Assembly: GCA_963678705.1 (NCBI GenBank)
Contig: OY783217.1
Coordinates: 5,642,001 to 5,706,000, forward strand
Source: Panorpa germanica
Lineage: Eukaryota > Arthropoda > Insecta > Mecoptera > Panorpidae
Direction: 5' to 3'
Length of the DNA: 64,000 bases
The notes under the pieces are model-generated. The model had not been told where the DNA came from. It did no database searches and saw nothing but the letters and a program-made list of their open reading frames with translations. The position numbers and the translations under genes were made by a program. Positions 1 through 64,000 of this stretch are shown one piece after another; within the stretch, counting starts at the first letter, position 1, and every line of letters starts with the position of its first letter.

Positions 1-89
1 TTGATTCTAGTCTGAATTTTCTATCTGTGAACCATGTACTCATTTTTATAAAACTGTATTATATATTTATTACATGTTTAATTCTTTGT

Positions 90-850
90 TAATAACTCTG
101 CGGAGATAATTTCAATGGGCCTGTGGACTCTTTTTTTAGGGGTAAAAAGTATTTTTAGTACATGTATATTGGCGTATTTATTTTTATAAATACCCAAAAG
201 TTGACGAAGTTATAGCTACATCAAATTTGAATTTCAGTTTTGCCGCGTGTTTTAGATATGCGTATGACGTCACTGAAGAAATAAGTAATCGAGATTATTA
301 TTCCTTTTTCACAAGTTTCGTAAAATAATACTTCATGGAAAACACAACCCAGTATGCGTCTTTGTGACATACCATCCATTGGAATTTTATATAACATTTT
401 TTATAACAAAATGACTTTTTTAATTGTTTATATCTCCTAAAATATAAGATGTTATTAAAAAATGATTGGATATTTGAGGTTCTGGTAGCCAACTTTATCA
501 ATATATAGTTTCGTTTTATAGAAAATAAGTCATGATTCACAACCCTATTAAAATAGTCATTTTTTACTCTTTAATAATCAAAGTGATACAAATGAAATCT
601 GCGTGTGACGTCACATCCGACTATTGCTTTCTCTCTTATACAACAGTGATGCGTACGAGTGTGTGCGTGATACGTTATTTACTACTAACCGCTAAATCGT
701 GTATCTCCTCAAGTTTTACATTATACTTGCTGTGAAAAAAGGAAAATAATCTTGATTACTTATGTGACGTCATATGCAGAAGTAAAGCAAGCGGCAAAAT
801 TGATATTCAAATTGTACATAGCTATATTCATAGCATAGATATTATCTAAA
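90..850. repeat. Repeat element with ~105 bp imperfect inverted arms
   Basis: The stretch at about 207-315 is matched in reverse complement by about 727-830; shared landmarks are a 'GCGGCAAAA' block, 'ATTCAAATT', 'GATTACTTAT' and a full TGACGTCA palindrome in each arm (265-272, 765-772). A third TGACGTCA lies in the loop (606-613). Parts of the left half recur, diverged, at about 61240-61790, so this is a dispersed family. No transposase coding is visible. Class not determined; a foldback-like or nonautonomous DNA transposon is most likely. Confidence 0.6.
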
Positions 851-3800
851 TAGATATATAATAACGTATATTTCAATCGGAAATTAAAAAAAAAACCGTT
901 AAAAAATGAGTTTACAAGCGAATCCTTTATCACGCGAGAAGTTGTATTGTGTACTTAGAAAATAGCAAAGTAATAGTACGAGTACATTAATTGAAAACTT
1001 AAACGTTATATTAATTAACATGTGCGTGGGACTCTACTATATGTATTAATTGAAATTAAAAAACGTAATCTTTCTTCTCTTAATATTTGACATTGGTTTA
1101 ACATTGAAGTTATTGAGTAGGTCAGGTACAATTTTTCTTAAGTGCTCAACCGTAAGATTAACTGCGATGCACCTATCTGTCAATCACGCGATATTGATGC
1201 ATACCCTCATCCATTGAATTCAATGGAAATTCCCTTAGAAATGGAGGAAAAAAAATATTAATAAAATTTTGTAATATGTCAATAATTTATTGAAATATTT
1301 TTTAAATCGTTAATGACTTTATTTGTGATACTTAATTGTGATATTAACAAGGTGTATCTAAAGTTTATAAAATTTTCTAATTTATTTTTGCATACTAAAA
1401 AATTAATAACATCAATTACTTAGGTAATATGAAGTTTTTAAAAATTGTTCTATTTAAATGCAATTATATATTATTTTTTTAAATGAAATTTTCCTGACAC
1501 CCTGTTATGTAATTATAAACTGTATTAATCTGGTATTACTTCCAAATGGACTATTATGACTACTACCATGATTTATAAATTTATTGTTTTGGAAAAAGTT
1601 TTAAATTTTTTGAAACGTATAAATTTGTTTTCGTCACGGAAATTTGTAATAATAATAAATCAATTTTTCCTTGTTATGCGCGGTAGTAGGATTTCTTACC
1701 GTTATTGACAAGTAATTTTAAGCACCCTTCGAATTTATTGCATTGCAATCGATCAGAAATGTATCTCCGTTTCTACTGCAATCTATTTGCAGAGTGGTTT
1801 GCTGGCGGCAGTGTAGTCAGCAGTACGTTATATATTTCTGACGAGTACTGTTCGTCATTTACAAAGAAGGAGTCTAGTGGACTAGTCGAAAATCCCAGAA
1901 ATGTGTATCTAAATCATTGAGTATAGCAACCGGCACTTAATGTGACAGGTAAATAAACTTTTTTGACCGCCCAAGTCGAAATGTTAGACCTATCCTGATC
2001 CTATAAGTGATCTTTACTCCTCTTTTCATACTAAATAAAGTAAAGTAAACCTCGTCTCGTCCTAAACATTATTATATGACCCTCCCTTGGTCCTAAAGGA
2101 AATCATGATCCTATCGCAATTGCAATTTGGGTGTGCTGATTCGAAACCACTAGAATTTTAAGGGGAGGGTTTTGAAAGTTATTTAACACTGTTCATTAAC
2201 AAGTCACAAACCTTGGATAATTTAGAAGATACATCTGTGGACTGATACTAAAAATACCAATGTCACTTTTTCTCATCCAATGGTCTTAACAGAATAGAAG
2301 TTATTTGCTTAATGCATTTGCTCGTATTATTATAATAGGTTAAGCTAAAGACGGTGGATGACAAGCACATATGTTATTTTCATGAAGTACCAAAATTTGA
2401 TGAATAACTTTTTGGACAGATTGTAAATTATGAATTGAAAAAAAAAACTCTCATCAAAATATTGAATTTTTCTTAAAATGAAATACATTATTAGTTTGTA
2501 TGCAAACATGTCTATATTTTAGCCATAGTTGAAACTAGTAGAATTAGACTTCCATTTGGTTCCAAAACTTTGTAATTTTGACATACATAACATGCAATTT
2601 TTTAACAATATTTCACGCTATATTATTTTAACAATTTGTTTACCAATTTACATTGTTTAATTTAAGCTTTTACAAATAAATATTTCTTAAACATATACAT
2701 TGATAAATTAATCATATATTGATTATATAGAAAACCTTGTTTGGCGCCATTTAGGTACCTACATATTGTATGTTCAAGTACCCAAACAGATTGCGTAATG
2801 TTTTGACTATATAGAATACAATTCACTTGTATCTATACTGCAATGTTGTATTGAATATTCATTGTTTTTAAATATATATTGTTTTTATTTGCATAAAAAG
2901 AATAAAATAAAACATTTTCTTTATTTTGTTGCAATGAGACAACGAAATTTTTGTTGAGTATGCACTTATATCTTAAATTGTATACTGTACCTAATTCAAT
3001 ACGCAGATAAATCATAATTGCAACCAAACCTAATTAAAATATTGATAAAATTGTCAAATATCGTTTAACTACGATGGTTGTTTGATAAGTCAGTGACTCT
3101 TTGAATTTCCCGCACAGTAACACTGCTCCTGTTAATTATCTATCAATAGACTACTGTGAAATTTTGAGTTAGCTCATTTAATGGTTCACAACACGAATAT
3201 TTTGAGTTGTATCGCTATTGAACTGGAAGATCGACATATAAAAATTATGTTTTCCTCAAGACAAAGCTATCTGGCATTAATCATCAACGATTTTAACCAC
3301 TGTACCATAATTTACTTTCAATTCTATATAAGTAAGAATTAATTTATAAAATATTTTTTTCATTCATAGTTTTCATATTTATAAATAATTCTAGAGATTA
3401 TTCTTATTTGTTATTGAACATTAAATACGATTGCGTTAACTATGAAAGATAAATTATATGTAAATATTATGGGTAACATTAAAGAAAACAAAAGATTAAG
3501 CTTTTGTTTATCACAAAAATACGAGTACATTTTCTTTAATATCAGTGCAATATTCTTCCTACCCAATATTCGTCTTTCTTTAAATAAATTCCTGGGTAGA
3601 AAGTTACTCATGTAAATGCAGTGTAAGATACGACCCTATAAACCAAAGTAAATCAAGTAAGCAAAAGTTTATTAAATAATTCCTAATTGTTATTGAAATT
3701 TGTATTTTTAGTACACGATTTTCGTCATTTACTTAAATACGTAAATTTCTTACATAATAAGTAATTTGTAAGCATCCTTCTGTTTAAATACAAACAAAAG

Positions 3801-6326
3801 ATCGTCGTCGCCTATTTTTAATGTTTTTAATCGCAAAACAAACATATTACATGTCTGCATTCGATATGTTACCAATATCGTCCAACTAGGACTGACAATA
3901 CGTCGATATTTTCGTCGATAATAATCGATATCATCTATAGAAGCATTATTTCTGAATTAGAATTTTGTTGTGTACTTAATGAATTTCCAATAATAGTAAT
4001 ATTTGAAATTGTAATTTTCACATATAATTTTCATAGATTGTTTTTTCAAAATAAAATTTTACTAGAAATTTTCATAGAAAGTGAAAATATCATGCTTTGT
4101 GAATTACATTTTAATGTTTAATGAATGTATCATTATATATTTTTGAACTTTTAATCCATATATAAGAAGTTTAAATTTTTGCATGTGAAAATACTTTGAA
4201 ATATAGAAATTCAAAAATTGGAAAATTATATGGCAGGTTAGGGAACTTTGGAGATGTTCAAATTTTGAAATGTAAATAATTAAGTATATAATTAATATAA
4301 AATTAAAATTTAATTTAGGGTCGTTTTTGACGAAGATAAAAATTGTGCTAGAAAGTTGAAATTTTATATATGTGCCAAGAATATTATCGTAAATTATTTT
4401 GGTAAAAATCTCCAAATTTTGAAAATAAAGTTGGTCAAATAACGCATAAATTTTGAAAATTATAATTATGTTTTATTTTGTTAAAGAAATTGCACTTGTT
4501 GTTTTAAGAGTACAGCCTGTAAAAAACTATAATAAAGTGAAAAATTAAACTGATTATAATATGAAATTGCATATTACTTTATTGAATTTTATTCATGGGC
4601 AAATGCTAATACATATATAAAATCGATGTACATATCGATCTCCTTGAACACGTATCGTAAACTTGTGTAGTGACAACACTACATGCTGCCGTCTCTTTTT
4701 CTGTCTGAGCATAAGACTGTCTCCTCAGTACATATTCGTATGTAGTCACTTTGTATGCGAGAGAGTTCACTTGCGACTATTGACCTGATATTGATCCGTT
4801 TTTAAAATCGATTGCATTATACAGTACAGTTTCTAGTAAACAACAAATTTCATATACCGTAGTAACATCGGAATCGACAGCGACATGCAGATTTTTATTT
4901 TTATCGTGAAAATTAAAAATCTGTGCATTATCATATAATTTTAATAAACATATTTATCAACGACATGTTTTACAGAGCATTTGCAACTGTATTAATTATA
5001 ATATGTAGATGTAGGTTCACAATATTTAAAAAACAAATATGTTAACAGGTGTTCAAATTATCTCTTTAAAAAAATCGATCCAAGTACTGACGATACTAAA
5101 CTTCAATGATTGAATGGGAATTAGTACATTTAATATAGTATGGACCTAATCACGCAGGTCTCGTAATGATGAAACGTAGATTATGAGAAAAGTGACACCC
5201 TTACAAAGGTTTGCTCCTACGAAGCTCTCGTCATTTAAATCATCCATTAAACAATGTAGAAAAATAGTAAATTGAAAATTTATTTCTATACCTATTTATC
5301 GTTGATAATATATTATGTGTCTTACGTTTCCTAAAAATAGCACAAATCTTTATCGTATCCATAACCCAACGTCTTCATTCATTTAAATTTATTTTCAAAA
5401 ATTAATAAAAACGTTGCCGTATTATTTATAAATTCGACAAGATATTTATCTTTCCTAACTTGCTGCTTTTTGTTATCTTATTTTAAAGTGTTACACAATT
5501 TTCGAAATATTGTTCTTGGCTAACCTAATAGTTAAAAATACTAATTTAGTAAACCTTCATAGGTCGTTAACACAGATGATGTGTGCTTCGAAAGTGTGTC
5601 ATATAATCAAGCTACGCGACAAGAGATAACAAATTTATGAGGTATTTATTAAATACTTATGTATATACAGTCTTTGTCAATAACTAGATTTTATCAGGTA
5701 ACAGTCTTAAAATTAATTATTTGTTATATTAATCATTAAATTGTCTCACATTCTTAATTTTTCGTGTAAATAATATTTTCGTGTAAGTAACCAACATAAT
5801 ATCAATTGGAAGGGAATGATTTCGATTTTTGGAAACACGCGCGTATGAAAAAGACAAAAGTTTAAGGCAATCCATATACTTTTACTACTACTAAGTGTAC
5901 TTTTCGAGTTTTACAAGCCCAAATATACGCACAAGATTTCATTTCATTATTAAAATTTAAAATTTAAATTCTCTCCTTCTGTTTCAATGCTTTTCAACAC
6001 TCCTGTTCCTCCTTTTTACTTGTGCCATCCGTCTTCCTCCTTCTTTCTTCCATAGCAGCAATTCCTTCAGATCTAGCTTTTCCCAACATATTATGAAAGC
6101 TTTCTCTTCAAATTTAGTATATATCTATATTTAAAACATTAATCCTGTTACTACATACTTATAAAATATGTTTGTTTACCTTATTACTTATTTTACTATT
6201 TACATAGTAAATGTGTAGTATTATTCATAATACGGAGCCCATTAAACACGTAATTGTAATTGTGTTTATATGTATTTCACATGAAATTTATTTGCAAGAA
6301 TTTGTGTTTGCAATTTTCTTTTATTA
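851..6326. other. AT-rich intergenic DNA, no gene seen
   Basis: Only short, compositionally random ORFs occur here and none has recognisable protein motifs. There are C/T-rich patches near 5980-6080 and an AT/CG dyad around 3900-3945 (CGATAT/ATCGAT). Nothing supports a gene. Confidence 0.6.
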
Positions 6327-6640
6327 ACGGCAAACTTCGAATTGCTCCCACATCCACCGTATTCGCCAGATTTGGCTCCCAGCGACTACTGCCTGTTCGC
6401 AGATCTGAAAAAAATGCTCCCCGGTAAGAAATTTCGCACGAATGAAGAGGTTATCGCTGAAACTGAGGCCTATTTTGAGGCAAAAGATAAATCGTTCTAC
6501 AAAAGTGGTATTGAAATGTTAGAGCGGCGCTGTAATGATTGCGTTGCTCTTGATGGAGATTACGTTGATGAATAATGCTAATTTTGAACCAAAAAAACTG
6601 TGTTTTCTTTGTTAGGCCCGGGACTTTTCAGCCCATGTGC
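6327..6640 (+). pseudogene. mariner transposase C-terminal relic
   Basis: The reading frame from 6333 gives NFELLPHPPYSPDLAPSDY followed by a lysine-rich stretch and ends in GDYVDE and a stop at 6573-6575. This is the last ~80 residues of a mariner (IS630-Tc1-mariner, DD34D) transposase, including the conserved PHPPYSPDLAPSD block with the third catalytic Asp. The N-terminal helix-turn-helix and the first two catalytic Asp are absent, so it is 5'-truncated and dead. Downstream, 'GGCCCGGGACTTTTCAGCCC' near 6616-6635 looks like the 3' terminal repeat. The frame is still open across the fragment, suggesting fairly recent insertion. Confidence 0.88.
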
Positions 6641-8896
6641 TATAAGAATTTCTTTATTTGTGTTTGTTGCATAAAAGAAGTTAACTAAAAAATTGGCAAA
6701 AATGTCCAGTCCCGTATCAATGCTTGGCATACCATGGCAACCCTATATATCAGGCGTGTTTTAAAAATAAAGTCCCACTGCATGGTCCAGAGATCAAAGT
6801 CAAATTTCACCCTTGAATCGTGTTACTCATAAGTGAAACTTTGGGATATGTGAACATGTTAGTGCAAATGTGATTATCTACCAATTAAGAATATTTTTTA
6901 CTTCACAATGAAGAGTAGTTCAGTGGCTTCGGTACAAAAAAGATCCACCTAGTGTGATTTTTTCAAGAACTTTCCATTCCATTACTAACCTTTACTACCA
7001 TTCCAATGTATTAATTTCAAAAGGGGTAAAAACAAATCACTGGTTGTTTGAGACCAAAGTTGCTAATATACTTGATCCTTTTCCATTTATTTCATCAAGA
7101 ACCGTTGATACCTATCCATCCACACCTCATTTATGAAAAAATGAGATATCAAAGAAATATAAGTGTGATAGAAAAGATATAACCTTCGTCAAGAAAAAAA
7201 ATGACAGAAGAACAACAAAAAATATTTCAGTCAATTTTAAAATAATAAATGATTTTTTTAAAACTATTTAAGAATTATATAAAATTAAAAAGAGTATAAT
7301 AAAGTTAAGATACAAATACCTGTAAATTAGGTAGCAATGTCATTCTGGGGTCGACAATTCGCTGCGGTCTTTTCAAGAATATTTAGCAACAAGTCACCAT
7401 TAATTACTGTTAAAACTTTTCCGACACATAAATTGACATAAGTGTCAATCCAACATGATCCTGTGAATAGTGGATCAGGTATATGCTACCTAAACATTTA
7501 GTTAAAGGCACACTGGAAACTACAAACTAGACCGTCTTTAGGCAGAAATATAGTGAAAATCATAATGATGATTACTATGAAATGAATAAAACCATAGAAT
7601 AGAACGTGGTCAAACTGAGAGTAAATACGGACCTTATTAAAAACCGATCGTATTGATTTTTCATCGCAGAAAATATTCATCGTGTAACAAGTCATCTCGT
7701 ATGGTGGTGATGAAAGGAGAAGAGAAAATTCTGCGATGAATACTTGCAAGTAAGATGCTACGATGAATAACCGGGTAGTTTTTCATGAGTGGAAATGTTT
7801 AAATGACTCGACGAAAGAAAATGTCGTATATATGAAATAAAGCGAAATGCAATCGACTTTGGTATGATATATTAGAATTAAAGAACTACGCAGTGTAATA
7901 ATAAATTCTTGGTACTAATTCTTACCGTATCAAATTAGTGCATTGAGAAGATAACAGTGCTTCATATAACGTTGTAAAATTATGTAAGTTATATACCATA
8001 CATCCATGTATACATTACGACTATAGTTGTAATATACATACTCACTCGCACGCTTCATGTCAATATACATAGTCGTCCGCAGAGGGAGTTAAATGGGGCA
8101 CAGATTCCCCCTCGAAATAAAATTTCACTGGTTACAATGTAATCTAAAGATAATATAAATTTACACTGAAGCCCCGGCTGATATATTTTGACGGACGCCC
8201 ATGAATATGTATAATTATTTTATAATGTTAGTACTTGTAATTATATTACGAACTGGTTATTCCAAACGTCATGTCACTGGCAAATTAATGCATTCCATGA
8301 CCGTTCACAATTTTAAATGCATCAAAAAAGATGTATAACAATTTTGGTCGTGTCTGTTGTAAAATAAGAAAAAATTGTCATGCGTTTTTCCTGAAAGTTC
8401 TTATCATCACCAAATTACATTAACACTACATATTAGCGCATAGATTCTGTGATAGACATTAAGTTTATAATAATTTGCAAGCCACTCCACATAAAAGTGC
8501 TCTTGTTTTTCAATATCTGCTTTACCAGTGGGTCCTGATATAAAAATATATATTATCAATGTAATACGCAATTTCTGCAATTTGCGATCACATTTTTTAT
8601 GATAGATATTGAGCCGTAAAGTTACATACACTTAAAAACAGCACATCGCCTTTTTGATTGCGATACTGAAATTTATAACGGCAGTGGCCATGAATAGATC
8701 ATTCTTGTTGTCGGAATATAAAGTTAAAAAAAGAAAGCCTAGAAAGCCCGAGAAATCATAAAAAAAAAACAAAAAAAAATTGAAACAGCGGAACAGTATT
8801 TTTAACGTCGTACACTTTTGATTTAACAAAATAAACAGTTTATACATAACAAATGTATAAAAAAAACATTTTTTATCTTTACAAATTTGAAATAAT
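6641..8896. other. Intergenic DNA, no gene seen
   Basis: Short ORFs only. A block near 6750-6790 ('GTTTTAAAAATAAAGTCC') resembles the terminus of a small DNA transposon but has no partner that I could find. Sequence at 8040-8200 is slightly less AT-rich; no coding signal. Confidence 0.5.
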
Positions 8897-9075
8897 GGGT
8901 GTTTTAACAAGAGGTAGCTATTTTAAAACAATAGAGAAACTCAATATTTTCGAGAAAGGGGTGATAATATTGTTATTTTAATCTATAGTACAAACTCTGA
9001 GGTTAGTAATGAAACATAATATCTCCCAAATATCAGCGAAATTTATGAAATAACTAAATATTTTAAACTCAAAAA
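8897..9075. mobile_element. MITE copy, GGGTGTTT..AACAAGAG terminus
   Basis: It starts with GGGTGTTTTAACAAGAGG and continues into a body ('CAAACTCTGAGGTTAGTAA', 'ACATAATATCTCCCAAAT') that matches the element at 11525-11738. The right end has decayed. The terminal repeat resembles that of the transposase relic at 47593-48065, so an IS630-Tc1-mariner origin is inferred. Confidence 0.65.
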
Positions 9076-9267
9076 TTTTGGTCTATTTTTTGGAATATTA
9101 ATTGAAAAAATTCAAACGCAAATATTACGTTTTATAAACGTTTACGTTTATACGTTTAGTTACGTTTTTTTCGTATAAACTACGTTTTTACGTAATTTTT
9201 TTTTAAATTTAATTTATTTAGTGTCTTGATTTACACTACTACCTAATAAGTTTATGATTATGTACTT

Positions 9268-9302
9268 GATAACAACCAAACTCAGAAAATATAACTCTGG
9301 TC
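9268..9302 (-). repeat. Fragment of tRNA-like SINE family
   Basis: The sequence 'CAGAAAATATAACTCTGGTC' is the 3' flank shared with the copies at 19160-19265 (same orientation) and 11870-11960 (opposite). Only the part beyond the B-box-like segment is kept. Confidence 0.4.
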
Positions 9303-9539
9303 CTTCATTTTAATTTAAGTTTTGCTTATTTCCGACGCTCTGCAGACCTCCTATAATGTTGGCAGTATTTATAATGTGTTCCTGTATGTTTCACTATAGG
9401 TTTACATAATTATCACTACATAATTCAACTATTTGTTCTAGCTTAATAAAATACTCCACCAAAACAAATTAACCTTTGAAATGATGAATTGATTGTGCAC
9501 TCAACTTTAACATAAATATTTATCTATGTGCAACCTAAT

Positions 9540-9640
9540 CCCGACGCGTCGTGTGACGTCCTCCGCGCCGTACCGTACCCCCTCCCCCCACCTTCACTTC
9601 TCCTGTGACTCATGATGTAATGGTCACCGATACGTTAACT
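9540..9640. promoter_or_regulatory. GC/CpG-rich block, possible promoter
   Basis: In a surrounding of about 25% GC this ~80 bp block has many CpGs (GACGCGTCG, CCGCGCCG), a CRE-like TGACGTC and an AP-1-like TGACTCA near 9606. It lies upstream of NFAT in the same orientation and could be a distal promoter or noncoding first exon. No coding or splice evidence ties it to the gene. Confidence 0.3.
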
Positions 9641-11524
9641 AACAATTGTTGTGATTTGCAAACAATTCAAAGCAACAGTACACAACAGTGCAACAGTGCA
9701 GTTTGCAAACTTCAGTACACAATGCATTTATGCTTACAAACAAACGATTGTTGCTATTTTAAATTTTTAACAATTGTTCATATTAGTTGGACAACTTTGT
9801 ATTACTTGTGTTTTAATAACAAACTTTTTATTATCTTAAAATAGTGTATTATTAATGTTTCTATTGTTAACCTATAATTGTTTATATATGTGTGATATTA
9901 ATAGATTGTTTTTATTTATTAAATTGCTTAAAAATGTAAGTAGATTATTTTTGTTTATAATTTTTATTAATTGAATTTTATGAATAATTGTACAATTTTA
10001 TAAACATGTTACTTTATTGATATTTGATCATCATTATCAAATTCCAATTCCTCGAGCTGTTGTTGATGTTGAATTTAAGTTACATTCAAATGTTTATGTT
10101 GTATTCATATTTAGTAATAAGAAATGTGTACACTGTTAAAAATGTTCTTAAATTTATTAGAAAAATTTGTATTAAAATTAAGAACCGGGGTATATTATTT
10201 ATTCCTAAAGGGTTAGATTGCTCTGGCGCTCGTAAAAACTAGCAAAAAAAGATAATTTTTTTATCATTAAATACTGTATACATATAAGCTGTTCCATGGA
10301 ACACATTTGCCGGAAAGCCCGCTGATGGTCACCACCAGCACCAGAAATAAAAAATTAAATATTTTCTAGTAAGTAATTGTATTTGTAAAGTATTTTTTTA
10401 AGTTAAAAAATTGAATAATAAATGAACAAGGCATCAAGGAATCGTAAAATAATTCCTAGGACTCCAGTCCTTTTTTCGCCATATAGTCTTCATTACCACT
10501 TACTTTACAATAAATATCATTACATAACTTTTTGCGATGTCATTCCTCTTTCTCTTCTTAGAATTATATAGAAGATGTGGTTTAATTTTTATTAATATCG
10601 AATAAGGCGTTCTTAAGCGACCAGTTCAATAAAATAATGTATAAGTATACCGTCATGTTTTAAGTTTTAGAAAGTTTGGCGCAAACATATTCACAAAACA
10701 AAAACAAAAATTAAAACTAAAACATGTGCAATAAGCAATTACGCATATTGGCATAACCTATATTATTTTTGCAATTAAAAAGTAAAATTAAAGTAGATGG
10801 GAGTGATAGTTAATGATTGACGTTCTGTAATAAATCCGGTTTTAGAAATAATGACGTATACACGTAAAAATACGTCGGACTAGTGTAACCAGCTAAACGC
10901 ATTTTTTAATAAAATCATAAAGTCCAATTTAAATACAAATATGTTTATGAAAGATTATTTAATCGTAATATATTCAACTTTGTAACAAATACGATGCAAA
11001 AACATATGTACTTGTAAAATGCATTATCATACTAGTAACAACCATAACCTACATTAACATACTTGCGCAGATATATTATTGATATGTGTATTAAACATAA
11101 ATAATCTGGCGTAGGTCTCAGATAAAAACATGGTGCCTGTTTTATGGATTAAAATGTAAACTATGACTTAAAATATTCAATCTCGAACGCGCACTGCACA
11201 TATTTGAATTTGGGGACCTGTCATTTCTCTTTTCAATATTCTTATTACAGTAGTTGTGTTCTAAATGATGTTTTCCTTTATCTGGATGCAAATTCCGTTG
11301 TATCCAGTTATAATTTATTGCCAATAGAAGCCTCTCAGGGGCATATTATCAGTCATGCTAAAATATGGAATATATAACTTTTTAGTGGGTTTATTGATTA
11401 CCAGGCACATACAAGGCTTGTTTAAAAAAATTTACCATACCAGAAATTTTGGAATTATTGGTAGGGGCTATTAATTATATCCATCCGTATTTTATGTGTA
11501 TATTGTAATATACATATATAGATA
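9641..11524. other. AT-rich intergenic DNA with one dispersed repeat
   Basis: The block at about 10125-10195 ('TATTAAAATTAAGAAC' preceded by its own near-complement) recurs at about 21120-21180 inside NFAT intron 1, so it is a small interspersed repeat with a hairpin. No gene is visible. Confidence 0.5.
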
Positions 11525-11738
11525 GGATCTTTCAACGGTCATTTTAACTCAATAGAAAAACTCAATATTTCCGTGAAAAGATGGTGATATTTTTATTTTA
11601 ATCCAAAGTACAAACTCTGAGGTTAATAAAGAAACACAATATCTGCCAAATTTCACTGAAATATTACGTTTTTCTATTGATTTAAAATGACCGCTCTTGT
11701 TGAAACACCCATAAAGTAACCGCTCTTGTTGAAAGACC
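11525..11738. mobile_element. MITE with TCTTTCAAC / GTTGAAAGA ends
   Basis: The left end GGATCTTTCAACGGTCATTTTAA pairs with 'TTAAAATGACCGCTCTTGTTG' near 11683-11705. Two alternative right termini follow each other, ending at 11710 (GAAACACCC) and 11738 (GAAAGACC), which suggests a nested insertion or a duplicated end. The body matches 8897-9075. No coding capacity. Confidence 0.75.
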
Positions 11739-11869
11739 TTATATAAGATTGTGTTTTTTCGCCAAAATAAACTTGGAAAAAATATCCCATTTTCTTGGCG
11801 CTATAGCTTGCTTGTTCTTAGGTTTAGAGAAATGTTGTTAAGTAGAACTTTGTTCAAAATGTTACCCTC

Positions 11870-11960
11870 TTTAACATTGATGCAGTGGTCTGACTGGTAT
11901 GTCTTCGGGTTTGATCTCCGAAGCAGAGTTATATTTTCTGTGTTTGGTTTTTAAATCTAA
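11870..11960 (+). repeat. tRNA-like SINE-family copy
   Basis: 'CTTCGGGTTTGATCTCCGAA' resembles a tRNA T-arm/B box and is followed by 'CAGAGTTATATTTTCTG'. The same arrangement occurs at 19160-19265 (minus) and a related B-box block at 53535-53600 and 55495-55550. A tRNA-derived SINE is the likely source. Confidence 0.5.
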
Positions 11961-12770
11961 GTAATTTTTCAGTGTAATCTTAAAGCCTATATATCTAGTA
12001 AAATTTGCACTTAAATTGTAGATTGTTTTTGGTACCGTATTTTGTTAGGAAATTGTTATTTGAAGCTTTTTAATAAGTGCCCAATGGCATATTCTTTTTA
12101 AGAAAATATGTTACCCTCATTTTGCACTTTTTTGTAAACTTTAAATTAGTATAGCTAATTTTTGTGTTCTCTTACAAAGTGATTATTTTGCCTTGTGAAT
12201 ATTATCGTGTTTTATTTATTAAAATAACGTCCTATGTACTAGGATCGTAAAGGTAGATCAAAAAGATGACCAAAAATATATTAGGCGCAATTTTTTGATG
12301 AAAAATTAAAACGCCACAAATAATTCTAAACAACACTGTGTTTAGTATTATACATAATATATGTAATATGCATATGTAAATATGTATTTTGTTATTATAA
12401 AGATATTTTACATTTAAATTCTTTTTGTTTTGAATGTTACTTGGTACTTGTTTCTTATCATGAGTCTATCACGTGATTTTGTTTACATTTGGTGACTCGA
12501 AACATGGGTAAAGTACAATAACAAATAACACATGTTTCTTACTTTGGATTCGTTTATCAATTTATAATTCTTAATGAACAATACCAACGCTATTAAAAAA
12601 ATATACAAAGTGTAAGCTGTTTAATTATAATAAGCTATCATATATTATAATGTCCCAGGTGTATATTTATATTCTTATAGTCTTACTAGCGTTCATCCCC
12701 GTCGCAAAGCGACGTCTGTCTGTTATATGTGAATTGAATTTCATCTCAAATTTTAATTTCCTTTTTACCG

Positions 12771-13076
12771 TGACGAGATATTTCTACCGTAACGAGATAT
12801 TTTTTACCGCAACGAGATATTTTTACCGTGACGAGATATTTTTACCGTAACGAGATATTTTTACCGTAACGAGATATTTTTTACCGCAACGAGATATTTT
12901 TTACCGCAACGAGATATTTTTACCGTGACGAGATATTTTTACCGTAACGAGATATTTTTACCGTAACGAGATATTTTTTACCGCAACGAGATATTTTTAC
13001 CGTGACGAGATATTTTTACCGTGACGAGATATTTTTACCGTAACGAGATATTTTTTACCGCAACGAGATATTTTTA
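12771..13076. repeat. 19-20 bp tandem array, left arm
   Basis: About 16 copies of TTTTTACCGTAACGAGATA, with ACCGTGACG and ACCGCAACG variants; the ACCGCAACG version carries one extra T. This is the left-arm minisatellite of the palindromic element. Confidence 0.95.
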
Positions 13077-13653
13077 CATTTTATATTCTTTGCACAGTCA
13101 TTTTAATTTCGTATTTGTATTTTAAGAGTAAACCAATAATAGAAATGTTAGAGTTGAAAGGAAAAAGGAAAAGGAAATGCTCTGAATATAAATACCCTTC
13201 AAAGGATATCACATCCTGAATATGGTTTGTGAATCTCATATATTCATTTGTATAAGTATTTATTTATATTATACTTTTAGGGTCCTATTGCAGATGTTTT
13301 CCATGTAAAATTTTCATATTAATGTCCTTTTATTCTAACGAGATAACGGCGACAAAATGGCGGCATTTATTCTGTAATACATTTATGTATTGTATTGTAA
13401 ATATGAAAAATGATGCCAAGATATTTATATGAAATAAATACTTATACAAATGAATATATGAGATTCACAAACCATATTCAGGATGTGATATCCTTTGAAG
13501 GGTATTTATATTCAGAGCATTTCCTTTTCCTTTTTCCTTTCAACTCTAACATTTCTATTATTGGTTTACTCTTAAAATACAAATACGAAATTAAAATGAC
13601 TGTGCAAAGAATATAGAATAGAATGGAATATAATATGTAACGATGCCAACTTT

Positions 13654-13862
13654 CTCGTCACGGTAAAAATATCTCGTCACGGTAAAAATATCTCGTTGCG
13701 GTAAAAAATATCTCGTTACGGTAAAAATATCTCGTCACGGTAAAAATATCTCGTCACGGTAAAAATATCTCGTTGCGGTAAAAAATATCTCGTTACGGTA
13801 AAAATATCTCGTTACGGTAAAAATATCTCGTCACGGTAAAAATATCTCGTCACGGTAAAAAG
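13654..13862. repeat. 19-20 bp tandem array, right arm
   Basis: About 11 copies of the reverse complement of the left-arm unit (CTCGTCACGGTAAAAATAT and variants). The arm has fewer copies than the left arm, so copy number has changed independently since the palindrome formed. Confidence 0.95.
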
Positions 13863-13937
13863 GAAATTAAAATTTGAGATGAAATTCAATTCACATATAA
13901 CAGACAGACGTCGCTTTGCGACGGGGATGAACGCTAG

Positions 13938-14500
13938 TATAATTAAATAGCAACTAATTCTCTTCCAATATGCGCAAATGCCAACATAGTAGTTGTGTAG
14001 TTCAAATTAAATTTAAAAAAAAATCTTATTCGAAAATCGAAATTTACAACACTAATTTTCGAAGTAACAAAAGTTATATCGAAAATGTATTATACTGTTA
14101 TTTACAGCCCTAAATGTTTGTGACTTTTCTGTAATTTATATTCAATTATAATAGGAGTGTTTGTTAATAACCGATCGTCCTAGCCACTGAGGCGATGTCT
14201 GACTGGTCAATACTCAATAGACTAAGGTCTGTCTTATATGTAGTACGGTGAACCAACCACTACTGGTTCTCTCTAGACTTTATAAATTGACTTACTAAGG
14301 CACTGGCCACTAGTGAAGATAATATCATTTATTAATAAACCTCCAAAGCTACAATACGTGTATAATTAATACAATATTTTAACAACTTTATTTATACCAA
14401 CCGTCATACGAATACGAAATATTTTGTTGTTATCCTTCGATATGCAATAATTCAAAAATAAACAAAATTATGAATAAAATGTCTTTTGTGCTTATATGGA
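13938..14500. other. Intergenic DNA upstream of NFAT
   Basis: AT-rich with a moderately GC-balanced patch at 14165-14280 that shows no coding frame or recognised motif. Confidence 0.4.
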
Positions 14501-14676
14501 ATTGTGTTTTACATTTTAATTTTGAATCACGTTGTGATTTGTGCGTTGTGCTGCCGTGGTATTTGTTTTGTGTGTGACATATTTGTGATAATACTCTAGT
14601 CTTATTTATTGTGATTTGTTCTTACCAAATTTTTAATTGTTATTATTAAAGTAGTTTTAATTTATTCACTTTAAAT

Positions 14677-14716
14677 ATGAGATCAAAAATGATTGTGAAA
14701 CATTATCAAAAGCACG
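14677..14716 (+). CDS. Possible NFAT first coding exon
   Basis: ATG at 14677 opens a 13-codon frame (MRSKMIVKHYQKH plus one base) ending at a donor G|GTGGGT. The one leftover base fits the two bases preceding the ATG of the 17813 exon, reading straight into AMKMTMSTG. Upstream (14520-14670) is a T/G-rich leader-like sequence with stops and no competing ATG. This would add 14 residues to NFAT. It is the only phase-fitting ATG-donor pair I found nearby, but such short matches also arise by chance. Confidence 0.3.
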
Positions 14717-17700
14717 GTGGGTTTTTAATTTTAATAAATACTCGTATTTAAAGATTAGAAAATTAGTCTATTTATTTTGTTTATTCTTCAAATTGAACAC
14801 TTATTTTGACGTCTATTTACCATCAAAGATACGGGTATTGTATCTAGATACAATGTATATGCGTTTTACTTATAGGAGGTATCGTACTGATATAAACAGT
14901 ACATATATTGATCGTTCAGTTTATTAGTGAGACATCTCCGAGTTTTGAGATAAATTCAGCGTATTCAACAATTTTGGTAGTTCCATTTATGAATTATCTG
15001 AGTGTTGAATTAGATAGTGGGTACAATTTTACATATAACTCTATACTCAATTCAAATTTCGATTTTTTGGAATGTCTCACTAATGAAGAAACGTTTAAAA
15101 GTAACATTGTGTTTATAGATACAATTTATGATGCATATACTGACAACAGATACGTTTTTACATGTAGTAAAAGTATCTAAGTGCTTAACATATTTAGATA
15201 TATTACAACACGGGATACGTCCTATTTCGTTTACAAATACATCAATAACAAGTATATTTAATTGTTTAACGTAATTAGATACATTGCGACACTGTAGCGC
15301 TATTGCTTAACTTAATCGTTAAGTATTTAACATTAACAAAATAGTCAAACTTGAAAAATATTTATATGCGTAAAGTATATAGATTTTTTTTTACTGAACT
15401 GAAACTTGAACCTAATTTTTTTTGTAAAACATAATATATTGTGCACCTGAAGATGTCTTTGAGTGGAAAGTCGAAAGATAGTGTTTTAAATAATTGATTA
15501 TTATATATATTAATTACATATCATTTTTTTTATTAATAAACATTATAAATATGTACTATTTTTATTACTTAGACTTAAAGAATCCCTAATAATGACATTT
15601 GCAAGGACTTTGTTTATATCTTATAAACAAACAATAATTTTTAATCATTGGTTCAATTTTTTATTGTAAATACATAAATATATAGTGTGAGAAAACCGCC
15701 ATTGAATTGAGCATTTTGAGAAGGCAGCAATTTTCTTTTACCATCATGTAAAAGAGTTATACTCGGATTTAAATATTAATTTTCAGGATGGAGAGCGCTC
15801 TCATTCGGCCGCAATTTAAAAAATAAAGTTGAAATCAGTTTTTAGTTTCAACAGTTTATCTTTATAACTATAACTCCTACAAAAATTTTGTAAAAACCTT
15901 TTTTGTAGATACTAATATTATCTACAACTTTTACTAATTACTTTTTGGTATAACTTTTTTAATGTAAAAGTTATAAGCATAACTAGGTACAAAAAATTTC
16001 CAAATTGCATGGTTGGTCTCTTTTTAACGATGAATTTACTATACTAGGTATTACTTTTATTAAATATATATCATTTGTATTAATATAATATTAGTAGCAT
16101 GAGTGATTAAGTGAAAAACATTAATACATTTGGAGAACATTATTAAACTCTGAAACTATAAAAGGAACGAGTAAATCCTTCAATAACTAAAAAGATTATT
16201 ATTTATTCCATTAGATTTTACAAAAGTCAGACAGTATAAAGAAATTGACTTAACCGCATTGGCTTCTGAGCATCTTATACAAATATGACACGTTTACGTC
16301 TATGAATTTAAAATGACATTAACTAATAATGTTTTGTGAAACATACTTGTACCTAATAATAAGTATTACTAAAGTAATTACTATAGTTATGCTACTGTGG
16401 ACGTAATTAGTTTGATTATAATCAATTGGATATTAACAACGATTAGATAATGCCAAGTGTAGTAATACATAAAAGTAAGAATGTATCTATGAAACAATGA
16501 ATGTTGTAAACTTACAAAATTATAGTTTACTTATTGAAAATCAGATTTGTAATTTCCTAATTTATTATAAAAATATACTTGTGTCCTGCGTTCTTGATAT
16601 CCTGCTCTCCTTGTCAGATATCTCATAATAGTATTTACATTAGTCGAATCGAGTTTAATTCCTTACAACGTCTAAAATAGTGCGTTCTAAACCTCAGCCC
16701 CACTTTCACCGTAGAAATAATTAAAACACGTAGAAGAATTTTTCAAAAAATATTTTATATCTCGCATTGATTGTGTGTCAATCACGGAATAAATTTATTC
16801 CATCTCCGTTTTCTCTTCTTCTCTTCTTTTAAAGTGTCTATATCTTTCTGTTTTCTAACTTTCCTTGATTGGCCCCGCTCCATCTTGATCTTCTTCCTCT
16901 ACAAGAAAATCCATCATCCAATTCACCTCCCCATTACTTCGTCCTTCGTATTCCTTTTCTTGTATTTCATTCGCATCTCTTCCTCCATGCACTCTCTCTC
17001 TCTCTCGCTCAATCTGTCATTCAAGTCCTCTTCTATTATCAGGTTTTCTTTTCCAGTATTTACCCTTTGGAGATTTAGACATTTGGAAAAAAGAAGAATA
17101 GATATTCGACACATTACTAATGAGTGAAAAGCAGGAATTCAGCGACAGTAGCTATGATACCATTAAGACGTTTTGGTTCGATACCTGTTGATGTTGATCG
17201 GTATTGATTATACATTATCAATAACTGTAACCAACTAGTTAAAAAATATACAAACTGACAAGGACGCAATAATTAACAAAAATAATAATCAATGAATTAT
17301 GTTTTATTCATGATCCAGCTAAACGCGGTCACTCTTCGGTGTGATTCAGAATGATATGAAATACACACAAACACAGACTGCGATCAACTGGAAAGAAATG
17401 AATTCGAATTCGAATGCAACGTTATGTCAAAATTTCAAATCAATCGATCGACTACTTATAGAGTTTTGCGAGCACAAACATACTGAATTTTTATATATAA
17501 AAAAAATAACAAATTAAGTGAAATCTTTTCATATAAGACGAATCAAGAAATAAAGGGTCATTGTACCCGAGATTTTTAAATTGCATGTTAAATAACTGCA
17601 TAATTTAACACACAATCGTCACCTAAAATGTTTATAGACCCTGTCCTATTGTTTTTTCAAGTATTTCTAAAAATAATATACAAAAACAAGCTTGTTATTC

Positions 17701-17812
17701 GTAATTAACCTTGAAATTATTAAATAACAAAATTTAGTAATATATTTTCTAGAATAGGTAATATGTATAATATTTAAAATATAATTAACAAAAATTATTT
17801 CTATTGTTACAG
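14717..17812. other. NFAT 5' flank or first intron
   Basis: Contains a 90-codon open frame at 14908-15177 without recognised motifs, a hammerhead-like motif near 15448, and a C/T-rich tract at 16795-17060 with a CT microsatellite. No supported gene of its own. The branch/polypyrimidine and acceptor TTGTTACAG precede the exon at 17813. Confidence 0.4.
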
Positions 17813-18092
17813 CTATGAAAATGACAATGTCTACGGGATCAACAATGACACCACGAGTTCACCGAAAAGTTCTACGAGTGGCAAATAAACGTTATCCTGG
17901 AAAAGTAACTCCAGGAAAATTAAATCCTGGAAAGGCTTATCCAGGTAAATCGTATCCTGGAAAACTACAGGCAGCTAGTAAAGGAAAAGGGGCAAGACCG
18001 CTTCCTAGACCTGTTGATCCGTGTGATAACTCAAATGACAGTGGATTTGGATTTGATCAGCATCTTGAATTTCAACTACATAGAAATACTAG
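17813..18092 (+). CDS. NFAT exon with first certain ATG
   Basis: Acceptor TTGTTACAG|CT; ATG at 17815 starts [18 protein letters not shown]. Donor AG|GTTGGT at 18093. The exon carries five PGK repeats within RYPGK..YPGKLQ and ends in an acidic/polar stretch ([11 protein letters not shown]). Because an acceptor sits two bases before the ATG, this is either a start just inside an internal exon after a noncoding exon, or a continuation of the candidate exon at 14677. Confidence 0.88.
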
Positions 18093-21000
18093 GTTGGTGT
18101 TTTTCATTTTATTGTTTAAATATTGGTAGTTCTTGAAATTGTATGAACAGGTTTTAAAAAAATTGCCTATGGGATTCAAAATACTTGAACAAACTTCCTG
18201 CTTCGCTTTAAATAAAGAAGGCTACTCAAAATAGAGAGTGTATCAATAAGAACTGATTATTTTGCAATTGGAAGAAAACCTAAAATACCACGAATATTGC
18301 TGCTTTTTTTAATTTGCGGTAAAACTGAAAAATGGGAATTTTATATGGAATATAACAACCTCCAATAGTCTTGACTTTTCCGGCAGATAGTCATACATTT
18401 TCGTAAATTTTTTATCACTTGTTAACGATAAAGCGTTGTTGTACCGAATTTCTAAAATACTTCATTTAAATTTCAAACGTCAGAAAGGCACTTCTGCTAA
18501 ATATCGACTAATTAAAATTAGTCATTTCATCTGTGGACGCCTTCCCTTTAGACGCATTCTGAATTTTCATTTCTCAGTCTCATGTATATAGACGTTCATT
18601 CATTAAGTTTTTCTATCAAAAGAGATCCAAAGAGCATGAGGTGTTCAATATACGGGTATAAATTGAATGATAAAGCTGTAAAAGATGGGTGAAGAGGAAA
18701 TGGATATCTTTTAAGTAATCTTTGATTCACATACGTTAAAGTCTGAGCACACTCCACAGTACGCGGTCGGAGTGGAAATATTTGTACATCTGTATTTAGT
18801 TTTTAGCACTTAAAACAATATATATGCATTTTACAAACATTTTGCGTTACATAATTTATAATTCTTTAATAACTATACTATATTATAATTTCACTTTTAT
18901 ATTTCATTTTACAATAACTCTAATTTCTTCAATAACTTCGCTGTTCATCTTCCAATATTATTTTTTCTTGTATCTCATTTGCATCTTATATTTCTTTTCG
19001 TTATATGGGTTCATCAATTTTTATTTCAACAACAACTCTAGTAGGATCTGACATATGAAATGCCTCCACTGCGAAGTCGTTTATTGCATTCCCCCTTTCT
19101 TTGAATTTCTTATGTTAAAGGAGTATTATTTTTCATATGTCTTCCAATTGTTTACTATTTACTGTCTTTATATAATGAAACCCAGAAAATATAACTCTGG
19201 TCCGGGGAACGAACCCGAAGACACAGCAGTTAAACGTCAATACTGAGTCCCGCTGTGTCGTTGATGCAGTATAGTAGCGTGCCTTAGACGGACCCTGTAT
19301 CAAAATTTGTTACAAAATTTGTAAAATTTTGAGGGGCCCAAATGATGGTTAAAGATTTTTCACAAAAGGAACAAAGACGGTCGCATTGTATTAAAATAAT
19401 TATATATTGATATTACGTTATTACTTATAATTAATAGTCTTAAGAACTGAGCTAAGTACGGCATAAGTGTTCAATTGAGATTGTGAATAACATTTTTCCA
19501 ATTTTTGCTTACACACGTTTGGGGCTCTTTTAGCCCGGGGGGGGGGGGGGGGGTGTATCATTGATACGGCGGTAGCTACGCCACTGCGTTGATGTTTTTC
19601 TTTATTCCACAAAACATTCGCAGTGTTGGGTTTCCGACATTTGTTTTTATTTTGTGCCAATCATGCTTTCGTACCTGACTCTGTCCGTGTAGACCTTTAG
19701 ACATCGACAATTATTTTTAGTTAGGGGGCTAGTCCCTCGGTTACATTCCCCTTCCTGGCGGACACCACTGTGTGTCTACGCTACGTGAGTATTTCAAAAT
19801 ATTAGTCCTTGGATTACAGCATCAGCAAAATCGCAAAATCTATTAAAATATTATTTGAATACAATAGACTTACTGATCATTTTCATGATCATGTAAGTTC
19901 AAAGGTTTTCAAACTATGATCTTTCTGTACAACATTGGTGGTCGATAATCAATATCATTAAATGAAAATTAACTAATTAAATTAAAACATCTTCCTGTCA
20001 TTTAAATTCTTTAAAATTTACCGAAAATTTATAAAAAAAAAAAAATTTTTTTTTGAAGATTATTCTCTTTGTATGACAGTTTTGGTTTTCTTATCGTAGA
20101 TTTAGTATGTGGGATTAAAATATCTAGTTGATATAGATAGGTACTTGATTAGATAATGAATTAATAACATAAATAATTGCAACATGCGTAAATAATTTGA
20201 TTGTTCTTTTTTACAATCCCAATTGTCTTGCAGTGCACTTTTATACTTGCTAGTATACAATAAGTTAATTCCAAGCTTTATTTACGACTTCTTATATTGA
20301 AATTGTCTTGCAATGCAAGCTTCACACTTCTAGCTTACTACAAGCTGATGTTGAGGCCGTTTTGGACGATCCATTCAATCTCCAATTATAGCTTATTCAA
20401 GTTCTTTTGAACAAATTATTACCGTATCAGACTAGATATCTGGCTTAAAATGATTTTAATAACCTTGATGCCGTAAGATGCTTTCTCTATACATCGCCTC
20501 CCCCACCCCCCGTTTTCATTTTCTTCCTCGATTCACTCAATAAAACCAATGTAGATCATGAACCTATACAAAATTATTCAGATTCAATATTAAAAAGATG
20601 ATTCACAATTTTACTATATGATACGTTATATTAAACCGTAATTTTAACCTTTATCCTTGATATTAAAAAAAATACACAAATCAATCATATAAAATAATAT
20701 ATAAACAATTGAATTGGATCAAAATATTTGCATTCAATTTATTTTGCTCTAGAAATACTCTTTATTTTTAACCTTTTGCCCATTAACTGATAATCTTTAA
20801 CCTAATATTTTTCCATCAATTTATATTTACCAATATTTTTTGTTTATTTATCATCTTAGCGCCAATTTCATTCATAATTTCATTTTATTCATTTCATATA
20901 TTTTGGATAATTTGCTAGTATAATAAGAATTACTAAACTTGGTAAATGAAGCAGACCCTTAGGTCTCTGCAACCGATTACTTGCGACGTCGAATTTTCGA

Positions 21001-24000
21001 CTATGGTATATTCAGGTTATTTCGCATTACCACGCTTTATCATGAGATGAAGTTTGTATTTTATTGTTTATCAATACACCATTGTTGTTCGTGCTCCTAT
21101 TCATTTTATGGTTCTTACATGCACTGCTAAAAATTTTCTTAATTATAATACAAATGCGTATTAAAATTAAGAACTGGTTATTCATTTTTTTTTGAGATAC
21201 ATTTTCGTCAGAATTTGTTTATGAATTTTTTGAAAATGCACTGTATATGTTATGAAAATTATATACCTGGATCTGATTTTTTTTTTTAAATACCTGGTTC
21301 TAACATATGCTTTAGACCTGTTCTAAAATTTATACAGTTTTTTTTTTTTTTTTTTTTGAGAGTGTATGTATGGAGATCAATGTGCCGCCTTACGGGTATT
21401 GTATGTTTCCCAGCCTTGCCCGGATACATGCAACGCCCAGATTAACGAAATGCAAAGATGTTTGAAATACCTTCTTCTACAGTACACTAGTGGCCTGATA
21501 AACATTAATATAAAAATTGAATCTTATAATAAAGTGTGTTAATGTGACTACACCCTACTGAAAAAGTCGAATGTCGCAAGTAATCGGATCCAGTGTGAGC
21601 AAAGAGCGCTTCAAATTGACTCGAAATAAGAGCAATACAATAGAATAATTATGAAGAATAAGCATGTGTTTCCAAAAAATAATTTCGGTTTAAATCCTTT
21701 TTTTTTTTTTGTTGTCAACATCAAACAATAAGAAAAAGAATAAAGTTTACATAATTAACATTTTGAAGAATGTGTTTATAGAAAACTTTTCATTAAAAAA
21801 AAAGTTGAAATCACGTAAACTCAAGCTTATATAACATTGTTTATTGTTTATAATTCTTTAAATTCTGTAGCTTGTAAGTTATATATAAATGTTTTTCTTT
21901 TTATAAAACTGTTTTATTCTCGTATATACACTTAAATATTAAAAAGTAAGAAATTCCATGTAATACCTTTGTTGTTAATTTTTTTTTTAAATATTGTCTT
22001 TATTTTACTGGTTTAACCAGAAATCAAGTTTAATACAAAATGTTTTAACTATTTTTCTTTATGTAGAAAATATATTCTATCCTAAATTAGTATTAATACG
22101 TTTTCAATTCAATAATAATAGCAACAAGTAGCAACTAAAAACTTATTCAATAATAAGCTGTGTTTAATCTTTGGCCCTTGTACAAACAAACCAAAAATAA
22201 TAAGATTGGTAATCATAGCTACAATTGCCTGTTCTTGGTTGCGCTTGTTACGACTCGCAAAAAAAAATAGATGAATATGAAGCTATGGTATTAATTTGTC
22301 CTTCAGAATGATTTTTGATCATTAAATTATTAACCATCAGGAAGTATTAGAAGTAATTTAAATCTTTTAGAGCGATTTTTGTATAGGCCTTTTATAAAAG
22401 ATTCGTTGTGTCATGTCTATTAATATCTTACAAAGGTATATATTCTTAAATATTTGTCACTTTCTTAAAAATTGTATAATTTGAATTTTTTATTCTCGTA
22501 TGTATTATATTTGTAAAGTTTTACCTATTTATTATTTCCGTTTGCTATGGAAAATGGACAGAACTCTTAATTTCAACTATAAATAGTGTAACCTTAAAAG
22601 TAAATTTTTGTCAGTTTGTGCAATATAAAGAAATAAAATTAATTATATTATAAATAAATATTTATATGATATAAAGATAGTAATTATTATTAAATAAAGT
22701 ATATTATTGACGAACGACACATTATTTCACAAGCTGAAACTTACATTTAAGATTAAAAACTAACCTAAAAATAATGTATGGGAATTATTTTCAAACTTGA
22801 AAATGTGTAAGTTGTAAATTGGTTCTAGTTTCTTAAACACTCTCATTTTAACCTTCATCTATCATATTTCATCAAATATTTCTTAAATACCAACTAATTC
22901 ATTCTCCTTATATCCAATAACTTAACCTATCTTCCATAATTTCACATTAAATATTAATCATATTTCAAAACAGGTTTCCAGAATCAAATCAGGATTCATC
23001 ATGGGTAGAAGGACCAGAAGAAAAACGTCGTAAATTGGAAATTAAAATAGAAGCAGATGATGCTAATGATAATTTTACATTCCCAGAAACCGCGACCCCG
23101 AGTAAAGTGTAAGTTAAAAATAGGTTATCCATATTTACATTTTACTGAGATGCGTCGCGCTTTGGATTGATATAATTATATCATAATATCATTCATTCAT
23201 ATTCATTCTTATCACCATCACTAAAGAAATATAATTTTTATATATTTCAGATAAATTTTTAAGTTTGAAATTATTCCGCCTCTTTTCGTTGACCGCAACT
23301 ATTCAATTTTTATAAATACTAAGTGTGTTTCTTTGGAAATTTGTTTAGGATGAAAATGGCAAAAGAAACACACCCAATATTAATAATTATAAGTTATTCG
23401 AAAATATTAATTTTGATTATCTTGTTTCAGAGTACCTCCATTACCCATCCCATCAAAATCTATTGGACGAGTCACTACTAAAAGATCTCTACCGATGTCT
23501 GGACCAATTACTTTATCTACACAATTAGGAAGCATGTCGCAACAGACGAAGGCTCAGCTTCAAATTCTGTGTCAACCAGAACAACAACATCGTGCGAGAT
23601 ATCAAACTGAAGGAAGCAGAGGAGCTGTTAAAGATAGAAATGGACATGGTTTTCCTATTGTTAAACTTGCTGGTTATTCTAAACCTGCTGTATTACAGGT
23701 AACGAAAATGATAGAGAGATATTGTGAATAAATTGAGAGGAAAAAACCAATAATAATTTACGTTTATAGGTTTTCATTGGAACTGACTTAGGGCGTGTGG
23801 CACCACACATGTTTTACCAGGCTTGTAGAGTATCTGGAAAGAATTCAACTCCTTGTTCTGAAAATAAAGTAGAGGGTACTATAGTTATAGAAGTTCAATT
23901 GGAACCGACAAAGGATATGACTGTCACTTGTGATTGCGTGGGAATCCTTAAGGTAAGATTTATATTGTATTTTGCACTATTTTTATTATAACCAGCAAAT

Positions 24001-27000
24001 ATACATATATTATATTTCCATTGTATTATAGGAAAGAAATGTGGATGTTGAACATAGGTTTCCTGAACAATCTGGGCCAAGAAGTAAAAAGAAATCAACG
24101 AGGTGTCGAATGGTTTTTCGTACTGTTATTACACATGATGATAACTCCACGGAAACATTACAAATTTGTTCGCAACCAATTGTTTGCAGTAAGTTATTTA
24201 TTAATTGTTAAATTCACAATAGGTTAAATCATGAAATAATTAAAAGGGGTAGGAAGATTTAAAATTTGTTATGTAAATAATGTCTTATACAGGGGTTAGT
24301 AGTGTAATTCTTACTTGATACAGATTATCAAGAAAAATATAGACAAATGCTGGGTTTACATTTTCATTGAGTATACCTTAGACAAATTTAGCAGATGTAG
24401 ACTTTCTATCATGCAAAGAAAGCGTTTTCTCTATACCGTTTTCAAAATTTTGCTTTCATCTTTGTTTACAGGACGATGCCTAATATATAATAAATAAAAT
24501 GTTACTATTTCTGATCCACTTTCAATTGTACTCTAGTTTCTAATGTGGTATTACATCAGTTTACAGAATTTTCATATAAAGTTGATTAAATCTCAATATA
24601 TAAGTTCCATACACCATAAAAATGTTATCATATTAACTATATATGGTTATCCATAAATAGTCGAGTATTCCACTTATTCATTTGAATGTCATTTCATTTT
24701 ATGATTACAGCCGAATGGTTTCCCAACTCGCATGGAACATCAACTAATGTAGAAAAAACGTTTTCTCTTGAATTCTGTGCATACTGTATTAAAGTAACTA
24801 TTTGAGATTAGGTTCGACATATATATATTTTCAAGTATTTAGTTTATAAGTTTAAGAGTAAATTAAGATCTGATTGTACACTACAATTGAAATACAGTAA
24901 ATTTATTTTGACTATTTACAGCACAACCACCAGGCGTTCCAGAAATATGTAAAAAATCATTGACATCATGTCCAGTATCAGGGGGCTTAGAAATGTTTAT
25001 TCTTGGAAAGAATTTTTCTAAAGATACACAAGTTGTTTTTCAAAAGTGTCGAAATAATGATGGTGAAAATGAAGTTTTATGGGAAGAAAGTGTAATTCCT
25101 GATAAAGAATTTATGCAACAGGTACGTAATCATCAATTTATGTAAAATAGTTTTTTTAAATCCTTAATTAATATGTTATCATTACGTAATTTCAGACTCA
25201 CCTTGTGTGTGCTGTGCCTGCATATCCTCAGATAGACATCACTGAGTCGGAACCAGTTAGAGTATTTGTGATGTCTTGTGGCAAAACTAGTGAGCCCCAT
25301 AATTTCCTGTATACCCCAATGGGGGAAAGAAACGTTATTGCCTCTGCAACAACAACCGTGCATAGTGGTATGTGGATTAAAAGAGATATCAACATAAACT
25401 TAAGACTCTGGTGTCAAATGGTCAAATGATTGGTAACAGATTCTTTCAAATTTTATTAAAAGAATTTTTAATTTTATATAATTTGTGACAAATTTAAACT
25501 TTATTTCTATTTCGTTTCTAATAAGAGCACTTATTAAATGATATTTCTACAGATTATAAATTATTTGTCGTTTTTTGTTGTTACATAAATCATTCATTTG
25601 ACCATCAAAATGCATGGTTCTTTTTGTTTTGTGACTAACTAAAAGAATTGAGTGTAGATCTGTTAATATATAATACAACGTATTATATATTACATATTTA
25701 TACTTTTAGCAATCGAAATAAGGATAAATGTTGGTAAAATAATGCATACTTTACATTTTATTATTTAAAATACATGAAATTTTTAGTTTAATGTTTTATT
25801 TAATCGAGTTGCTTATTTTTATTTTCCAAATTTTTATTTATCTTTATTTCGGTTATAATGTCGCTAACGCAACCCCAAGTTAAATGTACAAAATAATTAA
25901 AACGAAAAGTCCTTTATATTTACTTATTTTATTTTTACAGATTTGTCTTAGGAATGTTTGAGAATAGTAAAGAAGTATATATTTAGAGTTAACCGTTCTA
26001 AAATTTATTACTGATTTTAAAAATAGATTTCATTATATAAATATAATTGTAACAGCGTAATAACCTGCATATATGAAATTATATTATTACTTACAATTGA
26101 CTGAAACCGAATTCTCTTACTTTTAAATATTACACTCAAATATATGTTACAACGCATAAACAATATTAAAATTAAATCTATAGTTGATAATATTGCCCCA
26201 ACTTCGTTAATAGAAATACTGAAAAATAATAATAGTAAAACAATATATAATTCTTAATAACATATCCGAAGACAATTATTGGACTTATTTTTAAAAATAA
26301 AAGTCTTTACTATGCGTCTGCTTTTCCCTTTACGTAGCTTTAGGTCTGCTGTCTGCGCAGCTACGAGAGGATCTTCAGGAGTTCGTCAGAATGAAGATTC
26401 GACCACACAGACCAAGGCGCTCGCATCACGGGTACTAGTTAAGGCACTCACAAATTCAAAACACACATACACTTCAATTTTATACAGTCCAATTTTTTCT
26501 TCTTTTGAGTTCATAAAACTATATTTCTATTTAGTTTTACAAATTAATATCATATCGAATATCGGCAACAATACTTAAAAGAAAAGAGATTAACAGAATT
26601 GATAAGGCTGCTCATATAATGTTTATACTTTATTCGGATTCATATTTACAAATTTTATTAAGTTATTGAAGCCAAGAAAACTTTTGTTTTTTCAGTAATA
26701 TCATAAATTTATTTACGTTATTATATTTTAAATTGGTAGATTATATTTTAATTGAACACTAGAACGTGTTTTAGTTAAAATATACATGCAGCATTAATAA
26801 ATAAAGTAGATCTTTTTATAACACGACTTCCAACAATGCCAATTTCTACAACACGTTAAAAATATTTCGTCTAATAATTTTGCACGGTGTCATTTGATTT
26901 TAGTTATAGTGATTTGATTTGCGTTATAGTTACTATTTTGGTAGTAAATTTAAAAGAATACGTTTGAGAACAATTCCTTTTTAAATTGTTTATAATTATT

Positions 27001-30000
27001 TTCTTGGTTTTCAACAAAATTTAAATCACGTTAATTTTCTTTTGAATTATTTTATATTAGCATCCACCAAATTAATTTTTTTCCGGCAAATTGGGTAAAG
27101 CGTACATTTCCAAAATTGCAATGGAATATATGAAGCATTAATTCGATGATATATATTTGTAAAACTACTAATTTTGGGACTGAAGATTTTATTTAAATTT
27201 CACATACAGACAATAATATATAAAGAAAAAGTATTAGTAGCCGATTTATATGAATAATTAGTATACACATTTAAACAAATATATAATAGTTAGTAACTTA
27301 TATTTAAATATTCAACGAATTTAATTTTTACTTTTTTGAATTATATTTTATTTAAAAACTTTTCTGATAATAATATTTTAATTTACTATTACAATTTAAA
27401 AAAAAGAATCCATCGGCTTTTTAATTTAAAAAAATTAATTTTCAATTTTTATCTTTGTGGTTATATTATCTTTTATTTTCATAATAATTATTATTGCTTC
27501 AGCGTTTTCTTCGTAGATGTGGTCAACGGGGCGATTTTCTCCATCTTCTGTTAATTTTCCCTTTCAGATATTGCAGCAGTCGACACCCCCACCTAATGCA
27601 AGGGCCATGACGCATACGTGGCGTGAATGTTTTTATGTGTCTGTTTGTTGCCTACCCAGAGGACTTACTTTATAAATTTTAAAAGCATCTCAAATAAAAA
27701 TCATAATTATCGTTATTTACAATATGCAGCCGTTTTTATGTTTCAATGTTTTATTTGAGTTTCATAAAGAAAAATGTTGTTTCTATTCTTGGTGCTATTT
27801 GATTTTTTGTTGTAAAGTTTTACAATTTGTTTAAAACATTTATTTCGTTTAATGAAAGTTCGTACTTCAAGTTTTATCTTATTAATTTAGTTTCTTGGAA
27901 TTTTAAAAGATGCTGGCGAAATTTATATCGTTTCCTCTGGTGTTTTTTCGTTCAAATAATTATTTCTCAATACTCTACTACAATAAATATATTTAGAGTA
28001 TTGTTATACAGACTGATTATTTTGAATGTTTTAAATTTATTATTTTACAAGTTGTTTTCTTGTATTATAATTTTTAACAATCTTTTTATTTTGGTTGCAG
28101 CTGAATAATTGACGCATGCGTTGTGGTCCGAGCTGCTTAATCCAGCGATTCGGTCAATTTTAAATAAAAAAAAATTGTGCAATGAAACCTGGTTTTTATA
28201 GAAGTTGTAAATAAAATTTAATTTTCTAAAATCAACGTCATAATTTATTTTATATCTTTTCGGATAAGGCTTTTGATATTTTATTTTTAATTTAGAGTGG
28301 CTTGTATTACAATTTAAATTTTAGGTTTATTTCTGTCTGTTTATTTTGTATTTCAAGGGTTGTATTCTGAACTTTTTATTCAAAACTTTTCTGGACAACT
28401 TGTTTAATATATTCCAACACCATTCTATCTTTCGGATAGTATTTTACATATATTTCTATATAACTATTCTGTGAAAGTTTCCAAATCTAGTTACAAATAT
28501 ATATTTTTTATAAAGTAATGCCTCAGTTTTTTTTAATGGACTATAAAGGAATACTGGATTAAGCAGCTGCTTCCCCGTTTCGTTTCAGTGACTTGTGTCT
28601 GCAGCTACAAGTATCTATGATTAAGTCAATAATACCATTTCCGTATCTAATCAATTTTATCTGCAGGATTGTCTGTAAGCGGAGATGCGATGACTCATTT
28701 AAATGGTCACTTTATGTCTGAAAAAATTCCGAGACCAGTTATGATGTGGACAACATCTGATATTAAACCAAAATCGGAATTAGACATGGACATGATGCCA
28801 CCACCGGCACCAATGGCGCTGCAAACCTTGACGGCGCGACGTCCTTCAACTACTGGTTTGATTCTCCCGGACCAACATTCGCCACCGCTGTTGAAGTCAG
28901 AAGCTATGGATGAAAGCAGTCAGGGATCAGAGAGTTCTTTCCAAATAAATAATGAAAATTCGATGGATATTCATCATTCAGATAGTATGGATAATATGAG
29001 CATCCAAAGACATAAATTAATGCGATTAGCAAATGAGAATAGTATGGATGTGGTACATTCAGAAAGTTCTAATATGTCTACAATTGTAAATGAGAATTCT
29101 ATGGATGCAATGAGATCCAACAATTTTATACAAAATACAGATTCCAGAAGCATGTCCAACATACAACAAATGTCGACCATTACATCTCAGATGATGCCGC
29201 AAGCAATGATTACGGATTCCCCAATATCACCAAACATGAATGCGCAGTTGTCACCGGCAGAACTAAAAGTTATTGATTTACGCATTAAGCCATCTGATTT
29301 GGCTCAAACTCAATCGCCATCTATGGCAACGCTGCGACATTTTGTTACGGATTCCCGGGATAATCCATTGCCTAGACAAACGGGGCAGAGTGTGGAGAAT
29401 TATTTGTCTAATCTAGAAACAGATGTTGCTAAATCGGTAATAGTAACCAACATGCTTCAGCCAACATCATCCATGCAATCTACACTAAGTCAGCAAATAC
29501 AAATACAAGCCTTTAATCAGTTAGCGCAGGCGCAGTCGGATATGATAAAAACGGACCAGATGATTGAATCTGTCACAGCAGCAATGTTTAACACACAACC
29601 AACTCAAAATTCTTCAACGGGAATGCTTTTCGGACAACAATCAAACATTGGATCTCAATTAAATCAAATGGTGCCTTCAGTTTCCCAAATGGAATTAAAC
29701 CAATTAAATCAACTAATGCCTTCACAGGACCATAATACAAATCTACTACCCACAGGGACCAATTTAAGTAAACAATATATCGAACAGACAATTGCTAATA
29801 ATTTAAGTGTAACAATGGCTAATAATTTATTATCTGAATCTCAAAATAGCCAACCAAGTTTAAGACAAATGTTAACTAAAGAAGCTGCAATGGCTATCGA
29901 TTCTGCAAATTCAAGCATGCAAAGATCGCTAGTAGGACTAGAAAATAATTTGCTAAACACCACATCGGCTACAGTAAAGTTAGATGCCTTAGTCAACTCG

Positions 30001-31488
30001 ACGGTTGACACACACATGCGCAACCCTCAAACCGTAACCTCGTTAGGAGTGAGTAACAATGGCACCGAGGATATTATAATGCAGCAATCTTCCCGCTTGA
30101 ATCAATCACTTTCATCACAGAGTCAATCACCGAATTCCTCAAACATACTACCAACTCATGCGAATGTGAATACAACCATCAGTCAGGATATCCTCTTAAA
30201 TTCACAGCCAGTCCCTCCCATGAATCATAATGAAATGATGTTATCCAATAATTCATCGTCTTCGTCAATAAGTAACAGCCCACCTGGTCACATGTCTCCT
30301 GATATCATCCTAAATCCTCAAGTATCACCTAGTGTTATGTGTCAAAGTGGAATTACAACTGAAAGTCTTCTTAACAACACCGTAGCGCAGCAAGCTTTGG
30401 ATAACCAAATGTTAAATGCAGCGTTAAATTTAAATGCGCAAGAGTCTATGCTAGCAGTATCAATGAATTCCATTATAAACAATACACCGATGGGACAGCA
30501 AGCTCAATCAGATAACATGCATATGTCTAATGTTATACAAAACGCACCATCAAATATGGTCAGCCCTACTCATAAAACACCACAAGTGGCAGTGAAAAAT
30601 ATGATTCTAAATGCAGCAGCTGAAATTCTCACATCGCAACAAGCTGCAACAGCAGACCCTTCAGAATCGACAATTAGTGCATTTGTAACATCTGCAATAA
30701 ACACGGTTCTAAATGAAAACGCGTCAGCAGCGCAACCAATGATCATAACCCAAGCACCATCGGTGCCACAAGCAGAGCTCCAGCAACAGACTGATCAACA
30801 ACGCATAAGCGATGCATTGTGTCAACCGAATCCTGTGTCTGCTATGGATCAACGTATGAATGAAATATTTGGTGCACCGGCAGGTTCCGGTTTGATGATG
30901 AACCAAACGGAGTCAAATGTCATTGCAAATAACGTTCATCAAATGTTAAATGTAGAAATGAATACGCAATCGCAAGCCCTTTTAAATAATGTGACGATGC
31001 CAAATATGGTTGACAATATTGTATCACAGATGAACGATAATAAAAATAATGTTGCAACATCTTTTATGTCAAATGGAAATCAATACTTAAGCGCACAAAA
31101 TAATCAAGCGATAAATGTGAATGTAATGCCATCACAACTAATTAGTCAAGAAATTAGACATGTTATGAATCAAGAGTTGCAAATGACTGCAGTGCCAAAT
31201 GAATTTATACAAAATGTTACAAATGAAGTAGTTGGAAAAACAGCTCAATTTGTAACGAACGAAATTCGTAATGTTGTAAACCAAGAATTGAGGGCTGCTG
31301 AAAATCACATGCCACAACAAGGGAATATAACGCATGACCTGAATGCGATGTCAGACAACGCATTGATTAACTATATAAATCCTAGTTGTTTCGATCAAAG
31401 TAAGTTATAATTACTTCAAATATATCCACATCATATTATTGAACATTTATTATAAAATGAATTTTATTTTTCAGTTCCTCTACAATAG
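17815..31488 (+). CDS. NFAT (NFAT5/TonEBP-like) transcription factor, 9 exons
   Basis: Rel-family transcription factor that binds DNA through its Rel-homology region and dimerises via a TIG (IPT) domain; acts in the nucleus. Exons: 17815-18092, 22974-23108, 23431-23698, 23770-23952, 24032-24188, 24922-25121, 25196-25367, 28667-31399, 31475-31488. All junctions keep frame, giving 1379 aa. Seen in order: basic PGK repeat (~27-47), NLS/SUMO-like patch (~108-122), DNA-contact loop [11 protein letters not shown] (192-202), RHR to ~340, TIG ~341-464, then a ~910-residue Q/N/S/M-rich tail. The [15 protein letters not shown] loop and the long Q-rich C-terminus match vertebrate NFAT5 better than NFATc1-4. 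No clear calcineurin PxIxIT docking site was seen, as in NFAT5. Role in osmotic stress is inferred from vertebrates; insect function may differ. Confidence 0.95.
19160..19265 (-). repeat. tRNA-like SINE-family copy
   Basis: In reverse complement the copy reads a B-box-like CTTCGGGTTCGTTCCCCGG followed by ACCAGAGTTATATTTTCTGG. It is matched by 11870-11960 and 9268-9302. Its presence inside NFAT intron 1 is neutral for the gene model. Confidence 0.55.
19537..19553. repeat. 17-base G homopolymer
   Basis: An uninterrupted run of 17 G in intron 1; the length may be unreliable as an assembly or sequencing matter. Confidence 0.9.
20973..21588. mobile_element. Inverted-repeat DNA transposon in NFAT intron 1
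   Basis: CCGATTACTTGCGACGTCGA at the left end is matched inverted by TCGAATGTCGCAAGTAATCGG at the right (about 21558-21583). The ~0.6 kb body has no ORF and includes the dispersed 'TATTAAAATTAAGAAC' repeat and T-runs (21277-21288, 21341-21358). Nonautonomous; superfamily not assigned. Confidence 0.65.
22974..23108 (+). CDS. NFAT exon 2, NLS/SUMO-like patch
   Basis: Acceptor TTTCAAAACAG|G, donor AAAGT|GTAAGT. Codes for [20 protein letters not shown] and on through [13 protein letters not shown] is a plausible nuclear localisation signal and IKIE fits the SUMO consensus (hydrophobic-K-x-E). Both are inferences from motif match; vertebrate NFAT5 also carries NLS and SUMO sites ahead of its Rel region. 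Confidence 0.92.
23431..23698 (+). CDS. NFAT exon 3, Rel-homology start
   Basis: Acceptor CTTGTTTCAG, donor ACAG|GTAACG. It codes for [19 protein letters not shown], then [20 protein letters not shown] and [26 protein letters not shown] is the recognition loop that contacts DNA in NFAT proteins, so the exon is the most diagnostic part of the gene. Confidence 0.97.
23770..23952 (+). CDS. NFAT exon 4, Rel-homology middle
   Basis: Starts [20 protein letters not shown] and ends [11 protein letters not shown] at donor AAG|GTAAGA. [13 protein letters not shown] is the conserved strand-loop of the NFAT Rel N-terminal domain. Phase 0 on both sides. Confidence 0.97.
24032..24188 (+). CDS. NFAT exon 5, end of Rel N-terminal domain
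   Basis: [20 protein letters not shown] then [17 protein letters not shown] and [12 protein letters not shown]. The basic KKKSTR stretch and MVFR strand are characteristic of NFAT5-type Rel regions. Donor TGCA|GTAAGT, phase 1. Confidence 0.97.
24711..24805 (+). CDS. Candidate alternative terminal exon of NFAT (intron 5)
   Basis: A good acceptor (pyrimidine-rich, ATGATTACAG) at 24710 is followed by 30 in-phase codons after exon 5 ([18 protein letters not shown]...) and then TGA at 24803-24805. If used with intronic polyadenylation it would end the protein before the TIG domain. No clear AATAAA follows closely. It could also be chance. Confidence 0.25.
24922..25121 (+). CDS. NFAT exon 6, TIG domain first half
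   Basis: [20 protein letters not shown] followed by [20 protein letters not shown]. The GxNF and K-D-T-x-V-x-F pattern is typical of IPT/TIG domains of Rel proteins, which make the dimer interface. Acceptor TTTACAG, donor CAG|GTACGT. Confidence 0.97.
25196..25367 (+). CDS. NFAT exon 7, TIG domain second half
   Basis: [20 protein letters not shown], then [21 protein letters not shown]. Ends TTTVHS with donor AGTG|GTATGT, phase 1. The following intron is 3.3 kb and holds several exon-like islands. Confidence 0.97.
25664..25692. repeat. 13 bp-arm perfect hairpin
   Basis: TAATATATAATAC and its exact reverse complement are separated by three bases. In an AT-rich intron, this may be a chance dyad. 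Confidence 0.6.
26338..26438 (+). CDS. Candidate alternative terminal exon of NFAT (intron 7)
   Basis: A strong acceptor (TGCTTTTCCCTTTACGTAG) precedes an island of about 50% GC. Read in the phase left by exon 7 it codes 33 residues, [20 protein letters not shown] then [13 protein letters not shown], and a TAG at 26436. The protein is leucine/charge patterned with a basic end, unlike random AT-rich translation. This would give a TIG-ending isoform lacking the Q-rich tail. On the opposite strand a B-box-like GGTCGAATC occurs, so a SINE remnant is a real alternative. Confidence 0.35.
27568..27596 (+). CDS. Candidate short alternative terminal exon of NFAT
   Basis: Textbook acceptor (TTAATTTTCCCTTTCAG) followed by in-phase DIAAVDTPT and TAA. 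The less AT-rich sequence continues to about 27660, and another frame there reads [17 protein letters not shown]. Either a poison/terminal exon or part of a longer unrecognised exon. Confidence 0.25.
28667..31399 (+). CDS. NFAT exon 8, Q/N/S/M-rich activation region
   Basis: Acceptor TATCTGCAG|GA; first residues [15 protein letters not shown] single 2733 bp exon, 910 codons open throughout, rich in Q, N, S, M and T with almost no aromatic residues. Repeats visible: NENSMD three times (near 28949, 29032, 29089), and near the C-terminus two copies of an EIR-x-V-x-NQEL helix (31151 and 31261). LKSE near 28893 is another SUMO-like site. Low-complexity glutamine-rich tails are the activation domain of NFAT5. 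Donor CAAA|GTAAGT leads to a tiny last exon. Confidence 0.96.
31475..31488 (+). CDS. NFAT exon 9, last four codons
   Basis: Acceptor ATTTTTCAG; splice completes an Ile codon and adds P-L-Q and TAG. If the intron is retained the frame ends at TAA 31408-31410 after S-K-L, so intron retention would change only the last residues. Confidence 0.85.
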
Positions 31489-33060
31489 CAGCCACTCTTT
31501 AAAGAAGATGCCAATTATTTGACTATAACATAAACCAATTATAAATATTAAAAGTTACTTTATAGATATTTTATGTTATATAAATTGTATTATTTTACCA
31601 TAACAAATTAGATTTAAGACTTTATTATATACTATATTACATATTATACATAAATGTTATTATTATACAGATATTTCAAGAAAACTGACTGCCATTACTC
31701 TAAACGAACATACATTTGTATTATCTACAATATCTACAATTGCATTAACCATAAAATCATACACATATTTAATTAAATTAGTAACTCATTTGTGCACATA
31801 TTTTAATGTGCTCTCCTGGTTAAAACTACCCCATTCATTGAATAGCAATTAATATTTAAAACTAAGTTTGATGTCAATGATGAATGTATAAATGTGATTT
31901 TTTTAAATGCATTTTTTGACTAATCGTTTACACGATAGAGAGGTGTGATTTATTCCGTGCATTTTAATTTTGAAATCTATCTTTAAATTATTGCTTACAG
32001 TTTTGTTATTTAGAATAGCTCAAACTCAGCATTCGAAATTAAGCGTGAATGTAATATTTTCAGTATTTGTCAAGGCATATTGTGTTTGTAAAATAATTAT
32101 AAGAGAATATTATATAATAATATAGGTTCACATTTATTACTAAGAAATAATATTAAGTTTTATTATTTAATTAATGGTCATAATTATTAAAATGTGCGGT
32201 ATGAATCAGCCTTGCGATTACATTCAAATAAATAAATATATAGTTTATGTTAATGAAAAAAAAAATTATTTATGACCGTCAAATGAATTACAACAAGTAC
32301 TCGAACACAATTAAGATATGATAGTGATTAAAAGAAAATATATTAGGACATGATGTTTAAATTATAAAACAATTCTATGTGATTTATAAAAGAGAAACAG
32401 TGTTAAACTGTTATATATATTAAAATGATAAATAAATTGAAATATAATAAACACTATTTTTATAGTTATCAAATGTAAACTTATTTTATGTTATTTGCAG
32501 TTAATTTGTAGTAATTATCAATTACATCACAAAAATTATATTTTTGTTGAAATGTATTTGTTGTTTTATTTGGATAATTTTGTTGCAGAATAATGCAATC
32601 TTGTTCAAAATTAATGAAATACTAAACGGTAAAATATTTATAAAATTACTGTGATACGATTTTAATAAACTAATTTTCTGATGTAAAAATCGTACCTGTT
32701 CTCATATTGTCTAATTGGTTTTTGAAATAATTATTTTCTGTTTTGTTTAGCAGCTAAAACAAAAATATATGAACCGTATGAAATTATACAAAACTAATTA
32801 TTGTTATTTAATTTTAAGTTAATAAGAATTAAGTTTTATTTTCGAAAAATATCGCGTCGTCATTACAATAAAAATATATTTTATAAAGAACTAAAGTTAT
32901 TGTTGCAGATTTATTTCAGATTTGATAAAATGCAAGTAACAGTCAGTGTATACTACGACTATATATTACCTTATATTATATGATTCAGATTTTGTAACAA
33001 TATCCAGCTATATACTTAATAAAATATATATATTGATATTATATAGAAGTGTTTTATTAA
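31489..33060 (+). other. NFAT 3' UTR and flank
   Basis: AT-rich, no ORF. Several AATAAA signals (for example 32431 and 32446) and one near 33013 could end the transcript. The exact polyadenylation site cannot be chosen from sequence. Confidence 0.45.
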
Positions 33061-33660
33061 ATTATTATTTTAATTAAATCTTAATGTCAAAAAAATTATT
33101 AAAGAAAACTGGTTGGTACATTTTGGAAACAAGGAAAGCTATTCCTTTTGTTCTCACTAGTAAATAAAGAAAAGAAATTGTATCTTTTTACTTATTCCTA
33201 TTTATTTTTTATTTGAGATACATTCATTTAAAAAGTTATGAAATATTAATAGACGCAAAAATATTAAAGATATTACAAGTTATTCAGGCGTTTCATATCT
33301 GCTAAAGTGCCATCTACTAACCAGTTACAGAATTACTACAGTTGCTAATAAAATTAACAGATGGCATATATAAAGAAATATTTTACGCCTGAACAAGAGC
33401 AAACCATCTTACACATCAGGAAGACAATATTCAGTATCGGCTAATATTTGAATGTTAATATTTTAATTTTAGCAAAAGTAGCATTTTCGTGATTTTAGAG
33501 ACGTAAGATGCAAGGCTGTAACCTTCTGAAAATTCAAGAAAAAGTAAGTTTTTCAATTTTAGCAAAAACAGCATCTTCGTGGTTTTTTAAATGTAACAAG
33601 GCTATTTAAATATAGTTTCTCGGGCTTCGTAGGCACGTAGCCTTTTATCGCCCCTAATAT
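33061..33660. repeat. Repeat-rich spacer with dispersed 87 bp-unit copies
   Basis: Blocks near 33465-33545 and 33555-33615 ('GCATCTTCGTGG', 'GTAACAAGGCTAT', 'CCTTCTGAAAATTCAAGAA') match the 87 bp tandem unit at 39275-39835. No gene. Confidence 0.65.
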
Positions 33661-33663
33661 TAT

Positions 33664-34021
33664 TCTGCCTTCTTATATATTAAACCCGGACAACAAGAAT
33701 GATCTATTCATGGCTACTGCAGTTATAAATTTCGGTTTCTCAATCAAAAAAGCGGTGTTAACAGGAAGCGTCTGCGAAGTCTGTAGCACCGCCCTTTGGA
33801 GTCCATTTCTTGCCATTGATGTATTTTTACATTGCCACAGAATGTGATCAGGGTCTGCCTCTTCTTCACCACATTCGCATTTAGAGTCTGGAATGATTTT
33901 GTTTCTTGCTAGATGTTTCGGAGCTCCAGTATGATTCATTCTTAGACTTGAGGTCATTGTTATTAATCTTCTTGGCCATTTTAGTTTGGCAAACCATGGC
34001 TTACGTCTCAGTATTGGTTGT
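33664..34021 (-). pseudogene. Non-LTR retrotransposon RNase H-end relic
   Basis: The minus-strand frame from about 34020 reads IQPILRRKPWFAKLKWPRRL, then RMNHTGAPKHLARNKI, then CECGEEEADPDHILWQC. The C-x-C-G-x-E-E-x-D-x-x-H-x-L-x-x-C cluster is the cysteine/histidine end found after the RNase H domain of Jockey/R1-type non-LTR elements. The reverse transcriptase and most of RNase H are missing, so it is a fragment. The frame is intact over ~117 codons, so the insertion may not be very old. Confidence 0.8.
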
Positions 34022-35449
34022 ATTTAATTCTAAAAGTTTGTTTTAATATCCAATTTCAATTATAGTGTGGTTGAAACAATTTCCTTTCTTGCTCTTGCAA
34101 TTCAGGATTAGATAACACAATTTTTAACGAGAGATGATTTTTTTGTCTGTCTAATTTTAGATGAATATTTACATATGTTTTTCTAAATCACAGATGGCGT
34201 TAGCAACGCACTGTCTAATGAAAACTTATAAATATATTGTTAATTTATAATAAAAAAATCGATGTAAATATTAAATTTGATAATATGTGTCTGAAAATGT
34301 AATTACAATAGATGTAACATGTAAATAATTAGTTAAAAATTATAAAAATATCTAGACATATGTTAATAGTTAAACTAATACATGTTAAATTTCATTAATA
34401 TTGAACAAAGGTAATTCTTGTATTTCAATTTAAAAAGATATTAAATTGTACTCAATGTCTATAATATTTTATTCATTATAGCTTTTTCAAAATTACATTT
34501 TTGATTAACCTGTCAATTGGTAAATTATTCTGATTGCAACAATTTAAGTATGGATAATTATTTAAAGTGAACCTTTAAATTTGGCGAGCCAAAGGACTAC
34601 ACATTGTGGAATTCTAATTTTAATCAATTTCTTTTTCGCTTACAGTTGTGTCGAACTAGTAAACGAATAAACCATACTTAAATTAGTTGCACTCAATGCC
34701 TCTTTCAGAATCTCAATAAAAACCTGCAATTTATTTAGTTTGTAAATATATATTTTGTTATACCTTCCTTTACTATGTATATAAAATAAATTTGAAATAA
34801 AAAAAAATTCATAATTTAAAAAAATCTTCTTTTTTCTATGTAAGTTAATTTCCTTTTAAAATATTTTAATTTTAGAAAAAGCACTATCTTCTATCTTCTT
34901 AAAAAGCGAAGTTTCATCAGTGCGCCTGAAAAGAATGCAACTAAAGTAACACGGTCAAAATACTCCATAATAACCTTATGACATGTATAATATTTTAATT
35001 TTATTGTTCAAATTTTTTAAAGACGATGAAACAGTTCAATTTTTCTTACATTTCTTAGAAAACATGTAAATCTCTTATTTTTGAAACGAAACAAGCCTAT
35101 AACCTTCTTAAGTATCAAGAAAAAGTTAAATATTTCAATTTTTGCAAAAACAGCATCTTCGTGGTTTTAGAGATGTAAGAAGGCTTATGGACATCATTGC
35201 GCCTGACAAAACGGCAACATTATTTACGAGCAACATTACTAAAGCAACTAAATGAAAGTCATGAATTTTGCAATTATTTTGTGACAATATTTACACACTG
35301 AATATAACAACTAATATTTAAATATATATACGCTGTTTAATCACAATTAGCAATTAAAAATATAGGTTTTTTTTAAGTATATGTTACTTCTTTCCTTCAA
35401 AGTTAAATATAAAACTAATGGACAATTTTTTATAAAAAATTCTTTTTGA
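34022..35449. other. AT-rich spacer with scattered repeat copies
   Basis: Diverged single copies of the 87 bp unit occur near 34870-34930 and 35080-35190. Short 'CGCCTGA' boundary-like words recur around these copies. No gene seen. Confidence 0.5.
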
Positions 35450-38400
35450 TTCTTTGAAATTTTTTGATGCAGTTATGGTCGTTAGGATTTAAAATAAAGA
35501 ACTGCTTCATTACTTTTTGAATAACTACCAGTGTCTGGTTTTTATGCGACTTTTTTAAAATTCATGGACTTTTTTTTCTAAATTTTTTTTTTGATTCCTT
35601 GAAATGTTTTGATGCAGTTATGTTCGTTAGGCTTTAAAATAAAGAACCGCTTCATTACTTTTTAAATAACTACGATTTTCTCGCTTTTATGCGACTTTTT
35701 TAAAATTCATGGACATTTTTTTTCAAAATTTTTTTTTTTGATTCCTTGAAATATTTTGATGCAGTTATGTTCGTTAGGCTTTAAAATAAAGAACTGTTTC
35801 ATTACTTTTTAAATAACTACGATTTTCTGGCTTTTATGCGACGTTTTTTAAATTCATGGACTTTTTTTTCTAAAAATTTTTTTTAGATTTTATGAAGTTT
35901 TTTGATGCTGTTATGTTCGCTAGGCTTTAAAGTAAATAACTGCTTCATTACATTTTAAATATCTCCGCGATTCTGGCTTTTATGTGACCTTTTTTAAATT
36001 CATGGACTTTTTTTTCTAAAATTTTTTTTTTGGATTTCTTGAAATTTTTTGATGCAGTTATGTTCGTTAGGCTTTAAAGTAAATAACTGCTTCATTACAT
36101 TTTAAATATCTACGCGATTCTGGCTTTTATGTGACCTTTTTTAAATTCATGGACTTTTTTTTCTATAATTTTTTTTTTGGATTTTTTGAAATTTTTTGAT
36201 GCAGTTATGTTCGTTAGGCTTTAAATTAAAGAACTGCTTCATTACATTTTAAATATCTTTGCAATTCTGGCTTTTATGCGACCTTTTTTAAATTCATGGA
36301 CTTTTTTTTCTCAAATTTTTTTTTTGATTTCTTGAAATTTTTTGATGCAGTTATGTTCGTTAGGCTTTAAAGTAAATAACTGCTACATTACATTTTAAAT
36401 ATCTACGCGATTCTGGCTTTTATGTGACCTTTTTTAAATTCATGGACTTTTTTTTCTATAATTTTTTTTTTGGATTTTTTGAAATTTTTTGATGCAGTTA
36501 TGTTCGTTAGGCTTTAAATTAAAGAACTGCTTCATTACATTTTAAATATCTTTGCAATTCTGGCTTTTATGCGACCTTTTTTAAATACATGGACTTTTTT
36601 TTCTCAAATTTTTTCTTTGATTTCTTGAAATTTTTTGATGCGATTATGTTCGCTAGGCTTTAAATTAAAGAACTGCTTCATTACATTTCAAATATCTCTG
36701 CGATTCTGGCTTTTATGCGAATTTTTTTAAATTCATGGACATTTTTTTTCTAAATTTTTTTTTTGGATTTCTTGAAATTTTTTGATGCAGTTATTTTCGT
36801 TAGGCTTTAAATTAAAGAACTGCATCATTAGATTTTAAATATCTACGCAGGAACTCAAAAAAATGCATTGCTCTTCAAATCATAAAATTGAACCTTTTCA
36901 TCATTTTTAACAAGATTATAGTCTTCTTTCTATATGGAGATATAATATAAATTTCTTTTTGGATTTCTTGAAATTTTTTGATGCAGTTATGTTCGCTAGG
37001 CTTTAAATTAAAGAACTGCATCGTTAGATTTTAAATATCTAAGCAGAAACTCAAAAAAATGCATTGCTCTTCAAATCATAAAAGTGAACCTTTTCATCAT
37101 TTTTAACAAGATTATAGCCTTCTTTCATGACATACTCCGATAATGATATTTAATATATTGATGAAGAAGAGTATAACCTTCTTACTTTTCATAAAAAATT
37201 AAGAAAATATATGTTATTTTATAACGGATTTAACTTAATTTTGAATGCTGATTCTAAATTTGTAATTCATTTTTAAATAAGTATTTTAGTTTTTGATATA
37301 TCAATATATTAAATCTCTTTATCGGAGTATGCAATGAAAGAAGACTATAATCTTGTTAAAAATGATGAAAAGGTTCACTTTTATGTTTTAAGTTTCTGCG
37401 TAGATATTTAAAATCTAATGATGCAGTTATTTACTTTAAAGCCTAGCGAACCTAACTGCATCAAAAAATTTCAAGAAAACCAAAAAAAATTTTATATTAT
37501 ATCTCCATATAGAAAGAAGACTATAATCTTGTTAAAAATGATGAAAAGGTTCACTTTTATGATTTGAAGAGCAATGCATTTTTTTGAGTTTCTGCGTAGA
37601 TATTTAAAATTTAATGATGCAGTTATTTACTTTAAAGCCTAGCGAACATAACTGCATCAAAAAATTTCAAGAAATCAAAAAAAAAAATTTTAGAAAAAAA
37701 AGTCCATGAATTTAAAAAAGGTCGTATAAAAGCCAAAATCGCGTAGATATTTAAAATGTAATGAAGCAGTTATTTACTTTAAAGCCTAGCGAACATAACT
37801 GCATCAAAAAATTTCAAGAAATCTAAAAAAAATTTTTAGAAAAAAAAGTCCATGAATTTAAAAAAGGTCGTATAAAAGCCAAAATCGCGTAGATATTTAA
37901 AATGTAATGAAGCAGTTATTTACTTTAAAGCCTAGCGAACATAACTGCATCAAAAAATTTCAAGAAATCAAAAAAAAATTTTTAGAAAAAAAAGTCCATG
38001 AATTTAAAAAAGGTCGTATAAAAGCCAAAATCGCGTAGATATTTAAAATGTAATGAAGCAGTTATTTACTTTAAAGCCTAGCGAACATAACTGCATCAAA
38101 AAATTTCAAGAAATCTAAAAAAAATTTTTAGAAAAAAAAGTCCATGAATTTAAAAAAGGTCGTATAAAAGCCAAAATCGCGTAGATATTTAAAATGTAAT
38201 GAAGCAGTTATTTACTTTAAAGCCTAGCGAACATAACTGCATCAAAAAATTTCAAGAAATCAAAAAAAAATTTTTAGAAAAAAAAGTCCATGAATTTAAA
38301 AAAGGTCGTATAAAAGCCAAAATCGCGTAGATATTTAAAATGTAATGAAGCAGTTATTTACTTTAAAGCCTAGCGAACATAACTGCATCAAAAAATTTAA

Positions 38401-39062
38401 AGAAATCTAAAAAAAATGTTTAGAAAAAAAAAGTTCATGAATTTAAAAAAGGTCGTATAAAAGCCAAAATCGCGTAGATATTTAAAATGTAATGAAGCAG
38501 TTATTTACTTTAAAGCCTAGCGAACATAACTGCATCAAAAAATTTCAAGAAATCAAAAAAAAATTTTTAGAAAAAAAAGTCCATGAATTTAAAAAAGGTC
38601 GTATAAAAGCCAAAATCGCGTAGATATTTAAAATGTAATGAAGCAGTTATTTACTTTAAAGCCTAGCGAACATAACTGCATCAAAAAATTTCAAGAAATC
38701 TAAAAAAAATTTTTAGAAAAGAAAGTCCATGAATTTAAAAAGGTCGTATAAAAGCCAAAATCGCGTAGATATTTAAAATGTAATGAAGCAGTTATTTACT
38801 TTAAAGCCTAGCGAACATAACTGCATCAAAAAATTTCAAGAAATCTAAAAAAAATTTTTAGAAAAAAAAGTCCATGAATTTAAAAAAGGTCGTATAAAAG
38901 CCAAAATCGCGTAGATATTTAAAATGTAATGAAGAAGTTATTTACTTTAAAGCCTAGCGAACATAACTGCATCAAAAAATTTCAAGAAATCTAAAAAAAA
39001 TTTTTAGAAAAAAAAGTCCATGAATTTAAAAAAGGTCGTATAAAAGCCAAAATCGCGTAGAC
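35450..39062. repeat. 3.6 kb inverted array of ~146 bp units
   Basis: The left arm (about 35450-36850) is a head-to-tail array with GATGCAGTTATGTTCG recurring every ~146 bp. The right arm (about 37600-39060) is the same unit in reverse complement (CGAACATAACTGCATC), also every 146 bp, about ten copies each. A second unit (TCTTCAAATCATAAAA..TTTTAACAAGATTATAG) occupies the inner parts of both arms (36880-37140, 37320-37590), leaving a ~170 bp centre near 37150-37310. The right arm is more homogeneous than the left. No coding. Confidence 0.95.
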
Positions 39063-39274
39063 CAGTTACAAATTTAGGAAGACGAGGGTGGTAGGCCAAT
39101 GACAAAGTTTGTCTCTTTTCACGAATTGTGTAGACACACCTATCCAAACTATAGTCTCAAGACTTAACACAACCATTTGTATCTAAAAATTAATAACGTT
39201 CTGATTCATAAGTGATGTTACTTAGGTTGCATAATATTCAGGCGCAATAATTCCAGTAATTGCCATTTTTCCTT

Positions 39275-39835
39275 CTTAAAAATCATGAAAAATTCAATAT
39301 TTTAATTTTATCAAAAACCGAATCTTCGTGGTTTTTGAGATGTAACAAGGCTATAACCTTCTTAAATATCAAGTAAAATTCATTATTTTAATTTTAACAT
39401 AAACAGCATCTTCGTGGTTTTTGAGATGTAACAAGGCTATAACCTTCTTAAAATTCAAGAAAAAGTTAAGTTTTTCAATTTTATCAAAAACAGCATCTTC
39501 GTGGTTTTTGAGATTTAACAAGGCTATAACCTTCTTAAAATACAAGAAAAAGTTAAGTTTTTAAATTTTTTAAAAAATGGCATCTTCGTGGTTTTTGAAA
39601 TGTAACGAGGCTATAACCTTCTTAAAACTCAAGAAAAAGTTAAGTTTTTCAATTTTATCAGAAATGGCATCTTCGTCGTTTTTGAGATGTAACAAGGCTA
39701 TAACCTTCTTAAAATTCGAGAAACACTTTAACATTTCCATTTTTGTAAAAACAGCATCTTCGTAATTTTTGAAATGTAACTAAGCTATATTTAACCTTCT
39801 TAAAATTCAAGAAAACGTTTAATATTTTTATTTTT
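39275..39835. repeat. 87 bp tandem array
   Basis: GCATCTTCGTGGTTTTTGAG recurs at 39321, 39407, 39494, 39581, 39668 and 39755, spacing 86-87 bp, with GGCTATAACCTTCTTAAA in each unit. At least six units; degenerate at both edges. Open frames crossing it are artefacts of the repeat. Confidence 0.93.
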
Positions 39836-41845
39836 TTTTAGCAAAAATAGTAGCTGGATAGTGTTTGAAATGAAGTAATGATGTAATAATTAAATACTTT
39901 GTTTTTGTTATTAGGATGAAACAAGAATATAACCTTCTAAAACAGCACAGAAAAATAAACGTTTTTAATAATCATCATATTATTTCTTAGTAAAACATTT
40001 AAGTTCAAGTTAAAATATTTTTAATCATTTATAAATGTTGTAGTACATATGTTATACATTTCTTATGTCTATTTTAAATAAATCTACTTGAGGTAGGTAG
40101 GTACGGTAGCTATCATTGTTTTAATTTTAAAGTTACTATTTATGAAATAGAGTTGAATAAGCAGTAATTTTGTTTTTGTATGTGCAAAAAATAGAAAAAA
40201 CACGGAAAAATGGTCTTAAAAGTAACTTATAACAAGTTAAACATTCTTAAATTGTGTTTTTTAAATTTAATTTGACGCCTAAAATTACGAAACATTTCTT
40301 ACTTGCTGTTTTCGCCATCTAGTAATAGATAGACTAACTAATTCTAGTTCAAATATTCAAACCATTATTTATTTCTGGATTTACTTAAGAGATGGCAGTT
40401 ATTTTTTGATAGCAAATATTTAAACCTCTATAATAATTTACAAAATATAGTATTATTAGTGAATACTCACATATGATAATGATACTCCAATAATTAATAA
40501 ATTGTATTATACTATTTTAATATATTTATATATAAATTATTTTACACATATCTTGTACAAGTCTTACGTAAAGATTCTATATACTACAATTATCCAACTA
40601 ACAATACCGTTTATTGCTGAGGTATTTTATTGCTATTCGAATTAATTAAATAATATAAAGATTGAGTAAAGATTTTAATTTTAATTTATCTGTATCAGAG
40701 TTCATAATTGTTCTCCTTAAGAGCAGCCAATTTCCAAGTGTTCTAAAACTATTTATATTACTTCTTATAAGTATTTCTTATAAGCTGAATACTTCTTTGA
40801 TAAATATTCTCTAATTTCTTAACTGATACAGATGAAATAGAACATATATATTATGTATACAGAAATTGAGTCGAATATAAATTTACATTATATACTCGCT
40901 AAACAAAAGTATGAATATTACCTTAATCACTGTCAACACTTTACTTAAACGAAAGCTTTAAATATTCTAAAGATACAACAGGTCACTTTAAAACTAGAAT
41001 AAAGCCAAATGTATTTTTATGACTGCATATAACTATGATTAGCGAATAATATAAGTGTACTAAAGAAATATTTAAAAATCATTCAATTCGTAAAATTCAT
41101 AATATTTCTTTTTACTATTCTTAATATTTTGCATTCTAACAAATATCACAATTAATTGCTTATTGTATATTTAATTAATAATAAAACTACTAATACTATT
41201 CTTATTTCTTTTATCAGTTATTTAAGATTTGACAAAAGTCTCAAAAGAAATAAAAAGGCTTAAAAATATAAATGCCTGCTAAAGATGACTAGATTAAAAT
41301 CACCATATTAAAGAATTAGTTCCATAATTAGTACTATATTTTATGTTAATAAGTAAATCATATTTTAATGCTTAAATTTTCTGTGCTATGAGTGCGAACC
41401 TGAAATTGGCAGCACCGCAAGAAAAGGTGATGGTTTGACTAGATACAATTGATTTCGAATGTACATAGTGCAATAATGTTAAGGTTAAGCATCACTCTGC
41501 TACAGTCCTTGCTCAAAATAGTAATCAGAATATAGCACTATCTATATACAACTAAACTAAAAACATAAAACTATTTTGAAGTAATTAATTTTAACGCGTC
41601 GAAATCAAAGAAAATTAAGAAATACACATTTCTGGAATTGATTTACAATTTCTTAAATATTGGACGCAAATTTCGAGTGATTTTATTTCTGAATTAGTGC
41701 TGAATCAATTTATTTGATGTAAATATTTTGCTTTATTCTATAACTAAAAAGTTATATAGAACTCTAGTGTTTTCTATAATTAAAAGGCTAAATTATCTTC
41801 TTCTTGTCTTATAAAATTTTAACATGGATCGGCCTTAAATATATC
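39836..41845. other. Spacer and 3' flank of Oli
   Basis: AT-rich with no coding signal. The minus-strand 3' UTR of Oli must lie in the right-hand part. TTTATT words (AATAAA on the minus strand) occur, for example near 41685, but none can be chosen as the site. Confidence 0.45.
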
Positions 41846-42017
41846 TCAGGATGATTCGGCTCCACTAGAGGGTCCTGGACCCCCTAATTGACTTAGAACA
41901 TTAGCTGGTGCTGCTAATAATTGTTGCAATTTAGCTGCTGCTGGAAAACTTGACAAATCCATTCCTGGTGGTGGAATTCCAGGCGCACCTGGTGGACCTT
42001 GCATATATCCCAGTAAC
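41846..42017 (-). CDS. Oli last exon
   Basis: Acceptor GTGCTTGCAG|G. It codes for [20 protein letters not shown], then [20 protein letters not shown] and ends AESS with TGA. It finishes helix 2 (LLGYM) and supplies a proline/alanine-rich tail. Confidence 0.93.
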
Positions 42018-44092
42018 CTGCAAGCACAGATGAATATCATACACATAAACAAAAGTAATTTGGTAAATATGTATAGCTAGTAATAGATCTAACAAAAGAC
42101 AACTACATATATGTCACATTTATATACTTTTATCCGATTCTTGATGAAATTTTGTCAAATGTATTGTATTGTAAAAGAAATAATTAAGAAAGATTTAAAT
42201 AAATAATTAAAAGGGTAATTTCAAAGCAATTATTATTTGACAATTTGAAAGATGCACCAGGTCTTATTTGGTGATACTATAAAAGTTAAAGCCAATAGCC
42301 TGAAATAAATGATAATATTCATAATTATATCCTGTAATTTTGTATTAAATTACAGTTTAAATATAATAGATAATGGTACATCATTTACAGATTTATTGTG
42401 ACAACGATATTGGAGAAGAGGGAGAATAAATTTAAGTTTTATTACAAACAAACCTTCTAAGTTCTTCTAAGGCATTAGCCTGCATCAATATATAATTCTT
42501 CGCTAAGAGTAGAGTGGCAATTTTAGAAAGTTTTCTAACTGAAGGAGAATGAGCGTAAGGAATAACGCTTCTAAGTTCATCCAAGGCATCATTAAGATCA
42601 TGCATTCTTCTTCTCTCTCTGGCATTAATATTAAGTCTCACTGTTTTTCCTTGTCTTCCCTTTTGTTTCCCACTTGATGATCCAACTCCAATCGGCCCAC
42701 CACGAGACCCTTGTGATCTGTAATACAAGACTTTATTAAGAAATATGATCTACTAGAAATTGAGTTCAGATCGTATAACAAGTTATGCGCTGTATAAGAA
42801 ATGTACCTGTGAGAATGCCCAGGAACAGGATCTGGACGGTTTTCATCTGAATGAGCGGAACTTCCTTGTCCACCTGGGAAATAGAATCCCCCCAATCCGA
42901 CTGCTCCCAAAGGTGTTCTTCGACCTGGAACACTTTGGGGTGGTGAAATAGATGGTTCCGGAGCGGATGCCATTGTTGCAATGCCACCCAACGGGAATCC
43001 ACTGAACTGTCCTGCGTGATCCATGCCTGGAGGCGCTGGATTAACGTTCTGAAAAATAAAATGAAAAAAATTGTAATAAATGGAGGTCCAATTTCTTAAA
43101 GTAGTTCTAAACGTTTACCCCATGAAGAAGGTTGTAGAATTGTCTTTTCTATTGAATCTTAATTTATTAACAATCTGTCAATAACTAATAGTACTAATTT
43201 AGGAAGTTATTATTCTTTAGCAGGAATAGAATTTTGAAATATTATAATTTGAATAGTAAAAGTCACCAGGCGCTATCTGTAAATCTCGATTCATTGTATA
43301 TAGAATTGAATTTGACAAAGACGTTACAAAACAGTCTGATAAATATTTTTTAAGATTGCGTTTGTGCAATATGAAATAAAAATAACCAGTGGCATACACT
43401 GATAAATCTTCTAGAATCACTAGGTATAATACAAACAACAAAACACATTTTTAAATAAAATCGTTTATATAATTTTGCATAGTGAAGGTAGTGTTGTATT
43501 GATGTCTGCAAAAACATATGTTCAAAATTATTTCAACTTAAAAATAATTATGGCAGCAACTATAAAAGAAACTTACCCATGAAATTGAAGTAGTAGTAAT
43601 GTATTATATGTTTTTGTAACTATTTTAAACTTGTGTCATATTTTATTATACGCTTTTATTTCTTTTAACAAAAACAATAAGATGGCGACAAAGGCCAAAT
43701 AGTGTTTCACTCAGGGGTACAAAAGAGTACGGAAAATTCGTATTATCAATAACAAGTGCGACGCCGCGTGACTTTAAATGCTTAAACCAAGAGCGCGGTA
43801 GAACTTGAATTTTGAAAAATATTCAATTTTGTACCATAACTTATACTTGTTATTAATAGAAGAGATTTAAATAATAAAACGTGATAATTAGTTGCAAAAA
43901 TAACTTGATGAATTAAAGTTGAAGTTATTATATACTTACTGCAAGTTGACCGACGTTTGGCGTCGGTTGTGTTTCGTTTCTCCAATTCCAGGTGGCTCGT
44001 GTGTCCCATTGTGGTTCTCCTATTTTCCGAGTGGTAGCAACCGCAGTAACATCGTCTTCATATTCATCACTGGAACTGTCATAATTTTTCAT
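41846..44092 (-). CDS. Oli, Olig-family bHLH transcription factor, 4 exons
   Basis: bHLH regulator of the Olig/BHLHE22-23 class, which binds E-boxes as a dimer in the nucleus; Drosophila Oli works in neurons. Exons (5' to 3' on minus): 44092-43940, 43048-42807, 42717-42454, 42017-41846; phases fit, 276 aa. The bHLH is at ~159-216: basic region [20 protein letters not shown], helix 1 [19 protein letters not shown], helix 2 [32 protein letters not shown] and [15 protein letters not shown] are diagnostic for this class rather than atonal or twist. An acidic N-terminus (SSSDEYEDD) and a Pro/Gly/Ser/Leu-rich C-terminus ([10 protein letters not shown]) flank it. A start at 43024 (MDHAGQF) would make 217 aa; the upstream start is preferred because the exon splices in frame. 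Confidence 0.94.
42454..42717 (-). CDS. Oli bHLH exon
   Basis: Acceptor GTATTACAG|A; donor AGAAG|GTTTGT. It carries the Gly/Ser/Lys-rich lead-in ([13 protein letters not shown]) and almost the whole bHLH domain. Without splicing, translation would run into FVCNKT and stop, so the intron is needed to complete the second helix. Confidence 0.95.
42807..43048 (-). CDS. Oli exon 2
   Basis: Acceptor TATTTTTCAG|AAC; donor CACAG|GTACAT. Reads [20 protein letters not shown] and on to [20 protein letters not shown] and [12 protein letters not shown]. It is Pro/Gly-rich without a known domain. Eight codons precede the internal Met at 43024. Confidence 0.9.
43049..43939. other. Oli intron 1
   Basis: 0.9 kb between donor GCA|GTAAGT and the acceptor at 43049. 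AT-rich; nothing else seen. Confidence 0.85.
43940..44092 (-). CDS. Oli first coding exon
   Basis: ATG at 44092 begins [20 protein letters not shown] and the exon ends [13 protein letters not shown] at a consensus donor GTAAGT, phase 0. No acceptor-like signal lies immediately before the ATG (ATTTATTTATACGAC), so it can be the first exon with a short leader. The acidic serine-rich start looks like a CK2-type target or activation patch; this is inference. Confidence 0.85.
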
Positions 44093-45120
44093 GTCGTATA
44101 AATAAATGTAATGTATAAAACAGCAATTAGTTATTTAAAATAGTGTATTATTTCTGTATTTGTAACAATAAGTTAATTATTTCAATAACTTTTAAGTCTC
44201 GTTCTTATTTTTATTATAAAACTGGGGTTATTCATTTAGTTTATATATATAAATATATTATTTATTTATGTTTTGTACGTATATATATATATTAATAAAC
44301 TTTCACTACTATTTAACTATTTACATTTTATATAGTCACAAAATAATTATTTCACAAGTAATATTAAACATAACCTAAAAGTCCACACGAACTGTCACAC
44401 GACATACAAAAATCTGAACTAAATATTTAATACCCTCTAGCAAATAAAATCTCTCCCTCTTTCATAGTTTTTAAAACACATTTAATATAAGGGTTCTAAA
44501 CATAAATTGCACAAGTGTTGTATATGGTATACCATACGTATGGTAAAACTATAATAAATAAAAGTATATGGTTTAGATTTTGTTCTAAATACATTTATAA
44601 TATCAATTGTGTATTAGTACATACGAAAAGTTGACAGATGTGTGTTTGTATTCCTTCGTTGTTAGGGATTTCAGAAGGTTGCTATGATGATGCTCTGGGT
44701 CGAGGGGAAGCTTCAGGGACAGAGATGATTGTTAGGGGGATGCTCTGGTGATTTAGGGAGTATTGGGTAAGAGGGGTAGTAGTTGTAACCAATGGTTACT
44801 ATATAAAGTGGGAGAACAAAGACTACTGATTCTGTAATCATAACGATAGAATAGATGGAGACAATACTTGCTAGTTATAGATTATAATCTATAATCAAAT
44901 TATACATAGTAAAGTCAATCGAAGCCTTGTTTGTGTGGGTGTCTTATTCAATATCAGAAAATGATATAAATGGACTATTATCACAACTTGCCTAATGAGA
45001 TATTAATAGATATCATTTTTAAGGAGCCTGAACTATAATAGATTTTTATTTCTGTAATAATTAGATTGTAGAAAAACGGTAAAAAATAACGTTTTGAAAA
45101 AATTAATATTATATAATGTA
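44093..45120. promoter_or_regulatory. Oli 5' flank, likely promoter region
   Basis: Immediately upstream of Oli. A patch at 44640-44830 is clearly less AT-rich than its surroundings and contains an E-box CAGATG (44636), a CCAAT-like ACCAATGG and a plus-strand TATATAAAG (44802-44810). The TATA word points away from Oli, so a promoter assignment is uncertain; a conserved enhancer is equally possible. Confidence 0.35.
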
Positions 45121-45460
45121 CTAGCATTTACCCCGTCGCAAAGCAACGTTTGTTTCATATACAGGGGTCGGCGCTCGAAGTGTTATTGTCTATTTTGATT
45201 TCTTTTATTTAAAAACTTTAGTATATTGTAAAAACTAAATACTGTTTACCCCTCTTAATAGTTGCATTGAACCCAATTTCTGAAATTTTTCCTTCAAGGC
45301 ACACAACGCCGATTGTTGATCTAGTGGAAATGGAAATCTGGGAGTTGATGAGCAAGATGAGCTATGGTGAAGATAAATCGATAACGATAATTTTTTTCCT
45401 GCATCATAGATGGCAGCACTCACTGTACTAAATCCATCTCGACAGCTAAGGCATGTCCCG
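45121..45460 (-). mobile_element. Helitron-like 3' terminus (single copy)
   Basis: CTAGCATTTACCCCGTCGCA, with hairpin CGTCGCAAAGCAACG at 45134-45148, is the same terminus as both ends of the 12686-13937 element, and it too is preceded by A. Read on the minus strand it is hairpin, ~13 bp, CTAG and host T, as in Helitrons. The far end is not found; 45460 is a guess. The minus-strand frame 45423-45235 carries no recognised domain. Confidence 0.6.
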
Positions 45461-46192
45461 ATATGTAAAAATTGATAAAAGAAATCGGCGAAGAAAAGTT
45501 TTTTGCATCATTTTTCGATGGCAGCACAAGTGATTTCTAAAAGTATTATATCGATGCAAGTAATGCATACCTGTGAACGTTTACCTTAACGATTAGAAAA
45601 TATGTCTCTACCTCAACCGCATTTACCCTGAATTGAATTATTTATACTTGTAAATGTATATATGAAAACTAATTTAATAATCGGGGTGAATGAACCCTTA
45701 TATTTAATTTTTAACTAGAAATAATAAAGTATGTACATATTTTGCAAGAGCATGCATATATGTATATAACCAAATACTAATATGTAACATAAAATGAATT
45801 CCCCTTTATATAAATCCTCTTTTAAAATACCCTGTCGTTAATACTCATACAAATATAGCTGTCTCTTTCTAATCTATTTAAAAAATGGGATTTAATTTCG
45901 CGCGAAAAATTCAAGTACGTTTTGATATTGGAATTGAGAGAACGAGGTTCGGTATTGATCCAGATACGTAGCCTAGCAACGCGCGCAGCCTCTTTCACAG
46001 ATAAAGTATTAATATTATTCTAGGCCATAAAACATGTATAAATATTATGATACTTTATACGACTGTTATGGGATTACAAAAAGTATTCGAATTATTTTAC
46101 ATGGTTTTTTGTGATAAAAATAATCATACTTTTTTGTTGCGTAGTGTACCTGCCAGTTGAGAAAAATGAAAAGCAAATATGTATTACATAAC

Positions 46193-46195
<3 letters not shown>
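45461..46195. other. Intergenic DNA, no gene seen
   Basis: Contains TAGCCTAGCAACGCGCGC near 45970, where CTAGCAAC is an RFX half-site. No gene. Confidence 0.4.

Positions 46196-46197
<2 letters not shown>

Positions 46198-46273
<76 letters not shown>
46198..46273. repeat. (AT)n microsatellite
   Basis: About 37 perfect AT dinucleotides. The Tyr/Ile-repeat open frame across it is an artefact. Confidence 0.98.
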
Positions 46274-46276
<3 letters not shown>

Positions 46277-46902
46277 GCAACTACTTTGTTTCAGTTGTAA
46301 TACACTAATTTGAATAATTATAATTTGGAAAAATAAAAGAAAAGATTACACATTACTCAATAAGTTCGTAGGATGCCATATAGATGACGCCACTGTCAAC
46401 AAATCCATATGATTGTCCCAAAGTTAGTTAACGAGTACTTATGCAATTTTCAAAAAAAATATGAAAGAACCTGAATTTCTTATGTTGATAAAGCATTGCT
46501 TTTTAATGAGAAAATATACTGAGTCCGAATGACTCTTGTCAAGCCATTGCTTTGCTTGAAGAAAAGAAAAAAGTGATTAACCGTGTCGTAATTAAAATAA
46601 GTCAACGTAAAGTTGAACATCTTATTAATAAATGAACGTGTCAGCATTTTGAACAGATTAAACATTGATAGTATTTTTGTATACGGTTTTGTATGTGTAA
46701 CAACTCTGCTGGAGCAGAATTGAACTTAATTTTTTGCTTACTTAGCTATAAGTTATTCCACTCTTACTACGCATGCGCAATACAACTTTTGAGCACTTAT
46801 TAGAGCACGTTCACAACATTAAGTCTCTGGTTTTAAATGTTCATATTAAAATATTTATATTACTCGTATTAAGACCGAGTTTTGAATTATAATAACATTA
46901 GT

Positions 46903-47187
46903 GACCAACCTAATGAAAGACAGGATTACCTTCAGCAGATTGAAAAGAAGGACGTCTCAGAATTTATAAATGAAAATGGTATCCCAGTAAACATTTTGGA
47001 GTCACTTTGACATCATATTGGAGATGCGTATGATTTTTTTGTCATGAAAGAGTTCATTTATAGTTCAGTTTCTCACAATCGTTCATATGAAATGTCTACT
47101 TTATCGGCTACAAATGGCGAAATTACTCCACCTGTCGGAATACAAATGAAGATAAAGTTGATGCGAACTATAATTGAAGTGAAATAG
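46903..47187 (+). pseudogene. Unrecognised coding-like fragment with one stop
   Basis: A 94-codon frame reads DQPNERQDYLQQIEKKDVSE and NENGIPVNILESL, then a TGA, then HHIGDAYDFFVMKEF and on to a TAG at 47185. Amino-acid balance (K, E, D, Q) is protein-like rather than AT noise, and the frame is held across the stop. I do not recognise the family. Transposon neighbours suggest a decayed mobile-element protein. Confidence 0.35.
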
Positions 47188-47592
47188 TGATAGAAACGTC
47201 ACAAAAAGGGACACTTCACCAAATGTTTACTGGGATAAGTGAAATAATAAATATAAAAGTTTGTGTCACTGGATGTATTTTATTGTAAACCTATTGCAAT
47301 GAAAAATGTTATATTAAATGGACATACATATTATTACATAAATTTATATTTATTTGATGTATTTGGTTTGCATTTTATTTCTGCCAAGTATTTGCTTGAG
47401 AGCCACCAAAAAGTATGTATTTGGAACTTTTCGGCTGCTGTTTATATCTTATGCAACCTAAACAATAGTAAATAATTATACAGCAGAACGTAATTTTATT
47501 AGGAAGACATTTAATCCCCGTTCCCACTCACAGAGTTTTAGTGTTAATTAAAGCTTTTAACCTAAAATGTAAATATCAGCTTGTGAAATATA

Positions 47593-48065
47593 GGGTTTTT
47601 CAACAAGAATTTAAACAAGGAATTTAGAAGAGTAAGGTTTGGCAATTATGAATAAAAAATGATATCGGACAAATAGCCACCGCTGATAAATGTCGATTCT
47701 TTTATCAAAATTTTCAATCACAATCGACAAAAACGGCCCAATAATGCCCCGAGACCACATAGCGCACCACGTTGAGCATGCAAAGGCTTCTCAACAATCT
47801 CTCTTGGATTTTCAGAAGGCCAAATGCGGCAATTTTGTTTGTTGACGTATCCAGACAAACGAAAATGGGCTTCATGTGAAAATGTCACGAATTTTACGAT
47901 ATGTAACTCATATAAATCCACTATTTTCATAGTTTCATAGCGAAATTGAATTTATTGTAACAATTGCCAAAGCATCTGCTACCGATACGTCAAAAAACTG
48001 AATGTCAAAGCTGTCATGTTGTTGGTGTTGCCCCCATTGAAAAAAAAAGTTCTTGTTGAAAAACC
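47593..48065 (-). mobile_element. IS630-Tc1-mariner-type transposon relic
   Basis: Terminal inverted repeats GGGTTTTTCAACAAGAA (47593-47609) and TTCTTGTTGAAAAACC (48050-48065). On the minus strand the interior codes HIVKFVTFSHEAHFRLSGYV then NKQNCRIWPSENPREIVEKP, which matches the central catalytic stretch (F-S-x-E-A-H-F) of Tc1/mariner-like transposases. The canonical acidic residue of FSDEAHF is His here and the rest of the protein is gone, so it is dead and internally deleted. Confidence 0.82.
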
Positions 48066-48340
48066 TCAAACCAAAATTATTTATATTAAATAAAAATAGT
48101 AATTATTACAAAATAATGTATATTACTGACGTGCGACGCATTATTTCACAAGTTCAAAATTGCAATAAAGGTTAAAACCTTAAATTAAAACTTAAATCAG
48201 TGAGTGGGAATGGGGTTTTACATGCTTTTTTAAATAATTTTTTTTTTAAATTGCTATAAATACATACTTCTGCAAGTATAACCAAAAAATTGTGAAATAA
48301 AATTTGAAACATGTCAAGTATTTGTAAATATACATAATCA
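48066..48340. other. Intergenic DNA, no gene seen
   Basis: AT-rich; the word CGACGCATTATTTCACAAG near 48136 recurs, diverged, near 22713, hinting at another dispersed repeat. Confidence 0.4.
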
Positions 48341-48645
48341 CTAGAATGGGGGGTGCCAAGTGGCAGGCGTTATACGTTTTGCGTTTCGTCCCGCGTCCAT
48401 GTTGTCCCGCGTTCAGTGTCCCTAGTTAGTGAATGCTGTGCATCTCGTAGAACATGAATCCCGTAGAGGGCGTAGAGCGTAGTGGAGGGGATGTGAATTT
48501 GTGGTGCTTGCTACGGAAGGGCAAACAAACGACAGGACGGCAAGGAGGGGTGCGCGGAAAGGGATAAACAGGAGTCCTGGGGTCTGCCAGAGAATCTGGT
48601 GAAATATCCAGCAGATTCTCACATCGAATTACAATTACTCCTTCC
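48341..48645. promoter_or_regulatory. GC-rich island, possible enhancer
   Basis: About 300 bp near 50% GC inside ~25-30% GC DNA. It includes an NK2-type CAAGTGG (48358-48364), repeated GTCCCGCGT words and 'CGTAGAGGGCGTAGAGCGTAG'. Frames are open on the minus strand (48695-48426) but have no known motif and no splice context. Conserved regulatory DNA is more likely than coding. Confidence 0.35.
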
Positions 48646-49035
48646 ATTAATGTGACGCAATTTTGGAACAACAGAACAACAATAATCAATTCCAAATTAC
48701 AAGGTTGTTAATCTATTATTTGTTTTGTGGAGGCATATAAACACAAGAAAAACATTTTGGCGATTGCGTGGTCGAGATTGTTAAGGTAGTGATGTCCCGT
48801 CATTTAAATTTCTTATCAGCTTACTTGCAGCTGGAATAGAGTGTTTGTATTGACTTGACTTTTGACTATAATAAAATATAGTCATAAATAAAGAACAGAC
48901 AGTGGTGTAGCAACACATTGTTGTACACATGACACCATAAACTACAAATATATTATAGTATTACCTAAGTAGGCTGATGTTTTCACATCTCAAATCAAAA
49001 CTATAGAATAGATATTTTTTTAACACCTTTTTTGG

Positions 49036-49281
49036 GGTTTTCCACTAATTACGTGACACGCAAGGGAGGAGGGGGAGGGAATGCCACAAAGTGGAGCAAG
49101 AGAGGGAGGAATCAAAGCTTCGTAACATCACATATAAAGTCATGATACTACGAAACGTTCGGAAATAGTATTAAATAAAAAACAAGACAAAAAAGAATTA
49201 GAATAAAAAAAAATGTTTTTACAAAATAATGTGTAACATGACGTGACAAGTGATAAAGAAATTTGTGTAACGTAAATTAGG
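49036..49281. mobile_element. Probable MITE, CTAATTACGT ends
   Basis: CACTAATTACGTGACAC on the left pairs inverted with GTGTAACGTAAATTAGG on the right (about 49264-49280). No ORF; the left part is purine-rich. Superfamily not assigned. Confidence 0.45.
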
Positions 49282-49411
49282 AATAACCTTTGTCCTTGTG
49301 TGTCTCAATTTAGTTCAAGTAACTGAGCTTAGTGGAGAAGATCTTGGAGTTAAGAAGGCCCTCTTCTTGTGATGCCTTGTTTTGTTAAATGGTTATAAAC
49401 ACTATGAAACT

Positions 49412-49609
49412 CAGGGCCGGATTTAGAGATGTGGATGCCCTGGGACAACGAAGAAGCGGAGGCTCCTAATTATTTTCCGAATAAAATGAACAATTTTTTT
49501 CCGTCAAGTCTTTCAAAAAAGTATTGTTTTTATCTTTATTGTGAGGGCCCCTCTCTTGTGGAGGCTCGGAGCAGTAGCCCCGTCTGCCCTTCCTCAAATC
49601 CGGGCCTGA
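49412..49609. mobile_element. Short MITE with CAGGGCCGGATTT ends
   Basis: CAGGGCCGGATTTAG on the left and CAAATCCGGGCCTG on the right form imperfect terminal inverted repeats of ~13 bp. The CAGG(G/C)CCGGATTT terminus is typical of hAT-like short elements. The 8 bp flanks (ATGAAACT, ACGTCACT) match at only five of eight positions, so the target duplication is not secure. Confidence 0.7.
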
Positions 49610-49798
49610 CGTCACTGGTACTACAGACAACACTTTAAGAGCTGTTTACATAAAAAGGAACATAAGCCCCACTTGTTTCAGCTACTCAGAAAGGGAAATT
49701 TAATAAATTTCTAATATATCATATCCTTATGCTCAACTGTCCAATTTGTTATTTAAAAAGTCATGCAAAAAACTGTCTAAGGGGATACATATATACTT

Positions 49799-49800
<2 letters not shown>

Positions 49801-49890
<90 letters not shown>
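49801..49890. repeat. (AT)n/(GT)n compound microsatellite
   Basis: About 35 AT dinucleotides followed by GTATGT and (GT)n. Repetitive open frames on both strands are artefacts. Confidence 0.97.
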
Positions 49891-50039
49891 GTGTATAGTA
49901 TGAGCTTGTATTCACTTTTGGTAAATACATATTCAAATTTTATTATAACAAAATTTTCATTATTATAGAATCTCTATTTCCGAGTTTAATTCTAATTCCT
50001 TTTATTTTATATATATACATACAAATTAAAATAAAACAA

Positions 50040-50520
50040 TTGCGTCGAATCCATAACGTTCGTTGTCCACCCTGTCCACCCTATTCTCTCTTTCTCCAGC
50101 ATCTCTTGTCCCCGCTAACCCCCTCGATACATGGAACGCTACGGGCATGTATAAATACATTTAACGGAACGAATAGAACAGACGTGTGCAGCAGCAGCAG
50201 CAGCAGCAGCACCAGCAGTTTGAGTCTTTTGGTTTTCGCCCATGTACCGAGTACCGTGGCACCCACCGTTGAGCATCAAGCACCCTCGCATCGGCCAGGT
50301 TATAGTGAAACAGCCAACAGGAATGGTAAGGGTAAGAGGGTAAGGTATATAGGGTGGGAGGTTGAGGAAAAACTGATAGAGTTTCCCCAACATCCCTTGA
50401 CGGTCTCCACGGCAACGGCCGGGTTGAGTGACGTCATTGCATCCACATACAGAATCCAAAAATGAGGTGGTGCTGAGGGAGATGAGTTTGGGAAATTCGT
50501 ATTAACCGAAATAGAGGAAG
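50040..50520. promoter_or_regulatory. GC-rich island with RFX X-box and CRE
   Basis: ~480 bp of near 50% GC in AT-rich DNA. GTCTCCACGGCAAC (50403-50416) fits the RFX X-box RYYNYY-N2-RRNRAC exactly. A full CRE TGACGTCA follows at 50429-50436, twelve bases on. A CAG repeat lies at ~50189-50216 and a TATAAATA word at 50152. A 141-codon plus frame (50040-50462) is open but low complexity with no family. A promoter or enhancer is the best reading; an exon of an unseen gene is possible. Confidence 0.5.
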
Positions 50521-52985
50521 AGTGTGAGATGATATTCAGAACGTATTCGAAATATATATTGGTATATTGTGTATAGGCTTAGAATACTTTTAAGTACATT
50601 ATGTAGTATTTTGATAATATTTCTCATCTAATGACTTATTGTTAGAAGTAACGCTTACTAGAAAAAACGGCAACTCATACTTAAAAGAGGTTATAAGTGC
50701 CGTATAAATCTATGATACGATAATGAACTTTATCTTATTCGTTCCTGTATACTTTATAGAAAAATAAGTGTGTCAGTGCTATTTCTTTGTATCAGCAGTT
50801 TATACGGCACAACTTGTTTTAAGTATGAGAACTATAACGCCTTGAACTATAAATTTGTTTTGGGACCGTCCCGTTTCCAGTGTGTGGCATCCGTTATAAT
50901 CATGAATTCTATCAAAATTTATTTTATATTTACTAAATTGTCTATGAGAACTACAGATGAACAATTATGTTTTATTTAGTCACTATTCTAAGCAAGAAAT
51001 TAGCAATTAAAAGTACATTAAAAACTAAAAAGTATATTATAATTAAAAATCAATGAATAGATAGATAAGTAAACCAGATTCATTAGAGAGATATGTAACC
51101 AGTCTCACTTTATTATGACGATAGTGTTGATGTTCGGATCAAACGCATTGGATTTATCGTACGTTATATCGTGCGACTTTATATTCGTTTGCATTTTTTT
51201 CATAAAAAACAATACTCTAAATATGTATACTCTTAAAAAATAACATTTCTGAATCATATTTTCTAACCAGTGCATTGAAAAGAATACAAATCACATAGAA
51301 AAAAATAGTTAATATACCATGGTTCTTAATTTTAATGTATCTAATTTTATTCGAGGGTTTTCGTTGACTTTCGGTTACAGAGTTTGTAGAAATATAATGA
51401 ACCTCGTCTCCTGATTATTCAACCGAGGAGTATTTATAACATTCTCATTAAATTTTCAAAATTTTACTTGACTCTTTATAACATTTCGAATACGGCAATA
51501 TTTTTACTATTGGCGTTTTCACTGAAACCCAACAAACATGATCGCTATAAAACTCAGAGTTTTCCGAGTTTGTAATGTGTAGTATAGGCAATGGCTGCTG
51601 GAATTACTCATGGCATAGAGAGCAGTGGGAGAGAGAGAAGTCCATTGTGTCTGTATATACGTATATGTGCGTTAGGGTCCATGTTGTTTGGTGCGGGTTG
51701 TTGGCATTAAACAACAAGGAGCCTTGATCGAGATTCTACGATCTAGACCCAAAGAACATATACTTCCTACGTGGTTGGATCTAGATCTGGTCTCCTACCT
51801 TGATAGACTCATATGAAGCTTATTAGAGTTGTGCAAGTCATTAGGAAATGTGTTTACTTGTTTTTAGAGAAATATTAGCTCGTATTACTTAAATTGGTGT
51901 TTTCTTCTTCTTTGTAAACTCTATAAATAAAATGTCTTTTAGTTTTACTGTGTTTTTATTGTAGATAATAAGAGAAATACCAAATAGTTTGTTCAGTTTA
52001 CAACAAAGATGTTTTTACCTTTGTATTTTCTTGAGAATTTCTATTTTTATTATTATTTCTTTTATAAGGCTAACATAAAAAAGTTTGATATTTTTACAAA
52101 TTTAATATCTGAAATATATTTGTCTAGAATTCTAAACAATTTCGGAGTAGCGCAATGCATTTTATGATACTTATCCAACTGCCTTTAGATGAACCAAGTG
52201 AATTCAATATAATAAATGTTGCTAATTTGTCTCAAGACTAGATCGTAATAGTTATAATAATAAGAAAGAAAACAAAATGTGAAAAATATTTATAAGCTTA
52301 GCTGCAAAAATTTATCATAGCCTAAGTATCGTACTTAGTAAAGATAAATAAGTAAGTATTTATTACATTTCGAATATTTCTTATTTACGAGAAGTATTAG
52401 ATGCACATCCGGTAAGGGTCTACAGAATCTGCAAACTTTCGAAACTCTAAATCGACGTAAATGTGGGTGGTGGGAGTTTAAATATGGTATGGGGACCGGG
52501 CCACGTGGATTCTGAAAGATCCAGGAGTTGGCTTGGAAAACAGAATGAAGCATCAAGGACCAAGGTAGAAGAACGCAGGTCTACCACATTTTCACGGGTC
52601 AATGACAATCGGCGACAAAGATGGAGGACTAACAAATGAAGCAGTCTTACTACAGTTAAAGAACTTATACATATAAATTCTTTGACATATATTTCCCTGT
52701 GATGTAATATTGAAATAACATTTATGTAGTAGGTATATTTATACGTAAATTGAGTGTATCAAGCTGGTTTATATGGTTAAACTTTTATAAGACCAAAAAT
52801 CTACAGTACTATACAGCGGTCATCAAAGATTCGGCTTTGGAAAAGAAAACATTATTGTTTCTCATTAATTTGAAACATCAACTGTTATTTTTCTTCTTTT
52901 TTGTCTTCTCCTCCTTCTTACTTCTTTTCTCCTTTTTTCCTAGCAACCTCTCCATTTCATTTTATTTCTTATTCTATTTTGGACT
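50521..52985. other. Intergenic DNA with one less AT-rich block
   Basis: Block 51540-51800 is more GC-balanced and contains several CTAGAT/ATCTAGA words, with no frame of note. The 52400-52640 patch is open on the minus strand but has no motif. No gene supported. Confidence 0.4.
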
Positions 52986-52986
52986 C

Positions 52987-53398
52987 TAAGGCCGTCTGCA
53001 CACGGGTCGCCTGATTGCAAACTAGCCGAGCAACGAAGTTTCCAACGAAAACGAAAAACGAGCCATGTCGAGCCATGTTTCGTGACTCTATAGAATTTTT
53101 AGCAACAGCGTAATAGGGGATTTTATTGTGTCGTATTCTGAGGTATTTGTATGTATGTATTTAAATACTTTTGAATAGTGTTTGTGCAAATCTCTGTTCA
53201 TGATGTCACCTTCACAAGCATGCAACGTAATTGCTCTGTGACCAAGAAACAAAGTCGCTCAAAACCATTTTGAAATTACTTTAGTTTCGTTCGTGTCATG
53301 TGTGTTCTTTCACTAACAACTGAGTTGCATTCTCATTCGGTTCGAGCAGATTCGGGGCTCGCGTTTGCAATCAGTCGACCCATGTGCGAACGGCCTTA
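52987..53398. mobile_element. MITE with ~35 bp terminal inverted repeats
   Basis: TAAGGCCGTCTGCACACGGG and TCGCCTGATTGCAAAC on the left mirror GTTTGCAATCAGTCGACC and CATGTGCGAACGGCCTTA on the right, about 31 of 36 bases. It is 0.41 kb with no ORF. GGCCGT-type ends next to TAA/TTA resemble PIF/Harbinger nonautonomous elements; I am unsure of the superfamily. Confidence 0.85.
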
Positions 53399-53534
53399 TT
53401 CTTATTAAATGTCACGTTTTCTCTATTTGTCCTTTATCGCTCCTAACTTCTGTCATCTACATTCTTCCTTTGCTAAATCTCGCCCAGATAAACTCCACTT
53501 TACTACTTCCGACACCTGTTCTTAATGTGCTATA

Positions 53535-53600
53535 ATTTATCATCTGCATGCCAGACTACTGGGTCTTTGGATTCGATTCCCGGATCAGCGTTAAATTTCT
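53535..53600 (+). repeat. tRNA-like SINE-family copy
   Basis: TTGGATTCGATTCCCGGATC is a near-canonical tRNA B box and T-arm, preceded by CAGACTACTGGGTC as in the copies at 11870 and 55495. No full tRNA cloverleaf can be folded around it. Confidence 0.5.
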
Positions 53601-53999
53601 AAAGCTTATTTGTTATCAAAGTTTAATACATTACTTTACTATAAAAACTGCCGGGTGTCGTTAGGATGAAATAGGCTGACGTTAAATAAACTAAATTTCT
53701 ATTGTTGTCACACCTGTTTTCATATAACTAAAATTAACAAAAAACAAAAAACGTTTAGCAAAATCTAACAATGAAATAAAAAAAAAAATACTATGTGTTG
53801 GTTATACACAATTGCAATATGAACTGAAACATACCTTTATGAACAAACGAAAGCAAATCAAACTGAGTGTGCTAGAACAGAGAACATAGAACATAGTGCG
53901 ACTCGCTCCAATACGTGGTGTTCTGTATACAGATGTATATAGTATAGATGTATGCAAACGTACCCTTGCAAATATCAAAATACAATGTAGGAATAGCCC

Positions 54000-54245
54000 A
54001 CGGGCGTGGGGAGAGTTAAACGTGAAACTGGAAGAGTGGTATGGTGAAGAGTAGGAGAAAAGTGGAAGGAGAAAATGATGCTGTAATAAGGGAATGAGGA
54101 AAATTTCTGTAAGGGTTGCTAGGCGACTGTCCGGGCCGAATTTTATCGATCGTATTCATAGAGCAAGAGCAGAACTGATGCTGAGAGAACAACGAGGACC
54201 ATACCGTATCTCGTTCCTGTATTTCTACCCTTTTCTGTGTCAGGG
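54000..54245. promoter_or_regulatory. Less AT-rich block with RFX-type X-box
   Basis: GTTGCTAGGCGAC at 54115-54127 fits RYYNYY-N1-RRNRAC, followed by ATCGATCG. Surrounding sequence is purine-rich and has no coding frame. Candidate cis-regulatory element upstream of Oli. Confidence 0.35.
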
Positions 54246-55494
54246 GTGGTAAATGATTATTATTAAGATTAATGAAATTTTGTTAATTATATTTCTGTAT
54301 TATAAAATGAGTACGAATTTACAAGATATTTGCATTAAGCGCATTGTCAGGTAGTATTATATACAGTTACTATTAATCGTATAATGCGTTTATTAAGGTA
54401 ATGGTATTGACACAAAGGAACATACAATTAATTCATTTATTATTCTAATTTTTAGTAGCTAGAAGCTATAGTTACATTTTCATACATAAAGGTCTAGCTC
54501 ACTGCAAGCACGGTTTATTTATATTTTAACGTTTCACAGTTGAGTGATATTCGTAGGGAAAAGTATATCCCAATATTAAGTACAAAATGTTACATATATT
54601 AAATACAGATGAGCATTATTTTTATGAGACTGTGCTTAGTACAATGTGCCTTTAAATCATGACTTTAATTTATATAAATCTGTACCATATATTAGCAAAT
54701 CTGTACCAGAATCTCAAATGTCAATATATTTTAGGAGATATTAACAATTATAAAAAATATTTTGTCTCCTTAATTAAGGGGGGGATAAGGTCAAAACGAT
54801 AAAAGAGAAGCATATTTTCGATAATGTTTTTTGACGATACAGTTAATATATAATTATTTCTATAATTACTACATGATAAAATGACATTTGAAGAATACTT
54901 TGTGAAATACATTGACAGCGAATCTCCGCAGACGTCACAAAAAAAGTAATATTGCGGGGCCACTCATAACTCATCACTGGATTATTTGAATTCAAAAACC
55001 CAAAATGATATCATTAGTTGATAAGTTTCTGCAGGTAACGCTGTCGAGTTTTTCTTTTTATTTATAGATTTTTCAATTATTTACAGCACTTAAAAGTCAA
55101 AATACCGATTTTTCATGAAAAAAATCAGAAACTTTGTTATTTTAAAATACGTTAAAATAAAATTTTTAAAACAAAAAACTCGAAAACAGCGTTACCTCGG
55201 CATTTATGTAAAGAAAGAGTGTGCGACATTTCAAAATAATCGGTCCAGTAGATTTTGAGCTAGAGAAGACCCCGACTCTGAAAAAGCAATGTGTGAGAAA
55301 CCGCATTTAAAAGTTTCAAAGTAACACGAAATCCGAAGACTTAAAACTCCGACAGTTTTACTCCAATCGACTTCAAATTTTTACACAATAAACTTAATAC
55401 GTTGTATAATAATATAAATAAAAAATTAAAAAAAGTTGAAATATGCACATGAGAGCACATAATCAATTTAATTTTGACAATAACGGAATCCATA
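54246..55494. other. Intergenic DNA, no gene seen
   Basis: A block at 55010-55270 contains a partial dyad: GCAGGTAACGCTGTCGAGTT near 55032 against AACAGCGTTACCTCGGC near 55184. This is probably another decayed inverted-repeat element. Confidence 0.4.
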
Positions 55495-55550
55495 ATATAT
55501 ACGGTCGGTGTGGGGATTGAACCCAAAGGCACAGTAGTCTGGTGTCAAGC
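55495..55550 (-). repeat. tRNA-like SINE-family copy
   Basis: Reverse complement reads CCAGACTACTGTGCCTTTGG then GTTCAATCCCCACACCG, a B-box-like T-arm, as in the other copies. Confidence 0.5.
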
Positions 55551-58500
55551 ATAAATTCTCTTAGTTACTGCGACGTCTGGAATGGTTTTCTTCTTTGCTT
55601 GCTGTTCTAATTCCATTGCCGAAAAAAATGAGTAAAGACACAAGAAATATTCAATATTCAATAATATTGTAAAATATGATGAATAGGCAAACAAATAGTT
55701 ACGACAACTCCACATTTCATATCCCTGCTTCATTTTATATACACTCTATGTTATATATATAGCTGGAATAACCACCTCCTCGTCCCCCACTTAATCCCAC
55801 GCTGTACCATCCGATTCGTGATTTTCTTCAGCATCACCGAACATTTCCGGAAATATACGAGCTAAACTTCAACCCCCTACTACTGCAAAACTTTTCATGG
55901 TCTTCTATTCCTATTCATCTCGCATTTTCCAATATATGCCAGCGTAATATCTCTTGTCCTACTTTCACATAAATATACCTGCACTCTTCTAACATACTAG
56001 TTTCATTGTCACTAGAAATATGTGCAAATTTGAAACATGTGTGTATATGTGAGACTTTACCCGTACATCGAAATGGACGTGATACATAAATAAATTTGGA
56101 TTAATTTAATTTCAAGTTACTGGATTTAATGAAGCCTATCATTGTCATTGTCTTCGCCATCCAATATTTCTTGTTAACGCAGTAAGATTTGTTTCAGTTC
56201 TTGACGCTGCAAGTAAGTGGCTAAATTATTGACTTTGCTCGCATTAGGGGAAGTAATACAAACGAGCTCTTTGTTCCTGGTGAAAGTTCTTCTTTAAATG
56301 ATGCTAGTTCAACTCGATTCACTTGGATAAATATGAAGAAATATGTTCCACATAATAAAGAAATATTTCTATTAACTGGAAGCTTTTTATCTCTCGAAAA
56401 AAACTTCAAAATTACCAAATATGGTATACTGATGCCAGGCCGCTATACTTTAGCATTCGATTCATAATCAGTGCTATGTTAATTTCTTAATAATACAATT
56501 CGAAAAAAGAAAGTTAAATGTGTCCCATTAAGAGTGCTAGATTAAGTATTTTCTTATATAGAACACATAGTATTTATATTTATATAAATTGTATCTATTT
56601 TTATATAAAACGATGCTAAATCTGGCGTTATTATTGGTACACCCTTTTTATATCTTTAGAATATTCTTTATCTTGGAGAAGAACATTGCACATTCATTTC
56701 ACCAGTACATCATAGAAAAAGAAACAAGATATATCTGTCTTTTTTACACTTTAATGGTGTATTTGCAACTTCATTCAATACTGGTACGGTAGTGAGGTCA
56801 GGTGAAGTGATTTTGCCATTTGTTGTTCATATCACTGACATTTCCTTTGAACGAGAGAAATCAAATTGAATTATTTCATGACAAAAGACTCATACGCATA
56901 CTCATGTAGCTCGAGTATTGCTGCTAGTAGTAATTTACCAAAAGAACCTTATACCGGAAGTTAAAAAAACCTCACAAAGAACGCAGTAATTTTTCTTTAT
57001 AGATGAAACTATTATACTTAAAAGAACCATACTCCAATATTTACAGAAAATTCTATTTCTATTTCAATTTGTTATAAAAGCAGCGTTATTGTAGTTGGTA
57101 TTCCTTTATTTTCCCCTGTAGTCTTCTTTGTGTAGACGTAAGAACTTGCTGTGCGCTTGTCAAGTTATATGGAAGCCAGTATCACTTAAAGATGAATCCT
57201 TTGTGACGGTAATAATAGAAATAGAGAATTTCCTCTGACTCGATGACAATTTGATTTAATGCTTTACGATTTGATTTTCTTCCACCGTCGCGACGCTTTG
57301 CCTAGCGCCGTATTGTGTTGTATTATGTTGCTTTCCTTAATATACTAAACAACAAAAGAATTTGTTAGAATTATATTAGGTACTCGTATAACAATAAAAT
57401 TTCAATCATCTTAGTATTAATTAATTTTATAAAATTACAAGAATGTGAAAGGAAGATATCAGTGTTCAAAAATTCCCCCCCGCCCCTTACTTTCCCTGTT
57501 CGCTCCTCTCATTGTATATTAAACGTACTTCATTTCTATGAAATACGTGGAGATAATTTTTGAACTCCTTTGGATCCTTTTTAGACATTTATTAAATTAA
57601 ATTCCACAGATCACATTTCTACTCCTTTATATCCAGGTGAATCTGAACATTTCTTTGCTTTTATCTTTTAAGATGATTTCAGGAGCGGATTTAAGTTAAT
57701 AGACACTCGTTGATAGATAACAATCACTTTATTTTGTAATGGAATATATATATATAAAACATTTTAGGAATTGTAAATTCTTAATCAAACTTTTTTTTTT
57801 AATCAAGACTTTTATTTTAGTAATTTACATACACATTATAATAATTACATTGTTTGATTTAAATCATACTATCTTACCTGAAATCAAAGAAACGACATTT
57901 AAAGTTTATTATTTAAATTGTTAATTCCTTTTTATCTAACATAACTTAACATTATGCACAGTACGTTCTGTTAGCCCCAAATATCAACTATGTTGGCCGT
58001 TGGCACACACTACAATGAAAGTAGATGTAACAAATATATACCGTTAGCTCATTTAACCAGAATGCAGTTGTAATATCTCTGGTCAGTGTAACCAACTCTT
58101 TACACTATTTCAGACAAATTAATAGAAGTGAACGATTCTAGAATCGTTATGTTTATATACAATCCATTTCGCTTAAAAGTAATTACTAATCTGGTTTACA
58201 CATAACTATAACCATAACCAGTTAGGATTACCTACTCTTGAAATATTACCATGTTTAAATTTTAAAAGAGAGAGAATAAACTCTAAGAAAAATCCAGGAA
58301 AACCTTATCGATGTTGTAATTCAACATTAAAATTTAAATCTTTAGCGCCTTAGGCTAAAAGTTTCATAGGCCAAACCTAAATTCATTACTGGATGTTATC
58401 TGTTTTTTCTTCAAGACAACTTCAGGGTAAAATACATCTACTTACTTAAGAAGAATTTCATATATCAAGCATTGAAGATTTTCAAAGCAATCCTTCTTTT

Positions 58501-59379
58501 TTCTTTCTCCATGAACAAGTCACACAAAACTGAATATGAACAGATTATAAATCCAGAAATATCTACCATCTAACATCTTCGTGTCTGTAGCTACTATTGT
58601 CCAAACAACTTTAACTAAAAATCTAAATAAGGAAATATGTTTTTACTAAAGACAAAATATTCTTTTGATACGTTTCATAGCATCATACGAAACTCAATTC
58701 TATTAACAAAAAATATACTATGAACTAATTTAAAACTGATTAAGTTTTATATAATTATGTGAATTCTTTTTATTGTAAGTTCTTTTCATTTTGTGATGAC
58801 ACAAAAAATGCTCTCCTTTGAGTACTGGTCCTTTACAAGGTAAATATAATAAAAACGAATATTTTTAATGAATTTTACTAGATATGACATTAACATCATA
58901 AACATAAAAGAATATCCTGGATTATTTAATCCCAGTTCCTTTGATGGTCGAAATCTCTTTCCAAACTTTCTTTTTTTACTTTTATACTCTTAGTGGATAT
59001 ACTAGTATACCTTTATTTAAGCTTTAGCAGCATTAGATTTCACAGAAATGCAGCGGTGGTGTTCCATGGGGTTTTGTATCAGTTGGACCAGGCTGTGGCC
59101 GTTATATTTAGCGACGGAAATGAGATTTGTGAGTATGATAGATATGCATATGATATATGTGAGGAATAAAATGTTCAACAGTCATAAAATTCGCTTTAAA
59201 ATAGAATATTTCCGTGTGCATGAGTAGTATGATTAGTTATTTCATTATATGTCATCTAAGTTATAGGCTATTAACTTTAAAAAATATTATTATTATATTT
59301 GTTTATCCATAATCATCATCCAAAAAAATATGTCACATAAATTGCATGGTTAAAAAAGTGCACAGAAAAGTAACATAAA
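55551..59379. other. Intergenic DNA, no gene seen
   Basis: Includes C/T-rich stretches (55760-55960, 57470-57520) and a frame at ~59008-59165 (IRFHRNAAVVFHGVLYQLDQ...) that looks faintly coding but has no recognised family. No supported gene. Confidence 0.4.
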
Positions 59380-59382
59380 ACT

Positions 59383-59955
59383 TGGAAAAACCGCTATTAA
59401 AACTTACAATTTATTCACAGATGTGTATTGCAATGAATGTTTATCGCGTGCACATGTTTTTGAGTGGTTTAAGCGTTTTCAAGATGGCCAAGAATACGTT
59501 CAAGATGATTCACGCCCAGGTTGTTCTTCCACGGCAAAAACGCATGAAAATATCGGTTAAGTATTCGTGCGATTGCTGAACTTTAGGAATTGATCAAGAA
59601 TCCGTATGGCATTTTTACATAACAATTTTAACACGTAAAAAGTGTGTGCCATAGTGGTGCCTAAAATTATCACGCTTAAACAACAAGAAGTTCGCACAAA
59701 AATGTTAGTACTGACACTTTGAATGCAAGTGAAAATGACAAAAACTTCTATCGACTTCTATCTGTTTCCTAAGGTGAACTCTACATTAAAAGGAACAAGA
59801 TGTGTGTCCGTTGAAGCTGTGAAAAAGAAAGCGGCACACTGAAAGAGATGATAGAAGAAGACTTCCAGCATTGTTTCGAACAGTGTAAAATTCGCATGGA
59901 GCGTTGTAAGGATAGAGGAGGGGTGTATATTCAAGGTGATCAAAAATAATTATAA
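59383..59955 (+). pseudogene. Degenerate mariner transposon
   Basis: One frame reads TAIKTYNLFTDVYCNECLSR then AHVFEWFKRFQDG and DDSRPGCSSTAKTHENI, the mariner helix-turn-helix region. Frameshifted remnants RAIAEL and GIDQESVWH follow. After a gap, IDFYLFPKVNSTLKGTRC and EEDFQHCFEQCKIRMERC with GGVYIQGD mark the C-terminus. The region with the first two catalytic Asp (about 59710-59745) is deleted, and there are stops and frameshifts. The longest ATG frame here (59382-59579) is out of phase and not real. Confidence 0.92.
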
Positions 59956-60027
59956 ATATAAAATCAAAATAAAATGTTTCACAGTGTGAGTCTCGTTATT
60001 TAATAGCCATACCTCATAATAACATTA

Positions 60028-60230
60028 TGCTGGCAGTTCACTCTCGGCGAGATAATTTTCCAAACATTTGCCGATGTGCTGAGAATGAACATGGCTATTG
60101 GACTCACCTTTCGATTTCTTTGACTTGTGTTTGGCAAGCCAACGCGATGCGAGTGCATTCGAGACAGGCCAAAACGAGGCGAGAACTGTACACACTCGAC
60201 CTCGCCTGTCTCGGCAAAAGTGAACTACCG
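60028..60230. mobile_element. MITE with ACATTA target duplication
   Basis: CTGGCAGTTCACTCTCGGCG on the left is inverted as GTCTCGGCAAAAGTGAACTAC on the right. ACATTA stands directly outside both ends (60022-60027, 60231-60236), a good 6 bp target duplication. Open frames on both strands are by-products of GC-richer repeat sequence. Confidence 0.7.
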
Positions 60231-60236
60231 ACATTA

Positions 60237-61239
60237 GATAGTTGATATTGACTAGTACATGGATCCACATCCGGCACAATTTTTAATACCCTCCAAACAA
60301 AACAAAAAAGGGTCACACACAGGTAAATCTAGTAGATGAAGAAGTGATTCATATCGTAATTTAACTAATTAGGCAGTTGTAATTACATATACATCAATAT
60401 CATTGAGTTAATCAAATATCGTATGAATTAAAATGTATATTTTACTTACGTGAAGTATTTTCAATACATCAATGTAGCTCGATAACTGTAAAAGTTTGAA
60501 TTAGTTGATAGTAGTAGTACTGTGACGGTGCAGGATTCGTACTCGTACGTCATTCAGCTAAGGCACGCAACCAATCAAAAGCGGAACGTCTTAGGTTCGA
60601 ACGAGCTCTCTCCTAGAATTAAAAACCATTTTTAATATACCATAAGAAGCACATCCATATTTTTATCATCCCTGAATATTACAGCCTCCAGTACTCGCAC
60701 AACGCGCAGCCTACTACCCAGTACCCAGTACCACCCTCGTTTACTTTCAGACTGTATCTACGGTCTTACACAAAGGGGAGGTCGTGGACAACGGACCGTG
60801 GATTTTCCAAGGGTTGGAGAAGTGCGTATTATTTTTGATCAAGCCTTTTGAGTTTTAATTAAAAGTAATTTTTCACTTGACTGAATCTAAATTTTATAAA
60901 TGCTTATTACTACGTTACTTCATATTTGAATATAGAGAGATGAAACATCAGATATTTTAAATTAGTGAGAGCTGTATCTTAATTATAATGATCATAGGAT
61001 GTAGCTATAGAAGATGAGATTAAAGATGGAATGTAATCATCTCTGTAAATAATTCAAAACGTTATTTAAATATCATGTAACAAAGCCATGTTTATCAAGT
61101 TTTTATTAAAATGTCGGCAATAAATGTTTCCGTAAAGTAAAAGTATAGTCGGTTTTCCATAATAACGACATTGTTAATATTTTCAACATTTAAATATTAA
61201 AACAAATAATGTTATTATTTTATATCGAGAAATGTGCGC
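60237..61239. other. Intergenic DNA with GC-balanced block
   Basis: 60520-60620 and 60690-60840 are less AT-rich (ACGCGCAGCCTACTACCCAG and others). GGTTCGAAC near 60595 resembles a B box but no tRNA can be folded. Function unknown. Confidence 0.4.
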
Positions 61240-61790
61240 TAATGGGCTTGTGTCGATATTTCAATTGTTGATTGAAATTGACGTTAATAAATGTGTATTG
61301 GCGTGTCTATTTTATTAAATATCTAAGTATTGACGGAGATATAGCAATTAAATGTTTGAATTGTAGTTTTAGCGCAAGAAATGGTCGGCCATATTTGTAT
61401 GATGTGAAATGCATTTTAACGTCAGTTATTTGTTGAATAGGCCAATGCTGTGGTAATGTTCTGTAGCTGTTGGTAGTCAAATAATCAAGTCAAATCAAAG
61501 AATAATAGGTTTTTATTTTATTTAACCCTGCTAAGGCAGACATAATATTGAAATTTGATTGTTCCTTAAAATAGCTGTAAATAATATTTGATATTTTGAT
61601 ATATAAATACATATAGCAGAGATTTATGAGCTGTAAGGTTGGTAACCTTGTCACATGCACTTGGAATGTGTACAACGTTGAATCCCTTTAATGATTAAAG
61701 AGACAAAATGACTGTTTTAATTGTTAATATCTACTACCATATAAAGAGTTATTAAAAATAATTGAACATTTGAGGTTTTGTACACAAAAT
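61240..61790. repeat. Dispersed repeat, second copy of the 90-500 family
   Basis: GTATTGGCGTGTCTATTTTA, TTGACGGAGATATAGCAATT and GAACATTTGAGGTTTTG match, in the same order, sequences at about 166-190, 200-216 and 467-485. The inverted partner arm present at the left end of the window is not obvious here, so this copy is partial. Confidence 0.6.
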
Positions 61791-61797
61791 TAATTAA

Positions 61798-62022
61798 AGG
61801 CGGTCGTACCGTCCGCGATATGTCCAGAGATTAAAAAAAATGTCTATACATAGAATAATGAATTTTTCAATATTCAGACGCTCGGAGAGAGTGTAATGCG
61901 TTCTTCAACTTTCAAACTTTTTTTTTTCAAAACACAATTTTTCTAAAACTACAGAATCAATTTTGCTCATAACTATTTGGTTCGTCAGAAAAAAATAACA
62001 ATGGCACATTATACGACCACCT
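61798..62022. mobile_element. TTAA-flanked MITE (piggyBac-like)
   Basis: AGGCGGTCGTAC on the left and TACGACCACCT on the right are inverted; TTAA flanks both (61794-61797, 62023-62026). TTAA duplication is the piggyBac hallmark. 225 bp, no ORF. It sits at the edge of the preceding repeat copy. Confidence 0.7.
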
Positions 62023-64000
62023 TTAAACAAACCTGAAATATATTAATTACGTTCCACAATTCTTTACTCGACTGTATTTGTGACCTAATTAAAAATTTCA
62101 TTTCATTTCATTTTCATAAAGCCTCATCTTAAAAATTTTAATTATTTTTCATAAGAACATTCCTGTAAAACAAGCGCTATACATTTTCACAAAGTCAACA
62201 TTCTTCAAACGAAGTTATTAATTGTATTTCATACATCAAAAGTAAATTCCATTCCGCGGAAATATTGGTTCAGCTTTCCTATTTTCCCCGATACTGTACA
62301 AAATCTATTAATTCACCTGTCTGTCAATTTTGTTTGATCTCTCCACGTCTACACCCGTTCCAACTGTTCCTCGATTTCTATTCCAGGTTCCCACTCTACA
62401 GGAGGTCGTTCTGATCGTTCCAGCCAGCATCACACTACACTACATATATATTTTTTTTGGTAATATAACCGCATATAGCATTTTCCCCTCTTTATTTCGT
62501 TTTATGGTTTTAACTAATGTATGATTTGTCTGGCCCGATATATTGAAATGTGAATCAGAATATTTTATTTGTTTTGGCTGGTTCTGTACTCTGTATTCAA
62601 TGGCAGCCATTTTGTTGAGCTTCTGCCACTTTATTTCACGCTTTAGTAAATTTGCACTGCTATGCATATATAGTAGTATTTGAAATCTGTAGAACTCGGA
62701 TCGTTGGTTTCCATGTATTTAATTATTATCTAATATGCTTTGACTACCAATCCAGTAAATATAAACGTAGCATTTACATAACACATATATGAGTATAGTT
62801 TACCATTTTCTTAGAGGTTTCTGTTACAACGCATTATCCTTAAAATTGCTCCATAAGGTGCGTTATATATCAGTTTGAGTAAAACCAAAAAATTGGCAAT
62901 AATTTTCTCAAAATTTTCTGTTAATAACAGAAACGTACCAAGAGTGATGGGGGGGGCGGAGGGGTCTGGTACGATCCTCAATATGGAGCCTTCAACAACA
63001 ATCTAGTCAGACTGTTACCTTTTTCTAGATCCCAGAAGAATCAATTGTATCTAAACAAATTGTTACTCTTTTTACATTCCACGAAAATCAATTGTTTCTT
63101 GTCGAACCATTACCTTTTCTAGATTCGACGTATTTGGTCAATTTGTCCACTCAATTATGTACATAAAAATAACTATGATTGATGATGATTTTTTTAAATT
63201 GGGACAAGAACTTGCCATTTACGCCCCTACTCCTTACATACTGCGAATTTTTCGAATTTCTTTAAAATTTTCCTTTTGCATATCCCTAAAAAAGTAATCG
63301 GATAGGTTCGATATCTCTGGACAACCGTTGCTCCAAAAAAGAATTTTGTTTTAACGAACTAAAAGTCTGCGCAGTGCCTTTCAAAATTTAGCGCCTCATG
63401 AATTATTCACCACCCTGGGTAAGTACCCCGGTTTGCACTCCTTTATATGCGGGCCTGAAAACTACACTTTCTTATACAATGTATCTAACTACGCGACGAT
63501 CAGTAACGTGCCGTTCGGTGTCACTGAAAACTGATATTGTATTAATATTTATTAGATTAATGTGTGTGTCGTTATAGACTTTACATTCTTTCAATATTAA
63601 ATCACGTTATTACATCTCATTGCCAAATTAAACTTAAAACTATTCTAACATTTTCCAACAGAAATGTTTGTTTTTTATACTTTTATTCCTATATTTTCTT
63701 GTTATCTACTCCTCATTGTTTCTCTTTATTTACTAATTCTTCTTAGCTATCTTCCTTTACTACTTTCTTTTTGGCTCTATCTCCGCCATTCACCATTGAT
63801 GGAGCCATTTGTACAAGTCAGTGTCAGTGATGTCAATACTTCTCGCTAGATCGTCGGTGATATGTGTGTACAGACATTTAAGAAACGAATCAGTGAAAGT
63901 AAGATTTTCCTTTCACAGCTGCTGATTAATAAATATTTTTCTTGGCAATTTCACAACATAATACCAAGAATGATATTTCCCTAATATTTGTCTGTTATTT
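62023..64000. other. Intergenic DNA, no gene seen
   Basis: C/T-rich at 62320-62430; a short G run at 62950-62956. No recognised gene or RNA. Confidence 0.4.

Follow-up and report, generated by a model that had tools for sequence, protein, structure and literature searches.

What kind of mobile element carries a Helitron-type 3′ end on each side, and does it move as such a unit? The question is raised by a locus in the window, the 64,000-nucleotide stretch of Panorpa germanica DNA analysed here (C14:5642001-5706000 of a 464-Mb assembly), where an earlier note had described a near-perfect 1.25 kb palindrome bounded by two such ends, with host A and T outside. Two facing copies of a 76-bp end do occupy 12686-13937, each with CTAG, 10 nt and the hairpin CGTCGC-AAA-GCGACG that the note had reported (12686-12714 and 13909-13937), and each is followed inwards by a 19-bp minisatellite and then by a unique arm. 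The 20-base 3′ end has an expected chance occurrence of 0.00. Folded as single-stranded DNA and compared with 200 shuffles, the two hairpins gave z scores of -2.60 and -3.02, with 2 and 0 shuffles as good. The palindrome itself stood in part. The inverted unique arms (13078-13265 and 13432-13619) are 188 nt long, match at 99% and are separated by a centre of 166 nt, but the minisatellites, present in both arms as described, are unequal in length (316 bp on the left, 209 bp on the right), and a stretch of about 40 bp that separates minisatellite from arm on the right, and likewise in L009 and L014, is absent on the left.

The left border proved to lie elsewhere. On the outer side of the left inverted 3′ end we observed a Helitron-type 5′ terminus of 48 bp, A|TCATATATTATAATGTCCCAGG..., preceded by host DNA. 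Base 12685, the A that the earlier note had assigned to the host, is the last base of this mobile head and the host A is 12637, while the T at 13938 is host as proposed. The head motif TATTATAATGTCCCAGGTGTAT at 12643-12664 is the sole match in the window at 3 mismatches, and the head is similar to those of L011 and L023. A TC-starting head block directly outside an inverted 3′ end is present in 12 of 40 loci, the window included (39 were fetched, of which L019 and L047 overlap, and the 12 were picked by hand). Across these the motif begins 35 to about 131 bp from the inverted 3′ end, with two heads in a row in L012, and without exception the head meets the inverted end precisely at A|CTAG. An A precedes the TC in 12/12 and the DNA farther out differs between the loci; therefore the mobile unit in the window is A(12637)|TC...CTAG|T(13938). 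The left 3′ end is internal, because the TC terminus stands 48 bp further left, and the proposal that this copy is bounded by two 3′ ends and moves as such had to be given up. The element looks palindromic because a backward copy of the tail sits just inside the head. Joined without the element, its host flanks read AAGCTA^TATAATTAAA. The parts are as follows.

12638..13937, + strand: whole element, 1300 bp, A(12637)|TC...CTAG|T(13938)
12638..12685, + strand: Helitron 5′ terminus (head), 48 bp, TCATATATTATAATGTCCCAGGTGTATATTTATATTCTTATAGTCTTA, of a type known from other Helitrons of the same genome
12686..12761, - strand: internal inverted copy of the 3′ end, CTAG at 12686-12689, hairpin at 12700-12714
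12762..13077, + strand: left 19-bp minisatellite, 16.4 units
13078..13267, + strand: left unique arm
13268..13431, + strand: central spacer, found in other copies too
13432..13619, - strand: right unique arm, inverted copy of the left unique arm
13653..13861, - strand: right minisatellite, 10.9 units
13862..13937, + strand: working 3′ end, hairpin at 13909-13923, 10 nt, CTAG at 13934-13937, then host T

We consider it likely that 12638-13937 is a small, non-coding, non-autonomous Helitron, a rolling-circle element, of the canonical type, whose 3′ end recurs, inverted, 48 bp inside the head, and within this account as a whole the left 3′ end is probably a passenger that faces the wrong way to terminate transposition. 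An ordinary Helitron head would then be hidden behind the palindromic appearance. The features of canonical Helitrons are in place: a 5′ TC after host A (in the window and 11 sister loci), a hairpin shortly before a 3′ CTRR followed by host T, insertion at A^T without duplication (from the empty sites of sister copies, below) and no terminal inverted repeats, since the inverted copy starts 48 bp inside. Helentrons, or Helitron2 elements, follow a target rule different from that of canonical Helitrons. With its TC and CTAG termini and A^T insertion the window element does not belong to that group, which has asymmetric terminal inverted repeats and other termini and targets.

The earlier note had called for a genome search for copies with the same two termini, allowing that the palindrome might otherwise be an assembly artefact. 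Searching with the whole element gave at least 165 matches. A pattern search for the 3′ end with at most one mismatch returned 70 ends, 35 per strand, and a control pattern 0. Of these ends 38 face a partner less than 4 kb away, giving 19 pairs; the other 32 are without one in that range at one mismatch. Among 15 of the 32 that we fetched, two (L068 and L074) lie opposite a more divergent end, with 2 or 6 errors. An artefact at a single place is unlikely, because the 19 pairs stand at separate places in the assembly and their arms differ by indels. The base after the 3′ end is T in 68 of the 70 (A in L068, C in L070), as expected of the Helitron-type ends that the note had recognised; the loci behind these flank counts supplied all 70 ends, L001-L008 having been left out of one step. 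No match to one 21-base end pattern was found in viral contigs. The window also holds a second, related Helitron-type 3′ end at 45121-45161, in reverse orientation (CTAGCATTTACCCCGTCGCAAAGCAACG), TA-flanked and with an imperfect hairpin, for which no 5′ end was found.

Both outer dinucleotides of the window element are TA, as at the end at 45121, which would fit a TA-duplicating palindromic MITE of the Tc1/mariner type. However, among the 68 T-flanked ends the next base is A in only 44 (T in 11, C in 11, G in 2), so that 24 show no TA, and clean empty sites without duplication exist; we regard a MITE as extremely improbable, and the note's own worry that all copies might show TA or longer duplications did not materialise. 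Foldback elements make a target duplication of 7-9 bp; no long duplication is visible by eye in the flanks of the window element. Gap-free alignments to related empty sites exist for L014 (at L020 and at L042) and for L042 (at L015). The L032 site, in L030, aligned with a single 1-base gap that is not at the join, and the right flank of L030 covers both L014 flanks side by side, a third empty site for L014. In the L020 site, in L015, the join falls within a TA run and carries a 14-base gap, which blurs it. The empty sites of L014, L032 and L042 are without the head, which makes A|TC and CTAG|T the borders. In these sister copies TC...CTAG units have inserted cleanly between A and T with no duplication, as the earlier note had supposed of the insertion site.

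How did a backward tail come to lie inside a head? We sorted the 19 pairs into classes by hand. Nine have a head just outside (L014, L018, L020, L025, L028, L032, L034, L042 and the window). In seven a CTAG directly adjoins another Helitron's head or falls within the first bases of that head (L010, L013, L016, L023, L029, L040, L046), one pair lies 20 bp behind another Helitron's 3′ end (L044), and two have host DNA on both sides (L030, L036). Heads of the window type are recurrent targets: heads occur right inside heads in L012, L016 and L021, and inverted family-B ends lie in heads in L009, L013, L015, L031 and L040. In L013, L016 and L040 a 3′ CTAG stands directly before another Helitron's TC head, and these CTAG|TC joins look as in tandem copies or joined-end circles. 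One-tailed longer copies with a different head also exist, L019 starting A|TCCTATATTATAATGTTCCAACTG. These longer copies and both ends of L036 and L044 carry the variant 37T, the window lineage 37G, a split suggesting more than one origin of two-tailed units. The 19-bp minisatellite also forms arrays without any 3′ end at L043 966-1434 and L045 1001-1604; there the repeat has either left the Helitron or lost it.

The best account of the window element, and one that we think probable, is the capture of a head by backward insertion. The 48-bp head would match in type that of a second Helitron, Y. Backward insertion at A^T, in an AT-rich repeat of Y's head, would have placed there a piece whose outward 3′ ends belong to the window family, and transposition from Y's TC to the first forward hairpin-CTAG would then have made head and two-tailed body one mobile Helitron. 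We infer this order of events in part from L034, where a two-tailed unit lies inside a head and the remainder of that Helitron follows, with its own 3′ end at 2414 (2 errors). Joined at the CTAGs, the L034 flanks align without gaps to L011 (181 nt at 93%), an alignment that is soft because the insertion site is a microsatellite. L034 presumably retains the earlier state: transposition that began at its head and ended at the first forward tail would produce an element of the window type. In the reconstructed Helitron Helraiser the hairpin is a terminator, in accord with such a stop (PMC4778049). The same logic, with the orientation changed here, appears in a report on chimeric Fusarium Helitrons from self-insertion, where transposition from the outer 5′ end to the first 3′ end is proposed to yield new Helitrons; those chimeras have two 5′ ends and one 3′ end, whereas the window type has one 5′ end and two opposed 3′ ends (PMC5148889). 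The family would thereby offer a concrete path for the swapping of heads and tails between Helitrons via backward self-insertion.

Alternatively, a one-tailed Helitron might have become palindromic as it replicated, by turn-back synthesis or template switching, or the palindrome might have grown by gene conversion between the arms, with no insertion involved. The two ends of a copy resemble each other more than they resemble those of other copies (sum 35 against a shuffled mean of 45.7, p 0.012, 19 copies), a value that rests on few variants and keeps the outlier L034 (distance 16). L028 has a private variant common to both ends, and L036 is palindromic over almost its whole length (851 nt at 96.7%, 218 nt at 98.2%). 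The inverted unique arm of the window copy resembles an extension of the usual shorter arms, a right arm after the spacer being present in this copy only (0 of 22 other spacer-bearing sequences compared). The exact A|CTAG join in all 12 head-bearing loci fits integration rather than a random turn-back point, and we hold an origin of this kind to be unlikely. Palindromic arm lengths do differ greatly among copies and the ends within copies are closer; thus gene conversion or turn-back synthesis may reshape the arms after an insertion of the kind that we favour.

The two pairs with host DNA on both sides, L030 (C8:16360804-16361683) and L036 (C7:18338002-18340073), raise a second alternative. 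Each has an A to its left and a T to its right and, judged from 4 kb of flank per side, a Helitron 3′ end at either terminus. Within that distance we found no convincing head, two matches in the right flank of L036 having 2 mismatches and no TC context, and only 26-36-nt matches to Helitron bodies. In L034 a two-tailed unit lies within the head of a different Helitron. What transposes at these three loci may be a unit that has two outward 3′ ends but lacks a 5′ terminus, which keeps the earlier reading alive for them. It is conceivable, though doubtful, that such units insert at A^T independently, RepHel mobilising opposed 3′ ends alone, and that their landing in the head repeats of other Helitrons, whose heads they took over, gave rise to the window element and its sisters. 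That the window copy is itself such a unit, moved alone and lying inside a solo head fragment, seems quite improbable: the head moved along in its sisters, the empty sites of L014, L032 and L042 being without it, and in the Helraiser account deletion of the left terminus abolished transposition (PMC4778049). The host TTA before the CTAG of L030 could also reflect a microhomology deletion of a head, and the head may have been lost later at both loci. If L030 and L036 moved headless, the 5′-terminus rule of Helraiser would be broken; such headless-looking loci make the need for a 5′ terminus testable. As they stand, the two would have terminal inverted repeats, unlike the canonical Helitrons, to which we assign the window element.

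Which proteins would move it? RepHel genes are numerous: a search of the genome with the PF14214 profile gave 150 scored matches among 893 candidates, and matches in 0 of 14 control genomes. L062 has a 1489-aa open frame with Helitron_like_N and PIF1, then GCGGACGAAGTCGCGGGCAAAAGCTAG|T, and L063 ends ...CGCCGGGTCAGCTAG|T (read by eye). Their tails end GGGCAAAAGCTAG|T (L062, 6660-7000) and GGGTCAGCTAG|T (L063, 6334-6700), and in these two RepHel loci the design, again by eye, is that of the window tail: hairpin, GGG, a short spacer and GCTAG|T. The window-type head is in neither, and the head and tail of the window element are in none of 12 short RepHel loci (1.5 kb each side); both results speak against a direct link. 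Acting in trans, RepHel proteins of this genome would probably mobilise the window Helitron.

The window element shares with the canonical Helraiser and Helibat type the TC start and CTAG end, a hairpin close to the 3′ end (10 nt before CTAG here, 11 nt before the end in Helraiser) and, across the family, A^T insertion without duplication and joined CTAG|TC ends; unlike these it has no coding capacity and carries an inverted 3′-end copy and a minisatellite just inside its head (PMC4778049, PMC5876387). Inverted repeats of related kinds are already in print (PMC3422177). Maize Heltirs, as cited there, have inverted repeats resembling Helitron 3′ ends, as in the window family, but the left repeat of the window copy is not terminal, its terminus being TC, and L030 and L036 come nearer to the cited description. 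The ATon elements of Aedes aegypti share inverted repeats, AT insertion and, in ATon-I, stem-loops near both ends. Their repeats are terminal, their length is below 500 bp and TC occurs in only 8/26 families; in the window element the TC head lies outside the repeat, so that the left repeat is 48 bp inside rather than flanked by the A. Among the titles and abstract openings listed in literature searches, none described a TC head with an inverted tail directly behind it.

Several other features were noted. Near 1836 in L016 lies a stretch that resembles a mariner transposase start; a 32-aa piece had 0 Pfam and 0 PDB matches, so we do not claim the identity. The sole ORF of at least 150 aa in the window (28669-31410, + strand) encodes 913 aa rich in N, Q and M, with 0 Pfam families. 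At 35410-39061 a 3.6-kb inverted array of mirrored tandem units of about 147 bp, about 88% alike, forms a palindrome far larger than the one at 12686-13937. An 87-bp tandem repeat follows at 39271-39872, with single related units at 33451-33605 and 35078-35185.
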